Origin: Wocania ichthyoenteri Th78
GTDB taxonomy: Bacteria; Bacteroidota; Bacteroidia; Flavobacteriales; Flavobacteriaceae
Length of the DNA stretch: 64,000 bases
Direction of reading: 5' to 3'
Assembly (NCBI RefSeq): GCF_000789235.1
Contig: NZ_KN525716.1
Location: forward strand, 3,082,100-3,146,099
Shown here one piece after another: positions 1 through 64,000 of this stretch. The notes below the pieces were generated by a model. It did not search any database, was not told the origin of the DNA, and saw only the letters and a list, made by a program, of their open reading frames with translations. The position numbers were made by a program, and so were the translations under genes. How positions within the stretch are numbered: position 1 is the first letter of the stretch; the number at the start of each line of letters is the position of its first letter.

Positions 1-2
1 TA

Positions 3-92
3 GCAGTAGCAAATAAATTGTTAAAACAGGCATTTGCTATTGCAAAATCAAGATTACCTTATGACGAAAACTTTGTTTCAAAATTAGTTTAA
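3..92 (+). CDS. C-terminal end of a probable IS110-type transposase (partial)
   Basis: An open frame enters from the left edge and ends at a TAA at 90-92, giving 29 residues that contain ANKLLKQAFAIAKS followed by LPYDENFVSKLV. This resembles the conserved C-terminal tail of IS110/IS116/IS902-type transposases (helical KLL segment, then a PYD turn). Only the tail is visible, so the family call is tentative; any other protein with a similar helical tail is possible. If right, an insertion sequence abuts the left edge of the window. Confidence 0.4.
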   Translation, partial: AVANKLLKQAFAIAKSRLPYDENFVSKLV

Positions 93-203
93 AAAAGACT
101 TGTTTTTTAACTCAGTTCTTCTTAAGTTATCGTTTTTTTTATCACAAAGTCAAGTATACATTATATTACCAATTAGTTACAGAAAAAAGGAATGTATTAC
201 AAA

Positions 204-1154
204 TTAAAACTTGTTTTTAGTAAACACTAAAAACATAAATATACCGTAAGCAAATACTAAAAGGAATCCTTTTATTCTGCTTATTTGCATACGTTTTGGT
301 ATAAAAATTAGCGGTATTAAAATGGCCGAAAACCCAAGCATCCAAAAAACATCGCTAGATAATATTTGAGTTTCAGTTACTGGGATGGGTTTTATCATTG
401 CAGTCAATCCCAAAACAGATGCAATATTAAATATATTAGAGCCTATTAAATTCCCTAAAGAAATGGCTTTTTCTTGCTTTGCTGCTGCAATAACCGATGC
501 TGCCAATTCTGGGACACTTGTACCTATAGCTATTAAAGAGACCCCTATAACCGCTTCGCTAACCCCAACAGCCATAGCTATTTCTTTTGCACCATCAACT
601 AGCCATTCACTACCTAAATATAAAGCTGTAGCACCAATAACCAACCATATAAAAATTTTAAAATTTGATACTACAGCTAAACTGTCATCTACTTCTTCTA
701 CGGTAGTATCTTTTTTAGTACTTCTTATTAATATAAATAAAAACACGATAAGCCCTGTAAACAGAATTGCACCTTCGATAGCTGTTAGTAAACTATCATT
801 TTTAAGGAAATAGTACAAAACTACAGAAAACAACATCATTACCGGCCAGTTAAGTTTGTAAAACGATTTATCGACCGAAATAGCACCAACCATAGCCGTA
901 ATACCTAACACTAAACCAATATTAGCAATATTAGAACCCACAACATTATTAATGGCTATTGCTGGCGAACCAGAAAGCGCAGCTTGCAAACTCACCAATA
1001 ATTCTGGTGCAGAGGTTGCAAAGGAAACCACCGTCATCCCTATTACCATTTTAGATATACTAAACTTAAATGATAAGGCTACAGACGATCGTACTAAAAA
1101 CTCACCTCCTATTACTAACAGTAAAAAACCAAGGACAACCAAAAGTATGCTCAT
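204..1154 (-). CDS. Calcium/sodium antiporter, CaCA superfamily (YrbG-like)
   Basis: 316-residue inner-membrane protein with about ten hydrophobic segments, expected to exchange Ca2+ for Na+. The two inverted alpha-repeats that form the ion pathway are visible: SFATSAPELL around residues 44-53 followed by GSNIANIG near 73-80, and AIGTSVPELA around 208-217 followed by GSNIFNIASVLG near 238. Length matches the bacterial YrbG/NCX family. It is transcribed away from the BlaI/BlaR pair, and the 275-bp gap between them holds that pair's promoter and a repeat element. The start is the only plausible ATG before the first membrane helix. Confidence 0.93.
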   Translation of the reverse strand: MSILLVVLGFLLLVIGGEFLVRSSVALSFKFSISKMVIGMTVVSFATSAPELLVSLQAALSGSPAIAINNVVGSNIANIGLVLGITAMVGAISVDKSFYKLNWPVMMLFSVVLYYFLKNDSLLTAIEGAILFTGLIVFLFILIRSTKKDTTVEEVDDSLAVVSNFKIFIWLVIGATALYLGSEWLVDGAKEIAMAVGVSEAVIGVSLIAIGTSVPELAASVIAAAKQEKAISLGNLIGSNIFNIASVLGLTAMIKPIPVTETQILSSDVFWMLGFSAILIPLIFIPKRMQISRIKGFLLVFAYGIFMFLVFTKNKF

Positions 1155-1233
1155 AATTATTTTTTATGCGAAGATAAATGAAAGTGAAAAGTGAAAAACG
1201 AAAAGTGAAATTTTTTTTAAAAAACTTAAAATT

Positions 1234-1278
1234 TAGTTAAACAACTATTATTTTAGTTGTATAACTACAAATATAGTT
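1234..1278 (+). promoter_or_regulatory. Phased operator array for the BlaI-type repressor
   Basis: Two perfect dyads of the form TAGTT-N4-AACTA lie at 1234-1247 and 1254-1267, and a third TAGTT half site starts at 1274, so the three TAGTT boxes begin exactly 20 bp apart. BlaI/MecI repressors bind dyads as dimers; the identity of the regulator here is inferred from the adjacent gene. The second dyad overlaps the proposed -33 element and the third half site reaches the -7 element, the expected geometry for autorepression. Confidence 0.65.
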
Positions 1279-1287
1279 ATATGTTTG
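1257..1287 (+). promoter_or_regulatory. Promoter of the blaI-blaR operon
   Basis: TTG at 1257-1259, 20 bp, then TATGTTTG at 1280-1287 match the Bacteroidota housekeeping consensus TTG-N19-23-TAnnTTTG. The predicted transcript starts near 1292, which places the whole repeat element 1291-1400 in the 5' leader of the blaI mRNA. The elements overlap the operator dyads. Confidence 0.6.
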
Positions 1288-1290
1288 TGT

Positions 1291-1400
1291 TGCGTTAGGG
1301 ATTGAACGGCATGTTTGAGCTCGACGACGCAGGAGGAAGCGAGTAGTGAAAGCCCGACCACTTGCACTGAGCGTAGTCGAAGTGTTGTGGTAACGCCCAA
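1291..1400 (-). repeat. Dispersed repeat family A, copy 1
   Basis: Read on the minus strand it begins TTGGGCGTTACCACAAC, continues with CTTCGACTACGCTCAG and GGTCGGGCTTTC, and ends CAATCCCTAACGCA. The same order of blocks recurs at 6893-7032, 11876-11992 (diverged), 21103-21284 and 60932-61042. The ends GCGTTA and TAACGC are complementary. It is clearly more GC-rich than its surroundings. It sits between the blaI promoter and the blaI start codon in the orientation opposite to the gene. Confidence 0.85.
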
Positions 1401-1429
1401 ATAATTAAACTTAAAAAAAACTGATACTA

Positions 1430-1789
1430 ATGCAAAAGCTAACAAACAAAGAAGAAGAAATTATGCATATTTTATGGAAGCTTGAAAAGGCTTTTGTAAA
1501 GGATGTTCTTGCAGAAATTACAAACGATAAACCGCATTACAACACTCTGTCGACTATTATAAGAAATTTGGAATATAAAGGTTTTGTAGCTTACAATGCC
1601 TACGGAAAGACGCACCAATACTACCCTATTGTTACTAAAGAGGATTATAAAAAACGGTTTATGACTGTGGCTATTGATAATTACTTTAACAACTCGTATA
1701 AAAATATGGTATCGTTTTTTGCGAAAGAAGAAAAAATAAGCGTGGACGAGCTTAAGGAGATTATTGCATTAATTGAGAAACAAAAATAA
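1430..1789 (+). CDS. BlaI/MecI/CopY-family transcriptional repressor
   Basis: 119 residues. The N-terminal two thirds is a winged helix: LTNKEEEIMHILWKLEKAFV at the start, then HYNTLSTIIRNLEYKGFV as the recognition helix and wing, typical of the BlaI/MecI (penicillinase repressor) family; the C-terminal helices EKISVDELKEIIALIEKQK would dimerise. In this family the repressor is inactivated when the partner M56 protease senses its signal and triggers cleavage. The partner starts 2 nt downstream. Candidate operators lie at 1234-1278. No beta-lactamase gene is adjacent, so the inducing signal and the regulon beyond the pair itself are unknown. Confidence 0.92.
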   Translation: MQKLTNKEEEIMHILWKLEKAFVKDVLAEITNDKPHYNTLSTIIRNLEYKGFVAYNAYGKTHQYYPIVTKEDYKKRFMTVAIDNYFNNSYKNMVSFFAKEEKISVDELKEIIALIEKQK

Positions 1790-1791
1790 CC

Positions 1792-4059
1792 ATGGAATAT
1801 TTACTTAAAGCCAGTGCTGTTATTGCTATTTTTTACGTGTGTTATAAATTGTTTTTACAGCGTGATACGTTTTTTCAGTCTAACCGTTGGTTTTTGTTAA
1901 TAGGACTAATTACTGCTTTTACGTTGCCTTTTGTGGTTATTCCTATTTACATTGAATATACACCAATGCCTATTGAAAATTTTGTAATTAATGATGCTTC
2001 TGCTTTAGTTGAAGTTGATGAAGAGCCTTTTAATTTATGGCAATATGCTTTTATTGTATATATAATTGGAGTTATTGTGTTTTCAATTTGGTTTTTGATA
2101 CAATTGGGCTCGTTAGCATTGCTTATTTTAAAAAACAAAAAGCACAAACAAAACGGATTTACATTTATTGAAACTCAAAACGAAACACCTCCTTTTTCGT
2201 TTTTTAGATGGATTGCGTACAACCCAAGTCAGTTTAATAATGAAGAGTTAAAACATATTATTACTCACGAAAAAGTACATGTAAAACAATATCACTCTAT
2301 AGATATCATCATTTCACAATTAGCAGCTATTGTGTTTTGGTTTAACCCTGTAACATGGTTTTACAAAAAAGATTTACAACAAAATTTAGAGTTTATCGCA
2401 GATTATAAAACGCAAAATTCTACAAGCTGTAAAATAAGTTATCAGCATTTATTATTAAAAACAAGTGTGCCTAATCAGCATATAGCATTAACCAATAATT
2501 TTTATAATTCATTAATCAAAAAACGAATCGTTATGTTACACAAATCAAAATCGAAAAAAATTAATCTTTTAAAATATGCTTTGGTTTTACCTTTTCTCGC
2601 TCTGTTTTTAATGGGGTTTAATACTGAGGAGGTTTATATCTCAAAGATTTTAGAGGATAATAAATCTGAAAATGCGAAAATTTATAATTCAAATTTCAAA
2701 ACTAAAATAATTGCGAAAAACTTTACTGACGACGATTTAAACCAATTAAAATCACAATTAGAGTTAAACCAAATTACAATAGCTTTTAGTGATATTATAA
2801 GAAATAGTAATAATGAGATAATCAAATTAACTATAAATGTAAAAAACGCTAAAGGAAGTGCTGGCACTACATGGTTCAATAAAAACAAACCCATACCAAA
2901 TATTGAAGTTGGAGAAAATAAAAAAGGTGTAGCAATAGCTAGAACAGTTTTAAACGCTAATGAAAAAAAGACGCTGCTATTAAAAAACCTTAACTTAAAT
3001 AACATTAAATCAGAAAATAAAACTGAACCAAAGCCAAACGTTTCAAAACCTAATAAAGCCCCTCAGCAAATAAAACCTTTCAAAGCAACCATTACCAAAG
3101 ATTTAACTGAATCGGATTTCAACAGGGTTATTAAAGAAGGAAAAAACCATGGAGTAACTTTAAAATTTAGTAAAATAAAACGAAACTCTAAAAACGAAAT
3201 TATTGCAATTCATGCAGAGTTTAAAAATAAAAAAGGATCAGGGAACTTTGATTTAAATGGCAAAAATCCCATCAAATCATTTTCATACAAACAAAACAAT
3301 GAAGGTTTTGGCTTTGGTACTGAGTGGGAAACAAAATTTATAGTTGGAAAGCCAATGCAAAATGTGCAAGTTATTGGATGTGGCGATGTTAAATTTAAAG
3401 AAGGTAATAAAATAGTTTCTTCTGATAGTATAATATTCAACAAAAATAACAATACAGCGTATGCTTTTGGAATTCATTCAGACTCAATAAATAAAAGTCC
3501 TTGGAAAATAACTGTTGGAACAAACGCAATAGATTCAATTAAAACTACACCTTGGAAAACAACAATAGGTTATCCCACATCAAACATAATAGCATATAGT
3601 AATTCATTAAAAACAAAAGACAGCAAAACCCCACTTTACATTTTAGATGATATAGAAATCACTGAAGAAAAAATGCATGCTGTTAATACAAATGAAATAG
3701 AATCTATTACTGTACTTAAAGACGATATAGCCATCGCATTGCATGGCGATAAAGCAAAACATGGTGTTATTATTATCAAAAGTAAAAACAATACAACCTC
3801 AAAAATTAAAATAGGAAAACCTCTTAATTCAACTAAAATAAAAACTAATGGCAACAGTAAAATTTATATTTCTACTGATGATGACAAAACACCTTTATAT
3901 GTTTTAGATGGCAAGAAAATTAAAAAAAATAAGTTTGAAAATATTGACCCAGAGAATATTGAAAGTATAAGTATACTTAAAGGTGATTCTGCCATTGAAA
4001 AATATGGTAAAAAAGCAAAAGAAGGCGTTGTTGAAATTACTACCAAAAAGAAAAACTAA
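1792..4059 (+). CDS. BlaR1-like M56 metalloprotease with C-terminal TonB-plug-like repeats
   Basis: 755 residues. Residues 1-120 carry about three membrane segments; the M56 protease signature HEKVH (HExxH) is at 159-163 with WFNPVTWF shortly after, and a fourth membrane helix lies near residue 265 (ALVLPFLALFLMGF). Instead of a penicillin-binding sensor domain, the large C-terminal part has an internal duplication (blocks near 295-395 and 425-520, both with a TDDDL/TESDF-type start and a later NEIIxL/NEIIAI stretch) and then two copies of a TonB-receptor-plug-like module: PLYILDDIEI...IESITVLKDD and PLYVLDGKKI...IESISILKGDSA. This plug-bearing architecture is known in Bacteroidota M56 proteins; the ligand is unknown. 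A terminator follows. Confidence 0.88.
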   Translation: MEYLLKASAVIAIFYVCYKLFLQRDTFFQSNRWFLLIGLITAFTLPFVVIPIYIEYTPMPIENFVINDASALVEVDEEPFNLWQYAFIVYIIGVIVFSIWFLIQLGSLALLILKNKKHKQNGFTFIETQNETPPFSFFRWIAYNPSQFNNEELKHIITHEKVHVKQYHSIDIIISQLAAIVFWFNPVTWFYKKDLQQNLEFIADYKTQNSTSCKISYQHLLLKTSVPNQHIALTNNFYNSLIKKRIVMLHKSKSKKINLLKYALVLPFLALFLMGFNTEEVYISKILEDNKSENAKIYNSNFKTKIIAKNFTDDDLNQLKSQLELNQITIAFSDIIRNSNNEIIKLTINVKNAKGSAGTTWFNKNKPIPNIEVGENKKGVAIARTVLNANEKKTLLLKNLNLNNIKSENKTEPKPNVSKPNKAPQQIKPFKATITKDLTESDFNRVIKEGKNHGVTLKFSKIKRNSKNEIIAIHAEFKNKKGSGNFDLNGKNPIKSFSYKQNNEGFGFGTEWETKFIVGKPMQNVQVIGCGDVKFKEGNKIVSSDSIIFNKNNNTAYAFGIHSDSINKSPWKITVGTNAIDSIKTTPWKTTIGYPTSNIIAYSNSLKTKDSKTPLYILDDIEITEEKMHAVNTNEIESITVLKDDIAIALHGDKAKHGVIIIKSKNNTTSKIKIGKPLNSTKIKTNGNSKIYISTDDDKTPLYVLDGKKIKKNKFENIDPENIESISILKGDSAIEKYGKKAKEGVVEITTKKKN

Positions 4060-4081
4060 ATCTACTAAAATATAATGTTAA

Positions 4082-4112
4082 AAGACACTCTTTTCTGAGT
4101 GTCTTTTTTTTG
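4082..4112 (+). terminator. Terminator of blaI-blaR
   Basis: AAGACACTC, a 5-6 nt loop, GAGTGTCTT and a run of eight or more T form a clean intrinsic terminator 22 nt after the stop codon. Confidence 0.85.
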
Positions 4113-4435
4113 TGCTAAAATTTAAAAAAAAAAGACGAAACAGCTAAATTCCTTCATTTTTTAAACAAAACCTCCCTTGGTTTAAAAAAATCAGTCTAAA
4201 AAACGCCTACAAATATTACATATTATAACAATTAACACAATTAATGCTTTAAAATTAAAACTTAAATAAAGAAAGTCACATTAATATTGAAATCAAAACT
4301 GTTTTTTTAATTACAAATCAGCATTCAATTTCATAGATTTAGCTAAAAACGTTTGGTAAACATATTCCCAAATATATATCTTCAAAAAACATTGATAATA
4401 TTAAACCAATTACTAACCTTTAAAACCATAAAATT
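4113..4435. other. AT-rich intergenic region
   Basis: No open frame of note and no repeat element. CGTTTGG followed some 20 nt later by TATATATC near 4350-4380 could be a weak promoter for the small ORFs downstream, but it is a poor match to TAnnTTTG. Confidence 0.4.
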
Positions 4436-4495
4436 ATGATCACACTTGCTAAACTTATAATCGATATTATCTTCATTATATTCTCGATTATATAA
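4436..4495 (+). CDS. Possible 19-residue hydrophobic peptide or leader peptide
   Basis: ATG to TAA encodes MITLAKLIIDIIFIIFSII, nine of nineteen residues isoleucine. It is followed 12 nt later by an intrinsic terminator and then by a 50-residue ORF. It could be a tiny membrane peptide, a type I toxin-like peptide, or an isoleucine-rich leader peptide controlling read-through into the next ORF. The AT-rich composition alone could generate such an ORF by chance, so confidence is low. Confidence 0.25.
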   Translation: MITLAKLIIDIIFIIFSII

Positions 4496-4507
4496 ATTCA
4501 AAAAAAG

Positions 4508-4542
4508 GTAAAGCTTAGTCTAGAATAAGTTTTACTATTTTT
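4508..4542 (+). terminator. Intrinsic terminator or attenuator hairpin before the 50-residue ORF
   Basis: GTAAAGCTTA (4508-4517) pairs with TAAGTTTTAC (4526-4535) over ten positions with one G-U pair, followed by TATTTTT. A second short hairpin, ACCTTC-TAA-GAAGGT with five T, follows at 4543-4562. AAGGTAAA at 4505-4512 can alternatively pair with TTTACC-TT near 4540-4547, which would disrupt both hairpins. Confidence 0.55.
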
Positions 4543-4565
4543 ACCTTCTAAGAAGGTTTTTAAAT

Positions 4566-4718
4566 ATGAAAAAGCAAGTATTCAAATTTTTAGCAAAGGT
4601 TAATAAAACAATCTTACCAAGCTATACTAAAAAACGATTAGATTTAGCCAAAGCCACTAAACTGCAAATGGTAATTTTTGGTTGGCGGGTTTATGTAACA
4701 AAAAATGCTTTAGATTAA
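4566..4718 (+). CDS. Small conserved protein of unknown function, 50 residues
   Basis: Encodes a basic 50-residue protein starting MKKQVFKFLAKVNKTILPSY and ending WRVYVTKNALD. Similar basic proteins with a LAKxNK...LPS...K/R-LDL...GW-YV pattern are common in Flavobacteriaceae, and I recall them sometimes being labelled SsrA-binding protein, apparently in error: there is no SmpB fold at this length. It lies between an intrinsic terminator and the convergent manA gene. Function unknown; the recurrence of the pattern and the basic, patterned composition argue that it is real. Confidence 0.6.
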   Translation: MKKQVFKFLAKVNKTILPSYTKKRLDLAKATKLQMVIFGWRVYVTKNALD

Positions 4719-4731
4719 ATTAGTACAACTT

Positions 4732-5934
4732 TTAAGGTGTAGTCGCTTTATATAGAGTTGCATTAGACTTTGAAGATATACTATATTTACAATCTGCTTC
4801 TAAAAAAATCGATTCGCCTTTACTAATGGCTAACGCGTTATCGCCTTCTACAATTTCTGCTTCACCATCAATAACAATTAAAATTTGAGCTGTTTTTGCT
4901 TTAGATTGATAAATGTCTGATTTATTTAAATCTATTTTACTCAACTTAAAATCTGGTGCTGGCGTTTTGTAAATCCTCTCAATACCATCATTTTGCAAAT
5001 TTCCTTGCATGACATTAGGTATGGTTTCTTCAAAAGCAACATGCTTTAATAACTCAGGCACATCAATGTGTTTTGGTGTTAATCCACCTCGCAAAACATT
5101 ATCTGAATTTGCCATAAGTTCCATGTTTTGACCTTCAAGATATGCATGTGGAATTCCGGCGTCCTGAAAAACAGCCTCTCCTTTATTTGCTTTAACGATG
5201 TTGAAAAAATAAATAGAATAAATTCCTTTATCTAAAGTTTTCTTATCTGTTGCAGTATCAACCGCTTTTGCAGCCCAATAATCAGGACTTGATTTATCTA
5301 GTTTTCCCTCAGAATACAAAGGTGTAATACGGTTTAATAATGGCGTTAACATGCGGTTAGTTTCTTCAGTAGATTGCTCCATCACTTTTTTGTACAAACC
5401 TAAATAACCTTCAGTTTTAAAAACTGGTAATAAATTAACAAACTCTGGGGTTTCATTTAATCTTTCGGTTAATTTATCTTTAGATAAAAACCCGTGTAGC
5501 AACCAAAACTCACTAAGTGCCACCATAATTTCTGGTTTGTGGTTATCGTCTTTATAATTTCTATGAGATGCTGTTAATGGTATTCCTAATTCATTTTCTC
5601 GCTTAAACCCTCTTTCAGCTTCTATTTTTGTTGGATGTACTTGAATAGATAACATATCATTTACATCCAACACTTTAAATAAAAAAGGTAATCGTCTAAA
5701 GTTTTTAGCAACTTCTGTTCCTAAACTTTCTGCACTACGAGAAGCCAAATAACTATCTAAGTTTTGACTACCACTCGCAGTAGAAATTACAGAAGGTGCG
5801 TTTACGTGAGCGCCTAACCAATATTCTGCACATTTATCGTGATTGCTTTCAATTCCTAATAACTTAGGAATAAATTTAGTTCCACCCCAAGCATAATTTT
5901 GAATTTTTCCTTTTAGAGCAAATAATTTCGACAT
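4732..5934 (-). CDS. manA: Mannose-6-phosphate isomerase, class I
   Basis: 400 residues, cytoplasmic zinc enzyme that interconverts mannose-6-phosphate and fructose-6-phosphate, feeding GDP-mannose and glycan synthesis. Class I signatures are visible: SIQVHPTK (zinc-binding Gln and His, near residue 97), KPEIMVALSEFWLLHGF (zinc-binding Glu) and GIPHAYLEGQNMELMANSDN followed by VLRGGLTPK, the type I active-site block near residue 265. The C-terminal cupin completes the expected length. It stands alone on the minus strand, convergent with the 50-residue ORF, and its start is 122 nt from the tRNA terminator. Confidence 0.96.
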   Translation of the reverse strand: MSKLFALKGKIQNYAWGGTKFIPKLLGIESNHDKCAEYWLGAHVNAPSVISTASGSQNLDSYLASRSAESLGTEVAKNFRRLPFLFKVLDVNDMLSIQVHPTKIEAERGFKRENELGIPLTASHRNYKDDNHKPEIMVALSEFWLLHGFLSKDKLTERLNETPEFVNLLPVFKTEGYLGLYKKVMEQSTEETNRMLTPLLNRITPLYSEGKLDKSSPDYWAAKAVDTATDKKTLDKGIYSIYFFNIVKANKGEAVFQDAGIPHAYLEGQNMELMANSDNVLRGGLTPKHIDVPELLKHVAFEETIPNVMQGNLQNDGIERIYKTPAPDFKLSKIDLNKSDIYQSKAKTAQILIVIDGEAEIVEGDNALAISKGESIFLEADCKYSISSKSNATLYKATTP

Positions 5935-6054
5935 ATTTTTTTGTTATTGATTAGTGCTATGCAAATTTAAAACTAAACATATCAAAAGCGAAATAAAACA
6001 GGAAAAGCTTAATACGAATTAGTAGATTTTTAAAAAAAAAAGTATATTAAAACA

Positions 6055-6095
6055 AAAAATGCAACAAACCATTCTATAGTATGTTGCATTTTTAT
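6055..6095 (-). terminator. Terminator of tRNA-Arg
   Basis: ATGCAAC and GTTGCAT form a stem around 6059-6089 with A-rich and T-rich flanks. On the minus strand it directly follows the tRNA and ends in a U-tract. Confidence 0.7.
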
Positions 6096-6099
6096 TTCG

Positions 6100-6173
6100 T
6101 GACCTCGACTGGATTCAAACCAGTAACCTCTTGAGCCGTAATCAAGTGCGCTATTCAGTTGCGCCACGAGGCC
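6100..6173 (-). tRNA. tRNA-Arg, anticodon ACG
   Basis: A 74-nt cloverleaf on the minus strand: acceptor GGCCTCG pairs with CGAGGTC (one G-U), D arm GCGC...GCGC, anticodon stem CTTGA/TCAAG around the loop TTACGGC giving anticodon ACG, variable loop AGGTT, T stem ACTGG/CCAGT around TTTGAAT, discriminator A. The CCA end is not encoded. ACG is the usual CGN-reading arginine tRNA, whose A34 is normally deaminated to inosine. Confidence 0.95.
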
Positions 6174-6186
6174 TTTTTTGTGGGTG

Positions 6187-6218
6187 CAAATATAGTATTT
6201 TTATTAAAACTGCACCAA
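6187..6218 (-). promoter_or_regulatory. Promoter of tRNA-Arg
   Basis: On the minus strand, TTTG at about 6219-6216, 21 bp, then TATATTTG at 6194-6187: a very good match to the Bacteroidota consensus, ending 13 nt before the tRNA 5' end. Confidence 0.7.
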
Positions 6219-6255
6219 ATATTTATTTCAAATTTGTAATTCATTACTTTTGAAT

Positions 6256-6885
6256 ATGTCAAAGGAATTATTAAAACAAAAATTTAATCATCTTTTAGAT
6301 GACAATCTTATTGAAGAAATCTATGTATCTGGAGTTTTTAAAACCTTCAAAAAGCGAGATATTATTATAGATATTAATCAAACATTAAACCACATTCCGC
6401 TTTTATTAAGTGGTAGCATTAAAATTTTAAGAGAAGATAACGATGGGAACGACTTACTTATTTATTTTTTAGAATCTGGAGAAACTTGTACCATGTCGCT
6501 TACCTGCTGCATGGGAACATCAAAAAGTAAAGTTCGCGCAGTTGCCGAAAAAGATTCAAACTTAGTAATGATTCCCGTTAGCGTTATGCAAAAATGGTTT
6601 CACAACAACGAGAGTTGGAGAAATTTTATTTTAGAAAGCTATCAAACACGCTTTAACGAAATGCTTGAAACTATCGACAATCTTGCTTTCATGAAAATGG
6701 ATGAGCGCTTATACAAGTACTTAATTAATAAAACGAAGTTAGATAATTCAAAAACCATTATTGTAAAACATCTAGATATTGCAGAAGATTTACACACCTC
6801 TCGTGTAGTAATTTCTCGATTGCTTAAACAATTTGAAAATGAAAAAAAAATTAAGCTAAGTAGAAATAAAATTGAAGTTTTATAA
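6256..6885 (+). CDS. Crp/Fnr-family transcriptional regulator
   Basis: 209 residues from the ATG at 6256 (a TTG six bases earlier is in frame but lies in a TACTTTTG box). The N-terminal half is a cNMP-binding-like beta barrel (IPLLLSGSIKILRED...LIYFLESGETCTMSLTCCMG), the C-terminal half a helix-turn-helix (LDIAEDLHTSRVVISRLLKQFE). The cluster CTMSLTCC near residues 80-87 places three cysteines in the sensor domain, which suggests redox, persulfide or metal sensing rather than cAMP; there is no N-terminal Fnr-type FeS motif. It heads the sulfur cluster that follows, whose persulfide dioxygenase gene carries a Crp/Fnr palindrome at 8901-8916. If TACTTTTG at 6245-6252 is the -7 element, the mRNA would be nearly leaderless. 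Confidence 0.9.
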   Translation: MSKELLKQKFNHLLDDNLIEEIYVSGVFKTFKKRDIIIDINQTLNHIPLLLSGSIKILREDNDGNDLLIYFLESGETCTMSLTCCMGTSKSKVRAVAEKDSNLVMIPVSVMQKWFHNNESWRNFILESYQTRFNEMLETIDNLAFMKMDERLYKYLINKTKLDNSKTIIVKHLDIAEDLHTSRVVISRLLKQFENEKKIKLSRNKIEVL

Positions 6886-6892
6886 TATATTT

Positions 6893-7032
6893 TTGGGCGT
6901 TACCACAACACTTCGACTACGCTCAGTACAAGTGGTCGGGCTTTCACTACTCAATCTTTTTGCAAAAAAAGCAAAAAGATTTCAAACATTTAGCCTGCTG
7001 TCAGCGCAGTCGAACCGTTCAATCCACAACGC
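6893..7032 (+). repeat. Dispersed repeat family A, copy 2
   Basis: Begins TTGGGCGTTACCACAACAC 7 nt after the stop codon of the Crp/Fnr gene, continues CTTCGACTACGCTCAG, GGTCGGGCTTTCACTACTC, and ends TTCAATCCACAACGC. An internal inverted pair CTTTTTGC/GCAAAAAG is present. Same orientation as the upstream gene. Frames that open through it share the peptide TTTLRLRSVQVVGLSLL with copy 1 and are not genes. Confidence 0.85.
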
Positions 7033-7106
7033 AAACCCCGTATTAATAACAATCAGTTATAACCCATTAAGTAACATATATTACAAAGTAAAGCTAAAAA
7101 TCAATT

Positions 7107-7114
7107 TACCTTTG
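7107..7114 (+). promoter_or_regulatory. -7 element before the YeeE/TauE genes
   Basis: TACCTTTG fits TAnnTTTG and lies 20 nt before the ATG at 7134. No TTG is present at the usual -33 distance, which suggests that an activator is needed. Confidence 0.45.
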
Positions 7115-7133
7115 TTTTTTTAATTCATAATCC

Positions 7134-7688
7134 ATGGAATACATTTTAAATCCTTGGCCTTGGTATATTACAGGCCCTTTAATTGCCTTTGTTATGGCAT
7201 CACTACTTTATTTCGGAAAAACTTTTGGAATGTCGTCAAACCTCAGAACTTTATGCACAATAGGTGGTGCAGACAAATTTTCAGATTTTTTTAAGTTTAA
7301 TTGGAAAGATCAAGTTTGGAATTTAATGGTCGTTTTTGGTGCCATTATAGGCGGTTTTATTGCAACACAATACCTATCCAATAATGCGGTTACCAACTTA
7401 AATCCAGAAACAGTTACTGAATTACAACAAATGGGATTTAAAAATGCTGGCGCAACATTAGTACCAAATGAAATATTCAGTTTAGAAACATTAACATCAA
7501 AGAGTATACTATTATTAATTATTGGTGGTTTGCTTGTTGGTTTTGGCACAAGATATGCCGGTGGCTGTACTTCTGGTCACGCCATTACAGGCTTAAGCAG
7601 TTTACAAAAACCATCGCTAATTGCTGTTATCGGTTTTTTTATTGGCGGATTAATTATGACTAACCTTCTTTTACCTTTAATTTTTTAG
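7134..7688 (+). CDS. YeeE/YedE-family sulfur-compound transporter, first half
   Basis: 184-residue membrane protein with about five hydrophobic segments. The family motif GFGTRYAGGCTSGHAITGLSS near residues 140-160 holds the conserved cysteine of the YeeE/YedE channel, which in characterised members hands thiosulfate through a line of cysteines. At this length it is a half-size protein that pairs with the next gene (2 nt downstream). The neighbours, a sulfite/TauE exporter and a persulfide dioxygenase, support a role in moving reduced sulfur compounds across the inner membrane. Substrate inferred. Confidence 0.88.
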   Translation: MEYILNPWPWYITGPLIAFVMASLLYFGKTFGMSSNLRTLCTIGGADKFSDFFKFNWKDQVWNLMVVFGAIIGGFIATQYLSNNAVTNLNPETVTELQQMGFKNAGATLVPNEIFSLETLTSKSILLLIIGGLLVGFGTRYAGGCTSGHAITGLSSLQKPSLIAVIGFFIGGLIMTNLLLPLIF

Positions 7689-7690
7689 TT

Positions 7691-8104
7691 ATGAAGTTTT
7701 TTAAATTTTTATTAGTTGGTATTTTCTTTGGTATTGTGCTAGTTAAATCTGAAGCCGTCTCTTGGTATCGTATTTATGAGATGTTTCGTTTTCAATCCTT
7801 TCATATGTATGGTATTATAGGAACAGCAATTGCAACAGGTATTCTATTTTTACAAATATCAAAAAAAGGATATATAAAAAGCATAAAAGGCACAGATATT
7901 ATTGTTCCAAAAAAAGACAACGGACTAATTAGATATATTGTTGGTGGCACAATTTTTGGGTTCGGTTGGGCACTTATTGGCGCATGCCCTGGACCAATGT
8001 ATATATTGTTAGGCACTGGTGTTTTTAGTATGCTTATTGTAATAGCTGCTGCTTTATTAGGCACATTTATTTACGGTGTCCTAAAAGACAAACTACCGCA
8101 TTAA
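7691..8104 (+). CDS. YeeE/YedE-like membrane protein (DUF6691 type), second half
   Basis: 137 residues, about four membrane segments, with GGTIFGFGWALIGACPGPMY near residue 85, the half-channel cysteine motif complementary to that of the preceding gene. Two-gene YeeE arrangements of this kind are common in Bacteroidota and Proteobacteria next to persulfide dioxygenases. The stop overlaps the next start codon by one base (TAATG), so translation is probably coupled. Confidence 0.87.
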   Translation: MKFFKFLLVGIFFGIVLVKSEAVSWYRIYEMFRFQSFHMYGIIGTAIATGILFLQISKKGYIKSIKGTDIIVPKKDNGLIRYIVGGTIFGFGWALIGACPGPMYILLGTGVFSMLIVIAAALLGTFIYGVLKDKLPH

Positions 8105-8895
8105 TGGATACAACACAGCTTTTAGGGTACATTGGCGCATTAATAGTTGGTTTAGTTTTAGGGCTAATTGGAGGCGGGGGGTCCATACTTACCGTACCTT
8201 TATTAGTCTATTTGTTAGGCTATAACCCCATTATTGCTACGGCATATTCCTTATTTGTTGTTGGCACAACATCTATGGTTGGTACGTACCAAAAACATAG
8301 AAAAGGCTTAGTCGATTTTAAAACAGGTTTAGCATTTTCTTTTCCATCGTTTATAGCCGTTTATTTATCACGTAGATATTTAGTTCCAGGCATTCCAGAC
8401 ACCCTTTTCACCATAAGTAATTTCTCTTTAACAAAAGAAATGAGTATCATGGTATTTTTTGCCATTATCATGCTTTTGGCTTCCATTTCTATGATAAAAA
8501 ACAAAAAAGAACCAGATGTTATAACAGAAAAACAAGCGTATTACAAAACCTTTATTCAAGGGTTAATAATCGGTACTATTACAGGACTAATTGGTGCTGG
8601 AGGCGGTTTTCTATACGTACCTGCACTTGTACTTTGGGCAAACATTCCTATGAAAAAAGCCGTAGGAACTTCATTAATTATCGTTACTATTAATTCGTTA
8701 ATAGGCTTTATTGGTGATATACAAACCCTCGAAATTGAGTGGATATTTCTACTTACTTTCACTTTAATTTCTGTTATTGGAATTATAATTGGTGTATTTC
8801 TTTCAAAATTTATAAGTGGAAAAAAACTTAAAAAAAGCTTCGGATTTTTTACATTAATTATGGCAGTTTATATAATATATAAAGAAACCAATTAA
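8104..8895 (+). CDS. Sulfite exporter TauE/SafE-family permease
   Basis: 263 residues, about eight membrane segments in two repeats, each with a glycine-rich motif: GLIGGGGSILTVPLLVYLLG near residue 20 and GLIGAGGGFLYVPALVLW near residue 160. TauE/SafE proteins export sulfite or sulfoacetate-type anions. In this operon it would remove the sulfite produced by persulfide oxidation. Start overlaps the preceding stop by one base. Confidence 0.93.
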   Translation: MDTTQLLGYIGALIVGLVLGLIGGGGSILTVPLLVYLLGYNPIIATAYSLFVVGTTSMVGTYQKHRKGLVDFKTGLAFSFPSFIAVYLSRRYLVPGIPDTLFTISNFSLTKEMSIMVFFAIIMLLASISMIKNKKEPDVITEKQAYYKTFIQGLIIGTITGLIGAGGGFLYVPALVLWANIPMKKAVGTSLIIVTINSLIGFIGDIQTLEIEWIFLLTFTLISVIGIIIGVFLSKFISGKKLKKSFGFFTLIMAVYIIYKETN

Positions 8896-8900
8896 AGGAA

Positions 8901-8916
8901 TGTGACAAAAGTCACA
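8901..8916 (+). promoter_or_regulatory. Crp/Fnr-type operator upstream of the persulfide dioxygenase gene
   Basis: TGTGAC-AAAA-GTCACA is a dyad with perfect 6-bp arms. A TATTTTTG box (TAnnTTTG) follows at 8938-8945, and its predicted start near 8950 places the dyad centre about 41-42 bp upstream, the class II activator position; no TTG -33 element is present. The cognate regulator is probably the Crp/Fnr protein encoded at 6256-6885 (inference). A second imperfect dyad, GACCAATTTGGTTTC, follows at 8922-8936. Confidence 0.65.
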
Positions 8917-9001
8917 AATGAGACCAATTTGGTTTCATATTTTTGAATGATTATTATGTTGAAATGATTTTCGATTTCGCAGAAATGAAAAAGTTTATAA
9001 A

Positions 9002-10414
9002 ATGAAAATAGAACAAATTTATACAGGTTGTTTAGCTCAAGGCGCATATTATATTGAATCTAATGGCGAAGTTGCAATAATTGACCCATTACGAGAAACA
9101 CAGCAATACGTAGACAAAGCAAATAAAGAAAATGCTAAAATCAAATATGTTTTTGAAACACATTTTCATGCAGATTTTGTTTCTGGCCATGTCGATTTAG
9201 CTAAAAAAACAGGTGCAACAATTGTTTTTGGACCTAGTGCAAAAACAGATTACGACGCCTATATAGCAACAGATAATGAAGAGTTTAAATTGGGTGATGT
9301 AACCATAAAAGTATTGCACACACCTGGGCATACATTAGAATCGGTAACCTTCCTTTTAATTGATGAAAATGGTAAAAATCATGCTATTTTTTCGGGTGAT
9401 ACTTTATTTTTAGGTGATGTTGGTCGACCAGATTTAGCTATAAAATCAGATCTTACTAAAGAAGATTTAGCAGCAATGTTATATGATTCGTTACGCAATA
9501 AAATTATGCCTTTAGAAGACGATGTTATTGTTTATCCAGCACATGGTGCAGGTTCGGCTTGCGGTAAAAATTTAAGTAAAGAAACTGTTGGTATTCTTGG
9601 TGAGCAGAAAAAAACCAATTATGCTTTGCGCTCAGATATGACGAAAGGAGAATTTGTAGAAGAAGTGCTTGATAGTATTCCACCACCACCTCAATATTTT
9701 GCAAAAAATGCAATGATGAATAAATCGGGTTACGATACTTTTGAAACCGTTTTACAAAAAGGCGATGTCGCTTTAAATGCTAAAGATTTTGAAGCTATTG
9801 CCAATCGAGAAGATGCTTTAATACTTGACGTTAGAAACGAAAAAGACTTCGTGAAAGGACATATACCAAACTCCATATTTATTGGTATTCATGGTGGTTT
9901 TGCACCATGGGTTGGTGCACTAATTACCGATTTAAAACAATCCATTTTACTAGTCACACCAAAAGGAAAAGAAAAAGAAACCGTTACACGATTGTCTCGT
10001 GTGGGTTACGATAATACTTTAGGGTATTTAGATGGTGGCATGGAAACATGGAAAGCTGCTGGAAAAGATATTGAAACTATCGAGTCTATTTCGGCAGAAG
10101 AGTTTTCTAAGCGATTTAAAAATGAAAACATTAGCACTCTTGATGTTAGAAAAGATGGCGAATATAAATCTGAACATTTAGAAGGTGATAATGTGCAACA
10201 TTTTCCATTAGATTTTATTAATGATAATATGAATGCTATTAATAGCCACAAAACATATTACATACATTGTGCTGGCGGTTATCGTTCGGTAATAGCGGCA
10301 TCTATTTTAAAAGCGCGTGGATTTAATAATTTAGTAGATATTGTTGGCGGATTTGGAGCGCTTAAAAACACCAATTTACCAACAACAGATTTTATTTGTC
10401 CTTCAACTCTATAA
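9002..10414 (+). CDS. Persulfide dioxygenase-rhodanese fusion (MBL-fold, CstB/Blh-like)
   Basis: 470 residues, cytoplasmic. Residues 1-230 are an ETHE1-like metallo-beta-lactamase domain: THFHADFVSGH at 53-63, HTPGHTLES near 103-111 and FSGDTLFLGDVGRPD near 130-144, the mononuclear iron site of persulfide dioxygenases. Two rhodanese domains follow: the first (LILDVRNEKDF..., about 275-355) lacks a cysteine at the active loop, which reads VTPKGKEKE; the second has the active-site loop HCAGGYRS with Cys423. This matches CstB-type enzymes, which convert persulfides to sulfite and thiosulfate. The TauE exporter upstream and the Crp/Fnr dyad fit a sulfide/persulfide detoxification unit. Confidence 0.93.
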   Translation: MKIEQIYTGCLAQGAYYIESNGEVAIIDPLRETQQYVDKANKENAKIKYVFETHFHADFVSGHVDLAKKTGATIVFGPSAKTDYDAYIATDNEEFKLGDVTIKVLHTPGHTLESVTFLLIDENGKNHAIFSGDTLFLGDVGRPDLAIKSDLTKEDLAAMLYDSLRNKIMPLEDDVIVYPAHGAGSACGKNLSKETVGILGEQKKTNYALRSDMTKGEFVEEVLDSIPPPPQYFAKNAMMNKSGYDTFETVLQKGDVALNAKDFEAIANREDALILDVRNEKDFVKGHIPNSIFIGIHGGFAPWVGALITDLKQSILLVTPKGKEKETVTRLSRVGYDNTLGYLDGGMETWKAAGKDIETIESISAEEFSKRFKNENISTLDVRKDGEYKSEHLEGDNVQHFPLDFINDNMNAINSHKTYYIHCAGGYRSVIAASILKARGFNNLVDIVGGFGALKNTNLPTTDFICPSTL

Positions 10415-10417
10415 AAC

Positions 10418-10687
10418 ATGGAAGCTACTCTAAAAATACAAAACTTAAAATGTGGTGGTTGTGCTAACACCATTATTACTAAATTAGATGAACTCAATCA
10501 TTTATCAAAAATTAGTGTTGATAACACAAATGATTCTGTTTCTTTTAATTATTTAACTGAAGAGGATTTTACAGAAGCTAAAACTTTATTAGCAAAACTT
10601 GGTTATCCTATCGTTGGAGAAAAAAACGCCTTAACTACAAAAGCAAAATCTTTTGTGAGTTGCGCTGTAGGAAGAATAAGTAAATAA
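10418..10687 (+). CDS. Heavy-metal-associated (HMA) domain protein
   Basis: 89 residues, 3 nt after the persulfide dioxygenase. The ferredoxin-like HMA fold carries KCGGCANTI with Cys12 and Cys15, the soft-metal site; a third cysteine lies in the tail SFVSCAVGRISK. Probably a small copper- or thiol-binding protein. Its linkage to the sulfur operon suggests a role in handling persulfide or metals released by sulfide chemistry, which is inference. The shared terminator follows. Confidence 0.88.
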   Translation: MEATLKIQNLKCGGCANTIITKLDELNHLSKISVDNTNDSVSFNYLTEEDFTEAKTLLAKLGYPIVGEKNALTTKAKSFVSCAVGRISK

Positions 10688-10721
10688 AAAAAGGCTCTGA
10701 TTAAATTAGAGCCTTTTTTTA
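10686..10721. terminator. Bidirectional terminator between the HMA gene and clpS
   Basis: AAGGCTCTGA, a short loop, then TTAGAGCCTT and T8, with a matching A-run on the other side. It serves convergent genes on both strands. Confidence 0.85.
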
Positions 10722-10994
10722 TACAATTTCTGCACTTAAACCAGCTTCGAGAAGCATGGAGCAGCGTGGTTTTAAATCTTTATATTCCCCTGTTTTAACG
10801 GTGCATTTCCCGTTGTGATGCACAATAATCGAACACTGTTCTGCTTGCTCTGGCGTGTGTTCGCAGGCATAAATGAGGGTATCTATAACATAATCGAAGG
10901 TATTAACTTCATCGTTGTAAAGCACAATCTCATTTTGAGTTATTACTTCTTCTTTTAAAAGTAATTCTTCTGATGTTTTTTCTCTTGTACTCAT
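10719..10994 (-). CDS. clpS: ATP-dependent Clp protease adaptor ClpS
   Basis: 91 residues. The ClpS core is recognisable: IVLYNDEVNTFDYVIDTLIYA (N-end-rule binding pocket, with the acidic NDEVNTF loop), EQAEQCSIIVHHNGKC, ending KPRCSMLLEAGLSAEIV. ClpS delivers N-degron substrates to ClpAP. It is the last gene of the minus-strand run tpiA-prmA-clpS, 14 nt after prmA's stop, an order common in Flavobacteriaceae. Confidence 0.95.
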   Translation of the reverse strand: MSTREKTSEELLLKEEVITQNEIVLYNDEVNTFDYVIDTLIYACEHTPEQAEQCSIIVHHNGKCTVKTGEYKDLKPRCSMLLEAGLSAEIV

Positions 10995-11008
10995 TTGTAA
11001 TTTTTATA

Positions 11009-11845
11009 CTAATTTAAAAATTTTAGCGAAACCCAATTGTTTCTTTCTAATTTTTCTTCAAATTTTAACAAATTCTTTTCACATTCAGTTTTTATGATAG
11101 GAATATCATCAGCATAAAATCCGCTTAAAAACAACATGCCATTTTTGTTTAAGCAAGCCGCATAAGTTTTCATATCTTGTAGTAAGATATTTCTGTTAAT
11201 ATTAGCAATAATTATATCGTAAGACTTATTTACCAGCAAACTCGAATCACCTTCTAAAACGGTAATATAACTACTATTATTACGCAGTATGTTTTCAATA
11301 CTGTTTAGGTAACACCAATTATCGTAATCTATAGCATCAATTGGTTTTGCGCCTTTCATTTCTGTAAGAATTGCCAAAACGCCAGTGCCACAACCCATAT
11401 CTAAAACTGATTTATTGGTAAAATCGTTTTTTAATATATGCTGAATCATCATGTGTGTGGTTTCGTGATGTCCAGTGCCAAAACTCATTTTGGGCTCTAT
11501 GATGATATCATATTTGGTATCTGGTTTTTCATGAAATGGTGCACGAACAGAACACAAATTATCAACAATTATAGGATTGAAATTCTTTTCCCATTCAGCA
11601 TTCCAGTTAACTTGCTCTATATCATTAAAATCATAACTAATCTCAAATTCATCAGAATTCAAAATTTGAATGTCATCAAGAATACTTTTGTTCCATTCTT
11701 CTTTTTGAATGTACGCTGTAACACCATCTTCGTTTTCTACAAAACTTTCAAAACCTGCATAACCCAATTCTGCAATTAGAATTTCTGTTGCTGGTTGCAA
11801 TGGTTTTACTTTAAAGTAGTAACCTATATAAACTGTATTAGACAT
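11009..11845 (-). CDS. prmA: Ribosomal protein L11 methyltransferase
   Basis: 278 residues from the ATG at 11845 (MSNTVYIGYYFKV); an upstream in-frame ATG at 11869 would add eight residues in a poorly conserved leader. Residues 1-125 form the L11-binding domain; the SAM-binding domain has SFGTGHHETTHMM, VLDMGCGTGVLAIL and IIANINRNIL, the standard PrmA motifs (the last replacing NPPY). It trimethylates ribosomal protein L11. It lies between tpiA and clpS; a repeat A element separates it from tpiA. Confidence 0.94.
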   Translation of the reverse strand: MSNTVYIGYYFKVKPLQPATEILIAELGYAGFESFVENEDGVTAYIQKEEWNKSILDDIQILNSDEFEISYDFNDIEQVNWNAEWEKNFNPIIVDNLCSVRAPFHEKPDTKYDIIIEPKMSFGTGHHETTHMMIQHILKNDFTNKSVLDMGCGTGVLAILTEMKGAKPIDAIDYDNWCYLNSIENILRNNSSYITVLEGDSSLLVNKSYDIIIANINRNILLQDMKTYAACLNKNGMLFLSGFYADDIPIIKTECEKNLLKFEEKLERNNWVSLKFLN

Positions 11846-11875
11846 TGGTACTATTATTAATTTTTGCAAATATGT

Positions 11876-11992
11876 GCGTTAACAGTTGCAGTGGCATCTT
11901 TTTTGAGGCACGAGAAAAAGATATAACACTTCGACTACGCTCAGTATAAACTGCAAGTGCAACCCCAAAATTTTTATTTGGGGTAACGCCAA
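11876..11992 (-). repeat. Dispersed repeat family A, copy 3 (diverged)
   Basis: Read on the minus strand it starts TTGGCGTTACCCCAAAT about 7 nt after the tpiA stop, contains CTGAGCGTAGTCGAAG in the orientation opposite to the other copies, then GATGCCACTGCAACTGTTAACG. A local CCCCAAAT...ATTTTGGGG hairpin is present. The shared GGTCGGGCTTTC block is missing, so this is a diverged or rearranged copy. Confidence 0.65.
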
Positions 11993-12002
11993 AAATAATA
12001 TT

Positions 12003-12752
12003 TTAAAATGCGTTTACGATAGCAAAAAAATCGTCGGCATTAAGTGCTGCTCCGCCTATTAAACCACCATCTACGTCTGGTTTTGAAAAAATTTCTTTAG
12101 CATTTGTAGGTTTACAGCTCCCACCATAAAGAATGGAGAGATTGTTAGCTACTTCATTTCCGTATGTATTTGCTATGATTTTTCTTATAAAGGCGTGCAT
12201 GTCTTGTGCTTGCTCTGGACTTGCTGTTTCGCCTGTGCCAATTGCCCAAACTGGCTCGTAAGCCAATACTATATTTTTAAATGCTGAAGCTTCTAAATGA
12301 AATAAGGCATTTTTAATTTGGTTTTCAACTATGTTTTCTTCGTTTCCAGATTTTCTATCGGCTAATTCTTCTCCAAAACAGAAAATAACTCGCATGTTAT
12401 TAGCTAGTGCTGCATCTACTTTTTTAGCTAACATATCATCGGTCTCGTTAAAATAAGCGCGACGTTCACTATGTCCTAATATAACAGTTTGTACACCTAC
12501 ACTTTTTAACATGTTTGCACTAATCTCACCCGTGTAGGCACCATTCTCGGCAAAGTGCATGTTTTGTGCAATAACTTCTATTTCTGAGTTTTTAAGACTG
12601 TTATAGGCTTGCCATAAATTTGTTGCTGTTGGAGCAACCATAACCTCTGCATTTGTTGTTTTTATTTGTGCTTTTAAAGCTGTAATTAAAGCTTCGGTTT
12701 GAGATAAATCGTTATTCATCTTCCAATTTCCTGCTACAATTTGTTTTCTCAT
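12003..12752 (-). CDS. tpiA: Triose-phosphate isomerase
   Basis: 249 residues, the usual TIM-barrel length. Active-site residues are visible: Lys11 in GNWKMN, His94 in ILGHSERR and Glu166 in LAYEPVWAIGTG; the phosphate loop LYGGSCKP and GGLIGGAAL close the barrel. It interconverts dihydroxyacetone phosphate and glyceraldehyde-3-phosphate in glycolysis and gluconeogenesis. Flanked by a TlpA-like lipoprotein gene upstream and prmA downstream. Confidence 0.98.
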   Translation of the reverse strand: MRKQIVAGNWKMNNDLSQTEALITALKAQIKTTNAEVMVAPTATNLWQAYNSLKNSEIEVIAQNMHFAENGAYTGEISANMLKSVGVQTVILGHSERRAYFNETDDMLAKKVDAALANNMRVIFCFGEELADRKSGNEENIVENQIKNALFHLEASAFKNIVLAYEPVWAIGTGETASPEQAQDMHAFIRKIIANTYGNEVANNLSILYGGSCKPTNAKEIFSKPDVDGGLIGGAALNADDFFAIVNAF

Positions 12753-12829
12753 GTGAGTTGGTATTAAATTTTATATATTTTGAAGTATTGTGTTTTTCTG
12801 ATTTAATCTAGAATTTAAATACAAAAATA

Positions 12830-13321
12830 CTACTTTTTTATGGCTTGAATTAACTTGATATCGTCTGCTTTTATTGCTTTAAATAATTCTATATTTCCTG
12901 CTTTATTTATTACCATATATCTAGGAATCCAGTCTAAATTTACAAATTTACCAAAAGCTCCTTTCCAGCCAGATTGCATAAAATAGTGAGTGCCTTCTAC
13001 ATTGTACTTTTTAATGCCTTTTTTCCAAGCTTCTTGACTTTTATCTAAAGATAAAAACATATAAACAACATCTTTGTATTCGGATTGTAATGTTTTTACT
13101 TTTGGCATGCCTTTTATACAGTCTTTGCACCAAGATGCCCAAATATCTATAACTATTGTTTTTCCTTTATGGGTTTCTAAAATGTCTTTGAAAGCTATAT
13201 TGTCTCCATCTAAAGTTATAAACGTGTCATTTAGGGCACCTTCTGAGAATTGTGTTGGTACTTCTGTATTGCAACTAAAAATACTGAGTAATAAAATTAT
13301 TAAGTAATTCATCTTTTTCAT
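12830..13321 (-). CDS. TlpA/ResA-like thioredoxin-fold lipoprotein
   Basis: 163 residues. A lipoprotein signal (NYLIILLLSIFSC, lipidated Cys17) anchors it to a membrane facing the periplasm. The thioredoxin core has IDIWASWCKDC with the redox pair Cys65/Cys68, then GMPKVKTLQSEY and a cis-Pro region WIPRYMVINKAG. Likely a periplasmic thiol-disulfide reductase. It lies between a DoxX-domain membrane protein with its own thioredoxin-like tail and tpiA, and may work with the former (inference). Confidence 0.9.
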   Translation of the reverse strand: MKKMNYLIILLLSIFSCNTEVPTQFSEGALNDTFITLDGDNIAFKDILETHKGKTIVIDIWASWCKDCIKGMPKVKTLQSEYKDVVYMFLSLDKSQEAWKKGIKKYNVEGTHYFMQSGWKGAFGKFVNLDWIPRYMVINKAGNIELFKAIKADDIKLIQAIKK

Positions 13322-13382
13322 TTTATAATGTTAATTGTTCTGTTTTTTCACCACAAATTCACTAATGCTTTTAGTGAACAAC

Positions 13383-14693
13383 CTACTCGTTTTTCAATAT
13401 AACCTCAACAATTCCAGTGTAAACTGTATTGTTTTCAGTATTATACTCTTTTAATGCTATCGCATTTTTATTAGCATTAACGCTTTCAATCAACGTGGTG
13501 TCTAAAGCCTCGACTTGTTCTTTAGTTGAAGGTTCGTCGTTGATAAAATAGGCAATAATTCCTTTAGCTTTTTTTGGTTCTGGCTTTCTTTCAACTTTTG
13601 GTAACTCCAAATCATCAATATCATTCCAATGTACTTTTTGTTTTACAGTTCCAGCATCTAATTCTAAAATCCCGGGGTTAGAACGCACTACTGTTTTAAG
13701 TGCTTTTTCATCACAGAGATACCAGTTAAAATCTAAATTATAGGCTTCGTTTATACGCTGTTTTACATCGTTACCAGATGCTGTTAATCCTATAACTTTA
13801 TAACCATTTTTAATCGCTTCATCAGTTGTTGCTTTTAGTTTTAAAGCACCCTCTTTTTCAATTTTTTCTAAACTATATGAAACTATAACGATTAGATTTT
13901 TTTCACTTAAAAAGTGCTCAGTTAAATCTTCATCATCAGTTTCAATTGAAAAATCTAAAACTGGTGGTTGATAAGCTTCTCTAATAACTTTAGTCTCTAC
14001 ACCTACATATTCGCCATCAACAGTTGGATAGCTTCCGTCTGTAACAATTTCTTTTTCTTCACCATTAATATTAAATGTCCATGTGTATTCTTGAATAGCT
14101 TTTGGTGCGTCCTCTGGAATTATCATGCCCTCATAAATATTATTTCCAATTTTATAGGCTCTAAAATCTATTGTTGGCAAATGCATCAGTACATGATAGC
14201 CAAACCATAAACTAACCACAAAGCTTAATAGTGCTAGAATTGTGGTTGGCAATTTGCTAAATACAGGTTTTATGTGTTTTAATCCAAAGACTAAAATCAG
14301 GATAAAAAACAGTAATATAATGTCTTTTGTGAAGCTCTCCCATGGTGTTAGTTTTAAAGCATCGCCAAAACAACCACAATCTTTCACCTTATCGAAATAA
14401 GCTGAATAAAAGGTTAAAAATGTAAAAAATACAATCATTGCTAACAAACTCCAAACAGTGAGTTTAGGTTTGTAACCAATGAGTAAAAATACACCTAAAA
14501 CGACTTCGAAAACCACAACAAGAACAGAAATACCTAAAGCATATGGTATTAAAAACTCTATGTTTAAAACATCTGCACTAAAGTATTCTTCTAGCTTATA
14601 CGAAAACCCTAAAGGATCATTTAACTTTATAAATCCAGAAATGATAAATAAAACACCGACGAATATTCTACTTAATGCTACTAATATTTTCAT
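13383..14693 (-). CDS. DoxX/MauE-type membrane protein with thioredoxin-like C-terminus (BT_3928 family)
   Basis: 436 residues. Residues 1-130 form four membrane helices of the DoxX/MauE type (LSRIFVGVLFIISGFIKLND at the start), with a cysteine pair KDCGCF near 105-110 in a loop. One further helix near 145-170 is followed by a long extracytoplasmic region (LIVIVSYSLEKIEKEGALKL) resembling the BT_3928 family thioredoxin-like domain without a CxxC. Role unproven; MauE/DoxX relatives act in disulfide or quinone redox. Its start is 1 nt after the DUF1599 stop, so the two are cotranscribed. Confidence 0.85.
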   Translation of the reverse strand: MKILVALSRIFVGVLFIISGFIKLNDPLGFSYKLEEYFSADVLNIEFLIPYALGISVLVVVFEVVLGVFLLIGYKPKLTVWSLLAMIVFFTFLTFYSAYFDKVKDCGCFGDALKLTPWESFTKDIILLFFILILVFGLKHIKPVFSKLPTTILALLSFVVSLWFGYHVLMHLPTIDFRAYKIGNNIYEGMIIPEDAPKAIQEYTWTFNINGEEKEIVTDGSYPTVDGEYVGVETKVIREAYQPPVLDFSIETDDEDLTEHFLSEKNLIVIVSYSLEKIEKEGALKLKATTDEAIKNGYKVIGLTASGNDVKQRINEAYNLDFNWYLCDEKALKTVVRSNPGILELDAGTVKQKVHWNDIDDLELPKVERKPEPKKAKGIIAYFINDEPSTKEQVEALDTTLIESVNANKNAIALKEYNTENNTVYTGIVEVILKNE

Positions 14694-14694
14694 A

Positions 14695-15231
14695 TTACTC
14701 TTTTAAATGAATTAATGCAAAAACTGCATAATTAATCATGTCTTGATAATTAGCATCAACACCTTCGCTTACCAAAGTTTCACCTTTGTTATCTTCAATG
14801 GTTTTAACGCGTAATAATTTTTGCAAAATTAAATCGGTTAAACTGCTTACCCTCATATCGCGCCAAGCTTCTCCGTAATCATGATTTTTATCTTCCATAA
14901 GCTTTTTGGTAATAGCAGCTTGTTCGGTGTATAGTTTTGTAGCCTCTTCTGTAGTCATATCGGGTTGTTCAACCACACCTTTTTCTAACTGTATAAGTGC
15001 CATAATACAATAATTAATTATACCAATAAACTCACTTATTTCGCCCTCATCTACCTTTCTTACATCGTTTTGTTGTAAGCTCCTAATGCGCTGCGCTTTT
15101 ATAAAAATCTGGTCAGTTAACGAGGGTAAACGTAATATTCTCCATGCACTACCGTAATCACTCATTTTTTTAATAAATAAACTTTTACAGGTATCTATTA
15201 CAGCATCATATTGTTTTGAAGTATCTTGCAT
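14695..15231 (-). CDS. DUF1599 domain protein
   Basis: 178 residues built as two similar halves: KKMSDYGSAWRILRLPSLTDQIFIKAQRI and KNHDYGEAWRDMRVSSLTDLILQKLLRV share the DYGxAWR...SLTDxIxxKxxR pattern. This duplicated, helical, nucleotide-pyrophosphatase-like family is restricted to Bacteroidota and has no established function. First gene of the minus-strand cluster that runs to clpS, divergent from folP. Confidence 0.92.
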   Translation of the reverse strand: MQDTSKQYDAVIDTCKSLFIKKMSDYGSAWRILRLPSLTDQIFIKAQRIRSLQQNDVRKVDEGEISEFIGIINYCIMALIQLEKGVVEQPDMTTEEATKLYTEQAAITKKLMEDKNHDYGEAWRDMRVSSLTDLILQKLLRVKTIEDNKGETLVSEGVDANYQDMINYAVFALIHLKE

Positions 15232-15378
15232 CTATAAAATCAATTTTGTGTAAATTTCGCTTAAATTGTTTAAAGTTCAAAAGTTTAGTGTTTAAAGTTT
15301 TGGAGTTTATATTTCTACTTTCAAGTTTAAAGTTTTAGGTTTGGAATTTGATATTTTAAATATTGAGATTTTAAGATT
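15232..15378. other. Divergent intergenic region with degenerate GTTTAAAGTTT-type repeats
   Basis: Between DUF1599 and folP the sequence repeats variants of AGTTTAAAGTTTT with little other structure. Related snatches occur at 40415-40440 and 28138-28165. It must contain both divergent promoters, but no clear TAnnTTTG box was seen. Confidence 0.5.
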
Positions 15379-16203
15379 ATGACCATTAATTGCAAAGGAC
15401 AACTCATCGATTTATCATCACCAAAAGTGATGGGGATTTTAAATATTACTCCAGATTCGTTTTACGATGGTGGCTCTTATAAAAATGATAAAGACATTTT
15501 AAACAAAGTTGAAAAAATGCTTAATGAAGGTGCAACATTTATTGATGTTGGTGCATACAGTTCGCGTCCAAACGCAAATCATGTTAGCGAAACTGATGAA
15601 TTAAAACGCATATTACCCATCGTTAATTTGATTTTGAAAGAATTTCCAAAAGCCTTACTTTCTATCGACACTTTTAGAAGTGAGGTTGTGAAACGCTGTA
15701 TTGAAACAGGCGCTAGTATGATTAATGATATTTCGGCAGGAAAATTAGATGATACCATGTTACAAACTATCGCTGATTTAAAAGTACCATACATTATGAT
15801 GCACATGCGTGGTACTCCGCAAAATATGCAAGAGCAAACGCATTATGATGATTTGATAAAAGACATCATATTTTATTTTTCTGAACGCATTGCAGCTGCA
15901 CAACAATTAGGTATTATTGATATGATTATAGACCCTGGTTTTGGTTTCGCAAAAACTCTAGAACAGAATTTTGAAGTTTTAAATTATTTAGAATTATTTA
16001 AAATGTTAGACAAACCTATTTTGGCTGGTGTTTCCAGAAAATCTATGATTTATAAAACTTTAAAAACCTCAGCTAGTAATGCTTTAAACGGTACAACGGC
16101 TTTAAATACGGTGGCTTTACAAAAAGGCGCTTCTATTTTACGAGTGCACGATGTTAAGGAAGCTATGGAGTGTATTAAATTGACTAGATTGTTAGATTGT
16201 TAG
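15379..16203 (+). CDS. folP: Dihydropteroate synthase
   Basis: 274 residues, TIM barrel. Signature motifs: MGILNITPDSFYDGGSY near residue 18, FIDVGAYSSRPNA near 55, SIDTFRSEV, INDISAGK, IMMHMRG, IDPGFGFAKT and GVSRKSM. It condenses p-aminobenzoate with dihydropterin pyrophosphate in folate synthesis and is the sulfonamide target. Divergent from the DUF1599 gene and followed by a lipoprotein gene starting 5 nt after its stop. Confidence 0.97.
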   Translation: MTINCKGQLIDLSSPKVMGILNITPDSFYDGGSYKNDKDILNKVEKMLNEGATFIDVGAYSSRPNANHVSETDELKRILPIVNLILKEFPKALLSIDTFRSEVVKRCIETGASMINDISAGKLDDTMLQTIADLKVPYIMMHMRGTPQNMQEQTHYDDLIKDIIFYFSERIAAAQQLGIIDMIIDPGFGFAKTLEQNFEVLNYLELFKMLDKPILAGVSRKSMIYKTLKTSASNALNGTTALNTVALQKGASILRVHDVKEAMECIKLTRLLDC

Positions 16204-16208
16204 AAATT

Positions 16209-16889
16209 ATGAAGCATATATTTTTCTTAATTATTTTATCTATTTTCTTTTCCTGTGGAAAAGAAAAAGTGATTTTACTGCCAGAAATAACGCATTCTGA
16301 AATTACCGATATTAAGGATGTTTCTGCTGCTTATTTGTTTTATGATGAAATTCAAAAAGATAGTGTTGAGCTCAATAGAAAAAACTTAATTGTTACCACA
16401 AATTGGTTGGTAAATGTGGATAAGCGTTTAACGCTAAAGCAAGTGATTCCCCATATTAAATTCCTACAAGAGAAAAAACAAAACTCCAGCCATAAAAACG
16501 AAAAGGCTAAAAACTATTTTACTTGTAATGATATTAGTAGAAAAAACCTCGGGTTTATTGAGTTTACGGATGTGATTTATCATAAGGAATCTTCAAATGA
16601 TTATTTTAACAAAAATTCAAACTTAAAGCTTTCTGAATCATCTATCGGAATCAATTTTAACTCCACTGAAAACATAACAATTATAAACCCTAATTCTGAT
16701 TCGTTTATATTTCAAACAAACGAAAATAATCTTATTAATGATTTAAAAAAGATTAATAATAATTCTAAAAAAGCGTATTTGAATTTTAATAGCTCAATAA
16801 GTTTTCAAGATTACATCTCATTAAAGTCATTAATTTTATCAATTGAAAAAGAATCAATAGACATTTCAAATAACGAATTTATTTATTAA
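16209..16889 (+). CDS. Hypothetical lipoprotein
   Basis: 226 residues from the ATG at 16209; an in-frame upstream start at 16197 would overlap folP. The signal MKHIFFLIILSIFFSC ends in a lipobox Cys. The mature part, with ISRKNLGFIEFTDVIYHKESS in the middle and an Asn- and Ser-rich C-terminal half, matches no family I recognise. It lies between folP and cdaA on the same strand; the AT-rich coding suggests fast evolution. Confidence 0.7.
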   Translation: MKHIFFLIILSIFFSCGKEKVILLPEITHSEITDIKDVSAAYLFYDEIQKDSVELNRKNLIVTTNWLVNVDKRLTLKQVIPHIKFLQEKKQNSSHKNEKAKNYFTCNDISRKNLGFIEFTDVIYHKESSNDYFNKNSNLKLSESSIGINFNSTENITIINPNSDSFIFQTNENNLINDLKKINNNSKKAYLNFNSSISFQDYISLKSLILSIEKESIDISNNEFIY

Positions 16890-16924
16890 CCATATTTTAC
16901 TAAATTTACCAAAACCCACTGCCT

Positions 16925-17710
16925 TTGGAAATTTTTAAAGACCTTTTAAAATTCACAGTAGTCGATGTTATCGATGTTATTTTAGTTGCACTTCTGCTCT
17001 ACTATATTTATAAACTTGTAAAGGGTACTGTTGCCATCAATATTTTTATTGGTATCATCATTATTTATCTTGTTTGGCGATTAACCGATTTTTTAAACAT
17101 GGAACTCCTCACTGGTATTTTTGGTGGTTTTATGAAAGTGGGAATTATTGCCTTAATAGTCGTGTTTCAGCCCGAAATTCGTAAATTTTTGCTCATGGTT
17201 GGTTCTACAAATTTTAGTAGGCGACGCAAGTTTTTACAACAATTCAGCTTTATAAAAAACGAAACAGGAGACGAAACCAATGTAGATGCCATTGTTTCGG
17301 CTTGCGTTAAAATGGGAGCTTCAAAAACAGGAGCTTTAATTGTTTTTGAACGTAATAACAACCTTGATTTTTTATCATCTTCTGGTGATGAAATGAATAT
17401 AAAAGTTACTCAACCTATTATAGAAAGCATCTTTTTTAAAAACAGCCCGCTACACGATGGGGCCATTATAGTAAACAATAATATTGTAAAAGCTACACGT
17501 GTTATTCTACCGGTTAATAACGAAAAGAACATACCACAACGCTTTGGTTTACGTCATAGAGCCGCTATTGGTGTTACCGAAAAAACCGATGCTTTAGCTT
17601 TGGTTGTTAGTGAAGAAACTGGACATATTTCTTATTTTAAAGATGGCGAATTTGTAGTTTTTGAAAATACTAATCAGCTTAACGATATGATTAAAAAAGA
17701 TATAGCTTAA
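16925..17710 (+). CDS. cdaA: Diadenylate cyclase CdaA (c-di-AMP synthase)
   Basis: 261 residues with a TTG start; no in-frame ATG precedes the conserved N-terminus. Three membrane helices (about 14-80) anchor a cytoplasmic DAC domain containing LHDGAII with Asp178-Gly179-Ala180 and LRHRAAIG with Arg210-His211-Arg212, the catalytic and nucleotide-binding motifs that make c-di-AMP from two ATP. c-di-AMP usually controls potassium and osmolyte transport. The folP-cdaA order is common in Flavobacteriaceae. The stop overlaps the next start (TAATG). Confidence 0.95.
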   Translation: MEIFKDLLKFTVVDVIDVILVALLLYYIYKLVKGTVAINIFIGIIIIYLVWRLTDFLNMELLTGIFGGFMKVGIIALIVVFQPEIRKFLLMVGSTNFSRRRKFLQQFSFIKNETGDETNVDAIVSACVKMGASKTGALIVFERNNNLDFLSSSGDEMNIKVTQPIIESIFFKNSPLHDGAIIVNNNIVKATRVILPVNNEKNIPQRFGLRHRAAIGVTEKTDALALVVSEETGHISYFKDGEFVVFENTNQLNDMIKKDIA

Positions 17711-18495
17711 TGAAATGTAGAAATTGCAACAACAAGCTAAGAACCGATTTTAGCTATTGTCCAGACTGCGGATCCAAAATTGTTAGAAATAGGTTGACTG
17801 CTAAAAGCTTAAGCTATGATTTTTTAGAACGTTATTTTAATCTGGATAACACATTTTTAAAGACTATATGGCATATGATAACTAAGCCTAAAGATGTCTG
17901 CGGTGGTTATATCTCTGGCTTGCGAAAAAAATATTTAAATCCTGTGAGTATGCTAGCCATTTCATTGACATTGTCTGGGTTTATTCTTTTTTTAATGAAA
18001 AAAATTGCTTGGAGTGATATTGATTTTTCAAAAATAAGTTACGCACAAACGAGCTCTGGGGGAGCTGGAACTGAAAAAATCATGTCTTCAACCATGGAAT
18101 ATAGTTCTTTGCTTTTTTTATTTTACATTCCAATTTTAGCATTTGCTAGTTATTTATTTTTCAATAAACAAAAATATAATCTCGCTGAGCATATAGTTAC
18201 TTCAATATATGCCTTAACTAGTTTTAGTATTATTTCAGCAGTTTATGCTATAGTAGTATTGTTAATAAGCCCACAGTTTTATATAAACACAGCTCTTATT
18301 TACTCATTAATAATGGTTTTATTCTGTGTTTATGTCGCTTATAAAAATTCTATGAACACTCTAAAATCTTTGTTTTGGAGAGTTCCTATGTTTTTGCTAA
18401 TTTTTTTAGTGGGTTATATGGGCATTTCAATTGTGACTGTAGCAATTTTATTTCTTACTGGTGAAATATCAATTCAAGACTTTACACCTAAATAA
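17710..18495 (+). CDS. DUF3667 zinc-ribbon membrane protein
   Basis: 261 residues. The N-terminal zinc ribbon has Cys3, Cys6, Cys17 and Cys20 (CRNC...CPDC), then TIWHMITKPKDVCGGYISGLRKKYLNP, the DUF3667 signature, and about five membrane helices. Function unknown. Its start codon overlaps the cdaA stop by one base, so it is translationally coupled to the c-di-AMP cyclase; a functional link is possible but unproven. Confidence 0.85.
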   Translation: MKCRNCNNKLRTDFSYCPDCGSKIVRNRLTAKSLSYDFLERYFNLDNTFLKTIWHMITKPKDVCGGYISGLRKKYLNPVSMLAISLTLSGFILFLMKKIAWSDIDFSKISYAQTSSGGAGTEKIMSSTMEYSSLLFLFYIPILAFASYLFFNKQKYNLAEHIVTSIYALTSFSIISAVYAIVVLLISPQFYINTALIYSLIMVLFCVYVAYKNSMNTLKSLFWRVPMFLLIFLVGYMGISIVTVAILFLTGEISIQDFTPK

Positions 18496-18500
18496 ATCGT

Positions 18501-20267
18501 CTAAGCCACTTCCTCTTTTAAAAACTGTACTTCGTATAGATTTTTATAATAACCATTATCTTTCTTAAGTAATTCTTCGTGGGTACCTTGTTCAACAATT
18601 TCGCCAGCATCCATAACTATAATTTTGTCTGCTTTTTTAATGGTTGCCAACCGGTGTGCAATAACAATTGAAGTACGCCCTTTTGTAATTTTATCGGTAG
18701 CATTTTGAATAAGTTGCTCTGAGTATGAATCGACTGACGATGTGGCTTCGTCTAATACCAAAATACTAGGATTAGTTACATAAGCGCGTAAAAATGAAAT
18801 CAATTGTCGCTGACCAGAAGATAGCATCACACCGCGTTCTTTTACATTATAATGATAACCATTTGGCAAACTCATAATAAAATCATGAATACCAATGTCT
18901 TTAGCAGCTTGTTGGACATCTGCTTCAGTAATTTCTGGATGATTAAGCGTAATATTATTTAAAATAGTATCTGCAAACAAAAACACATCTTGTAAAACTA
19001 CTGCAATTTGTGAACGTAAAGATGCTAAAGTGACCTCTTTAATATCAATACCATCAACTGCAATTACGCCATCTTTTATTTCGTAAAAACGATTTAATAA
19101 GTTTATAATTGTCGATTTTCCTGCGCCAGTTGCTCCCACAATAGCAATGGTTTCTCCAGTTTTTACTTTAAAAGAAATGCCTTTTAAAACTTCTTCATTT
19201 TCAACATAACTAAAATAAACATTTTTAAATGCAATATCACCTTTAAAACCTTCAGCAACATGTATTCCTGTATCGTCAATTTGCGACGTTGTATCAATAA
19301 CTTTAAATACTCTGTTTGCAGCAACCATACCCATTTGTAGCGTATTAAACTTATCGGCTATTTGTCTAAGCGGTCTAAACAACATGGGGATAAACATTAT
19401 AAAAGCCACTAAGGTCCCTTTGGTTACACTGCCTTCTAAAACCACATTTAAGCCGCCGTACCACGCTACCAAACCAATAGTAATTGAGCTTGATAAATCT
19501 GCTAAAGGAAAAAATATAGAGTTATACCAAACGGTTTTTAACCAACCTTTTTTATGGCGTTCGTTAATGGCTTTAAACCTTTTATATTCTGTGGTTTCTC
19601 GAGTAAAAAGCTGTAATATTTTCATTCCCGTTAATCGTTCTTGCACAAAGGAGTTCAAGTTTGATACTTCATTCCTTACTTCCTCAAAAGCTTTTTTCAT
19701 GTATTTCTGAAAAATACGAGTCGCATATAATAATAGTGGCAACATTACTAATACGATTAAACTCAACTTTAAATTCGTATAAACCATAAACCCGAAAACA
19801 ACAAACATGGTTAGTAAATCTCTAAAAATCATAAACAAACCCTGACCAAATATATCTGCGATACGTTCCATATCTGTTACGGCTCGTGTTATTAAAACAC
19901 CAACCGATGAGTTGTCATAATACTTCATTTTAAAACGAAGCAAATGGTTAAAGAGTTTTACGCGAACATCCATCACTAAGTTCTGACCTAACCAAGCTGC
20001 ATAGTAAATAAATGTGAGTTGAAATAGGGTTTGAAAAACTAAAACCCCTAACATAATGGTAATGTAAAACAGGAACTTATCTGGGTTTTCGCCAGCAATA
20101 CTATCGTCAATGGCAAATTGCGTTAATTTAGGCGTTGCAGCACCAAAAACAGCCAACAATATCACCAATAATAACAACCCAAAAAAGACCGCTTTATAAG
20201 GTTTTATATATTGAAAAAGACGTGTGAATAACTTTATGTCGAAAATATTTTCTTTCTTCTTACTCAT
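18501..20267 (-). CDS. ABC exporter, MsbA/MdlB-like half transporter
   Basis: 588 residues: a six-helix transmembrane domain (1-320) and a nucleotide-binding domain with Walker A GATGAGKST, Q-loop VVLQDVFLF, signature LSSGQRQLISFLR, Walker B ILVLDEATSSVD and the switch His in IVIAHRLATI. Exports a lipid, drug or peptide as a homodimer or heterodimer; substrate unknown. Its ATG directly follows the truA TAA, so the two genes are cotranscribed. Confidence 0.95.
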   Translation of the reverse strand: MSKKKENIFDIKLFTRLFQYIKPYKAVFFGLLLLVILLAVFGAATPKLTQFAIDDSIAGENPDKFLFYITIMLGVLVFQTLFQLTFIYYAAWLGQNLVMDVRVKLFNHLLRFKMKYYDNSSVGVLITRAVTDMERIADIFGQGLFMIFRDLLTMFVVFGFMVYTNLKLSLIVLVMLPLLLYATRIFQKYMKKAFEEVRNEVSNLNSFVQERLTGMKILQLFTRETTEYKRFKAINERHKKGWLKTVWYNSIFFPLADLSSSITIGLVAWYGGLNVVLEGSVTKGTLVAFIMFIPMLFRPLRQIADKFNTLQMGMVAANRVFKVIDTTSQIDDTGIHVAEGFKGDIAFKNVYFSYVENEEVLKGISFKVKTGETIAIVGATGAGKSTIINLLNRFYEIKDGVIAVDGIDIKEVTLASLRSQIAVVLQDVFLFADTILNNITLNHPEITEADVQQAAKDIGIHDFIMSLPNGYHYNVKERGVMLSSGQRQLISFLRAYVTNPSILVLDEATSSVDSYSEQLIQNATDKITKGRTSIVIAHRLATIKKADKIIVMDAGEIVEQGTHEELLKKDNGYYKNLYEVQFLKEEVA

Positions 20268-21011
20268 TTATAGTTTTATATCGTCTGGATATTCAATTTT
20301 TGTTAAATATAACGCTTGCGCAGGCACCGAAAAACCAGCTTCACTTCTATTTTTAGATTTAATAATAGTGTGTAAATCTTCAATAGTAGTTTTACCTAAA
20401 CCAATATTAATCATTGTGCCAACAATAGCTCGCACCATATTACGTAAAAATCTATCGGCTTTAATTGTAAATTGCAGCTCGTTATTTTTAATAACCCATT
20501 CTGCTTTCATAATATTACAATAATACGTTTTTACATCGGTATTACTTTTTGAAAAGCATTGAAAATCTTTATAATCAAATAAAATTTTTGAAGCTTCATT
20601 CATTTTTTTAACATTCAAAGCTTGCTTCACATAAAACGTATTATTAAAAGTAAACACATTTTTCTCTAAAGTTATTCTATATAAATACGTTCTGCTTAAC
20701 GCATTAAAACGTGCATGTGCATCATCTTTCACTTTAAAAATATTATGAATAGCAATGTCTTTTGGTAAAAACGAATTGAGCTTAAAAATTAAATTAACGT
20801 CATTCAACTCCTCATTAGAATCAAAATGAGCAAACATTTGCGATGCATGGACTCCTGTATCTGTTCGTCCTGCGCCCATTACAGAAATTGGTGTTTTTAA
20901 CACTGTAGATAAGGAGCTTTCTAAAACTTCTTGAACAGATATGGCTGTGGGCTGATTTTGCCAACCATGATACGCATCACCATTATAAGAAAGTTCTATA
21001 AAATATCGCAA
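20268..21011 (-). CDS. truA: tRNA pseudouridine(38-40) synthase TruA
   Basis: 247 residues. The catalytic aspartate is Asp51 in GAGRTDTGVHA; other family motifs are LSRTYLYRI, FLRNMVRAIVG and the N-terminal YFIELSYNGDAYHGWQ. It makes pseudouridine at positions 38-40 in the tRNA anticodon stem-loop. First gene of a two-gene operon with the ABC exporter, divergent from purM across a repeat-rich gap. Confidence 0.97.
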   Translation of the reverse strand: MRYFIELSYNGDAYHGWQNQPTAISVQEVLESSLSTVLKTPISVMGAGRTDTGVHASQMFAHFDSNEELNDVNLIFKLNSFLPKDIAIHNIFKVKDDAHARFNALSRTYLYRITLEKNVFTFNNTFYVKQALNVKKMNEASKILFDYKDFQCFSKSNTDVKTYYCNIMKAEWVIKNNELQFTIKADRFLRNMVRAIVGTMINIGLGKTTIEDLHTIIKSKNRSEAGFSVPAQALYLTKIEYPDDIKL

Positions 21012-21102
21012 TTTGTTTATTCTTTTTATGAACCAACAAAGATAGACAGATTTGTTATTCCACCGAAAACAGTTGTCTTAATTAAATATTAAAAGATTCT
21101 TT

Positions 21103-21284
21103 TTGGGCGTTATCCTAGCCTTTCGACTACGCTCAAGGCGGTAGGGCAGGTCGGGCTTTCCGATATATCTTTTTAAAACGTCGTGGCGAGGAGTGAGCGC
21201 CGTGGCAATCTGTTACATTTTAGTTCTAGTGTTAATTTAAGGTTAGCTATTTTTAAAAAGGATGTCACTGCAATCTCTAACGCA
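21103..21284 (+). repeat. Dispersed repeat family A, copy 4 (longest)
   Basis: Starts TTGGGCGTTATCC, then CTTTCGACTACGCTCAAG, GGTCGGGCTTTCCGATATA and, about 100 bp further on, ends CACTGCAATCTCTAACGC. An internal GC-rich block GGCGAGGAGTGAGCGCC is specific to this copy. The terminal GCGTTA/TAACGC complementarity is kept. Confidence 0.8.
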
Positions 21285-21335
21285 CTTATTTGCTAATTTT
21301 TGTTTTAGTATTGAAAAGTTGTTTTGTTTTTGTGA

Positions 21336-21470
21336 AGGTTCGTTTACCGTGTTTGGCTATGTTTCGTTGCGTGAAAATCCGCGAGGATTTTCCGCCGTAA
21401 ACCGAAGATAGCAAATTTACAAGGACTTTCAGATAGGAAAGTCAGAAGCAATGTGTTATAGCCGGTGTTA
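21336..21470 (+). repeat. Structured element family B, copy 1 (solitary)
   Basis: Starts AGGTTCGTTTACCGTG. Outer arms GGCTATGTTTCGTTGC (21355-21370) and GCAATGTGTTATAGCC (21448-21463) are imperfectly complementary. Inside are an 8-bp hairpin GAAAATCC-GCGA-GGATTTTC (21373-21392) with a GNRA-type loop, and a 7-bp hairpin GACTTTC...GAAAGTC (21424-21443). The overall plan is a cloverleaf-like fold. Related copies lie at 41270-41406 and, shorter, at 42452-42545, 52645-52699 and 53137-53198. Confidence 0.7.
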
Positions 21471-21638
21471 AACGACTTAACTTATTATTTTTTTTATGAC
21501 AAAGTCAATAAAAGTCCACTACCTAGTAAGAGTTTATAACCAATTAAAAATAAGTAGTTAATAAAACGCCTTTCATATTTCCATTAAACACAATTAATTT
21601 TTAAAATATTCCTTTTCTTTGCATTACAATACAACATT

Positions 21639-22817
21639 ATGAGTCAAGAAGTTTCAAAACGTTATGCGCAACGTGGTGTTTCGGCATCAAAAGAAGACGT
21701 ACACAATGCTATAAAAAATATTGATAAAGGATTATTTCCAAAAGCATTCTGCAAAATAGTGCCAGATTATTTAACAAATGATAATGATTATTGTTTGATT
21801 ATGCATGCCGATGGTGCAGGAACAAAATCATCATTAGCCTATATGTACTGGAAAGAAACTGGAGATATTTCAGTCTGGAAAGGCATTGCGCAAGATGCTC
21901 TTATAATGAATATTGACGATTTATTGTGTGTTGGAGTTACTAATAATATTATGCTGTCTTCAACTATTGGAAGAAACAAAAATTTAATTTCAGGAGAAGT
22001 GCTTTCAGCAATCATTAATGGTACAGAAGAGTTGCTAGAAGACCTAAAATCGTTTGGAGTAACCATTCATTCCACTGGCGGTGAAACTGCCGATGTTGGC
22101 GATTTAGTGCGTACAATTATTGTAGATTCCACAGTTACCGCAAGAATGAAACGTAGCGATGTTATTGATAATGCGAATATTAAAGCTGGCGATGTTATTG
22201 TTGGTTTAGAAAGCTTTGGGCAAGCCACTTACGAGAAAGAATATAACGGTGGTATGGGAAGCAACGGATTAACATCTGCTCGACACGATGTGTTTAATAA
22301 GTATCTTGCAGAAAAATATCCAGAAAGCTTTGATGCTTCGGTGCCAGAAGATTTAGTGTATTCTGGCAATATTAAGTTAACTGACGAAGTTGAAAATTCA
22401 CCAATCGATGCAGGTAGGTTAGTGTTGTCTCCAACACGAACTTATGCGCCTATTATAAAAGCTATTTTATCTAAATATAATGCTGAAACAGTGCACGGAA
22501 TGGTGCATTGCTCAGGTGGTGCTCAAACTAAAATTCTTCATTTTGTAGATGAGTTTCATATTGTAAAAGATAATATGTTTCCTATTCCGCCACTATTCAA
22601 ATTAATTCAAGAACAGAGTAAAACCGATTGGAAAGAAATGTACCAAGTGTTTAATTGTGGTCACAGAATGGAGCTTTATGTAACTCCAGAAATTGCAGAT
22701 GACATTGTTTCAATATCAAAAACGTTTAATGTTGATGCAAAAATAATTGGTAGAGTGGAAGCTTCTAAAACTAAAAAACTAACAATAAAATCTGAGTTTG
22801 GGGAGTTTAATTATTGA
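21639..22817 (+). CDS. purM: Phosphoribosylformylglycinamidine cyclo-ligase (AIR synthase), Bacteroidota type
   Basis: 392 residues. PurM/AIR-synthase fold: YAQRGVSASKEDVHNAI at the start, HADGAGTKSSLAYMYWKETGD and DALIMNIDDLLCVGV for nucleotide and metal binding, STGGETADVGDLV, and the C-terminal VFNCGHRMELYVTPEIADDI. The protein is longer than the E. coli enzyme, as is usual in Bacteroidota. It forms aminoimidazole ribonucleotide in purine synthesis. Not linked to other pur genes here. Confidence 0.92.
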   Translation: MSQEVSKRYAQRGVSASKEDVHNAIKNIDKGLFPKAFCKIVPDYLTNDNDYCLIMHADGAGTKSSLAYMYWKETGDISVWKGIAQDALIMNIDDLLCVGVTNNIMLSSTIGRNKNLISGEVLSAIINGTEELLEDLKSFGVTIHSTGGETADVGDLVRTIIVDSTVTARMKRSDVIDNANIKAGDVIVGLESFGQATYEKEYNGGMGSNGLTSARHDVFNKYLAEKYPESFDASVPEDLVYSGNIKLTDEVENSPIDAGRLVLSPTRTYAPIIKAILSKYNAETVHGMVHCSGGAQTKILHFVDEFHIVKDNMFPIPPLFKLIQEQSKTDWKEMYQVFNCGHRMELYVTPEIADDIVSISKTFNVDAKIIGRVEASKTKKLTIKSEFGEFNY

Positions 22818-22887
22818 TTTTAATACTTTTTGTTACATTGGAATGGTTTTTGATAAAATGATGTGTTAATTATATCCAACCCTAATT

Positions 22888-23859
22888 ATGAGAAATACGT
22901 TTTTAGCTTTAATTTGTTTGTGTGTTCAATTTGCATTTGCTCAACCCGATTCTTTATTTATAAAACCCATTACGCCTAAAGATGAGCTCAAGGAGTTAAG
23001 ACCAGAATGGACTCAAAAAAACAAAGCTACTTTCGATTTAAGTGAAGTTGCCTTTGTAAATTGGAATGCTGGTGGTAGTAACTCTATATCTGGTTTGCTT
23101 GGTATTAGGTCTGAAGCAAATTACAAAGACAAATATTTTTTTTGGAACAACAACGTATCAATGCGTTATGGAATAAACAAGCAGCAAAGCAGAGAGGTTA
23201 GAAAAACGGATGATTTATTCGAAATTAATTCTAATATTGGTTATAAGCCAGATAGTATTTCTAATTGGTTTTATTCAGCAAGACTTAATTTTAAAACGCA
23301 GTTAGCAAATGGTTATAAATACCCAAATACAGACGAGCCTATTTCAAGGCTAATGGCTCCAGGTTATTTGTTTTTTGGTGGTGGGATGGAGTATGGAAAA
23401 CATATTGAAGAATTATCTTTTTACTTTTCGCCAGTTACCTTAAAAGCGACTTTTGTTTTAGATGAAGATCTCGCAAATGCTGGATCTTTTGGTGTAACGC
23501 CAGCAGTTTTAGATGAAAATGGAAACGTAATTGTTGATGGTGAACATGTTAGAAAAGAAGTGGGTATTTTAGTAACGAACAGTTATAAAATGCAAGTGGC
23601 AGAAAACATATCAATGGTACACCAGGTAAATTTATATACTGATTATATAAATAATTTTGGTAATGTTGATATGGATTGGCGAGTGGACTTTGATTTTAAA
23701 GTAAACAGTTTTATTAGAGCTACTTTAGGTTCTCATTTAAAGTACGACGACGATGTTAAAACAACTAAGCCTTCAGAAGTTGAAGGTGAGTTTGATGAAG
23801 CTGGTGCAAAAATACAATGGAAGCAGTTTTTGGGTATTGGTTTCGCGGTAGATTTTTAA
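22888..23859 (+). CDS. DUF3078 outer-membrane-like protein
   Basis: 323 residues with a cleavable signal (MRNTFLALICLCVQFAFAQ). The start of the mature part, KNKATFDLSEVAFVNWNAGGSNSISGLLGI, is the DUF3078 hallmark, followed by alternating beta-strand-like segments and a C-terminal aromatic strand (WKQFLGIGFAVDF), which points to a small outer-membrane beta-barrel. Function unknown. Confidence 0.88.
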   Translation: MRNTFLALICLCVQFAFAQPDSLFIKPITPKDELKELRPEWTQKNKATFDLSEVAFVNWNAGGSNSISGLLGIRSEANYKDKYFFWNNNVSMRYGINKQQSREVRKTDDLFEINSNIGYKPDSISNWFYSARLNFKTQLANGYKYPNTDEPISRLMAPGYLFFGGGMEYGKHIEELSFYFSPVTLKATFVLDEDLANAGSFGVTPAVLDENGNVIVDGEHVRKEVGILVTNSYKMQVAENISMVHQVNLYTDYINNFGNVDMDWRVDFDFKVNSFIRATLGSHLKYDDDVKTTKPSEVEGEFDEAGAKIQWKQFLGIGFAVDF

Positions 23860-24054
23860 AATAGTTAACTCTATTTTTGTTTAAAAAACTTGTTAACTTT
23901 TTGATGTTGATAAATTTTTAACAACCTGTTAATTAGTTTTTTAGGTATTTTATTTTGCAAACTTTATGATTTTTATCATGTTTTAAGTTGATTTTTTTTA
24001 GTTTATTTATAGCTTGTTAAATAATCTATAGTGAACTAAAACCGAAATCAACTT
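23860..24054. promoter_or_regulatory. Leader region of the class II RNR with TTGTTAA boxes
   Basis: Four TTGTTAA-like boxes lie here: 23890-23897 (TTGTTAAC), 23918-23925 (inverted, TTAACAAC), CTGTTAAT at about 23927-23934, and CTTGTTAAAT near 24014. An ATGAT-TTTT-ATCAT hairpin lies near 23967. There is no recognisable B12 riboswitch or NrdR box. Confidence 0.35.
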
Positions 24055-26607
24055 ATGAAAGTAAACCTCACCAAAACTCAATCTAAAACTTACACACAAG
24101 ATGAAGCTTTTAACGCTGCTTTAAAATACTTTAAAAATGATGATTTAGCGGCTCGCGTATGGCTAAATAAATATGCCTTAAAAGATTCAAAGGGTAATAT
24201 TTATGAGCTTACTCCAAACGATATGCATCGTAGAATAGCAAAAGAAATTGCTAGAGTGGAAGCCAAATATGCAAATCCTTTAAAAGAGGAAGACATCTTC
24301 AGTCTAATTAAAGACTTTAAATATATTGTGCCTCAAGGAAGCCCCATGGCAGGCATAGGAAATCCGTTTCAAATAGGTTCATTATCAAATTGTTTTGTGA
24401 TTGGTAACTCTGGAGAGTCTGATTCTTACGGAGGTATTATGAAAATTGACCAAGAACAAGTGCAACTTATGAAACGTCGTGGTGGTGTCGGTCACGATTT
24501 ATCGCATATTCGCCCTAAAGGCTCTGGAGTTAAAAATTCGGCTTTAACATCTACAGGACTTGTGCCTTTTATGGAGCGTTATTCTAATTCAACAAGAGAA
24601 GTAGCGCAAGACGGTAGGCGAGGAGCGCTAATGTTATCGGTGTCTATTAACCATCCAGATTCTGAAGATTTTATCAATGCGAAGCTAGAACAAGGCAAAG
24701 TTACAGGTGCCAATGTATCGGTTAGAATTGACGATGAATTTATGAAAGCCGTAAAAAACGAAACCCAGTACACTCAAAAATATCCTATATTTTCAGATAA
24801 TCCAAAAGTGTCAAAGTCTATTGAAGCCAATTCCCTTTGGAAGAAAATAGTACATAATGCATGGAAATCCGCCGAACCCGGGATTTTATTTTGGGATACT
24901 ATTATTAACGAATCCATTCCAGATTGTTATGCCGATTTAGGTTACAAAACGGTATCTACAAATCCGTGTGGAGAAATCCCTTTATGTCCGTATGATTCTT
25001 GTAGATTATTAGCAATCAATCTGTTTTCTTATGTAGAAAACCCTTTTACAGAAAACGCTTCGTTTAATTTCGAATTATTTAAAAAACATGTCGCGTTTGC
25101 ACAACAAATTATGGATGATATTATCGATTTAGAGCTTGAAAAAATCGATAATATTTTACAAAAAATTGATTCGGATCCTGAATTGGATGAAGTTAAAGCA
25201 ACCGAGCGTAACTTGTGGGTTAATATAAAAAGAAAAGCTGAAGAAGGTCGTAGGACAGGTGTTGGTATTACAGCAGAAGGGGACATGTTGGCGGCTTTAA
25301 ATATTCAATATGGAAGTGAAAAAGGCAATGCATTTTCTTTAGAAGTTCATAAAACGATTGCTATTGAAGCTTACAGAGCATCGGTGCATTTAGCAAAAGA
25401 TCGTGGTGCATTTTCAATTTTTGATGCAGACCGTGAAAAAGACAACCCATTTATACAACGCTTAAAAGAAGCCGATAGTAAATTGTATTACGAAATGCTA
25501 GAATATGGTAGACGTAACATTGCTTTATTAACCATTGCTCCAACAGGAACTACCAGTTTAATGACACAAACTACCTCGGGGATTGAACCGGTATTTATGC
25601 CTGTTTATAAACGTAGAAGAAAAGTAAACCCAAACGATAAAGACGTGCGTGTAGATTTTGTTGATGAGGTTGGTGATTCTTGGGAAGAATACGTCGTATT
25701 TCATCATCGATTTAAACAATGGATGCAAGTAAATGGTATTGATACGTCTAAAAACTTTTCACAAAGCGAATTAGATACTTTGATTAAAGAATCACCTTAT
25801 TATGGCGCCACATCAAACGATGTGGACTGGTTAAGTAAAGTGAGTATGCAAGGTGCTATACAAAAATGGGTAGATCATTCCATTAGTGTAACCATCAATT
25901 TACCAAATGATGTAACAGAAGATTTGGTTGGCGATTTATATTTAAAAGCGTGGGAGGTAGGTTGTAAAGGCGTTACCGTTTATAGAGATGGTTCGCGTTC
26001 TGGGGTTTTAATTTCTAATGAAGAAAAGAAAGAGGAAACCGATGATAAATTAACAGCTTTTCCTATGAAGCGACCTCAAATTTTAGAGGCTGATGTGGTT
26101 CGTTTTCAAAATAATAAAGAAAAATGGATTGCTTTTATTGGTTTGATAGATGATAAGCCATACGAAGTATTTACAGGGCTTGTAGATGATGAAGATGGTA
26201 TTTTAATTCCGCGTTGGGTTAACGAAGGGTTGATTATTAAAAACAGAAATGAAGATGGTACATCGCGTTACGATTTTCAATATAAAAATAAAAGAGGTTA
26301 TAAAACCACTATTGAAGGCTTGTCGCATAAATTCAATCCAGAATTTTGGAACTATGCAAAACTATTTTCTAGTACGTTGCGCCACGGTATGCCAATTGAT
26401 AAAATTGTAGATTTAATTAATAGCTTACAACTTGATACCGAATCGATTAATACATGGAAAAATGGTGTGGCTCGGGCTTTAAAGCGTTATGTGGAAGATG
26501 GTACCAAAGCTAAAGGACAACGTTGTGATAATTGCAAATCAGAACATTTAATTTATCAAGAAGGTTGTTTAACCTGTAAAGATTGTGGCTCTTCTAAATG
26601 TGGATAG
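24055..26607 (+). CDS. nrdJ: Adenosylcobalamin-dependent (class II) ribonucleotide reductase
   Basis: 850 residues. The alpha-barrel holds STNPCGEIPLCPYDSCRL (active-site Cys305 and Glu307 in NPCGE), GGVGHDLSHIRPKGS, DGRRGALMLSVSINHPD and PTGTTSLMTQTTSGIEP (substrate phosphate loop). After about residue 650 comes an extension typical of vitamin-B12-dependent NrdJ, ending in a zinc/cysteine tail CDNCKSEHL...CLTCKDCGSSKCG that relays electrons to the active site. It reduces ribonucleotides using adenosylcobalamin and needs no oxygen. A terminator follows. Confidence 0.96.
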   Translation: MKVNLTKTQSKTYTQDEAFNAALKYFKNDDLAARVWLNKYALKDSKGNIYELTPNDMHRRIAKEIARVEAKYANPLKEEDIFSLIKDFKYIVPQGSPMAGIGNPFQIGSLSNCFVIGNSGESDSYGGIMKIDQEQVQLMKRRGGVGHDLSHIRPKGSGVKNSALTSTGLVPFMERYSNSTREVAQDGRRGALMLSVSINHPDSEDFINAKLEQGKVTGANVSVRIDDEFMKAVKNETQYTQKYPIFSDNPKVSKSIEANSLWKKIVHNAWKSAEPGILFWDTIINESIPDCYADLGYKTVSTNPCGEIPLCPYDSCRLLAINLFSYVENPFTENASFNFELFKKHVAFAQQIMDDIIDLELEKIDNILQKIDSDPELDEVKATERNLWVNIKRKAEEGRRTGVGITAEGDMLAALNIQYGSEKGNAFSLEVHKTIAIEAYRASVHLAKDRGAFSIFDADREKDNPFIQRLKEADSKLYYEMLEYGRRNIALLTIAPTGTTSLMTQTTSGIEPVFMPVYKRRRKVNPNDKDVRVDFVDEVGDSWEEYVVFHHRFKQWMQVNGIDTSKNFSQSELDTLIKESPYYGATSNDVDWLSKVSMQGAIQKWVDHSISVTINLPNDVTEDLVGDLYLKAWEVGCKGVTVYRDGSRSGVLISNEEKKEETDDKLTAFPMKRPQILEADVVRFQNNKEKWIAFIGLIDDKPYEVFTGLVDDEDGILIPRWVNEGLIIKNRNEDGTSRYDFQYKNKRGYKTTIEGLSHKFNPEFWNYAKLFSSTLRHGMPIDKIVDLINSLQLDTESINTWKNGVARALKRYVEDGTKAKGQRCDNCKSEHLIYQEGCLTCKDCGSSKCG

Positions 26608-26623
26608 TCATTAAGTTTTAGTT

Positions 26624-26657
26624 AAAAAAAAGGAAGTCAATAGGCTTCCTTTTTTTA
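26624..26657. terminator. Bidirectional terminator after nrdJ
   Basis: AAAAAAGGAAG, a loop, CTTCCTTTTTTT. It overlaps the stop codon of the convergent membrane-protein gene by three bases. Confidence 0.8.
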
Positions 26658-26942
26658 TACAAACTCTTTCAAAATTAAAAGAAACGGAATGCTAAAAAAT
26701 AAGTCAATTAGGTATAAGAAAGCAAATAGTTTTAAGGTTGAAATACCTGAATTTTTATAACATGCAAGTTTCCGTTTGGCATTCGTTTCATTTAAAAAAT
26801 ACCATAAAAAAGCAACTAATAATAGCTTTACAATTGCAATTGGAATGATTTCATATTTTAAAAAAGCCAGAAAAGTATTTATTCCAAAAGACCACAAAAT
26901 TAATGGTCTGTAAAAAATGAATATGGAAAATAATTGCTGCAT
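26655..26942 (-). CDS. Hypothetical small membrane protein
   Basis: 95 residues with three hydrophobic segments: RPLILWSFGINTFLAF, IPIAIVKLLLVAFLWYFL and LKLFAFLYLIDLFFSIPFLLIL. The loop TNAKRKLACYKNSG between helices 2 and 3 is basic. No family recognised. It is convergent with nrdJ, shares its terminator and stands alone, upstream of the divergent prfA. Confidence 0.6.
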   Translation of the reverse strand: MQQLFSIFIFYRPLILWSFGINTFLAFLKYEIIPIAIVKLLLVAFLWYFLNETNAKRKLACYKNSGISTLKLFAFLYLIDLFFSIPFLLILKEFV

Positions 26943-27006
26943 AATTACTTAAATAACGCACTTGATACAAAAATATTCTAACAATTACATTATAACAGCC
27001 GTAGGA

Positions 27007-27040
27007 TTGTATTAAAAATTCATAAATTATCGTATTTTTG
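27007..27040 (+). promoter_or_regulatory. Promoter of prfA
   Basis: TTG at 27007-27009, 23 bp, TATTTTTG at 27033-27040; the ATG follows 20 nt later. Confidence 0.55.
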
Positions 27041-27060
27041 GCTATCAATAAAACAGGCAG

Positions 27061-28137
27061 ATGTTAGAGAAATTACAAATAGTAAAACAACGTTTTGATG
27101 AGGTTAGCGATTTAATTATCCAGCCCGATATAATTACCGATCAAAAGCGTTATGTTGAGCTAAATAGAGAGTACAAAGACTTGCGAATTCTTATGGATAA
27201 GCGGGAGCAATATATAGAGTTTACCAATAATTTAGCAGAAGCTGAAGCCATTACTTCAGATGGTAGTGATGCAGAAATGGTAGAAATGGCTAAAATGCAA
27301 TATGACGAAGCTAAAGAAGGTATTTCGAAATTAGAAGAAGAAATAAAAGTACTCTTAATACCTAAAGATCCTGAAGATGCTAAAAATGCTGTGGTTGAAT
27401 TACGCGCAGGAACTGGTGGAGATGAAGCCAGTATTTTTGCAGGCGATTTGTTTAGAATGTACACCAAATATTGCGAAAGTAGAGGTTGGAAAGTTGATAC
27501 TGTAGATTTTAGTGAAGGCACTAACGGTGGCTTTAAAGAAATCCAATTTGAAGTTTCTGGCGACGATGTTTATGGTACATTAAAGTTTGAAGCTGGTGTG
27601 CATCGTGTACAACGTGTACCACAAACCGAAACTCAAGGGCGTGTGCATACAAGTGCAGCAACTTGTATGGTATTTCCAGAAGCCGAAGAATTTGATGTAG
27701 AAATTAATCCAAAAGATGTACGAATCGATTTTTTCTGTTCGTCTGGTCCTGGGGGGCAGTCTGTAAACACAACTTATTCTGCGGTACGATTAACACATAT
27801 ACCAACAGGTTTGGTGGCGCAATGTCAAGACCAAAAATCGCAACATAAAAACAAGGAAAAGGCTTTTAAAGTGTTGCGTTCGCGTTTATACGAAATGGAG
27901 TTGGCTAAAAAGAATGCTGAAGATGCCGAAAAGCGAGGCAGTATGGTAAGTTCTGGTGATAGAAGTGCTAAAATTAGAACCTATAATTATTCACAAGGTC
28001 GAGTTACAGATCACAGAATTGGTTTGACACTTTACGATTTAAGTAATATTATGAATGGAGATATTCAAAAAATAATAGATGAATTAATGCTAGCTGAAAA
28101 CACGGAGAAGTTGAAAGCTAATGATGATGTAATCTAG
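27061..28137 (+). CDS. prfA: Peptide chain release factor 1
   Basis: 358 residues. The peptidyl-tRNA hydrolysis motif is [20 protein letters not shown] with Gly231-Gly232-Gln233; the codon-recognition region has the RF1-type [13 protein letters not shown] upstream, and the GIGLT-like tail [11 protein letters not shown] is present. Releases peptides at UAA and UAG. In many Flavobacteriaceae prfA is followed directly by pyrF; here a four-helix-bundle gene lies in between. Confidence 0.97.
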
Positions 28138-28182
28138 GTTTTTGGTCTTAGGTATTAGGTGTTGAAATAAGAATTATATTTA

Positions 28183-28542
28183 ATGAGAAACTTTAGGGAA
28201 TTAGATGTATGGAAAGATTCAATAGTACTAGTAAAAGAAGTTTATGTTTTAATAGGAAAATTGCCTGAATCAGAAAAGTTTGGTTTGAAATCTCAAATAT
28301 CAAGATGTGTAGTTTCAATACCTGCAAATATCGCTGAAGGTTGTGCGAAAGATTCTCAAAAAGACTTTGTTCGATTTCTCCAAATAAGTTTAGGTTCTGC
28401 TTTTGAATTAGAAACCCATTTTGTAATCTGTAAAGAACTATCTTTTGTAAATGAAGAAGATGAAAAAGTATTGAAGGAGAAAATTAATATTCTCCAAAGA
28501 AGAATTAATGCCTTGATAAAATATTCAAAGAGTCAGTTTTAA
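28183..28542 (+). CDS. Four-helix-bundle (S23/IVP-type) protein
   Basis: 119 residues with the family pattern FRELDVWKDSIVLVKEVY at the start, FGLKSQISRCVVSIPANIAEG in the middle and FLQISLGSAFELETHFVI after it. These small helical proteins are encoded within 23S rRNA intervening sequences or scattered singly in genomes; some are diversified in retroelement systems. Function unknown. It sits between prfA and pyrF with short flanks, which looks like an insertion into an old gene pair. Confidence 0.9.
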   Translation: MRNFRELDVWKDSIVLVKEVYVLIGKLPESEKFGLKSQISRCVVSIPANIAEGCAKDSQKDFVRFLQISLGSAFELETHFVICKELSFVNEEDEKVLKEKINILQRRINALIKYSKSQF

Positions 28543-28554
28543 GACCCGAAACCA

Positions 28555-29388
28555 ATGACCCAAAACCAATTAACAGAAGAAATTAAAAAAAAGAAATCCT
28601 TTCTATGTATAGGATTAGATGTCGATTTAAATAAAATCCCACTGTATCTTTTAAAGGAAGATGATCCCATATTTGCATTCAATAAAGCCGTTATCGATGC
28701 GACGCACCACTTATGTGTAGCCTACAAACCCAACACCGCATTTTATGAAGCCTACGGATTAAAAGGGTGGAAGTCTTTAGAAAAAACCATTAACTATTTA
28801 AACGTAAAGCATCCTGAAATTTTTACAATCGCAGATGCTAAACGTGGAGACATTGGGAATACAAGTACGATGTACGCAAAAGCTTTTTTTGAAGACTTAG
28901 CATTCGATTCTGTGACTGTTGCACCGTATATGGGTAAAGATTCGGTTGAGCCTTTTTTAACCTTTAAAGATAAACATACTATTCTTTTGGCATTAACGTC
29001 TAATCAAGGCGCTTTCGATTTTCAAACCAAAACAGTTGATGGAAAAGAATTGTATAAACAGGTTTTAGAAACCTCTAAAACTTGGGAGAATTCTAAAAAC
29101 TTAATGTATGTTGTTGGTGCTACAAAAGCAGAATATTTAGCAGATATTCGGCAAATTATTCCAGATAGTTTTTTGTTGGTTCCTGGTGTTGGTGCCCAAG
29201 GAGGGAATTTACAAGATGTTTGTAAATATGGAATGAGTGAAAATATTGGTTTGCTAATTAATTCTTCTCGCGGTATTATTTATGCGTCAAAAGAAAGAGA
29301 TTTTGCGCAAGCCGCAGCGTTAAAAGCTAAGGGACTTCAAAAACAAATGGCTGTTGAATTGAACCGTCATTCTGAGGAATCACGTTAG
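28555..29388 (+). CDS. pyrF: Orotidine 5'-phosphate decarboxylase, type 2
   Basis: 277 residues. Substrate and catalytic motifs: [14 protein letters not shown] at the N-terminus, [13 protein letters not shown] (the catalytic D-K-x-x-D array) near residue 95, [13 protein letters not shown], and [10 protein letters not shown] with [12 protein letters not shown] at the phosphate site. Makes UMP from OMP. The last residues, [10 protein letters not shown], are encoded by a family C repeat (CGTCATTCTGAGGAATC at 29368-29384) that continues past the stop codon, so the natural C-terminus was probably rewritten by the repeat. Confidence 0.95.
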
Positions 29389-29400
29389 TGATGACGTAAG
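29366..29400 (+). repeat. Short repeat family C, copy overlapping the 3' end of pyrF
   Basis: CGTCATTCTGAGGAATC followed by GTGATGACGTAAGAATC: an imperfect inverted pair around GTCA/TGAC, similar to dispersed repeats in many Bacteroidota. It supplies the last codons and the stop of pyrF. Confidence 0.6.
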
Positions 29401-29411
29401 AATCTTATCCT

Positions 29412-30221
29412 ATGGAATTCAAAGACCAACTCAATCGTAAAGTTCAAATAAGAAAAACACCAAAGCGCATCGTGTCGCTAGTGCCAAGTCAAACCGAATT
29501 GTTAGTCTATTTGGGTTTAGAAACGAGCATTGTTGGTATTACAAAATTTTGTGTGCACCCTAAAGACTTATTAAGGAGTAAAACAATTGTTGGAGGAACT
29601 AAACAAATAAAGCTTGAAAAAATAAAAGCTTTAAATCCAGATATTATTCTTTGTAATAAAGAAGAAAACACTAAAGACCTTGTTGAAGCTTGCGAGCAAA
29701 TTTGTAATGTCCACGTGTCTGATATTTTTAATATTGAAGATAGTTTAGAGTTGATTAATCAATACGGAACAATTTTTAATAAAAAAGAAGACGCTCTAAA
29801 AATTACAAATGAAATTCAAAAAGAAACGGATGATTTTAAAGTTTTCATTCAAAAAAAGCCAACTTTAAAAGTGGCTTATTTTATTTGGAAAAACCCATGG
29901 ATGGTTGCAGCAAATGATACATTTATTAATTGTTTATTAGAGTTGAATAAGTTCGAAAATATTTACAAAACTAAAAAACGTTACCCAGAAATAGAACTTA
30001 ACGGTGCGACAATTAATAAAGATGTAGAAGTAATTTTATTGTCAAGCGAACCCTTTCCTTTTAATAATTCACATAAAAAAGAAGTACAAATGTTTTACCC
30101 CAATGCTCATATTGTTATAGCAGATGGCGAAATGTTTTCGTGGTACGGCTCAAGACTCACAAAAGCGTTTACTTATTTTAAAAACTTGCGCTTAAATCTT
30201 GAGGCGTTTCAAGCTTTGTAG
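29412..30221 (+). CDS. BtuF/TroA-like metal or cobalamin receptor protein
   Basis: 269 residues with the helical-backbone metal receptor pattern: RIVSLVPSQTELLVYLGLETSIVGIT at the N-terminus, KIKALNPDIILCNKEEN and a second lobe starting VAYFIWKNPWMVAAND. Relatives bind vitamin B12 or ferric chelates for ABC uptake, but no export signal is present, so it may be cytoplasmic or exported by another route. The genome uses at least two B12-dependent enzymes encoded nearby (24055, 33471). No ABC permease genes are adjacent. Confidence 0.8.
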   Translation: MEFKDQLNRKVQIRKTPKRIVSLVPSQTELLVYLGLETSIVGITKFCVHPKDLLRSKTIVGGTKQIKLEKIKALNPDIILCNKEENTKDLVEACEQICNVHVSDIFNIEDSLELINQYGTIFNKKEDALKITNEIQKETDDFKVFIQKKPTLKVAYFIWKNPWMVAANDTFINCLLELNKFENIYKTKKRYPEIELNGATINKDVEVILLSSEPFPFNNSHKKEVQMFYPNAHIVIADGEMFSWYGSRLTKAFTYFKNLRLNLEAFQAL

Positions 30222-30324
30222 TATCATCTACAAAATTCGCAATTTTAGTTTCTAATTCTTTTAAACTAATTAATTTATTTAGGTTGGGTTTAATTTTTCC
30301 AACTCTACAAAAATGTGGATTCAT
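30178..30324 (-). CDS. Possible small protein, 48 residues
   Basis: An ATG-TAA frame encoding a product that starts MNPHFCRVGKIKPNLNKLIS and continues with KELETKIANFVDD. It overlaps the 3' end of the receptor gene by 44 bp on the opposite strand. Amphipathic, no family recognised. It fills an otherwise empty gap and reads like a protein rather than random AT-rich sequence, but support is weak. Confidence 0.3.
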   Translation of the reverse strand: MNPHFCRVGKIKPNLNKLISLKELETKIANFVDDTTKLETPQDLSASF

Positions 30325-30400
30325 AACGTTCTTTTTTATATATAAAGTACGTATTTATCAGTCTTTTAGATGTGACTAAAAAGTTAAAAAATTGCTAAAC

Positions 30401-30598
30401 TTATACAGATGTTTGAGTTAATTCTCTAGATAAATATTTTAGCCTATTAAGTTTATTAAGAAGTTTTATAGCTCTGTATTCCGAAATATCACTCAAAGCA
30501 GAATCGGTTTGACGAAAATTATAAGCTTGCTCAATAAGTTCTTTGTAACGTTTATTAAGTTTTGTTTGATTGCTTTTTATAATGTCAATTCTGTTCAT
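30401..30598 (-). CDS. Small conserved helical protein, 65 residues
   Basis: 65 residues, highly charged and helical: MNRIDIIKSNQTKLNKRYKE, then QTDSALSDISEYRAIKLLNK and LNRLKYLSRELTQT. It has the look of a short coiled-coil protein; the TDSxLSDISEYRA stretch suggests a conserved family in Flavobacteriaceae, though I cannot name it. Stands alone. Confidence 0.55.
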   Translation of the reverse strand: MNRIDIIKSNQTKLNKRYKELIEQAYNFRQTDSALSDISEYRAIKLLNKLNRLKYLSRELTQTSV

Positions 30599-30809
30599 CT
30601 TACTATTTGAAAGTCAAGCTATTAAATATACGTTTTTTTATTTGAAAACTAAAGGCGTAATTCAATAAATTTTGAATTGTAAGTGTTTATTTTTTGTAAA
30701 AATGATTTTAAAAATCAATATTACAAATAGTAAAAGTATTATTGTTGCTTTTGGTGGGTTGTTTAAATAACTAGGTTTATTCTATATAATAATACAAAAC
30801 ATTTTTATT

Positions 30810-31466
30810 TTAGAATTGACTAACTACTTTAAGGAGTAAAGCAGTCGGTGCAATTATTAATCCTAAATAAAATATATATTTTCCGTGTTTTCTATCGTTT
30901 TCCGAATAATAATAAACTTTTTGTCCATTTGGTAGAGTTTTTTTAGAAGTCCAAAAAAAATAACCAATTATTAAACCCAAGAAGCCGCTTAAAAGAGAAA
31001 AAACGTATCCTCCAATAATCCAAGGCTTTTGGTTTCCTTCAGGTTTTGCTAATTGATTTATGCGTTCATTTTTTAAAGAATTCAATAAGTCTTTGTCTAT
31101 TGACTTGCCCCTTTGAGTTAATATCTTTTGAGCTAAAGTATAGTTAAATGCATTCCATTCGTCAGATTTTAGCAAAACTTCATAAAGTTCTTCATTTGTA
31201 AATTCAAATAAATAATAATCTTTATCAATTTGGTCTATTAAAGTTTCTGCATTTTTTTCTAAAAGTTCATCAGCCTTTTTAAAGTCTGATTGCTTTATTA
31301 GTATTTCAATTTCGTTTTGTAGAGTGTTCCCCGAAAAAGTAACATCAACTGGAGGAACGTTGTCTGCAAGGATTGATTCGATTCCATTTTCTTTCAACAA
31401 ATCTTTTAATTCATTAGCTTGTTCTAAAGTTGGAAATTTTCTAAATATCGAATAACTTACTCCCAT
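30810..31466 (-). CDS. DUF2007-domain membrane protein
   Basis: 218 residues. Residues 1-75 fit the DUF2007 (putative signal-transducing) fold: FRKFPTLEQANELKDLLKENGIES...EILIKQSDFKKADELL. A helical linker (EELYEVLLKSDEWNAFNYTLAQKIL) follows, then two C-terminal membrane helices near 150-175 and 195-215. Function unknown. Lies 54 nt downstream of a DUF4197 lipoprotein gene on the same strand. Confidence 0.75.
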   Translation of the reverse strand: MGVSYSIFRKFPTLEQANELKDLLKENGIESILADNVPPVDVTFSGNTLQNEIEILIKQSDFKKADELLEKNAETLIDQIDKDYYLFEFTNEELYEVLLKSDEWNAFNYTLAQKILTQRGKSIDKDLLNSLKNERINQLAKPEGNQKPWIIGGYVFSLLSGFLGLIIGYFFWTSKKTLPNGQKVYYYSENDRKHGKYIFYLGLIIAPTALLLKVVSQF

Positions 31467-31520
31467 TTATGGTTGTCTTTTAGATGTTTTATAACTAAAG
31501 TTGTTTTTGAAAATAGTTTT

Positions 31521-32225
31521 CTAATCCTGCAAAGCAAAAACCTTCTTCAATAAATCTGTAGTTCTTGATGATAGTTTGGTGCGGATTTCTTTTTCTTCAA
31601 CAGCAATCATAGTGTAAACACCTTTTAAAGCTTCGCCAGTAACATAATCAGTTAAATCTGGGTTTACATTATTTGTAAAAGGGATATTGTTGTATTTATT
31701 AATCAAATTTTCCCAAATCTGGTCGGCACCAACTTTACTAAACGAGTTTTTTATAACAGGATTGAATTTATCGTATAAAGCGGTTTGTGTTTTACTAGTT
31801 AAATATTGTGTTGCGGCATCATTATTTCCTAATAAAATATTTTTTGCATCGGCAAACGTAATACCTTTAACGGCGTCAATAAAAATGGGTGTTGCTTCTT
31901 TTACAGCATCTTCAGCAGCTCTGTTAAGTACTTTTAAACCTTCATCGGCTAATTTACTTAAACCAATATCTCTAAGCGCTTTATCAACTTTTTGTAATTC
32001 TTCGGGTAATAAAATTTTAACCAATTCATTTTTATAAAAGCCGTCGGTTTGTGTTAGTTTCGTTACTTGTTTGTCTATTCCAAAGTCTAAAGCTTGTCGT
32101 AATCCAGAAGCAATTTCGGTATTTCCAATACCTCCACTTTGTGGTAATTGTTTTGCTATTTCTTGTAATTCTGCACATGCAGTTAAATTGAATATTAAGA
32201 AGACTGCTAAAAATTTACGAATCAT
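31521..32225 (-). CDS. DUF4197 lipoprotein
   Basis: 234 residues; signal MIRKFLAVFLIFNLTAC with lipidated Cys17. The mature region matches DUF4197: GLRQALDFGIDKQVTKLTQTDGFYKN, KILLPEELQKVDKALRDIGL, NILLGNNDAATQYLTSKTQTALY and a conserved C-terminal TDYVTGEALKGVYTMIAVEEKEIR. Periplasm-facing, function unknown. Divergent from the PqqB-like gene, with start codons only about 40 bp apart. Confidence 0.9.
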   Translation of the reverse strand: MIRKFLAVFLIFNLTACAELQEIAKQLPQSGGIGNTEIASGLRQALDFGIDKQVTKLTQTDGFYKNELVKILLPEELQKVDKALRDIGLSKLADEGLKVLNRAAEDAVKEATPIFIDAVKGITFADAKNILLGNNDAATQYLTSKTQTALYDKFNPVIKNSFSKVGADQIWENLINKYNNIPFTNNVNPDLTDYVTGEALKGVYTMIAVEEKEIRTKLSSRTTDLLKKVFALQD

Positions 32226-32266
32226 AATTTATGTTTTATATATTTAACAAAGATATATTTTTACAA

Positions 32267-33220
32267 ATGAAGTTATTTCAAATATTATGCTTAATATTTT
32301 GTGTTTCATTGTTTAATTGTGAAGCTAACAAAAAGAAAGAAGCAGAGAAATTAACCGAAAAACCAATGCAATACATTACGATTTTAGGCATTGCTCAAGA
32401 TGCTGGATTTCCTCAAATTAATTGTAATAAAGTGTGCTGCGAAGCCTTTTATAAAGGTGAAGAATCAAAGAAATTAATTTCGTGTTTAGGTTTGGTAGAT
32501 TTAGAACACAGCAAAAAATGGTTGTTTGATGCCACTCCAGATGTTGTAGCACAAACACAGTTGCTAAAAACGCATTTAGATAATAATAAAGTGATTGATG
32601 GTGTGTTTTTAACGCATGCACATATTGGGCATTACACAGGATTGATGTATTTTGGAAGAGAGGCTTTAGGCGGAAATAACATTCCAGTTTATACGATGCC
32701 TAAAATGAAAATGTATTTGCAAAATAACGGTCCGTGGAGTCAGTTAGTAAGCTTAAATAATATTGATTTGAAAACGCTCCGAAATGATTCGACAATCACA
32801 TTAAATTTAAAATTAAAAGTAACACCCTTTTTAGTGCCGCATCGCGATGAATTTTCAGAAACGGTTGGTTATAAAATTGAAGGACAAAATAAATCAGCTT
32901 TATTTATTCCAGACATTAATAAATGGCAGTTATGGGAGAAAAGTATTATTGAGGAAGTTAAAAAAGTAGATTATGCCTTTTTAGATGCTACTTTTTTCAA
33001 GGAAGGTGAAATACTAAGACCTATGAGTGAAGTTCCACATCCGTTTATTCAAGAAACCATTAAGTTATTTGAAAAGGAATCAAATGCAACTAAAAACAAA
33101 ATTCATTTTATACATTTTAATCATACTAATCCTACGTTAAAAGACAAGCACAAATTAAAAGATAGTATTCAAAACTTAGGATTTCATTTTGCTAACCAAG
33201 GTGCTATTTACAACTTGTAG
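32267..33220 (+). CDS. PqqB-like metallo-beta-lactamase-fold lipoprotein
   Basis: 317 residues from the ATG at 32267, chosen because it starts a lipoprotein signal (MKLFQILCLIFCVSLFNC); an in-frame ATG at 32231 would bury it. The mature protein has the PqqB-like start ITILGIAQDAGFPQINC followed by a Cys-rich loop CNKVCC, then LTHAHIGHYTGL (HxHxxH-like metal site), VPHRDEFSETVGYKI and IHFNHTNPTL. PqqB proteins are MBL-fold hydrolases; no other pqq genes are here, so it is probably not for PQQ. Terminator at 33242. Confidence 0.85.
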   Translation: MKLFQILCLIFCVSLFNCEANKKKEAEKLTEKPMQYITILGIAQDAGFPQINCNKVCCEAFYKGEESKKLISCLGLVDLEHSKKWLFDATPDVVAQTQLLKTHLDNNKVIDGVFLTHAHIGHYTGLMYFGREALGGNNIPVYTMPKMKMYLQNNGPWSQLVSLNNIDLKTLRNDSTITLNLKLKVTPFLVPHRDEFSETVGYKIEGQNKSALFIPDINKWQLWEKSIIEEVKKVDYAFLDATFFKEGEILRPMSEVPHPFIQETIKLFEKESNATKNKIHFIHFNHTNPTLKDKHKLKDSIQNLGFHFANQGAIYNL

Positions 33221-33241
33221 TTAATAAGTATACTTTTAATG

Positions 33242-33270
33242 AAAGGCACCTTGAGAGAAAGATGCCTTTT
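33242..33270 (+). terminator. Terminator of the PqqB-like gene
   Basis: AAAGGCA, a 14-nt loop, TGCCTTTT, 22 nt after the stop. The T-run is short. Confidence 0.6.
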
Positions 33271-33435
33271 AGTAAAACTCCAATTAATCCCTTAATTAGC
33301 GACTTAGGTTTTATCGTTATTTTCTTAAGACACTAAGAAAAAAATAAAGTCACATCTTAATTTTAAGTGTCAAAAAACGAAAATTTAAAGCTTTATATAA
33401 TTTAATATAAATGGCCTAATTTTTTGAATATTCCG

Positions 33436-33443
33436 TAAATTTG
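33436..33443 (+). promoter_or_regulatory. -7 element of the mutase gene
   Basis: TAAATTTG matches TAnnTTTG. It places transcription start near 33448, so the ATG at 33471 rather than the upstream TTG at 33441 is the likely start codon. Confidence 0.5.
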
Positions 33444-33470
33444 CAACACAAAATTCAAGATTCTTTAAGA

Positions 33471-36400
33471 ATGATACAAGTAACACCTTACAAGCCAAAG
33501 TATAAAGTTAGAATTGTAACCGCAGCATCACTTTTTGACGGACACGATGCATCCATTAATATTATGCGTCGAATTATTCAAGCAACTGGCGTAGAGGTAA
33601 TTCACTTAGGTCACGATAGAAGTGTTGAAGAGGTTGTAAACACAGCTATTCAAGAAGATGCTAATGCTATTTGTTTAACCTCGTATCAAGGAGGTCATAA
33701 CGAATATTTTAAGTATATGTTCGATTTGCTTAAAGAAAGAGGCGCAGAACATATTAAGATTTTTGGCGGCGGCGGCGGTGTTATTTTGCCATCTGAAATC
33801 AAGGATTTAATGGATTATGGGGTTACTCGTATTTATTCGCCAGATGATGGTCGCGAAATGGGCTTACAAGGCATGATTAACGATTTGGTTAAGGAATCTG
33901 ATTTTGGAATAGGAGATACTTTAAATGTCGATATTAAAGATTTATCAAAGAAAAATCCAAAAGCAATTGCACGTGTCATTTCTTCAGCTGAAAATTTTCC
34001 AGAAGTAGCCAAAGCAACTTTAGACAAAATTCATAAAAAAAATAAAGATTCTAAAACTCCCGTTCTAGGAATTACAGGAACTGGTGGTGCAGGAAAATCG
34101 TCGCTAGTTGATGAATTAGTACGTCGTTTTTTAATCGATTTTCCAAAAAAAACAGTGGGTTTAGTATCTGTCGATCCCTCAAAAAGAAAAACTGGAGGTG
34201 CACTTTTAGGTGATCGTATTCGTATGAATGCGATTAATTCTCCACGAGTTTATATGCGAAGTTTAGCAACGCGTCAATCTAATTTAGCCTTATCTAGATA
34301 TGTAAACGAAGCTGTTGAGGTTTTAAAAGCTGCTGAATACGATTTGATTATTTTGGAAACTTCTGGAATTGGACAATCGGATACCGAAATTATAGAACAT
34401 TCAGATGTGTCATTGTATGTAATGACTCCAGAATTTGGTGCAGCAACACAGCTAGAAAAGATTGATATGCTTGATTTTGCTGATTTAGTAGCGATTAACA
34501 AATTTGATAAAAGAGGTTCTTTAGATGCGTTGCGTGATGTAAAAAAACAGTACATGCGTAATAATAATCTTTGGGATACACCACAAGATGAATTGCCTGT
34601 TTTTGGAACGATTGCGTCTCAATTTAACGACCCAGGAATGAATACGCTTTATAAAGCCATCATGGATAAGTTAGTTGAAAAAGCAGGTTCTGATTTAAAA
34701 TCTACTTTTCATATTTCTGATGAAATGAGTGAGAAGATTTTTGTAATTCCGCCATCTAGAACACGTTATCTGTCTGAAATTGCTGAAAATAATAGAGCTT
34801 ATGATAAAAAAGCAAATGAGCAGGTTGAAGTTGCTCAGAGACTATATGGGGTTTATAAAACAATCTGTTCAGTCGCTAATGTCACCTTGAGCACAGTCGA
34901 AAGGTCTTTCATTGGAAAATTAGGTTTAATTGAAGATGAGATTTTGAACCAAGTTCAGGATGACAGTTCTAAGCAATTTGTAGGTTTATTGATTAAAGAA
35001 TTCGACAGAGTAAAACTAAATCTCGACCCATACAATTGGGAAATAATTACAGGTTGGGATGAAAAAGTAAACACATATAAAAACCCTATTTATTCTTTTA
35101 AAGTAAGAGATAAGGAAATAAAAATTGAAACACATACAGAATCGTTATCTCACACGCAAATTCCAAAAGTGGCGTTACCAAAATACCAAGCTTGGGGTGA
35201 TATTTTAAGATGGTGTTTACAAGAAAATGTACCAGGAGAGTTTCCCTATGCATCAGGATTATATCCTTTTAAACGCACCGGAGAAGATCCAGCGCGTATG
35301 TTTGCTGGCGAAGGTGGTCCAGAACGTACTAATAGACGTTTTCATTATGTGAGTGCAGGGTTACCTGCTAAACGTTTATCGACTGCTTTTGATAGTGTAA
35401 CACTTTACGGAAACGATCCAGATTTACGTCCAGATATTTATGGTAAAATCGGGAATGCTGGAGTTAGTATTTGCTGTTTAGACGATGCTAAAAAACTATA
35501 TTCTGGTTTCGATTTAGCAAATGTAATGACATCGGTGAGTATGACCATTAATGGTCCTGCACCCATGTTGTTAGGCTTTTTTATGAATGCTGCAATCGAC
35601 CAACAATGCGAGCTTTATATTAAAGAAAATGGTTTAGAAAAAGAAATAGAAGCTAAAATTGTAAAAATCTATAATGAAAAAGGAATTGAAAGGCCAACAT
35701 ATAATGGCGATTTACCCGAAGGTAATAATGGATTAGGATTAATGTTATTAGGAGTTACTGGAGATCAAGTATTGCAAGTAGATGTTTACGCAGATATTAA
35801 AAGGAACACGATTGCACAAGTTAGAGGAACCGTTCAAGCCGATATTTTAAAAGAAGACCAAGCTCAAAACACCTGTATTTTTTCAACTGAATTTGCTTTG
35901 CGTTTAATGGGCGACGTTCAGGAATATTTCATAGAAAATAATGTACGTAATTTCTATTCAGTTTCTATTTCCGGTTACCATATTGCAGAAGCTGGAGCAA
36001 ACCCAATTACGCAATTAGCATTGACTTTATCTAATGGTTTTACTTACGTGGAGTATTATTTAAGCAGAGGAATGGACATCAATAAATTTGGTCCAAACTT
36101 ATCGTTCTTTTTCTCTAACGGAATCGATCCAGAATATGCTGTTATTGGTCGTGTAGCGCGAAAAATTTGGGCTAAAGCCATGAAACATAAATATGGAGCC
36201 AATGCAAGAGCGCAAATGCTAAAATATCATATTCAAACATCTGGACGTAGCTTACATGCTCAAGAAATTGATTTTAACGATATTCGTACAACGCTTCAAG
36301 CCTTATATGCTATTTATGATAATTGCAATTCGTTACACACCAATGCTTACGACGAAGCCATTACAACACCAACTGAGGAATCTGTTCGTCGTGCCATGGC

Positions 36401-36917
36401 AATTCAGTTAATTATTAATAAAGAATTGGGGTTAGCTAAAAATGAAAACCCAATACAAGGTTCTTTTATTATTGAAGAATTAACCGATTTGGTTGAAGAA
36501 GCTGTTCTTTTAGAATTTGATAGAATTACCGAACGTGGGGGTGTTTTAGGAGCCATGGAAACCATGTATCAACGTTCTAAAATACAAGAGGAAAGTTTGT
36601 ATTATGAAACTTTGAAACATAATGGGAAATTCCCAATTATTGGAGTAAATACGTTTTTAAGTTCTAAAGGATCTCCAACGGTTATTCCTAAAGAGGTTAT
36701 TCGTGCAACTGAAGACGAAAAACAATTTCAAATAAAAACATTGGAAAATCTTCATAAGTCAAACGATACAAAAACCTTATTAAAAGATCTTCAGATAAAA
36801 GCTGTTAATAATGAAAACATCTTTGAAGCTTTAATGGATGTCTGTAAAGTGTGTTCTTTAGGTGAAATTACTTCAGCCTTATTTGAAGTAGGTGGGCAAT
36901 ATCGAAGAAATATGTAA
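33471..36917 (+). CDS. icmF: Fused isobutyryl-CoA mutase-type protein (IcmF), B12-dependent
   Basis: 1148 residues from the ATG at 33471. Order: B12-binding domain ([14 protein letters not shown], with [12 protein letters not shown]), a MeaB-like GTPase ([16 protein letters not shown] Walker A near 200; [24 protein letters not shown]), then the large acyl-CoA mutase barrel ([40 protein letters not shown]). This is the IcmF layout, a coenzyme B12 mutase fused to its G-protein chaperone. In the linker, residues about 471-499 are encoded by two short genomic repeats (34881-34907 and 34940-34965), a clear in-frame intrusion. Product may be isobutyryl-, methylmalonyl- or another acyl-CoA isomer. 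Confidence 0.93.
34881..34965 (+). repeat. Family C repeat pair embedded in the IcmF coding sequence
   Basis: GTCACCTTGAGCACAGTCGA (start of a 27-mer at 34881-34907) matches the intergenic copy at 51527-51553 at 26 of 27 positions. At 34940-34965 TTTTGAACCAAGTTCAGGAT plus TGACA follows, the other common Bacteroidota intergenic repeat. Both are read in the mutase frame without a stop, as VTLSTVERS and ILNQVQDD. Confidence 0.8.
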
Positions 36918-36985
36918 GCAGGATTCCAGTTTAGTAGAGCAAAGCGATTACTAAATTGTGAATATCGCTTATGCTGAGAACAGTT
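36908..36985 (+). repeat. Degenerate family C repeat after icmF
   Basis: TATGCTGAGAACAGTTGAA near 36967-36986 is a decayed version of the TGAGCACAGTCGAA core. The rest of the 150-bp gap to the metallothionein-like gene is AT-rich. Confidence 0.4.
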
Positions 36986-37013
36986 GAAAAATATTTTAAA
37001 ATTTCATTATAAA

Positions 37014-37039
37014 TGCATCTTTTTTGTAAAAGTTTCGTC
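37014..37039 (+). promoter_or_regulatory. Candidate ECF-sigma promoter of the metallothionein-sigZ unit
   Basis: TGCATC at 37014-37019 and CGTC at 37036-37039 are 16 bp apart. Bacteroidota ECF sigma factors commonly use a TGTAAC-like -35 and a CGTC -10 with this spacing. There is no TAnnTTTG box here. Autoregulation by the SigZ-type factor encoded downstream is inferred. Confidence 0.45.
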
Positions 37040-37069
37040 TTATAGATGTAACATTAAAAAAGAATAATT

Positions 37070-37171
37070 ATGAAAAATAACGAATGTACTTGTACTTGCG
37101 ATAGTTGTACAAATGGTCAATGTAAAAATTGTACTTGCGAATCTTGTAGCTGTAGTGGCTGCAATTGTTAG
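37070..37171 (+). CDS. Metallothionein-like cysteine-rich peptide, 33 residues
   Basis: MKNNECTCTCDSCTNGQC is followed by KNCTCESCSCSGCNC: 11 cysteines in 33 residues, arranged as CxC and CxxC pairs, with no aromatic or hydrophobic core. This is a metallothionein-like composition, suited to binding Zn, Cu or Cd clusters. A putative ECF promoter lies 31 nt upstream, and a strong hairpin separates it from a SigZ-type sigma gene 52 nt downstream, whose product also ends in a cysteine-rich tail. I do not recognise an established family for this peptide. Confidence 0.7.
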   Translation: MKNNECTCTCDSCTNGQCKNCTCESCSCSGCNC

Positions 37172-37184
37172 ATCTTAATTTTTA

Positions 37185-37222
37185 TGAGCGTTGGTAAATA
37201 CTTCCAACGCTCATTTTATCTT
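37185..37222 (+). terminator. Terminator or attenuator between the Cys-rich peptide and sigZ
   Basis: TGAGCGTTGG (37185-37194) and CCAACGCTCA (37204-37213) form a perfect 10-bp stem with a 9-nt loop, followed by TTTTATCTT and directly by the sigZ ATG at 37223. It probably makes sigZ expression a read-through fraction of the upstream message. Confidence 0.75.
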
Positions 37223-37762
37223 ATGAATACAAATCACATTTGGGAAACATATCATCAAGATGTTAAGCAATTTCTTCTATCAAGGATAAAAAACGAAGAG
37301 ATTGTAAACGATGTGCTACAGGACACATTTATTAAAATACACACGAAACTCGATTCACTTCAAGACCACAAAAAGCTTAAATCATGGGTTTTTACTATTG
37401 CTAGAAATACCATGTTAGATTTTTTTAGAACGAATAAAATAAGTGCCGAATTTAAGGAGCATGATACTCAAATTGAAGAAGAGCCTTCCAATCATAACGA
37501 AAAAGATTGTCTTTACGGAATTATTAAAAGGCTTCCTAAAAAGTATCGAGACCCTTTATTTTTGGCAGACATTAAAGGAAAGAAACAAGCAGAAGTTGCA
37601 GAACAGTTAAAACTAGCCTTGCCAACTGCAAAATCGAGAATTCAACGTGCTAGAAAATTAATTGCACAAGGGTACATGGAATGCTGTGACTATAAAATGA
37701 ATCAAAAAGGCCATTTAATTGGAGAAGTTAAGACTAAAGAAGATTGTAAAATTTGTAACTAA
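37223..37762 (+). CDS. sigZ: SigZ-type ECF RNA polymerase sigma factor
   Basis: 179 residues from the ATG at 37223; an upstream in-frame ATG at 37184 lies inside the terminator stem and is rejected. Sigma2 region: VLQDTFIKIHTKLDSLQDHKKLKSW and FTIARNTMLDFFR; sigma4: LPKKYRDPLFLADIKGKKQAEVAEQL...AKSRIQRARKLI. The SigZ hallmark is the C-terminal extension with cysteines, here GYMECCDYKMNQ...EDCKIC, which could bind metal. No anti-sigma gene is adjacent, so the tail may itself be the sensor (inference). Confidence 0.88.
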   Translation: MNTNHIWETYHQDVKQFLLSRIKNEEIVNDVLQDTFIKIHTKLDSLQDHKKLKSWVFTIARNTMLDFFRTNKISAEFKEHDTQIEEEPSNHNEKDCLYGIIKRLPKKYRDPLFLADIKGKKQAEVAEQLKLALPTAKSRIQRARKLIAQGYMECCDYKMNQKGHLIGEVKTKEDCKICN

Positions 37763-37763
37763 T

Positions 37764-38159
37764 TTATAAGGTCATTATCCAATTACGTTGCAATTTTTTA
37801 AATTTTTTCAATTCTCTACGCAAAATTGGTAAAAAATCTCTCCCATTACTATTAGATTGTTCTAGGCGGTATGAGTTTTTATAAAGCATATTTGTAATAC
37901 GCTTAAGTGAGGCAATATGTTTATGTTTTCTCTCTGAAAAACGCTCTAATTCTGCGTTTACAATTTCTGGAACTAAAGCCACAGATTGTTGAACAATATC
38001 ACCTGAAAAATAAATATGAATATCTTCAGATCCATCGTCTTTTAAAACAGATAAATCTTGATTTAAGTAGGCAGATATATTTTGCGACAAGGCAAAAATA
38101 TCTAATGCTTTTTTATAAATCGGTAATTCCGATAGGTTTTGTGGGGTATTAGATAACAT
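37764..38159 (-). CDS. Hypothetical helical protein
   Basis: 131 residues, predicted all-helical: LPIYKKALDIFALSQNISAYL, FSGDIVQQSVALVPEIVNAE and RRELKKFKKLQRNW. The layout recalls four-helix-bundle proteins, but no signature is clear. It is convergent with sigZ, with stop codons one base apart, and divergent from the Lrp gene. Confidence 0.65.
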   Translation of the reverse strand: MLSNTPQNLSELPIYKKALDIFALSQNISAYLNQDLSVLKDDGSEDIHIYFSGDIVQQSVALVPEIVNAELERFSERKHKHIASLKRITNMLYKNSYRLEQSNSNGRDFLPILRRELKKFKKLQRNWIMTL

Positions 38160-38282
38160 GTTTATTTTTTCTTAAGCAATTTTATCAAAATTACTCACAA
38201 GAATTCATATTATTCTTTTGATTTTAAAGTAAATGTGTATATTTACTTTAAATATTAATGTTTTATAGTCTAATTTGTTTAA

Positions 38283-38723
38283 ATGAGTATTGATAGCCTT
38301 AATAAGAAGATTTTGAAGTGTTTACAGCAAAATGCTAGACAATCTAATGCAGAAATTGGTAGGCAAGTAGGCATTAGTTCTCCAGCAGTTTCTGAGCGCA
38401 TAAAGAAGATGGAAGATTTGGGTATTATTGAAGATTATAAAACCATGGTTTCTCCATTCGATTTGGGTTATCAGTTTAAAGCTATTATTACATTGCGTGC
38501 TTTTATGGGTAAACTAAAACCGTTTTTAGAAAAAGTAAAAACCTATGACGAAGTTATAAATTGTTACCGCATCACTGGCGACGAAAATATAGTTATGGAA
38601 GTGGTTTTAAAAAACCAAAAACATTTAGAGGTTTTTATAGATCAGCTTATTACTTATGGGGAAACTAAAACACAAATTGTTTTATCGCGAGTAGTAAAAC
38701 AAAAAGAAGTTAAACCGGTTTAA
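38283..38723 (+). CDS. Lrp/AsnC-family transcriptional regulator
   Basis: 146 residues. An N-terminal helix-turn-helix (LNKKILKCLQQNARQSNAEIGRQVGISSPAVSERI, continuing KKMEDLGIIEDY) is followed by the RAM effector domain (AIITLRAFMGKLKPFLEKV...ITGDENIVMEVVL). Regulates amino-acid or related metabolism in response to a small ligand; target unknown. It converges on the VOC/MFS operon. Confidence 0.93.
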   Translation: MSIDSLNKKILKCLQQNARQSNAEIGRQVGISSPAVSERIKKMEDLGIIEDYKTMVSPFDLGYQFKAIITLRAFMGKLKPFLEKVKTYDEVINCYRITGDENIVMEVVLKNQKHLEVFIDQLITYGETKTQIVLSRVVKQKEVKPV

Positions 38724-38762
38724 TAAGTTGTTTTTTTGTCCTCAAATTTTTTTTAGCGAAAA

Positions 38763-39140
38763 CTACTTTATTCGCCAAGGTGGATTTTTTCTGTTTTTAC
38801 CTGCTTTATATAAAATAATTGAGTTACCGTCCAAATCGTTTAAATGTGCTTCGCGCCATAACCACATTTTATCTTCAGGTTCACTTGTAAATATAATGTC
38901 TTTTGATTTTAATTGTTCTACTAATTCATCAAGGTAATCATCTTCAAAATAGATAGTAATGCCATGTCCTTTTTGTAATTCATCTACTTTATGAATTGAA
39001 AATGTTGAGTTTCCGTTAGGACATTCAAATCTTACATAACGTGGTAAGGCATTAACTATTAAAATTAACCCTAACTTTTTATAAAATTCCGTCGCTTTTT
39101 CAACGTCTAACGACGGAATTGTTATTTGGTTTAAATCCAT
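38763..39140 (-). CDS. VOC-family protein (glyoxalase/bleomycin-resistance-like)
   Basis: 125 residues with a beta-alpha-beta-beta-beta repeat: LNQITIPSLDVEKATEFYKKLGLILI...RYVRFECPNGNSTFSIH and a second module ending AHLNDLDGNSIILYKAG with the conserved metal-ligand-like Glu/His positions. Such proteins detoxify or bind small molecules. Its start overlaps the 3' end of the MFS gene by 10 bp, so it belongs to the same operon and to the same attenuator control. Confidence 0.88.
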   Translation of the reverse strand: MDLNQITIPSLDVEKATEFYKKLGLILIVNALPRYVRFECPNGNSTFSIHKVDELQKGHGITIYFEDDYLDELVEQLKSKDIIFTSEPEDKMWLWREAHLNDLDGNSIILYKAGKNRKNPPWRIK

Positions 39141-40375
39141 AATATTTCTTTTTCTTCTTTTATTAATTGTTTTTTCTTTTTAGCATTTAAGTATTGTTTT
39201 AAAAAGAATAATAAAAACACACAAAGTGCAGCAAGACCAGTAATAATATACCATGTGTTATCAAATCCTAATTTATTTGTCATTTGTAATCCAGCATTAT
39301 GCCCAAAAATATGAGCGATTGAAAAAGCGATAGAATATAATGCCATATACTCACCTTGATTTCCTTTTTTTGCTCTATCCATGGCAAAAGCATTAGAAAA
39401 AGGAAATGCTATCATTTCTCCAAAGGTCATTAAAAGCATACCAATTATTAAAACACCAACCCAAGATGTAAAGTTTAATATAATAAAACTTAGTCCAGTA
39501 AGGATAGCTCCAAAAAGCATTAACCCAGTTTTAGTAAACGTTGTATTTTCTAACCATTTTATTAGAGGCATTTCAAAAGCAAAAATTAAAAACCCGTTCA
39601 TTCCTAAAAGAATACCAATCTCCAATTCTGTTAATTGATGAGCTTCTTTATAATAGATTGGCATTGTTGAAAAATATTGTAAAAACACAACACCAAACAG
39701 TACCATAGCTGCTAAAAATATTAAAAAAGCCTTGTCGTGGTATGCTGATTTTGGGTTTAGGACTTTTATATCATCTAATGTTTTTGTTGTTTTTGGATTC
39801 AATACATTTATTAATACAAATGTTGCTAAAATACATGTAATGCCATCTACCCAAAATAAACCACCATAGCTTAAAGTTGTAATTATTATTCCTCCAATAG
39901 CAGGGCCAGCTGAAAAACCAAGATTAATAGCTAGCCTAATTAAAGTTACAGAACGTGTTTTGTTTTCTGGTTTGCTATAAGCACTTAACGCCACAAACAT
40001 GGCTGGACGAAACATATCTGCTACCAACATAACTAAAAGAATACCTACACAAAAAGAAACAAATGTTGTTAAAAATTGCAATGCAATAAACATTAAACCA
40101 GTAGTTAACAGGCTAAATACCATAACTTTGTAGTATCCAATTTTATCAGTTAATCGACCGCCTAACCAAGAACCAATTACAGACCCTAAACCAAAAGCAC
40201 TCATAATCCAACCAACATCACTTAGGGTAAAGTTTAAACTTGTTGTTAAATAAAGCGATAAGAACGGAATGACCATAGTTCCAGCTCTATTAATTAATGT
40301 TATTAAAGCGAGCCACCAAACTTCTCTAGAAAGCCCGCTAAACGTGTTTAAGTAATTGTTAAATAATGTTTTCAT
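39131..40375 (-). CDS. MFS drug-efflux-type transporter
   Basis: 414 residues, 12 membrane helices of the DHA1 drug:proton antiporter type. Motif A appears as GSWLGGRLTDKIGYYKV after helix 2, and RLAINLGFSAGPAIGG resembles the antiporter motif C region. The gene has a long 5' region with a candidate leader ORF (40499-40555) and terminator (40443-40479), and it overlaps a VOC-family gene downstream. Together they look like an inducible efflux/detoxification operon. Substrate unknown. Confidence 0.92.
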   Translation of the reverse strand: MKTLFNNYLNTFSGLSREVWWLALITLINRAGTMVIPFLSLYLTTSLNFTLSDVGWIMSAFGLGSVIGSWLGGRLTDKIGYYKVMVFSLLTTGLMFIALQFLTTFVSFCVGILLVMLVADMFRPAMFVALSAYSKPENKTRSVTLIRLAINLGFSAGPAIGGIIITTLSYGGLFWVDGITCILATFVLINVLNPKTTKTLDDIKVLNPKSAYHDKAFLIFLAAMVLFGVVFLQYFSTMPIYYKEAHQLTELEIGILLGMNGFLIFAFEMPLIKWLENTTFTKTGLMLFGAILTGLSFIILNFTSWVGVLIIGMLLMTFGEMIAFPFSNAFAMDRAKKGNQGEYMALYSIAFSIAHIFGHNAGLQMTNKLGFDNTWYIITGLAALCVFLLFFLKQYLNAKKKKQLIKEEKEILWI

Positions 40376-40442
40376 TAGTTCTGATTGTTCAAGTTGTTGT
40401 TTCTACATGTTTTGATTTTAAATTTGAAGTCTAAAGTTGACT

Positions 40443-40479
40443 AAAAATAAAAAGTCCGACTGTGAAGTCGGACTTTTTA
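40443..40479 (-). terminator. Attenuator terminator in the MFS leader
   Basis: On the minus strand AAGTCCGAC, loop TTCACA, GTCGGACTT and a U-tract: a 7-bp GC-rich stem extended by A-U pairs. It lies 68 nt before the MFS start codon and ends nothing but a leader, since the gene on the other side is divergent. The 5' arm (40475-40467) can instead pair with leader segment 40529-40521. Confidence 0.8.
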
Positions 40480-40498
40480 ATATTGTAATATTTTATAA

Positions 40499-40555
40499 TC
40501 ATATCACCACAATATATAATAAGCCCAACACCTTGTCTTTAAACAAGAGGTCCAT
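40499..40555 (-). CDS. Putative leader peptide controlling the MFS operon, 18 residues
   Basis: ATG at 40555 to TGA at 40499 encodes MDLLFKDKVLGLLYIVVI. The ORF overlaps the antiterminator strand: its codons for V-L-G-L contain GUUGGGCUU (40529-40521), which pairs with AAGUCCGAC of the terminator 5' arm over nine positions including two G-U pairs. An upstream CUUGU/ACAAG hairpin (40548-40544 and 40536-40532) lies in the first half of the ORF. The product itself is probably just a sensor of translation. Confidence 0.6.
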   Translation of the reverse strand: MDLLFKDKVLGLLYIVVI

Positions 40556-40606
40556 TGCTTTCTATAAATTGTGACGTTACTACGCATTTTTACTTTTTTG
40601 ATGCTT

Positions 40607-40614
40607 CAAAGCTA
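40607..40614 (-). promoter_or_regulatory. -7 element for the MFS leader transcript
   Basis: On the minus strand TAGCTTTG (40614-40607) matches TAnnTTTG; the transcript would start near 40602, about 47 nt before the leader ATG. No convincing -33 element is visible. Confidence 0.4.
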
Positions 40615-40634
40615 AAAAAAATATTCTTAAGTTG

Positions 40635-40642
40635 TACTTTTG
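40635..40642 (+). promoter_or_regulatory. -7 element of the DUF1684 gene
   Basis: TACTTTTG fits TAnnTTTG; the ATG at 40663 follows 20 nt later. It lies back to back with the MFS leader promoter. Confidence 0.45.
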
Positions 40643-40662
40643 AAATGAATAAAATTTAAAAA

Positions 40663-41265
40663 ATGAAAAATTTAGTTTTACTATTCTTAATAATTTCAGT
40701 AGCTGGTTGTGCACAAGAAAAGAGACCTATTTTGGGTGAAACCGAATTTCAAAAAGAATTAAATGCCGAATATAAAGATGCTACAACATCGCCTTTAAAA
40801 GATGAAGATAGAACCATTTTTCAGGGTTTAGATTTTTTTAAATTCGATTCTACTTATGTGGTTACTGCAAGTTTTAAAAGAACACCAAACGAAAAAGTTT
40901 TTAAAATGAAAACGACCACAGACAGAAAACCAGAATATGTTAAATATGGGGAATTGAATTTTAATTTAAAAGGAAAAGACTACACGTTAAACATTTATCA
41001 AAACCTAGGTTTAATTGAAAAAGATGGATATGAAGATTATTTGTTTCTACCTTTTTTAGATGAAACCAATGGGTTAGAAAGTTATGGTGGCGGACGCTAT
41101 ATTGATGCTAAAATACCCAAAGGAGATACGATGATAATAGATTTTAATAAAGCCTATAATCCGTATTGCGCTTATAACGATAAATATTCTTGCCCGATTG
41201 TACCAAGAAAAAATTATTTAAAAACTGGGATTGAAGCTGGAGTTAAAGCTTTTGAGAAGCATTGA
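40663..41265 (+). CDS. DUF1684 lipoprotein
   Basis: 200 residues. Signal MKNLVLLFLIISVAGC with lipidated Cys16. The mature part shows the DUF1684 pattern: LKDEDRTIFQGLDFFKFDSTY, KYGELNFNLKGKDYTLNIYQ, YEDYLFLPFLDETNGLESYGGGRY with later NKAYNPYCAYNDKYSCPIVPRKN, which carries the conserved NPYCAY...CPxxP motif. Function unknown. The family B element begins 5 nt after its stop. Confidence 0.92.
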   Translation: MKNLVLLFLIISVAGCAQEKRPILGETEFQKELNAEYKDATTSPLKDEDRTIFQGLDFFKFDSTYVVTASFKRTPNEKVFKMKTTTDRKPEYVKYGELNFNLKGKDYTLNIYQNLGLIEKDGYEDYLFLPFLDETNGLESYGGGRYIDAKIPKGDTMIIDFNKAYNPYCAYNDKYSCPIVPRKNYLKTGIEAGVKAFEKH

Positions 41266-41269
41266 GTTT

Positions 41270-41406
41270 TGTGAGGTTCGTTTACCGTGTTTGTATAAGA
41301 TTAGTTGCGTGTTTTGTGTGCGAGGATTTTCCGCAGTAAAATCAGATGTAACAAAAGTGCACGGACTCTTAATAAAGCACTAAACTAAGCATTATTTTTA
41401 TATGGC
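41270..41406 (+). repeat. Structured element family B, copy 2 (left flank of the DUF4365 gene)
   Basis: AGGTTCGTTTACCGTGTTTG is shared with copy 1, as is GCGAGGATTTTCCGC. Outer arms TATAAGATTAGTTGC (41294-41308) and GCATTATTTTTATA (41389-41402) are complementary although their sequence differs from copy 1. The right edge TTATATGGC (41398-41406) is 3 nt from the DUF4365 stop and is inverted at 42454-42462. Confidence 0.65.
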
Positions 41407-41408
41407 GT

Positions 41409-42443
41409 TTATTTCGATATTTTTTCGATATTTTCAATTAATTTATTGGTGACAGATATTGCAATTTTGAATTCATCAATAATTTGATTTGTAGTGTCGG
41501 TAAATTTAATCTTTGCTTTTTTTAAATGTGAGTATTTAATCGGCAAGTTTGATACTGAATTTCGCATAACCTTTACTCCATTAATAGCATTTTCCATTGC
41601 AGGTATTATTGGTCTTAAACTATCAGAAGTGTCATTAAGTTTTTTATAATTTTTAGTAATATGAAAACTCATTAATGTAGCTTTTTCATAAGCATAAATT
41701 CCACGTGCATAATGAAAGGAAAAGTCATCAATTTCTTTATTTAATTTTAAAGTAATAGAATTCATAAATTCAGCGTATTTTTTCACTGTTCTCAAAACAC
41801 GTTTATCAAATTCAGTTAACCCTTGTTTTCCGTAATTATCAATTACATTATTGTTTTCGGTTGTTTTTTTTCCAAGAAGAGTTACCAATTCAACAATATT
41901 AGATGTTGCTTCTCTAAAAAATTTCGAGGACTCTGATTCTTCAACAATTTTTTGAAGCTCTAAATCTGTAATTGAGCCGTTTTCTATATCTGTTAGGAAA
42001 TTATTAGGTTCGGCTCCTTCAATAATATTAGTAAGCTCATCAATTGATTTGACATCTAATTCTTTTTTTTTGGAAACTGAAATTTTCCACTGTGTTTTGG
42101 TTTTTTGAAGAGTTGTTTTTGTGATGTTTTCCCAGTATGTTTTATCATCATCAGGTAGATGTCCAACTAGAATTACAGGGACATTAAAATTGAGCCAATA
42201 ATTATAATGTATTTTTGATACATAATGTGTTAAATGATTTTCACTAATATGGAAATTTCCTTCTCCTGTTTTAATTTGAGCTGCAATGAATTGACCAGTT
42301 GGATTTCCGTTTGTAGATTGCTCTATTAAGGCATCTATTCCGACATCAACAATTGGTTGCTCGCGAAAAATCCATTTTACTTCCTTCGTAAAAATGAATC
42401 CAGTCTTATAAATTCCTATTCTTTCGGTGTTACTATCTCTCAT
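41409..42443 (-). CDS. DUF4365 protein, predicted nuclease-like accessory gene
   Basis: 344 residues. The N-terminal DUF4365 domain has ERIGIYKTGFIFTKEVKWIF, then DVGIDALIE and FIAAQIKTGEG, a D...QxK arrangement like PD-(D/E)xK nucleases. The C-terminal half is helical with no recognised domain. DUF4365 proteins often occur in variable or defence-related regions. This gene stands alone and is bounded by an inverted pair of B elements whose arms TTATATGGC/GCCATATAA lie 3 nt beyond the stop and 11 nt before the start. Probably acquired; function not shown. Confidence 0.8.
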   Translation of the reverse strand: MRDSNTERIGIYKTGFIFTKEVKWIFREQPIVDVGIDALIEQSTNGNPTGQFIAAQIKTGEGNFHISENHLTHYVSKIHYNYWLNFNVPVILVGHLPDDDKTYWENITKTTLQKTKTQWKISVSKKKELDVKSIDELTNIIEGAEPNNFLTDIENGSITDLELQKIVEESESSKFFREATSNIVELVTLLGKKTTENNNVIDNYGKQGLTEFDKRVLRTVKKYAEFMNSITLKLNKEIDDFSFHYARGIYAYEKATLMSFHITKNYKKLNDTSDSLRPIIPAMENAINGVKVMRNSVSNLPIKYSHLKKAKIKFTDTTNQIIDEFKIAISVTNKLIENIEKISK

Positions 42444-42451
42444 TTAGTTTA

Positions 42452-42545
42452 ATGCCATATAATGTTGTTTTGCGGATATGAAATCGTTTTATGTTTTATA
42501 TCCGACGGTAAATGAAGGTAACCGAAATTTTTTACAAAGTCAAAT
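42452..42545 (-). repeat. Structured element family B, copy 3 (right flank of the DUF4365 gene)
   Basis: On the minus strand ATTTACCGTCGGATATAAAA, then ATTTCATATCCGC, then ending CATTATATGGCATT next to the DUF4365 start. The GGATAT/ATATCC arms form a hairpin. Orientation is opposite to copy 2. Similarity to copies 1 and 2 is limited to the TTTACCGT motif and the layout. Confidence 0.5.
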
Positions 42546-42546
42546 T

Positions 42547-42912
42547 TCACTTCACCAAAAAAAGTCCCAAAAAAACAGCTAAAAATCCAATAACAAAACT
42601 TGCAATGGTATAAATAGCAAAACTTGTAAAATCGCCCGATTTTAAAAATAGATGGTTTTCGTAAGCAAAGGTAGAAAAGGTTGTAAAGCCACCACAAAAC
42701 CCAGTGGCTAGTAATAAGGTTTGATTTTGTGTTAGTGTATCGTTTTTTGCTGCCAACCCTAAAATAACACCAATAAGTAAACTGCCTATAATGTTTGCAG
42801 CAAATGTGCCGTAAGGTATTCCAGTTGTTGTAGAGTTCAAATATTTACCAATTACAAAGCGTAATACACTACCAAAACCACCACCAACAAAAACTAATAA
42901 AAGTTGTTTCAT
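42547..42912 (-). CDS. crcB: Fluoride efflux transporter CrcB
   Basis: 121 residues, four membrane helices. Family motifs: GGGFGSVLRFVIGKYL, ANIIGSLLIGVILG and TGFCGGFTTFSTFAYEN, the fluoride/Na+ site region. Fluc proteins are dual-topology dimers that expel fluoride. No fluoride riboswitch is seen; the gene starts 8 nt after the SRPBCC/GyrI gene, so it is cotranscribed with it. Confidence 0.95.
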   Translation of the reverse strand: MKQLLLVFVGGGFGSVLRFVIGKYLNSTTTGIPYGTFAANIIGSLLIGVILGLAAKNDTLTQNQTLLLATGFCGGFTTFSTFAYENHLFLKSGDFTSFAIYTIASFVIGFLAVFLGLFLVK

Positions 42913-42920
42913 TTATAATA

Positions 42921-43943
42921 TTATTCTTTTATTGGAATATAAATTTCGGTTATCCAATCTGCTGGATTTGGTTTACTCGTCGGGTCTGTTAAATACACTT
43001 CCAAAGCTGGTAAATTATGTACCTCTTCAAAATTATTCTCTTTTATATGTTTAGTGGCCGTTTCCCAAGCTTCTTTTAAATTGTTATAATCTCCATTTAG
43101 AGTAGTTTTTATAGCTTTAAATGGTTGTAATTGTCCGGTTAAAATATTGCTATCAGTTGTAATTATTTTTTCGGTAGTCGGTACACAATAAGAAAACATG
43201 ACGGCATTATTTTCTTCATCCCATTTATGATAGGCTACAAAAGGAGACCCAGCCATATTTATATTGTTTTTCAAAGCATACTCAATAATCTTAGGCAGCA
43301 TTTCTGTCATTTTATTTTCTAAATCACTTATTTTGCAAGAGGTTGTGTTATATAAATAATAACCCCCGCTATGATTAGTAAGTCCATTAACAGTAACGCT
43401 GTATTTTTTCATACTAGCAATAACAATACTATCTAATTTCTCAAGGCTTCGTTCGTAGTGCGGACCAATTTGTTTTTCCATGCCACCCATTAGAATAGAG
43501 AACATTTTAAAAACGAACGGTAAATTTTTTCCAGAAATACTCCATTTAGCTTCTGTTGAACCATCATCGTTGGGTATAAATTTCCAACTCACATCTGATG
43601 ACGGAAATTCAGCAAATTGCATCTCTTGTTTTATTGAAGTGTTAGGTACTGTTTCAGTAATTTTCATCGTACCAACACCATCTTTATCTTCCCAAGAGTA
43701 CGATCCGTTAACGCCTTTGGTTTGTTCAGATAATGTAATTTTCATATCAGGGTCTGCTTCAACCCAAGACGACCATGCTTCCCAGTTTTTAAGGTCGACA
43801 ACATTATCGTAAATAATTGAAACGGGTGCTTTTATGGTTCGAGTTCTGGTAACTTCAAATTCATTGGGTTGTACAGCAATATAAATGGCTGAGCCAATAA
43901 TGCCTATTAGCAATAAAAACAGGATGTATTTTAGAGTTTTCAT
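42921..43943 (-). CDS. SRPBCC-domain protein with GyrI-like effector-binding domain
   Basis: 340 residues. An N-terminal membrane helix (LKYILFLLLIGIIGSAIYIA) anchors a START/SRPBCC domain (VTRTRTIKAPVSIIYDNVVDLKNWEAWSSW..., residues 30-180); residues 185-340 are a GyrI-like/AraC effector-binding domain (GGYYLYNTTSCKISDLENKM, ending LPALEVYLTD...ADWITEIYIPIKE). Combinations of polyketide-cyclase and GyrI-like domains are frequent in Bacteroidota; they bind hydrophobic ligands, function unknown. Forms an operon with crcB. Confidence 0.88.
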   Translation of the reverse strand: MKTLKYILFLLLIGIIGSAIYIAVQPNEFEVTRTRTIKAPVSIIYDNVVDLKNWEAWSSWVEADPDMKITLSEQTKGVNGSYSWEDKDGVGTMKITETVPNTSIKQEMQFAEFPSSDVSWKFIPNDDGSTEAKWSISGKNLPFVFKMFSILMGGMEKQIGPHYERSLEKLDSIVIASMKKYSVTVNGLTNHSGGYYLYNTTSCKISDLENKMTEMLPKIIEYALKNNINMAGSPFVAYHKWDEENNAVMFSYCVPTTEKIITTDSNILTGQLQPFKAIKTTLNGDYNNLKEAWETATKHIKENNFEEVHNLPALEVYLTDPTSKPNPADWITEIYIPIKE

Positions 43944-44222
43944 GTGTTTATGATTAATGATTTTTAATAGTCACATGTAGCATCCATATAATCATTTTTA
44001 CTAAATACTTACCATTTATTAATGGATGTTTCATCTTGAAAAAAATTAAAATAATAACGAAAATCAAATATAATCATTTTAATCTTTGATTAATAAATTA
44101 TTACATTTGCTGCTCTAAAATTAAGTATTTAATAATTGAGTTTATTTATTTTGAGAAAATCATAAATTATTTAAACTTAATTAGCTTCATTTTATTGAAT
44201 AACTAAAAATAAAAATAAATCA
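43944..44222. other. AT-rich divergent intergenic region
   Basis: 279 bp between the SRPBCC gene and the M49 peptidase gene. No repeat element. TTACATTTGC near 44100 contains a TACATTTG box, a candidate -7 element that would give the peptidase mRNA a long leader of about 110 nt. Confidence 0.4.
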
Positions 44223-46262
44223 ATGAAACTAAAAACAGTATTAAGTTTTGCTTTAGTAGCAAGCTTTTTGTTATCGTGCGGAAATGATAAATCTGAAAAA
44301 ACTAGCGATAGCATGAAAAAGAAAGAATCAACAGCATTTAACCACAATGTTGAGCAATTTGCAGATATTAAAATATTGCGTTATCAAATTCCTGGGTGGG
44401 AGCAACTTACTTTAAAAGAGCAAAAATTGGTCTACTATTTAACGCAAGCAGGTTTGGCTGGAAGAGATATGATGTGGGATCAAAATTACCGACATAATCT
44501 TAAAATCAGAAAAGCATTAGAGCATGTTTATGCAAATTATAAGGGTGATAAAACAACTGATAATTGGAAAGCTTTTGAAACCTATTTAAAGCGTGTTTGG
44601 TTTAGTAATGGTATTCATCACCATTATTCAAACGCTAAATTAGAACCAGAATTTTCATCAGATTATTTAAAAGAATTATTAGCAGAAACTAACGCAATTT
44701 TAGAAGGCGAAGCTTTTGATGTAATTTTTAATGATGCAGATTCTAAAAAAGTAAATCAGGCAAAAGGCGTTGATAATGTGGCGCTTTCAGCTGTTAATTT
44801 TTACGGACCTAATGTAACTAATGCCGATGTAGAAAGTTTTTATAAAGCTATGATATCTCCAAATCCAGAAAAACCTTTATCCTATGGATTAAATTCTCAA
44901 TTGGTAAAAGAAAATGGTGTTTTAAAAGAACGTATTTATAAATCTGGAGGTTTGTACGGCTCTGCAATCGATGAGATTGTTAAGTGGCTAGAATTGGCAA
45001 AAGGTGTTGCCGAAAACGAAGCTCAAGGTAATGCTCTTGGGTTGTTAATTGAGTATTATAAAACAGGTGATTTACAAACGTGGGATGATTATAATGTGGC
45101 ATGGACAGCTGCAACTGATGGTAATGTAGACTATATTAATAGTTTTATTGAAGTATATAACGACCCTTTAGGATATAGAGGGTCTTATGAGAGTATCATT
45201 CAAATTAACGATTTTGATATGTCTCAAAAAATGAAAGTTTTATCGGATAACGCACAATGGTTTGAAGACAATTCACCTTTAATGGACGCTCATAAAAAGA
45301 AAAATGTGGTAGGTGTAACTTACAAAGTGGTTAATGTTGCAGGAGAAGCTGGTGATGCCTCACCAAGTACGCCAATTGGTGTAAACTTACCTAATGCCAA
45401 CTGGATTCGTGCCGCTGTTGGTAGTAAATCGGTCTCCTTAGGTAACATTATTCATGCCTATAATAATGCAGGAAGCACAGGACGTTTAAAAGAATTTGTG
45501 CATGATGAAGAAGAATTAAAATTAGAAGAAGAACATGGACAATTAGCAGATAAACTGCACACGGCATTACATGAAGTTATTGGGCATGCATCAGGACAAT
45601 TAAACCCTGGAGTTGGAGAAACTAAAGAAACTCTAAAAAATTATGCATCAACTCTTGAAGAGGGTCGTGCAGATTTAGTGGGGCTTTACTATTTGTACAA
45701 TCCTAAATTACAAGAATTAGGATTGGTAAAAGATTGGAAATCAGTTGGTAAATCCGCTTACGATGGGTATATTAGAAATGGATTAATGACACAGTTAATT
45801 CGTTTAAACTTAGGCGATGATGTTGAAGAAGCACACATGCGTAATAGACAGTGGGTTTCGGCTTGGGCTTTTGAAAAAGGAAAAGCAGATAACGTTATTG
45901 AAAAAGTAACTCGCGATGGTAAAACTTATTTTAACATTAACGATTACAATAAATTACACGATTTATTTGGGCAATTGTTACGTGAAACACAACGTATAAA
46001 ATCTGAAGGCGATTATGCTGCAGTTGAAGCTCTAGTTGAAGGCTACGGTGTAAAAGTAGATCAAGCAATTCATGCTGAGGTTCTAGAGCGAAACAAACAA
46101 TTTACATCGGCACCATATAGTGGTTTTGTAAATCCTGTTTTAGTTGCAGAAAAAAATGAAGCTGGAGAAATTATAGCTATTAAAGTAACACAACCAGAGA
46201 CATTTCCTGGTCAAATGTTAGAGTATAGTAAAAATTATAGTTTTTTACCTGAGGTTAATTAA
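44223..46262 (+). CDS. M49-family metallopeptidase (dipeptidyl-peptidase III-like) lipoprotein
   Basis: 679 residues; signal MKLKTVLSFALVASFLLSC with lipidated Cys. Zinc motif HEVIGH (HExxGH) at 450-455 and the third-ligand motif EEGRAD at 479-484, where classical DPP III has EECRAE/D. Removes dipeptides from peptide N-termini. In Bacteroidota such proteins are often mislabelled dihydrofolate reductase. Being lipidated, it acts outside the cytoplasm, unlike eukaryotic DPP III. Confidence 0.93.
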   Translation: MKLKTVLSFALVASFLLSCGNDKSEKTSDSMKKKESTAFNHNVEQFADIKILRYQIPGWEQLTLKEQKLVYYLTQAGLAGRDMMWDQNYRHNLKIRKALEHVYANYKGDKTTDNWKAFETYLKRVWFSNGIHHHYSNAKLEPEFSSDYLKELLAETNAILEGEAFDVIFNDADSKKVNQAKGVDNVALSAVNFYGPNVTNADVESFYKAMISPNPEKPLSYGLNSQLVKENGVLKERIYKSGGLYGSAIDEIVKWLELAKGVAENEAQGNALGLLIEYYKTGDLQTWDDYNVAWTAATDGNVDYINSFIEVYNDPLGYRGSYESIIQINDFDMSQKMKVLSDNAQWFEDNSPLMDAHKKKNVVGVTYKVVNVAGEAGDASPSTPIGVNLPNANWIRAAVGSKSVSLGNIIHAYNNAGSTGRLKEFVHDEEELKLEEEHGQLADKLHTALHEVIGHASGQLNPGVGETKETLKNYASTLEEGRADLVGLYYLYNPKLQELGLVKDWKSVGKSAYDGYIRNGLMTQLIRLNLGDDVEEAHMRNRQWVSAWAFEKGKADNVIEKVTRDGKTYFNINDYNKLHDLFGQLLRETQRIKSEGDYAAVEALVEGYGVKVDQAIHAEVLERNKQFTSAPYSGFVNPVLVAEKNEAGEIIAIKVTQPETFPGQMLEYSKNYSFLPEVN

Positions 46263-46276
46263 ACTCTTTTAAAAAA

Positions 46277-46324
46277 GTAAACAAAAAAACAGACCTTTTT
46301 TCAAGGGTCTGTTTTTTTGTTTAC
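46277..46324. terminator. Long bidirectional terminator after the M49 gene
   Basis: GTAAACAAAAAAACAGACC and its mirror GGTCTGTTTTTTTGTTTAC form a very long stem with a roughly 10-nt loop. The GC core CAGACC/GGTCTG with the T7 run gives a strong terminator. Read on the minus strand, the stem also encodes the end of a possible small peptide. Confidence 0.85.
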
Positions 46325-46387
46325 GCTAAACGCTAAAAGAATTAAATTAAAAATAATAAGGATGGCAATGATTAAAAGTATTTTCAT
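46301..46387 (-). CDS. Possible single-span membrane peptide, 28 residues
   Basis: MKILLIIAILIIFNLILLAF followed by SVNKKTDP and TGA: one hydrophobic helix then a basic tail. The last codons lie in the stem of the bidirectional terminator. Small single-helix proteins of this shape are common but hard to prove in AT-rich genomes. Confidence 0.35.
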   Translation of the reverse strand: MKILLIIAILIIFNLILLAFSVNKKTDP

Positions 46388-46532
46388 GATTTAGGCTTCT
46401 CTAGTTATTATCTAGATGTAAAATTTAACATTTGGTTGCGTCAAATCTTACATTTATTTATATAACAGTTAAAAACCTTTTTTTCCTAGTTTTTATATTT
46501 TTTTAATACCTAAAAAAGTTATCATATAAAAG

Positions 46533-48101
46533 TTATTGCTTAATTATACGTTTATTAGTAATTTGATTTTTAGATTTAAGTCTTAAAATATAGATGCCTT
46601 TTGAAAGTGCTGAAATATCTAATGTTTTGCTTGGCGATTCAATTTTTGATATTATTTTTCCAGTAATATCTATTATTTCAGCATACTCTATTTTAGATTT
46701 AGATATTAAATTTATGAGATTTTTAGCAGGATTTGGAAATATTTTTAAGTCTAAGTCATTTGTTAATGAAGAGGCAGATAAAGTGCTTTTATCAACTTTA
46801 AACAACCAATAATCTGTGTCACCAACAGGAGCTTCGGTGTTGTCTCCAGATAATTCGTCTACACTACTAACCACTACAAAATTACCATCGCTGGTTTCAA
46901 TTATTTGCTCAGGATATTCTGTTGAGTTTGTACCATAAGTTTTGTCAGCAACAAGGTTTCCAGTTGCATCTAATTCTATCAACCAAATATCATTACTATT
47001 GCTATTTTCGGTTTTGTCACCAGAGATGGGAGACAATGATTCTGCAGCAAATACATAGCCACCTCCTGTTTTTTCAAAACCATAAGGTGTGTAATCATCA
47101 TCCGATCCACCAACAGTATTTTGCCATTGAATATCTCCAGTGCTATTCGTCTTTATAAACCATAAATCGAAACCACCATTTGTGTTTTCTGTTTTTTCGC
47201 CTCCTATATTAGAGTCTGTATCTCCAGCTAAAAGATAACCACCATCTGATGTTGCAATTAAGCATGAAAGCGCAGTAACCGAAGTAGATGTGCCTCCGTA
47301 TGTTTTTTGCCAATTTATTGTATTAGTGTTACTTACTTTTACAACCCAGTAATCTTCATTATTACTTGTATTAACAGTTTTATCGCCAGAAATACCTGAT
47401 TCTGCTATTACTCCTAGTATGTAACCACCATCAGGGGTTAATAAAACACTCCTAACTTCTTCATCGGCATCACCGCCTAAAGTCTTGTCCCATAAAAGGG
47501 TTCCTGTGCTGGTTATTTTTATAGTCCAAACGTCGGTAAAACCCCGCGAGCTTTCAGATTTATCGCCAGAAATATTTGAAGCAGAGTCTCCAGTAATAAT
47601 CAAATCGTTAGTAGCTGTTTCTTTTAGATCAACACCATACTCATCATCAGCACCACCAAAAGTTTTATCCCAAATTTTTGTTCCAGAACTATTTATCCTA
47701 ACAATCCAAAAATCGTAACCTCCTTTTGAGTTTTCAGATTTATCGCCAGAAATACCTGAGTTAGAATCACCCACAATTACAAAATCACCATTTGCAGCTT
47801 CAATAGCAGATACTGGATATTCGTTACCGCTACCACCAAAGGTTTTATCCCATTCTACAACTCCAAGACTGTTGGTTTTTACAATCCAATAATCGCTTCC
47901 TCCTCTTGAGCTTTCAGATTTATCACCAGAAATTCCTGATTCGGATACACCAATAATTAAAAATCCACCATCAGAGGTGTAAATAACATTTTCAACATCA
48001 TCAAATGTATTTCCTCCAATTGTATTTTGCCATATAATTTGAGAGTTTAAGTTAAAAGATGTAAAGATTGTAAATACGAAAAAGAGTAGTAGTTGTTTCA
48101 T
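46533..48101 (-). CDS. Secreted beta-propeller-like protein with T9SS sorting domain
   Basis: 522 residues from the ATG at 48101, chosen because it opens a clean signal peptide (MKQLLLFFVFTIFTSFNLNSQ). About seven repeats of roughly 60 residues follow, each with xGGxxxD...TxDGGF/YxxxG...SGDKSExSxGGxDxWxxK...W(Q/D)KTxGG. This is a blade-like repeat family of secreted Bacteroidota proteins. The C-terminal 75 residues (LKIFPNPAKNLINLIS...GIYILRLKSKN) are a type A sorting domain for type IX secretion. Ligand or function unknown. Confidence 0.9.
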   Translation of the reverse strand: MKQLLLFFVFTIFTSFNLNSQIIWQNTIGGNTFDDVENVIYTSDGGFLIIGVSESGISGDKSESSRGGSDYWIVKTNSLGVVEWDKTFGGSGNEYPVSAIEAANGDFVIVGDSNSGISGDKSENSKGGYDFWIVRINSSGTKIWDKTFGGADDEYGVDLKETATNDLIITGDSASNISGDKSESSRGFTDVWTIKITSTGTLLWDKTLGGDADEEVRSVLLTPDGGYILGVIAESGISGDKTVNTSNNEDYWVVKVSNTNTINWQKTYGGTSTSVTALSCLIATSDGGYLLAGDTDSNIGGEKTENTNGGFDLWFIKTNSTGDIQWQNTVGGSDDDYTPYGFEKTGGGYVFAAESLSPISGDKTENSNSNDIWLIELDATGNLVADKTYGTNSTEYPEQIIETSDGNFVVVSSVDELSGDNTEAPVGDTDYWLFKVDKSTLSASSLTNDLDLKIFPNPAKNLINLISKSKIEYAEIIDITGKIISKIESPSKTLDISALSKGIYILRLKSKNQITNKRIIKQ

Positions 48102-48228
48102 ATAGAGTGTTTTAAATGGTTGGTTAATAATATAGCTATTGTTACTAAAAGAGAATAACAATTTAGAAATTTCATTTACTTGTTACATGATAAAATAGAT
48201 GAAAGGCTAATAAATTCGAACAAAACCC

Positions 48229-48414
48229 CTATTTTAAAAGAAACTTAATAGCAACAATAAATAGAATAAATGAAATAAAAGCAAGCAACATCCAAGAACT
48301 ACCTTTATAAAAACGTTTGTGTAGTTTTAAATCTTTTCGGTAAGTAAAACCAATAATGATAGCAAAGACAATAAAAAATAAAACTCCGAAAATGATTTGA
48401 CCTTTACTAAACAT
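48229..48414 (-). CDS. Small conserved membrane protein
   Basis: 61 residues from the ATG at 48414 (MFSKGQIIFGVLFFIVFAII); an upstream ATG at 48447 would add eleven. Two membrane helices flank the basic loop TYRKDLKLHKRFYKGS. Short two-helix proteins with this loop are widespread in Flavobacteriaceae. Function unknown. Divergent from the NTP-pyrophosphohydrolase gene. Confidence 0.65.
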   Translation of the reverse strand: MFSKGQIIFGVLFFIVFAIIIGFTYRKDLKLHKRFYKGSSWMLLAFISFILFIVAIKFLLK

Positions 48415-48489
48415 ATAGTTATTTTTATGCAAATTTAATGAAAACACTAAAGATTTCCTTCTTCAAGGAAATGAAAAAATAGTTTATTT

Positions 48490-48876
48490 ATGAAAAATAA
48501 AATTGAAGCCGTAAAAGCATTTCATACTGCATTTAAAATAGGACACAGAGAAACGCCTAAAGCAGATTTAGGATTAGCTAAAAATATGTTGCGTTATAAG
48601 CTCATGCGAGAAGAAAATGAAGAGTATTTAGATGCGGCAAATAATAATGATTTAGTTGAAGTTGCAGATGCGCTGGGAGATATGCTTTATATTTTATGTG
48701 GAACGATTATAGAACACGGTATGCAATATAAAATAGAAGAAGTGTTTAACGAAATTCAAAGAAGTAATATGAGTAAACTAGGTGAAGATGGACAACCTAT
48801 TTATCGTGAAGATGGTAAAGTGCTTAAGGGGCCAAATTATTTTAAGCCTAATATTGAAGCTATATTAGATAAATAG
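48490..48876 (+). CDS. MazG-like nucleoside triphosphate pyrophosphohydrolase
   Basis: 128 residues, all-helical. The metal-binding pattern ExxEx(n)ExxD is seen as REENEEYLDAANNNDLVEVADALGDMLYILCG. The C-terminal SNMSKLGEDGQPIYREDGKVLKGPNY matches the phosphoribosyl-ATP-pyrophosphohydrolase-like family. Hydrolyses (d)NTPs to monophosphates, probably as house-cleaning. A family C repeat and a terminator follow. Confidence 0.88.
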   Translation: MKNKIEAVKAFHTAFKIGHRETPKADLGLAKNMLRYKLMREENEEYLDAANNNDLVEVADALGDMLYILCGTIIEHGMQYKIEEVFNEIQRSNMSKLGEDGQPIYREDGKVLKGPNYFKPNIEAILDK

Positions 48877-48890
48877 ATATTATACCCTTT

Positions 48891-48941
48891 CGTCATTCTG
48901 AATTTACTTGTTCTAAACTTGTTTCAGTATTTCAGAACCTC
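48891..48941 (+). repeat. Short repeat family C, intergenic copy
   Basis: CGTCATTCTGAATTTACTTG then ACTTGTTTCAGTATTTCAGAA: a divergent member of the common CGTCATTCTGAACTTG...TTTCAG repeat, with TTCTGAA and TTCAGAA as its inverted ends. Confidence 0.55.
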
Positions 48942-48957
48942 AGAAAAAACATGATTA

Positions 48958-48992
48958 AAAAAAGAGAAGTATTTTTAACTTCTCTTTTTTTA
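48958..48992. terminator. Bidirectional terminator between the MazG-like gene and ilvE
   Basis: AAAAAAAGAGAAGT, loop, ACTTCTCTTTTTTT. A separate CCTTCCC-TTT-GGGAAGG hairpin at 49009-49025 lies just past the ilvE stop on the other side. Confidence 0.8.
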
Positions 48993-49041
48993 ATTCGTTT
49001 GAGTATCGCCTTCCCTTTGGGAAGGAATAGGGAAGGGCTTT

Positions 49042-50106
49042 TTAAACATTATACCTCCATCCAAAAGGATCTTCAACTTTGTTAGTTTGTATATCGGTAA
49101 TGCGCTTTTTTAAAGAACTCGCATACGTATTTTCTAATTCTGGTAAATCAAAATCTTCATCTTTATAACCAAATCCAGCTATTGGAGAAATTACCGCAGC
49201 AGTACCAGCTCCAAACATTTCTTTTAACGAACCATTCTTTGCAGCTTCTACAACCTCGCTAACTGAGATTTTTCTAACTTCTACATTAATACCTTCAGTT
49301 TTTGCTAACTCAATAATACTTTTACGAGTAATACCATCTAAAATTCTATCGCTGGTTGGACCCGTAATAAGTGTGTTATTTATACGAACAAAAATATTCA
49401 TCGCACCAGCTTCTTCAATATATTCATGTGTATTGTCATCTGTCCAAATAACTTGTTGGTAGCCTTTTTCAATGGCTAATTGTGTTGGATAAAACTGTCC
49501 TGCATAATTTCCACCTGCTTTAGCAAAACCAACACCACCGTTTGCAGAACGCGAATATTTTTCTTCAATTAAAACTTTTACTTTTCCAGCAAAATAAGCA
49601 CCTGAAGGGGCGGTACAAATTATAAATTTATATTCGTCTGCTGGTGATGCATGAAACCCTTTGCCAGTAGCAAAAACGAAAGGTCTTATGTATAATGAGC
49701 TGCCATCTTTTTTAGGAATCCAATCGCTATCAACTTTCAAAAGCGCTTTTAAGCCTTCCATAAAATAAGCTTCTGGCAATTCAGGAATTGCAAGACGTTT
49801 TGATGAAATATTTAAGCGTTTAAAATTATCTAAAGGACGAAATAATAGTACATTATCATCTTCATCTTTGTAAGCTTTCATACCTTCAAAAACAGATTGT
49901 CCGTAATGAAAAATCTTAGCAGAAGGGTCTAAAGTAATAGGCGCATAAGGCACCACTTTTGGCGCTTGCCATTTACCATCTTTATAATCACATTCTAACA
50001 TGTGATCAGAAAATGTTTTTCCAAAACTTAAATGGTCAAAATCTACATCATTAATTTTTGTAGTTTTTGTTTTTATAACCTCTATATCATTGATTAAAGC
50101 ATTCAT
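49042..50106 (-). CDS. ilvE: Branched-chain amino acid aminotransferase
   Basis: 354 residues from the ATG at 50106 (MNALINDIEV); an in-frame ATG at 50130 adds eight unlike residues. PLP lysine lies in GVGFAKAGGNYAG; other class IV motifs are FHYGQSVFEGMKAYK, YIRPFVFATG, EEAGAMNIFVRI and MFGAGTAAVISPI. The 350-residue form is the type II (eukaryote-like) BCAT usual in Bacteroidota. Interconverts Leu, Ile and Val with their 2-oxoacids. Confidence 0.96.
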   Translation of the reverse strand: MNALINDIEVIKTKTTKINDVDFDHLSFGKTFSDHMLECDYKDGKWQAPKVVPYAPITLDPSAKIFHYGQSVFEGMKAYKDEDDNVLLFRPLDNFKRLNISSKRLAIPELPEAYFMEGLKALLKVDSDWIPKKDGSSLYIRPFVFATGKGFHASPADEYKFIICTAPSGAYFAGKVKVLIEEKYSRSANGGVGFAKAGGNYAGQFYPTQLAIEKGYQQVIWTDDNTHEYIEEAGAMNIFVRINNTLITGPTSDRILDGITRKSIIELAKTEGINVEVRKISVSEVVEAAKNGSLKEMFGAGTAAVISPIAGFGYKDEDFDLPELENTYASSLKKRITDIQTNKVEDPFGWRYNV

Positions 50107-50200
50107 AATTTGAGTTGTTTTATGGTACAAATTTAAGTAAAAACGTGATTAAAAAATGATATATTTGTAACAAATCGCTTAAAATTGAAAATTATATACT

Positions 50201-50704
50201 ATGAAATCAATTACCTTAATAATTGTCTGTGTATTCATGTTAAATTCTTGCAAAAACAAAGATGAAAAGCAGCAAGAAACTCCAGTTGAAGTAGCAAAAA
50301 CGGAGTACACCTCTTTTGGAAATACTATAATTTCTGATGATGCTATTGAAGCTGCATCTATGGCATCGCACTATAAAACTATGAATGTTGGTGATAGTAT
50401 CAATTCTAAAATAGTGGCAACCGTTAATAAGGTTTGTCAAGCAAAAGGCTGTTGGATGACTTTAGATTTAGGAGATAAAGAAGAAGTAATGGTGAAGTTT
50501 AAAGATTATGCCATTTTTATGCCTAAAGATATTGAAGGAAAAGAAGTTATTATAAACGGTAAAGCTTATGTAAAAGAGGTTTCGATAGACGAACAACGTC
50601 ATTATGCAGAAGACGAAGGGAAATCAGCCGAAGAAATAGCAAGCATTACCGAACCGAAAAAAACGTACTCGTTTGAAGCCGACGGCGTATTATTAAAACA
50701 ATAG
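50201..50704 (+). CDS. DUF4920 lipoprotein
   Basis: 167 residues; signal MKSITLIIVCVFMLNSC with lipidated Cys17. The core TVNKVCQAKGCWMTLDLGDKEEVMVKFKDYAIFMPKDIEGKEV matches DUF4920, an OB-like fold with two cysteines in CQAKGCW that may bind metal or haem. Function unknown. The mnmD gene follows after one base. Confidence 0.92.
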   Translation: MKSITLIIVCVFMLNSCKNKDEKQQETPVEVAKTEYTSFGNTIISDDAIEAASMASHYKTMNVGDSINSKIVATVNKVCQAKGCWMTLDLGDKEEVMVKFKDYAIFMPKDIEGKEVIINGKAYVKEVSIDEQRHYAEDEGKSAEEIASITEPKKTYSFEADGVLLKQ

Positions 50705-50705
50705 T

Positions 50706-51404
50706 TTGCAACGCGAAATTGTAATAACAGCAGATGGTTCATCAACCATTCATTTGCCAGAATGGGGTGAGCAATACCATTCTAAGCACGGTGCAATACA
50801 AGAAGCCTATCATGTGTTTATTAAACATGGGTTGCATCATTATTGTGATTCTGAACAAATCGAAGAACCTCATATTCTTAATTCAAAAACAGATATTTTA
50901 GAAATTGGTTTCGGCACAGGTTTAAATGCTTTTATTACTTTATTAGAAGCTGAAAAATTAAAGATTGATGTTGACTATTTTGGAGCTGAAGCGTATCCAG
51001 TTTTAATGGATGAAATCAAACAATTAAATTATTCAAAAGAACTAAAAGCCGAAAATGAAGTGTCTCATTTTAATAAATTACACGAAGTTTCTTGGGAAGC
51101 ATCTCATAAAGTCACATCTCATTTTTCATTAACAAAGCAAAACCGATTCTTTTCAGAAATAAAAGAAAAAGATTGTTATAACATTATTTATTTTGATGCT
51201 TTTGGTGCGCGTGTTCAACCAGAATTGTGGACAGAAAAAATATTCCAAAATATGTTTGATGCTCTTAAAACTAACGGTGTTTTAGTCACCTATTCTGCAA
51301 AAGGCAGTGTTAGGCGCGCTATGGAAACTGTTGGATTTAAAGTTGAACGTTTACCTGGGCCACCTGGAAAACGTGAAATGTTACGCGCTTGTAAAGAAGC
51401 GTAA
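50706..51404 (+). CDS. mnmD: tRNA 5-methylaminomethyl-2-thiouridine methyltransferase MnmD
   Basis: 232 residues with a TTG start 1 nt after the DUF4920 stop. Rossmann-type methyltransferase with ILEIGFGTGLNAFIT (SAM site), YFDAFGARVQPELWT and the C-terminal VERLPGPPGKREMLRA, the MnmC-N/MnmD hallmark. It is the stand-alone methyltransferase half of MnmC, completing mnm5s2U at the tRNA wobble base. The FAD-dependent half is absent here, as is usual outside Proteobacteria. Confidence 0.93.
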   Translation: MQREIVITADGSSTIHLPEWGEQYHSKHGAIQEAYHVFIKHGLHHYCDSEQIEEPHILNSKTDILEIGFGTGLNAFITLLEAEKLKIDVDYFGAEAYPVLMDEIKQLNYSKELKAENEVSHFNKLHEVSWEASHKVTSHFSLTKQNRFFSEIKEKDCYNIIYFDAFGARVQPELWTEKIFQNMFDALKTNGVLVTYSAKGSVRRAMETVGFKVERLPGPPGKREMLRACKEA

Positions 51405-51724
51405 CATTCAATGGCTTCAAAAAATAAAGTAGAATTTTATAATTTACAATAACAAGTAAGTTTAACGTCATATTGAACTTGTTTCAGCATCTCATCATGT
51501 TTTAAATTATTAAAATGAAAACTGATGTCACCTTGAGCACAGTAGAAAGGTCTTTAAAAAGTGAATTTATAATTAGGTTTCAACTATAGTTTATCTTGAG
51601 TACACAGTTGAAGGGTCCAACCTTACAATGGGTTAAAAGTTAAAACCCCGTTAAATCTGTTAAACCAAATATAAATGTATAGTTATTGAAGCTTACATTT
51701 TGTAACTTTATGTAAAAAGGAATT
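51405..51724. repeat. Cluster of three family C repeats
   Basis: 320 bp without a gene. Copies: 51465-51494 (CGTCATATTGAACTTGTTTC), 51527-51553 (GTCACCTTGAGCACAGTAGA then AAGGTCT), 51589-51618 (TATCTTGAGTACACAGTTGA then AGGGTCC). The middle copy is nearly identical to the segment inside icmF at 34881. The remainder is AT-rich; no promoter box is clear. Confidence 0.75.
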
Positions 51725-52630
51725 ATGCGCGTTTTAATAACAGGAGCTACAGGATTAATAGGGCAGGAGATTGTTAAGCTTTGCCATGAAAAAGGCATTG
51801 CTGTAAATTACTTAACTACAAGTAAATCTAAAATTAAGAAGGCTGAAAATTACCAAGGTTTTTATTGGAACCCTAAAACACAAGATATTGACGCAAGCTG
51901 TTTTGGTGCAGTTGATGCTATAATTCATTTAGCGGGCGCTACCGTTTCAAAACGATGGACACCAGCTTATAAAGAAGAAATTATTTCTAGTAGAATTAAT
52001 GGCACACGGTTATTAATTAATACTTTAAAAGGCGAACCACACTCTATAAAACAAGTGGTTTCAGCAAGTGCTATTGGTGTTTATCCAGATTCTTTAATTC
52101 ATTATTACGATGAAACTTTTAATGATTTTGATGATTCATTTTTAAGTGATGTCGTACAAAAATGGGAGCATGCCGTTGATGGCTTTTCGCAAGTTTGCAT
52201 TACCGTTTCTAAAGTTAGAATTGGTTTAGTGTTATCAAATAAAGGTGGTGCTTTACAAGAAATGGTAAAACCGATAAAATTTGGTTTGGGTGCTGCTTTT
52301 GGTAGTGGAAAACAATGGCAATCGTGGGTACATATTAACGATTTAGCACGTATATTTTTATACGTTTTAGAAAATAAACTAAGTGGTATTTATAATGGTG
52401 TTGCGACAAACCCAGTTACCAATTTAGAATTAACAAAAACCATTGCTAAAGCATTGGGTAAGCCTTTGTTTTTACCAAATATTCCTAAGTTTTTTATGAA
52501 ACTTGCTTTAGGTGATATGCATACTTTATTATTTGATAGCCAGCGTGTTAGCTCTAAAAAAATTGAAGATAAAGGCTTTCAATATGAAGCACATCATTTA
52601 CAGTCTGCTTTAGAGGATTTGTTGGGATAG
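51725..52630 (+). CDS. TIGR01777-family NAD-dependent epimerase (SDR39U1-like)
   Basis: 301 residues. Extended SDR with VLITGATGLIGQEIVKLC at the N-terminus, then IIHLAGATVSKRWTPAYKEEI, VVSASAIGVYPDS and VRIGLVLSNKGGALQEMVKPI; C-terminal GIYNGVATNPVTNLELTKTIA and LLFDSQRVSSKKI are family hallmarks. Substrate not established; eukaryotic relatives are nucleotide-sugar-epimerase-like. Confidence 0.93.
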   Translation: MRVLITGATGLIGQEIVKLCHEKGIAVNYLTTSKSKIKKAENYQGFYWNPKTQDIDASCFGAVDAIIHLAGATVSKRWTPAYKEEIISSRINGTRLLINTLKGEPHSIKQVVSASAIGVYPDSLIHYYDETFNDFDDSFLSDVVQKWEHAVDGFSQVCITVSKVRIGLVLSNKGGALQEMVKPIKFGLGAAFGSGKQWQSWVHINDLARIFLYVLENKLSGIYNGVATNPVTNLELTKTIAKALGKPLFLPNIPKFFMKLALGDMHTLLFDSQRVSSKKIEDKGFQYEAHHLQSALEDLLG

Positions 52631-52644
52631 AAATAATTTTTTAG

Positions 52645-52699
52645 AGTGTTTCGTTTAACGGTTAGTGTATAAAATGTATTTTACATAGTATTGTAGGTA
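52645..52699 (+). repeat. Element family B, copy 4 (3' flank of the DUF1801 gene)
   Basis: TTTCGTTTAACGGTTAGTGT and TATAAAATGTATTTTACAT, ending TATTGTAGGTA (52689-52699), 9 nt before the DUF1801 stop. The 11-bp end is repeated in inverted orientation at 53137-53147. Short (55 bp), with a TGTATAAAAT/ATTTTACA inner hairpin. Confidence 0.45.
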
Positions 52700-52707
52700 T
52701 GTATTCT

Positions 52708-53109
52708 TTATTTGGTATGTTTTTTATTCTTGTTGTAAGCAGAAGTAATAATCTTTTCTAGAATTTCGATGTTTACATCAGCAAGTTTGTTTATATATAG
52801 ACATATATTGCCTGTTTTATGTTTACCTAAATTATTTAATAATTCTTCCTGATTTTCAAAACCATTTAATACATACAAAACTAAATGTTGCTTTCTAGGC
52901 GAAAAGGAAGCCAAAGGTAGCTTTGTTTCCCGTCCACTTTCGTATTTGTGCACATAGCTCCCGAATCCAATTATAGAAGGACCCCATTTTATGGGTTTCA
53001 TGTTTGTAATTTTATTCATCATTTCCACAATTACAAGTCCATCTTTTTGCCTTGTTTCATTTGGAACGGATTTTATGAATTCCATTACGTTGCTATTTGT
53101 TGGTTTCAT
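52708..53109 (-). CDS. DUF1801 (YdhG/Fe-S-cluster-protein-like) domain protein
   Basis: 133 residues. The DUF1801 pattern is clear: PTNSNVMEFIKSVPNETRQKD near the start, MTNMKPIKWGPSIIGFGSYV-like middle (NMKPIKWGPSIIGFGSYVHK), and LVLYVLNGFENQEELLNNLGKH. These small proteins have no agreed function. It stands alone and is bounded on both sides by the inverted 11-bp sequence TATTGTAGGTA/TACCTACAATA in B-type elements. Confidence 0.88.
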   Translation of the reverse strand: MKPTNSNVMEFIKSVPNETRQKDGLVIVEMMNKITNMKPIKWGPSIIGFGSYVHKYESGRETKLPLASFSPRKQHLVLYVLNGFENQEELLNNLGKHKTGNICLYINKLADVNIEILEKIITSAYNKNKKHTK

Positions 53110-53136
53110 TTCTTTATTCTCTAGATGTTTTTATAT

Positions 53137-53198
53137 TACCTACAATAATCAACGAATATAAATTGTTGTTTAGAATTGTTTACATCCACCGTCAAACG
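53137..53198 (-). repeat. Element family B, copy 5 (5' flank of the DUF1801 gene)
   Basis: On the minus strand CGTTTGACGGTGGATGTAAA, AACAACAATTTATATTCG, ending TTATTGTAGGTA 28 nt before the DUF1801 start. Opposite orientation to copy 4. Outside it is a palindrome AAATTAGCTAATTT near 53200. Confidence 0.4.
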
Positions 53199-53248
53199 AA
53201 ATTAGCTAATTTTTCTAGCAAAGCCAAGTGGCAAAAATCAAAAGTAAT

Positions 53249-54487
53249 CTACTTTTCAACCGCAGTCAACTCTGCAATTTTACAAATAACTTGCGTTGCT
53301 TTTATCATGCTTTCAACGGGTACATACTCGTAACGCCCATGAAAGTTATGCCCGCCAGCAAAAATATTCGGGCACGGTAATCCCATATAGCTTAACTGTG
53401 AACCATCGGTACCACCACGAATGGCTTTTATAAGCGGTTCGATATCTAATTGTTTCATGGCTTCTTCGGCAATATCTACAATATGCATTACAGGTTCTAC
53501 CTTTTCTTTCATATTGTAATATTGATCTTTTATGTCTACAACAATAGCTTCTATTCCATATTGCGAGTTTAACTCAGCTGCTAATTTTTCAAATAATGCT
53601 TTTCTAGCTTCAAATTTCTCTTTATCGTGGTCGCGAATTATATATTCTAAAATAGTTTCTTCAACATCTCCATGGATATTATGTAAATGGAAAAACCCTT
53701 GATAGCCTTCAGTATGTTCGGGTGTTTCTAAACGTGGTAAGGAGTTAATAAATTCGGTAGCGATGTACATAGAATTTATCATTTTTCCTTTGGCATATCC
53801 TGGATGCACAATTTTTCCTTTAACTTTTACTTTAGCACTAGCAGCATTAAAATTTTCGTATTCTAATTCTCCTATTTGGCTACCATCCATAGTGTAAGCC
53901 CAATCTGCATCAAATTTTTCTACATCAAACTTATGTGCACCACGACCTATCTCTTCATCTGGCGTAAAACCAACTCGAATCTTTCCGTGTTTAATTTCTG
54001 GGTTCTTAATTAAGTATTCCATTGCCGAAACAATTTCGCAAATACCGGCTTTATCATCAGCACCTAAAAGGGTTGTGCCATCTGTAGTAATTAAAGTTTG
54101 TCCAATATATTGGCGTAAATCATCAAAATAATCTGGCGATAACACAATGTTTTCTTCTTTATTTAATAAGATGTCTCCACCATGATAATTTTCAAAAATT
54201 TGAGGTTTTACATTAGCACCAGTAAAATCTGGTGAGGTATCAAAATGAGAAATAAATCCAATAGTTGGTACATCATGTTCCACATTGCTTGGTAAGGTTG
54301 CCATAATATATGCGTTATCATCAATAGTAACATCGTACATACCAATGGCTTTTAATTCTTCGGCTAATTTATTGGCTAAATCCCACTGTTTTTTGGTGCT
54401 TGGTGTGGTGTTTGAATTCGGATCCGATTCAGTATCAATAGTGACGTAACTGATAAATCGTTTTATAATGTGTTCTTTTGAAATCAT
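53249..54487 (-). CDS. pepT: Peptidase T (tripeptidase)
   Basis: 412 residues, M20 family. Zinc ligands and catalytic residues: [44 protein letters not shown] and the C-terminal [15 protein letters not shown]. It removes N-terminal residues from tripeptides in the cytoplasm. Single gene, divergent from pyrD with a clear promoter for the latter in between. Confidence 0.96.
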
Positions 54488-54566
54488 TTTATAATACTTG
54501 AGTGAGAAAATTAATAGCCCATTATGGGCTTAAAGTTACGACTTATAAGTTTTTTAGCTTTTTAAA

Positions 54567-54597
54567 TTGCTCATTTTTTTAATTAGAAGTATTTTTG
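54567..54597 (+). promoter_or_regulatory. Promoter of pyrD
   Basis: TTG at 54567-54569, 20 bp, TATTTTTG at 54590-54597; ATG at 54612. Excellent match to the Bacteroidota consensus. Confidence 0.7.
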
Positions 54598-54611
54598 CAT
54601 AAATAATACTG

Positions 54612-55646
54612 ATGTACAAATTATTACTTCGTCCGCTATTCTTTTTATTCGACCCAGAAAAGATTCATTATTTTACGTTTTCATTAATAAAATTCACTTC
54701 TAAAATACCTGGATTTACTTCGATATTTAAAAGTTTATATGTTGTAAATGATAAGCGATTAGAACGAAAGTTATTCGGTTTAACCTTTAAAAACCCCGTG
54801 GGTTTAGCAGCAGGTTTCGATAAAAATGCGGTATTGTACAATGAGTTAGCAAACTTTGGATTTGGTTTCATTGAAATTGGTACGGTAACTCCAAAGACAC
54901 AAGCTGGAAATCCTAAAAAGCGATTATTTCGATTAAAAGATGACCAAGGGATTATTAACCGCATGGGCTTTAATAATGAAGGTTTAGAAGCAGCAATTAC
55001 TCAATTAAAAAAGAACAAAGGTAAACTGATTATTGGCGGAAATATTGGAAAAAACACCCAAACCAAACCAGAAGATTACACTAAAGATTATTTAGAATGT
55101 TTTAATGCCTTGCATCCTTTTGTTGATTATTTTGTGCTAAATGTAAGTTGCCCAAATGTTGGGAGTCATGCCAAATTGAATGATAAAGATTATTTAGAAG
55201 AATTGATAAATGCTGTACAAAACGCTAATAAAACTTTTAAAAAACAGAAACCCATTCTTTTAAAAATAGCACCAGATTTAAACAATAATCAATTAGATGA
55301 AATTATTCAATTGGTTGCCGATACTAAATTAGATGGCGTTATTGCAAGTAATACCTCGATGGATAGAAGCGGATTGAAAGCTTCTCAAAAACAACTGGAA
55401 AGCATTGGTAACGGGGGTTTAAGCGGGCAGCCTATAAAAGAAAAAAGTACACAAGTCATTAAATATCTTTCAGAAAAAAGTAATAAAGCGTTTCCCATTA
55501 TTGGCGTTGGCGGTGTACATTCAGCTCAAGATGCTCTAGAAAAAATTAGTGCCGGAGCAGATTTAATTCAAGTTTATACAGGCTTTATCTACGAAGGCCC
55601 AAGTTTAATTAAAGGGATTAACAAAGCGATTTTAAAAGAAAGCTAA
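54612..55646 (+). CDS. pyrD: Dihydroorotate dehydrogenase, quinone-dependent (class 2)
   Basis: 344 residues. An N-terminal amphipathic segment ([23 protein letters not shown]) for membrane/quinone contact is typical of class 2. FMN-barrel motifs: [51 protein letters not shown] (catalytic Ser), [23 protein letters not shown] and [11 protein letters not shown]. Oxidises dihydroorotate to orotate in pyrimidine synthesis, linked to pyrF in this window only by pathway. Confidence 0.97.
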
Positions 55647-55655
55647 GTAGTTTGT

Positions 55656-57581
55656 TTATTTGATGATTTTTTTAAGAACTCTAGATTTGCCATCATTTAA
55701 AATAAGTAAGTAAGTCCCAGATGGTAAGTTGCTCATATCTATTGGCCGTTTTGATACTGTACCAGATAAAAATGTTTGACCCACTAAATTAGAAATGTTG
55801 TAGTTTGAAACTAATTCTGAATCATTAGTTTTTACATAAAGTAAGTCGTTTTTAACAGGATTTGGATATACTTTAAACGTTTCGTCTGATATTGGTGTAT
55901 AAATCGTTTTAATAAAAACATCATCAATAGCAATATCGCCTTCCCAACTAGAACCTCTAATAGCTATAAATCTAACTTTTATAGTTTGATTGGTATACGA
56001 AGATAAATCGACAGATTTCGTTAAAAAAGCATCATTTTGATTGTTCTGTTGACTGCCAATTATAGCAGGAATAACATCGTTAATATAACCAGTTTCGGTT
56101 TTTAAATCCACATGTAATTCACCTATGCCACCTCCAAACATATGGTATGCAAATTCAAGTTCAGAGTTTTCTTTGTCAATAGTGAAACAAGGTGAAATGA
56201 ATTCGGCAACATCACCAGGTTCGGCACCAGAAGCTTCAGCATAAATATATTTGCCTAAAATGTCGTTGTTAGTATTGTCGTTATTTGGACCCGTATTATC
56301 TGTATAAGTTTCACCAAAATTAGCATACCAATTATATCCGTTTTTTGATACATCGTTGGCTGTCCAACCATAATCTCCTGCTATTTCAAAACTATCAAAA
56401 TTTTCATCTAACATATCTGGCTGCGTACCAACTTTAATGTATTTTGAGTAGATTTTACTTATAGATTTTGATTTGTTTGTAACCCTTAGTGTTACATCGT
56501 AAATTCCAGAATTATAAGTATGTACAGGGTTTTGTGTTGTGTAATCAATTATTCCATCAGAATCAATATCCCATTCCCATTTAGTAATATTTGAGCAATC
56601 GGTTTTAAAATGAACCGTTAAATTGTCTTCGCAAGTTTGACTTACATCTGTACTAAAATCGGCATTAAACGAAGGGCATGACAAATAGTTTTTAGTTGTT
56701 TGGTAAAAGGCATACATACGTGCCAATTGCTGCTGTGTAAAATGAGTTCTGCATCCTTTTTTTGAATACGACATCATATTCTGTGTATCTGGATTAAAAG
56801 TATCTCCGTGAGCATCAGTTTCTGTGCCAGTATATTTGCAAAAATTATTTACATTTTTATCTGTAAGTTTCGGGTCTGCTGGTGTATCGCAAATACCATC
56901 ACCATCGGTATCGCAATTACTACCATCTACTAACTCAGTAGTTAAGGTTTCATTTTTTGGCCCGTGAGTATGCATTAATGAGAAAAAATGCCCCATTTCG
57001 TGTGCTAATGAAGAACCGTTAGTGGCGCAGTCATTTTTCATAACAATAACATCTTGTCTTGCAACATTATTGCTGTAACCACATATATTTTCGTCTGAAG
57101 TGTTTTTAATATAATCTGTAAAATAAATATTAATTAAACCCGCAACGTTATGCTTTTCGGTTAATGTGTTTTCGTCTTTTTTGTTAAAATGACACAACCT
57201 ATCATCATCAATATAATTAATACCATCACATAAAAAAAACTCCATTAAGGCATCTTGATAAATTTCGTTTAGGTTAGAGATAGCATCATTAAGTTCAGGA
57301 ATACTTAATCCTCCAGTTCCATTTGAATTTCTAATTATATGTGCTTTTACTGGGATTGCGTTTATGGTTTTTACAGGGATATCGCCTTTGCTTAATTTCG
57401 CATTTAAAAACTCTTGTTCAAAGGATTTAATCTGAGGTTTTATACTTTGAATATATTTTATAGATTCTGCAGAAGTTATGGTGCCGCAATTAGTTTCAGT
57501 ATTTTGACTATACAGAACACTAGTGAATGTAAAACATACTAAACAAAAAAGAAATTTAATTCTTAAAGTGAAAATATTCAT
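55656..57581 (-). CDS. Secreted M43-type metalloprotease with PKD domain and T9SS sorting signal
   Basis: 641 residues from the ATG at 57581 (signal MNIFTLRIKFLFCLVCFTFT...SQ). The pappalysin-like protease domain has HEMGHFFSLMH with His194, Glu195, His198 and His204 and the Met-turn region QNMMSYSKKGCR. A PKD domain follows (WEWDIDSDGIIDYTTQNPVH), then a jelly-roll/MAM-like domain (ELEFAYHMFGGGIGELHVDL...GDIAIDDVFIK) and a C-terminal sorting domain (FKVYPNPVKNDLLYVKTN...GTYLLILNDGK). Probably exported by T9SS to digest extracellular protein. Confidence 0.93.
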   Translation of the reverse strand: MNIFTLRIKFLFCLVCFTFTSVLYSQNTETNCGTITSAESIKYIQSIKPQIKSFEQEFLNAKLSKGDIPVKTINAIPVKAHIIRNSNGTGGLSIPELNDAISNLNEIYQDALMEFFLCDGINYIDDDRLCHFNKKDENTLTEKHNVAGLINIYFTDYIKNTSDENICGYSNNVARQDVIVMKNDCATNGSSLAHEMGHFFSLMHTHGPKNETLTTELVDGSNCDTDGDGICDTPADPKLTDKNVNNFCKYTGTETDAHGDTFNPDTQNMMSYSKKGCRTHFTQQQLARMYAFYQTTKNYLSCPSFNADFSTDVSQTCEDNLTVHFKTDCSNITKWEWDIDSDGIIDYTTQNPVHTYNSGIYDVTLRVTNKSKSISKIYSKYIKVGTQPDMLDENFDSFEIAGDYGWTANDVSKNGYNWYANFGETYTDNTGPNNDNTNNDILGKYIYAEASGAEPGDVAEFISPCFTIDKENSELEFAYHMFGGGIGELHVDLKTETGYINDVIPAIIGSQQNNQNDAFLTKSVDLSSYTNQTIKVRFIAIRGSSWEGDIAIDDVFIKTIYTPISDETFKVYPNPVKNDLLYVKTNDSELVSNYNISNLVGQTFLSGTVSKRPIDMSNLPSGTYLLILNDGKSRVLKKIIK

Positions 57582-57684
57582 TGGGGCAAACATTTACTCA
57601 AATGTATATCTAATTGAATATTTTGTATAATAAAAACGTTTAAGCGTTATATTTTATCGGTTATGTATAATTATTAACTTAAAA

Positions 57685-58644
57685 TCAGTTAATTACTAGT
57701 TTTTTAGTCATGCTTTTATTGGCAGATTTTAAACTTAAAAGATAAACCCCTTTGCTTAAATGAGACAAATCAATCTCTAGTTTTGATAGTCCTTTTTCAA
57801 CTGGAATATCTTTTACTAATCGCCCCAAAATACTGTAGATTTTTGCAGATTTTAACTTGATATTTTTAATGTTTGAAAGTGTTACTTTTCCTTTCGTTGG
57901 ATTCGGATAAATAGTAGCGTTTTCTAAAGCCTCAACAACATCATTACTTAAAGTAGAATCTATATAGTTAAAAGTAACTGTTCCTATTCTATGGCTCATG
58001 TTACTATTTATACCGTCAAATGGAGGCATATTAGATAGACTTGTAATAACACCTAGTGGGTTTGTTGCAGGATTACTTCCTGAATAACCACTTCCATCTT
58101 CTGTACCTGCATCATAAGGAAACACATCTACTGTAAAAGAAGTTTTCCAGCCATTATTTACGGCATTGTTACCTGACCTTAAATTTTCACTATTAATAGC
58201 AATAAACCAATCTGGACTAGGAGCAATCATTGAAGCAAGACTTACAAAAGGATAATCTGCGCTAACTTGAATATTTTTAGTAATAGTACCTTGTGCAGCA
58301 TTTAATCCGCCACCTATTTCAAATTTATCAGCATCTGCATTAGCAGTAACCTCGCTTTGAAAAGCACTCGTGCTTCCTGTTTCTGCTATCGATTCAATGC
58401 CAGCAGAAGCAGCAGCTCCCATTTCTAATATAGAGTTTGCTGTTTGATGAGTGGCAATAGCTAATTGCGACCAATGTGCATTCCCTGGTAAGGGAATTGT
58501 ACTAACACCATGTACTGGATCTCCAGCTGGAGTTTCCCAAAAACTTTCAAAAACAATGCTATAACTAGCAACACTTTGTGCGTAGCAATTAATAGAAATA
58601 AATAAACAAAAAAGTAAGCCTGTAAAAGAAGTAAAGTTTTTCAT
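57685..58644 (-). CDS. Secreted spondin-domain protein with T9SS sorting signal
   Basis: 319 residues: signal MKNFTSFTGLLFCLFISINCYAQ, a spondin_N domain (YSIVFESFWETPAGDPVHGVS, NAHWSQLAIATHQ, FVSLASMIAPSPDWFIAIN, SFTVDVFPYDAGTEDGSGYS) and a C-terminal sorting domain (ATIYPNPTKGKVTLSN...GVYLLSLKSANKS). Spondin domains bind matrix or cell-surface components in animals; the bacterial role is unknown. Follows the M43 protease gene on the same strand but about 90 nt apart. Confidence 0.93.
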   Translation of the reverse strand: MKNFTSFTGLLFCLFISINCYAQSVASYSIVFESFWETPAGDPVHGVSTIPLPGNAHWSQLAIATHQTANSILEMGAAASAGIESIAETGSTSAFQSEVTANADADKFEIGGGLNAAQGTITKNIQVSADYPFVSLASMIAPSPDWFIAINSENLRSGNNAVNNGWKTSFTVDVFPYDAGTEDGSGYSGSNPATNPLGVITSLSNMPPFDGINSNMSHRIGTVTFNYIDSTLSNDVVEALENATIYPNPTKGKVTLSNIKNIKLKSAKIYSILGRLVKDIPVEKGLSKLEIDLSHLSKGVYLLSLKSANKSMTKKLVIN

Positions 58645-58743
58645 GAGTTTAATAGCTAGTGGATTTATAAAGATTTAAGTCTGATTTAATTACTATCCCT
58701 TACAAAATAATAGTATTTTTATCGTCGAATTTTTATTTGTTAA

Positions 58744-59607
58744 ATGCCTAATAAAGTAAAAATAATTGAATGCCCTCGTGATGCTATGCAGGGTATAAAA
58801 GATTTTATTCCAACTGCGAGTAAAGTGCAGTATATACAATCGTTATTGCGTGTTGGGTTTGATACTATAGATTTTGGGAGCTTTGTATCACCAAAAGCTA
58901 TTCCGCAAATGGTAGATACAGCCGAAGTTTTATCGCAATTAGATTTAAGTAAAACAATAAGTAAATTATTAGCTATTGTAGCCAACCAAAGAGGAGCAGA
59001 GAATGCTTCAGTTCATAAAGAAATTGATTATTTAGGCTATCCGTTTTCAATTTCCGAAAACTTTCAAATGCGTAACACCCATAAAACCATTTCGCAATCC
59101 GTCTTAATTTTAGAAGATATCTTAAATATTGCAGATAAGACTAATAAAGAAGTTGTGGTTTATATTTCTATGGGATTCGGTAATCCTTACGGCGATCCGT
59201 GGGATGTAAATATAGTAGGCGAGTGGACAGAGCGTTTAAGTAAAATGGGTGTGAAAATTCTATCGCTTAGTGATACTGTTGGCACATCGAATCCAGAAAG
59301 CATCAATTATTTATTTTCTAATTTAATACCGCAATACCAAGATATAGAATTCGGAGCACACTTGCATACGACACCAACTACTTGGTTCGAAAAAGTTGAT
59401 GCTGCTTACAAGGCAGGATGTATGCGTTTTGATGGTGCCATACAAGGTTTTGGAGGTTGCCCAATGGCAAAAAACGAGTTAACCGGTAATATGCCAACCG
59501 AAAAGCTATTATCCTATTTTACTTCGCAAAAAAGTAATAATTTAAATGCGCTTAGTTTTGAGAGTGCTTACAATGAAGCTTCAAAAATATTTAATATATA
59601 CCATTAA
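58744..59607 (+). CDS. mvaB: Hydroxymethylglutaryl-CoA lyase
   Basis: 287 residues. HMG-CoA-lyase signatures: ECPRDAMQGIKDFI (Arg-Asp catalytic pair), GFDTIDFGSFVSPKAIPQM, LSDTVG, FGAHLHTTP (metal His-x-His) and the lid FGGCPMAKNELTGNMPTE with the active-site cysteine. It cleaves HMG-CoA to acetoacetate and acetyl-CoA at the end of leucine breakdown. Slightly short at the N-terminus compared with human HMGCL, normal for bacteria. Confidence 0.95.
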   Translation: MPNKVKIIECPRDAMQGIKDFIPTASKVQYIQSLLRVGFDTIDFGSFVSPKAIPQMVDTAEVLSQLDLSKTISKLLAIVANQRGAENASVHKEIDYLGYPFSISENFQMRNTHKTISQSVLILEDILNIADKTNKEVVVYISMGFGNPYGDPWDVNIVGEWTERLSKMGVKILSLSDTVGTSNPESINYLFSNLIPQYQDIEFGAHLHTTPTTWFEKVDAAYKAGCMRFDGAIQGFGGCPMAKNELTGNMPTEKLLSYFTSQKSNNLNALSFESAYNEASKIFNIYH

Positions 59608-59682
59608 TTTTGTTCTAATTATTTCATTTTCAGTTTATAAAGTAATCTTGTCTATTTTTATTTAAAATAATTCTAAATAAAC

Positions 59683-59713
59683 TTGTATAATCTAACATTC
59701 AGTTTTATTTTTG
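59683..59713 (+). promoter_or_regulatory. Promoter of the porin gene
   Basis: TTG at 59683-59685, 20 bp, TATTTTTG at 59706-59713; the ATG at 59760 gives a leader of about 40 nt. Confidence 0.65.
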
Positions 59714-59759
59714 CAATCGAAAATAACAACCTATTTATAATTAGTCTAAATAAAAACTG

Positions 59760-60923
59760 ATGAAGAATACAATTACAATTTTAACATTATTAATAAGTGC
59801 TTTCACTTTCTCACAAACAGTAAGTCAAGATACGACTTCAACAAAAAACCAACAACAAAATGCAGCCCAAAACATTTTAAATGGTACAGCTTCAAAAGGT
59901 ATTACTGTTGGAGGTTATGCACAAATAGATTACAATCAGCCAGAAGGCGCAAATGGTAAAATGGATGTACACCGTATGGTTATGCTTTTAGGTTATAAGT
60001 TTAACGATAAAGTTCAGTTTGTTACAGAAATTGAATACGAACACGTTAAGGAAGTGTATATCGAGCAAGCTTTTTTAAACTATAGTTTAAACGATAATGT
60101 AAATATTCGTGGTGGTTTAATGCTAGTGCCAATGGGTATTGTAAACGAATATCATGAGCCAACAACTTATAATGGTGTTGAGCGACCTAATGTAGATAAA
60201 AGCATTGTACCATCAACATGGAGAGAAATTGGTGTAGGTGTAACTGGTAAGTTTAACGACGCTAATCTACGTTATCAAGCCTATGTTTTTAACGGATTTA
60301 CATCATTAAACGGTACTAAAGCTTTAGGTGGAAGTAACGGTTTGCGTAATGGCCGCCAAAAAGGAGCAGAATCTACAATTAATACACCAAACTTATCTGC
60401 TAAAGTAGACTATTACGGACTTCCTGGGTTGCGTTTAGGGCTTTCTGGTTATTTTGGAAGAACCCAAGCTGAAGATGATGTAGATATGATTGATGGTTCA
60501 GATGTTGGAATATCAATGTTTGGTTTAGATGCTAGATACATTAACAAGCGTTTCTCGGCAAGAGGTCAATATATTCACGCATTAATTAGTGATGCTACTG
60601 CATATAACAACTTAAATAGTGCCAATTTAGGGAGTGAACTTAAAGGATGGTATGCCGAGGCTGCTTACAATTTATTGCCACTATCTAATACTCAAAAACT
60701 AGATGCTTTTGTACGTTACGAAATGTACGATACACACGCCGCAACCCAAGATGCAGGCATTACAAGAAACTTAGGTTATAACAGAAACGAGTGGACAACT
60801 GGTTTAAGTTATCATGTTGCGCCAGGCGCTGTAGTAAAGGCAGATTATCAAATTTTCGATAATGACGCTATTGGCAATGAGTCTAAAGGGCAGCTAAACT
60901 TTGGGTTAGGGGTTTGGTTCTAA
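59760..60923 (+). CDS. Outer-membrane porin (phosphate-selective O/P-like)
   Basis: 387 residues with signal MKNTITILTLLISAFTFSQ. A short low-complexity stretch (QNAAQNILNGTASKG) precedes a beta-barrel of alternating strands: GVTVGGYAQIDYNQPEG-like start (ITVGGYAQIDYNQP), VQFVTEIEYEHVKEVYIEQAFLNY, NVNIRGGLMLVPMGIVNE, ending GQLNFGLGVWF with terminal Phe. Porin O/P family; selectivity not known. A repeat A element begins 8 nt after the stop. Confidence 0.88.
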   Translation: MKNTITILTLLISAFTFSQTVSQDTTSTKNQQQNAAQNILNGTASKGITVGGYAQIDYNQPEGANGKMDVHRMVMLLGYKFNDKVQFVTEIEYEHVKEVYIEQAFLNYSLNDNVNIRGGLMLVPMGIVNEYHEPTTYNGVERPNVDKSIVPSTWREIGVGVTGKFNDANLRYQAYVFNGFTSLNGTKALGGSNGLRNGRQKGAESTINTPNLSAKVDYYGLPGLRLGLSGYFGRTQAEDDVDMIDGSDVGISMFGLDARYINKRFSARGQYIHALISDATAYNNLNSANLGSELKGWYAEAAYNLLPLSNTQKLDAFVRYEMYDTHAATQDAGITRNLGYNRNEWTTGLSYHVAPGAVVKADYQIFDNDAIGNESKGQLNFGLGVWF

Positions 60924-60931
60924 AAAAATAA

Positions 60932-61042
60932 TTTGGGCGTTACCACAACCCTTCGACTCCGCTCAGGGCAAGTGGTCGGGCTTTTACTACTCGCTTCCTC
61001 CTACGTCGGCGAGCTCAAACAGACCGTTCAATCCCTAACGCG
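60932..61042 (+). repeat. Dispersed repeat family A, copy 5
   Basis: TTGGGCGTTACCACAACC, CTTCGACTCCGCTCAGGGC, GGTCGGGCTTTTACTACTCG, then GTTCAATCCCTAACGCGG. It starts 8 nt after the porin stop in the same orientation and is closest in sequence to copies 1 and 2. Confidence 0.85.
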
Positions 61043-61095
61043 GTCAAGCACAGTGGTTACTCACCAAACCTAAATTTGGTGGTTAACCATTTGGC

Positions 61096-61125
61096 TTGTA
61101 AAACAAATAAAAAAGAATACTTTTG
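61096..61125 (+). promoter_or_regulatory. Promoter of the FMN-binding-protein operon
   Basis: TTG at 61096-61098, 19 bp, TACTTTTG at 61118-61125; transcription would start almost at the ATG at 61130. A small ACCAAA/TTTGGT hairpin lies just upstream at 61063-61080. Confidence 0.6.
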
Positions 61126-61129
61126 CAAT

Positions 61130-61657
61130 ATGAATTTTAAACACATTTCATTATTATTAATAGCATTTTTTTTAATGGCTTTTGGACTTCCAAAAAATAT
61201 TCAAAAAAAAGTAGATAAAGAAATTAAAGATGTTTTTAATATCGAAACGTTTTTGTTTAACACCAAAATAATTCCTTCAGAAATTGCAAAAAAACTACCT
61301 TCTAAATTTGGAGATAATAACTTATTCAAAATAGAATCAAATAGCAAATTTTTAGGATACGCCTACGTTTCAAAAGCACCAAGTAAAACTGATGAGTTTG
61401 ATTATTTAGTATTATTAGATAAAAATTTAGTGGTTTTAAAAGCCAAAGTATTAGTATATCGAGAAGATTACGGTGGAGAAATTGGTAGTAAACGTTGGTT
61501 AAAACAATTTACAGGTAAAACCCAGCAAGACGCTTTACGTTATGGCGATAATATAGTCGCTATTTCTGGAGCAACTATTTCGGTGCGTGCTATGACTAAT
61601 GCTATGAACGATTTATTAAAATCGTTAAAAATCCTTCACTCAAAAAACATATTGTAA
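61130..61657 (+). CDS. FMN-binding domain protein
   Basis: 175 residues from the ATG at 61130, selected because it begins a signal-like helix (MNFKHISLLLIAFFLMAFG) and follows the promoter; an earlier in-frame ATG would place the promoter inside the gene. The FMN-binding domain ends in DNIVAISGATISVRAMTNAM, where the S/T-GAT motif is the site at which ApbE covalently attaches FMN. Extracytoplasmic flavoprotein for electron transfer, partner unknown. The next gene starts at the very next base after its stop. Confidence 0.88.
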   Translation: MNFKHISLLLIAFFLMAFGLPKNIQKKVDKEIKDVFNIETFLFNTKIIPSEIAKKLPSKFGDNNLFKIESNSKFLGYAYVSKAPSKTDEFDYLVLLDKNLVVLKAKVLVYREDYGGEIGSKRWLKQFTGKTQQDALRYGDNIVAISGATISVRAMTNAMNDLLKSLKILHSKNIL

Positions 61658-62146
61658 ATGCAGCTAAACGGATTAATATTTACGCTTCCTAAAGAGATTA
61701 AATTATTAATCGGTGCTTTTATAATTGTACTAAGTATTGGGTTTTATACAGGTTTATTATTTGTTGGAGAAACCTCTTCAGCAAATCCAAATGGTATAGA
61801 AGAACAATATTTGGGAAACGAAAATGATGAAAATGCCACAGTAATGCGTTTTAAAAAAAGCGATAAAGAAATGCTTACATTGGTACATAATCATATTTTA
61901 TCAATGTCTATTATTTTCTTTTTGGTAGGGCTTTTAGTTTCCATAACTAAGCTGAATAGAACCTTTAAACTATTTTTAATTGTAGAGCCATTTGTATCTG
62001 TTGTACTTACTTTTGGCGGACTTTATTTATTATGGAAAGGTATGCTTTGGATGAAGTATATTGTTATGTTTTCTGGTATATTAATGACGCTTACTTTTTC
62101 GCTCTCGGTATTAATTATACTAAAACAATTACTTCAAAAAAGATAG
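61658..62146 (+). CDS. Hypothetical membrane protein of the FMN-binding operon
   Basis: 162 residues, four membrane helices (about 12-32, 72-92, 101-123 and 130-158) with a soluble loop GETSSANPNGIEEQYLGNEND after the first. A His-containing stretch LTLVHNHILSMSIIFFLVG lies in helix 2 and could bind haem or quinone. No family recognised. Immediately adjacent to the FMN-binding protein gene, so a membrane redox partner is a reasonable guess. Confidence 0.75.
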   Translation: MQLNGLIFTLPKEIKLLIGAFIIVLSIGFYTGLLFVGETSSANPNGIEEQYLGNENDENATVMRFKKSDKEMLTLVHNHILSMSIIFFLVGLLVSITKLNRTFKLFLIVEPFVSVVLTFGGLYLLWKGMLWMKYIVMFSGILMTLTFSLSVLIILKQLLQKR

Positions 62147-62180
62147 CTTCAAATATATTTTCTCGTACTTTTATCAAGAC

Positions 62181-62885
62181 ATGAGATGGATTTTAATTTT
62201 TGCCTTTATTCTTTTTAATAATTCGGTTTCAGCCAAAGAATGGCGAAACCTAAGAACCTACCAAAACACCACTTTAAAACAAAACCTATCTCCATCCGAT
62301 TGGTTAAAATCTGACCGACTAAAAAACACAATGGTTTGGCAGCTCGCTAATGAATATAATTTAACTAACAATTTACCAGATGAGTATTATAAAATAAATG
62401 AACGAAAGGATTTTTACAAATGGTTGTATCAAGAACTCGATAAAAAAGGGCATGAAGTGGTTTGGGTAAAAATGGCACATTATATTTCTACTAAATTGCG
62501 CAAAATGGAGTCTTTTCCATATTCATTATTTTTAAATATAAAGATTTTAGAATATGCTAATTCGGGCAGTAAACAGGTTTTTAATAAAGCCTTTGTGGAG
62601 TTAAATTCAATTTACAAATCAAATAGAATTTATAAAGGAAATCTAGCCATAAAATGGGATGAAAACATGTTATACAAAGAGCAGTATAAATGGATTGATG
62701 GTATTTATAAAACTATGGATAAAAGCAGTTTAAAGAAAATACAACGCATCGCAAAGGGAACATTTTTATACGGACTGGTTGTGCCTAAAGCAATTCGGTT
62801 TAAAGGCAATCTTTCAAATGCTGAGGCACGATATAATTATGCCTTTAATTACCTTAGAGTATATTGCGAAAACAGATATAAATAA
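62181..62885 (+). CDS. Hypothetical secreted protein
   Basis: 234 residues with a cleavable signal (MRWILIFAFILFNNSVSA) and a soluble helical mature part: EWRNLRTYQNTTLKQNLSPSDWLKSDRL, FYKWLYQELDKKGHEVVW, IQRIAKGTFLYGLVVPKAIRF. No domain recognised. Third gene of the FMN-binding operon, 34 nt after the membrane protein gene; periplasmic location inferred. Confidence 0.75.
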   Translation: MRWILIFAFILFNNSVSAKEWRNLRTYQNTTLKQNLSPSDWLKSDRLKNTMVWQLANEYNLTNNLPDEYYKINERKDFYKWLYQELDKKGHEVVWVKMAHYISTKLRKMESFPYSLFLNIKILEYANSGSKQVFNKAFVELNSIYKSNRIYKGNLAIKWDENMLYKEQYKWIDGIYKTMDKSSLKKIQRIAKGTFLYGLVVPKAIRFKGNLSNAEARYNYAFNYLRVYCENRYK

Positions 62886-62911
62886 TTAACAATTACTTTA
62901 TATAAATATTG

Positions 62912-62941
62912 TATATTTGCACGCAATTATAACGTAATTGC
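62912..62941 (+). promoter_or_regulatory. Promoter -7 element and leader dyad of guaB
   Basis: TATATTTG at 62912-62919 fits TAnnTTTG. Just downstream, GCAATTA (62923-62929) and TAATTGC (62935-62941) form a perfect 7-bp inverted repeat that ends 3 nt before the guaB ATG: an operator or a translation-blocking hairpin. Confidence 0.5.
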
Positions 62942-62944
62942 ACA

Positions 62945-64000
62945 ATGACTTCACATCAAAACAAATTAGTAGGAGAAGGTTTAACTTACGACGACGTACT
63001 TTTAGTTCCAGCATTCTCAGAAGTACTTCCGCGCGAAGTTAATATTCAAACAAAATTTACACGTAACATTACCATTAATGTCCCTATTATTTCGGCAGCC
63101 ATGGATACCGTTACAGAAAGTAAAATGGCAATAGCAATGGCGCAAGAAGGTGGTATTGGTGTGTTACATAAAAACATGACTATTGAGGCTCAAGCTTTAA
63201 AAGTTAGAAAGGTTAAGCGTGCAGAAAGTGGTATGATTATAGATCCAGTAACGTTGCCACTTACCGCTAAAGTTAGTGATGCTAAACAATATATGGCAGA
63301 GTATGGTATTGGAGGTATTCCTATTGTTACTGAGGATGGCACATTAAAAGGGATTGTAACTAATCGCGATTTACGTTTTGAGCATGATAATGCTAGACCA
63401 ATTGTTGAAGTTATGACAAGCGAAAATCTAGTAACATCTTCTATTGGAACCTCATTACAAGATGCCGAAAAAATTCTTCAACAACATAAAATCGAAAAGT
63501 TGCTTATTGTTGATGATAGTTTTAAACTTTCTGGGTTAATAACCTTTAGAGATATTACAAAAGTTACCCAAAAACCTATAGCAAATAAAGATGAATATGG
63601 GCGTTTACGTGTGGCTGCTGCTATTGGTGTTACTGGTGATGCTGTAGATAGAGCAGAAGCTTTAGTTAATGCAGGTGTAGATGCTGTGGTTATTGATACC
63701 GCTCACGGACATACAAAAGGAGTGGTAACCGTTTTAAAAGAAATAAAATCTAAATTCCCAGAACTTGAAGTTATTGTTGGAAACATTGCAACAGGTGCTG
63801 CTGCTAAATATTTAGTTGAGGCTGGCGCAGATGCGGTAAAAGTTGGTATTGGCCCAGGTTCAATCTGTACAACACGTGTGGTTGCAGGTGTTGGTTTTCC
63901 ACAGTTTTCTGCAGTATTAGAAGTTGCCGAAGCTATAAAAGGAACAGGTGTTCCGGTAATAGCAGATGGTGGAATTCGTTATACAGGTGATATTCCAAAA
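62945..64000 (+). CDS. guaB: IMP dehydrogenase (partial, runs off the right edge)
   Basis: 352 codons are present. [20 protein letters not shown] opens the barrel, two CBS domains lie at about 100-220 ([41 protein letters not shown]), [10 protein letters not shown] follows and the catalytic loop [17 protein letters not shown] contains the active-site cysteine. Converts IMP to XMP, the first committed step of GMP synthesis. The full protein is expected to be about 490 residues. Confidence 0.97.

Follow-up and report, generated by a model that had tools for sequence, protein, structure and literature searches.

Attenuators of the trp/his type rest on three mutually exclusive pairings, namely that of a 5′ arm in the ORF with a middle arm, that of the middle arm with an arm of the terminator, and the terminator itself. 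The leader reported here from Flavobacteriaceae has the same three pairings; however, it precedes an exporter gene instead of a biosynthesis gene, has no long run of a single codon, and falls outside the amino-acid attenuators.

The closest known case is the mef(E)/mel attenuator of Streptococcus, in which a short leader ORF, a terminator and a competing pairing lie before an MFS efflux gene, and a ribosome stalled early in the leader leads to read-through (PMC4335068, in excerpt). That leader is 327 nt long and has an 8-codon ORF, MTASMRLR, with a Shine-Dalgarno site (same excerpt), whereas the Flavobacteriaceae leader has 23–28 codons without RLR, comes from another phylum, and carries the left sides of both its antiterminator and a further helix, S1, inside the ORF. 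Leaders of the ermK/ermD type likewise let leader translation choose between terminator and antiterminator, but they have a macrolide arrest motif and a methylase target, neither of which belongs to the Flavobacteriaceae leader (excerpts of PMC4335068 and PMC5418344). Transcription attenuation is ascribed to mef/mel, vmlR and others outside Bacteroidota (PMC5418344, in excerpt). The tetQ leader of Bacteroides CTnDOT resembles the present one in being drug-related, ribosome-dependent and from Bacteroidota, but there the translation of a ribosomal protection gene is attenuated, while the Flavobacteriaceae leader uses a terminator (same excerpt). In toiL/topAI of E. coli, which senses several antibiotic classes, pairing extends along the uORF and stalls at several positions can act, a further likeness; that system, however, works by occlusion of the ribosome-binding site and Rho, not by an intrinsic terminator (PMC12121999, in excerpt).

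As for Bacteroidota, clues of leader-peptide attenuation before amino-acid operons are given for Flavobacterium psychrophilum (PMC9723704, in excerpt), leader-like sORFs are mentioned in Bacteroides (PMC7366714, in excerpt), and mRNAs of the phylum are described as generally free of Shine-Dalgarno sites (PMC3155529, in excerpt). Neither 'flavobacteri' nor 'bacteroid' occurs in the main text of PMC2965389. No report of a leader such as the present one in Bacteroidota was found in the literature searched, which included few subscription journals and no preprints; within it, and as far as the excerpts go, ribosome-read leaders of drug-related genes belong to other phyla or are translational, as tetQ of Bacteroides.

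Comparison among related leaders demonstrates, at the level of sequence, that ORF, terminator and pairings exist and go together with an MFS gene, and it strongly supports the view that this gene would be governed by leader-peptide transcription attenuation. The reading that we favour, with a probability of about 0.87, is a ribosome-mediated transcription attenuator of an MFS exporter, which would be switched on when the ribosome slows near codons 6–12.

Layout of the locus and the leader ORF

The window, i.e., the whole stretch of 64,000 nucleotides of Wocania ichthyoenteri Th78 DNA that was analysed, carries on its minus strand, in this order, a TAGCTTTG box, a 27-codon ORF, an intrinsic terminator, an MFS gene and an overlapping VOC/glyoxalase-fold gene. 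It was compared with 80 named loci containing an MFS homologue (72–95% identity over the best segment), each taken with flanks of up to 1.5 kb; with the window, these make up 81 leaders. The box (40607–40614, minus strand) is what we take to be the Bacteroidota -7 promoter type TANNTTTG. This motif stands 17–24 nt ahead of the conserved leader ATG in 78 of the 81 leaders; among background chunks of 67 nt, 6% have it. Another -7-like box, TACTTTTG (40635–40642, plus strand), lies 20 nt ahead of a divergent DUF1684 gene (40663–41265, plus strand) and faces the opposite way, which makes two back-to-back promoters. The DUF1684 gene is adjoined by a gene for a DUF4365-domain protein of 344 aa (41409–42443, minus strand).

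The gene that would be controlled (39131–40375, minus strand) encodes an MFS transporter of 414 aa (Pfam MFS_1, 201 bits). Its best relatives of solved structure are NorA entries, with E about 1e-9, and no NCBIfam cut-off, including that of a named resistance family, is reached among the matches listed (25 of 31 families). An assignment of the pump to a drug class from homology was dropped, as the matches turned out to be too generic. The end of the MFS gene is overlapped by the gene for the VOC/glyoxalase-fold protein (38763–39140, minus strand; 125 aa; Pfam Glyoxalase), and the two are probably cotranscribed. A VOC relative occurs in 46 of 80 loci, so the leader accompanies the MFS gene and not a fixed MFS/VOC operon such as the first-pass annotation had proposed. 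The divergent DUF1684 gene is found in 65 of 80 loci. Both counts apply within the fetched range, some loci being incomplete.

The leader ORF (40504–40587, minus strand; 27 codons and a stop; MRSNVTIYRKQWTSCLKTRCWAYYILW) is open in all 81 leaders, in each of which an ORF of 23–28 codons ends ahead of the terminator; in L027 the start was assigned by hand to the aligned Met. The conserved frame is free of stops in 81/81, while the other two frames meet stops within 20–21 codons in 62/81 and 76/81. Among leader pairs with up to 8 differences in 39 positions, the ratio of non-synonymous to synonymous changes relative to expectation is 0.42 in the leader frame, as compared to 1.05 and 0.75 in the others. 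The peptide begins with the consensus M-x-x-N-V-T-I-[YC]-[RK]-K-Q-W-T-S, its first half being conserved within the 81; the first 14 alignment columns are gap-free and later length changes are in frame. We infer that the ORF at 40587–40504 is translated.

The first-pass annotation had placed the leader peptide elsewhere, in an 18-codon ORF beginning MDLLFKDK (40555–40499). This ORF does exist in the window, as do the other elements described there, the TAGCTTTG box, GTTGGGCTT at 40529–40521, AAGTCCGAC at 40475–40467 and the terminator. As a leader it was rejected: its ATG is missing at that place in 47 of the 81 leaders, the remaining 34 have frames of 5–22 codons, and the conserved ORF overlaps it in another frame. 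Since the MDLLFKDK frame is not conserved across the 81 leaders, stalling within it is not the mechanism.

Terminator, antiterminator and helix S1

The intrinsic terminator hairpin (40448–40479, minus strand), located by scan and followed by a T-rich tract, has 93.7% of its alignment cells paired and 33 double-changed cells vs. 5.7 in shuffles over the 81 leaders. A terminator-like hairpin lies 5′ of the MFS start in 81/81, and in 80/81 it follows the stop of the leader ORF by 23–33 nt. That no gene precedes it, as claimed earlier, was confirmed for the minus strand. On the plus-strand side, it is approached by no gene other than the MFS gene, which is oppositely directed. As to a start of MFS transcription downstream of the terminator, no -7 box was found between terminator and MFS start in any of the 81 leaders (5.9 expected by chance).

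The left arm of the antiterminator, GUUGGGCUU (40521–40529, minus strand), lies inside the leader ORF, and its right arm, AAGUCCGAC (40467–40475, minus strand), is the 5′ arm of the terminator. This 9-bp pairing, proposed in the first-pass annotation, is kept in relatives: 92.6% of cells are paired, with all nine pairs in 44/81, and it is extended by AUAUUGU/ACAAUAU. The core has no double-changed cell in the 81, all changes being one-sided, and it therefore represents a preserved pairing and not classical covariation. When own arms were compared with arms swapped among the 81 leaders, 0/300 permutations were as good for the antiterminator core, 1/300 for the upper antiterminator and 0/300 for S1, vs. 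50/300 for a control pairing.

Helix S1 is absent from the first-pass annotation. The window fold, covariation counts and the permutation test all bear on it. Its 5′ arm covers codons 5–11 (40557–40573, minus strand) and its 3′ arm codons 22–27 (40508–40524, minus strand), which overlaps the left side of the antiterminator. The two helices thus compete for the segment 40524–40508, and the exclusion of the antiterminator by S1 gives the trp-like three-way logic. The best duplex between the ends of the leader ORF reaches -8 kcal/mol or lower in 73/81 (range -20.0 to -3.5), examples being ACAAATAAATA/TATTTATTTGT in L050 and TATTTCAA/TTGAAATA in L082. Paired S1 cells amount to 77.7% vs. 25–57% when the arms are slid and 75.8% in column shuffles; double-changed cells number 29 vs. 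18.7 in shuffles (9/500 shuffles reach 29), and double-changed pairs 11 vs. 8.2 (27/500 reach 11).

The CUUGU/ACAAG hairpin mentioned in the first-pass annotation, here named P1 (40531–40548, minus strand), is present. It was dropped as a covarying helix and judged by folding comparison alone, since MAFFT aligns this region poorly: its own fold beats the shuffle mean in 71/81, while no more than 2 of 50 shuffles are as stable in just 25/81.

More distant leaders were collected by means of a covariance model built from S1 and the terminator. In the own genome, the window leader alone scores high (165 bits; next come 39.5, on its own reverse strand, and 39.2), and no other gene there lies behind a high-scoring match. 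Among 397 Flavobacteriaceae genomes the model matches 130 at E ≤ 1e-6 (hand count) and 309 at E ≤ 0.01; matches near E 1e-4 are noise, since the own genome shows such matches too. Sixty weaker matches (E 2.0e-16 to 5.8e-6), hand-picked and not random, were fetched; the matches of G114 and G283, both with E ≤ 1e-6, and several with E above 1e-6 are not among them. An MFS homologue (44.6–78.1% identity over the best segment) lies behind 59 of the 60, the exception being L176. Fifty-four were usable in an arm-swap test, in which L156 retained an upstream Met. Left out were L150 (leader match on the plus strand, in opposite copy orientation, the MFS start being present), L163 (without terminator), L167 (without ORF), L176 (not an MFS locus), and L151 and L168, whose short ORF ends about 49 nt ahead of the terminator.

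The peptides of these 54 diverged leaders are mostly unlike that of the window. For the antiterminator, own arms give -11.1 vs. -7.75 kcal/mol for swapped arms (z -10.7, 0/1000 permutations), and for S1 -13.4 vs. -9.8 kcal/mol (z -10.1, 0/1000); the control pairing gives z -2.5 with 5/1000. Removal of seven redundant leaders, three that exactly duplicate loci among the 81 (L134, L142, L143) and four near-copies, leaves 47 with z of -10.4 for the antiterminator and -9.1 for S1 (0/1000 each) and -1.9 for the control (27/1000). Relatedness inflates these permutation tests, as seen from the control z. Because the model was built on S1 and the terminator, retrieval may favour S1; it is not biased to the antiterminator, whose left arm is unpaired to the terminator in the model. 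Similarly, the presence of an ORF in the 54 is not independent evidence, since ORFs were chosen by terminator distance. The promoter box occurs at the fixed distance in 44/54. Promoter-box, folding, footprint and motif counts use all 54, and the total of 135 leaders includes the three exact duplicates.

Two alternatives to an attenuator read by the ribosome can be weighed here. The hairpin might simply be the place where a neighbouring transcript terminates, unconnected with the regulation of the MFS gene, and, being nearly symmetric, it could act on both strands. Yet no minus-strand gene ends there, a transcript approaching on the plus strand would be antisense to the MFS gene, the distance from the leader ORF is narrow, and in diverged leaders the ORF has its match in the hairpin 5′ arm; the sequence comparison already contradicts this explanation, and we give it almost no credence. 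The leader might instead be a ribosome-independent switch, i.e., a ligand riboswitch or a protein-bound leader, with the ORF incidental. Its strong conserved structure would suit such a device: the window leader folds at -48.5 kcal/mol vs. a shuffle mean of -25.2 (z -6.5, 0/200 shuffles). Against this stand the open frame with its coding-type constraint in 81/81 and the fixed distance of the start codon from the promoter. Moreover, the pairing sequences are freely replaced, a conserved ligand-like core was not noticed, and the leader region has no Rfam match at the gathering score, all its hits being lower, while the only match elsewhere in the window is a tRNA. A switch of this kind seems quite improbable.

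Proposed operation of the switch

The ribosome-mediated attenuator would work as follows. Transcription would start just past TAGCTTTG, which makes the 27-codon ORF the first translatable element. If no ribosome follows, S1 can form first and oppose the antiterminator, so that the terminator would form and the gene stay off. A ribosome that slows while its P site is near codons 6–12 would cover the S1 5′ arm and leave GUUGGGCUU free; the latter would then pair with the 5′ arm of the terminator, and RNA polymerase would continue into the MFS gene. If the ribosome is fast and has passed codon 15, it would cover GUUGGGCUU, and the terminator would form. P1 may pause the polymerase and let the ribosome keep pace. 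The first-pass annotation had proposed that the gene is switched on by early stalling and off by full translation, and the comparison supports this logic with a different ORF. The coupling of polymerase and ribosome, as well as the sense of the switch, we infer.

In folding calculations, S1 is predicted in the transcript just beyond the stop codon in 81/81 and in 52 of the 54 diverged leaders. A footprint model was applied to the transcript in which the terminator 5′ arm is made and the 3′ arm is not yet. With the P site at codons 6–12, the antiterminator probability exceeds 0.5 in 81/81 and in 51–54 of 54, and at codons 16–18 in no more than 8/81 and 5/54. The S1 probability is 0.00–0.16 at codons 6–11 and 0.31–0.42 at codon 12, whereas a ribosome at the start codon leaves it at 0.58–0.65; in the model, then, S1 would be opened by an early ribosome. 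Some results count against a simple form of the scheme. With a ribosome at codons 25–27, the terminator arm of the window re-pairs with the ORF in the model (0.56–0.58).

When no ribosome is present and the transcript is cut before the terminator 3′ arm, the antiterminator is favoured in 67/81 and 31/54 (0.35 in the window), and for this reason S1 alone cannot guarantee the off state. For the full-length leader, the terminator is the preferred equilibrium structure in 81/81 and 54/54 unmasked and, even with the first 30 nt masked, in 80/81 and 53/54. In terms of the model, the choice would therefore have to fall during transcription, as in a kinetic switch.

Possible signal and spread of the leader

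As to what slows the ribosome, general slowing of elongation is rated the likeliest cue, followed by a specific drug and then by a shortage of charged tRNA. An antibiotic may be the cue, and our guess is that the natural one is a translation inhibitor exported by the pump. A compound able to flip the leader should in turn indicate the substrate of the pump.

In codons 5–14, Thr occurs 152 times vs. 65 expected from nucleotide shuffles in the 81 leaders, and 85 vs. 38 in the 47 non-redundant diverged ones; at least one Thr is present in codons 4–14 of 78/81 and 47/47. Cys, Gln, Val, Lys and Trp likewise exceed expectation in codons 5–14 (Lys and Trp more weakly in the 47), whereas Leu, Ala, Gly, His, Phe, Pro, Asn and the acidic residues are depleted. 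RNA pairing and shared ancestry may account for part of this bias.

One tentative possibility, which we hold at clearly less than even odds, is that the same attenuator senses a single ribosome-targeting antibiotic through a nascent-peptide arrest motif, as the ermK or mef(E) leaders do. The efflux-type target gene and the conservation of the first peptide half within the 81 fit this. However, RLR and IFVI occur in none of the 135 leaders, and K/R-x-K/R in residues 2–14 in just 2/81 and 11/54, which does not make them arrest leaders of the macrolide type; besides, the RNA pairings are kept in spite of wide divergence among the peptides. Phenicols and linezolid prefer Ala at -1 for stalling, less so Ser or Thr, and Thr at -1 moderately favours stalling by phenicols and oxazolidinones (PMC8987054, in excerpt). 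The frequent Thr agrees with this preference, but Ala is depleted, and so, as far as the excerpt goes, the -1 preference fits the leader composition only partly.

The excess of Thr inside the predicted ON zone could alternatively mean that the attenuator senses a shortage of charged tRNA, e.g., for Thr, and not a ribosome-bound drug. Classic three-helix attenuators do sense amino acids. We nevertheless regard this as unlikely: there are usually about two Thr per leader without runs (the longest run of one residue in residues 2–14 is 1–2 in 134 of the 135 leaders and 3 in one), the MFS target is exporter-like and not biosynthetic, and constraints of RNA pairing may cause part of the Thr bias.

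Returning to the attenuator that responds to ribosome speed, we assume, rather speculatively and with considerable doubt, that in a large part of Flavobacteriaceae it is a sequence-flexible sensor gating an MFS exporter, not a fixed drug-arrest peptide. The ON-zone residues (excess Thr, Cys, Gln and Val) would be chosen to respond to an inhibitor class outside the known arrest motifs, perhaps one that affects the charging of tRNA. A widespread attenuator of this type would show that in Bacteroidota the coupling between ribosome and RNA polymerase is tight enough for regulation.

In 20 upstream regions of order-level homologues, a terminator and an ORF are found in two, L190 (of another family) and L208 (of the same family). 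Twelve are without a terminator, including five of genus g127 at 47–49% identity; the hairpins of L189 and L192 probably close the genes that lie upstream, L199 carries a hairpin but lacks an ORF, and L200–L202 were left unplaced.

Several loci stand apart. L151 and L168 have MFS homologues of about 68% identity and leader ORFs of just 16 codons; their leaders may work differently or have decayed. L176 (G278:C5:16090-17550) has a 55-nt palindromic terminator-like hairpin ahead of a secreted-protein-like ORF. At G127:C1:348007-349429, an MFS match of 84% identity has three internal stops and a leader match with E 1.4e-19 ahead of it; the gene may be broken and its leader intact. Finally, on plasmid pAT3 of Aureibacter tunicatorum (Cytophagales; L088, NZ_AP025308.1), a leader lies just 5′ of a 51%-identical MFS gene. 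By eye, it has a 27-codon ORF, a possible S1, TAAACATA/TATGTTTA, and a terminator, and it is likely, judged in the same way, to be a relative of the Flavobacteriaceae leader.
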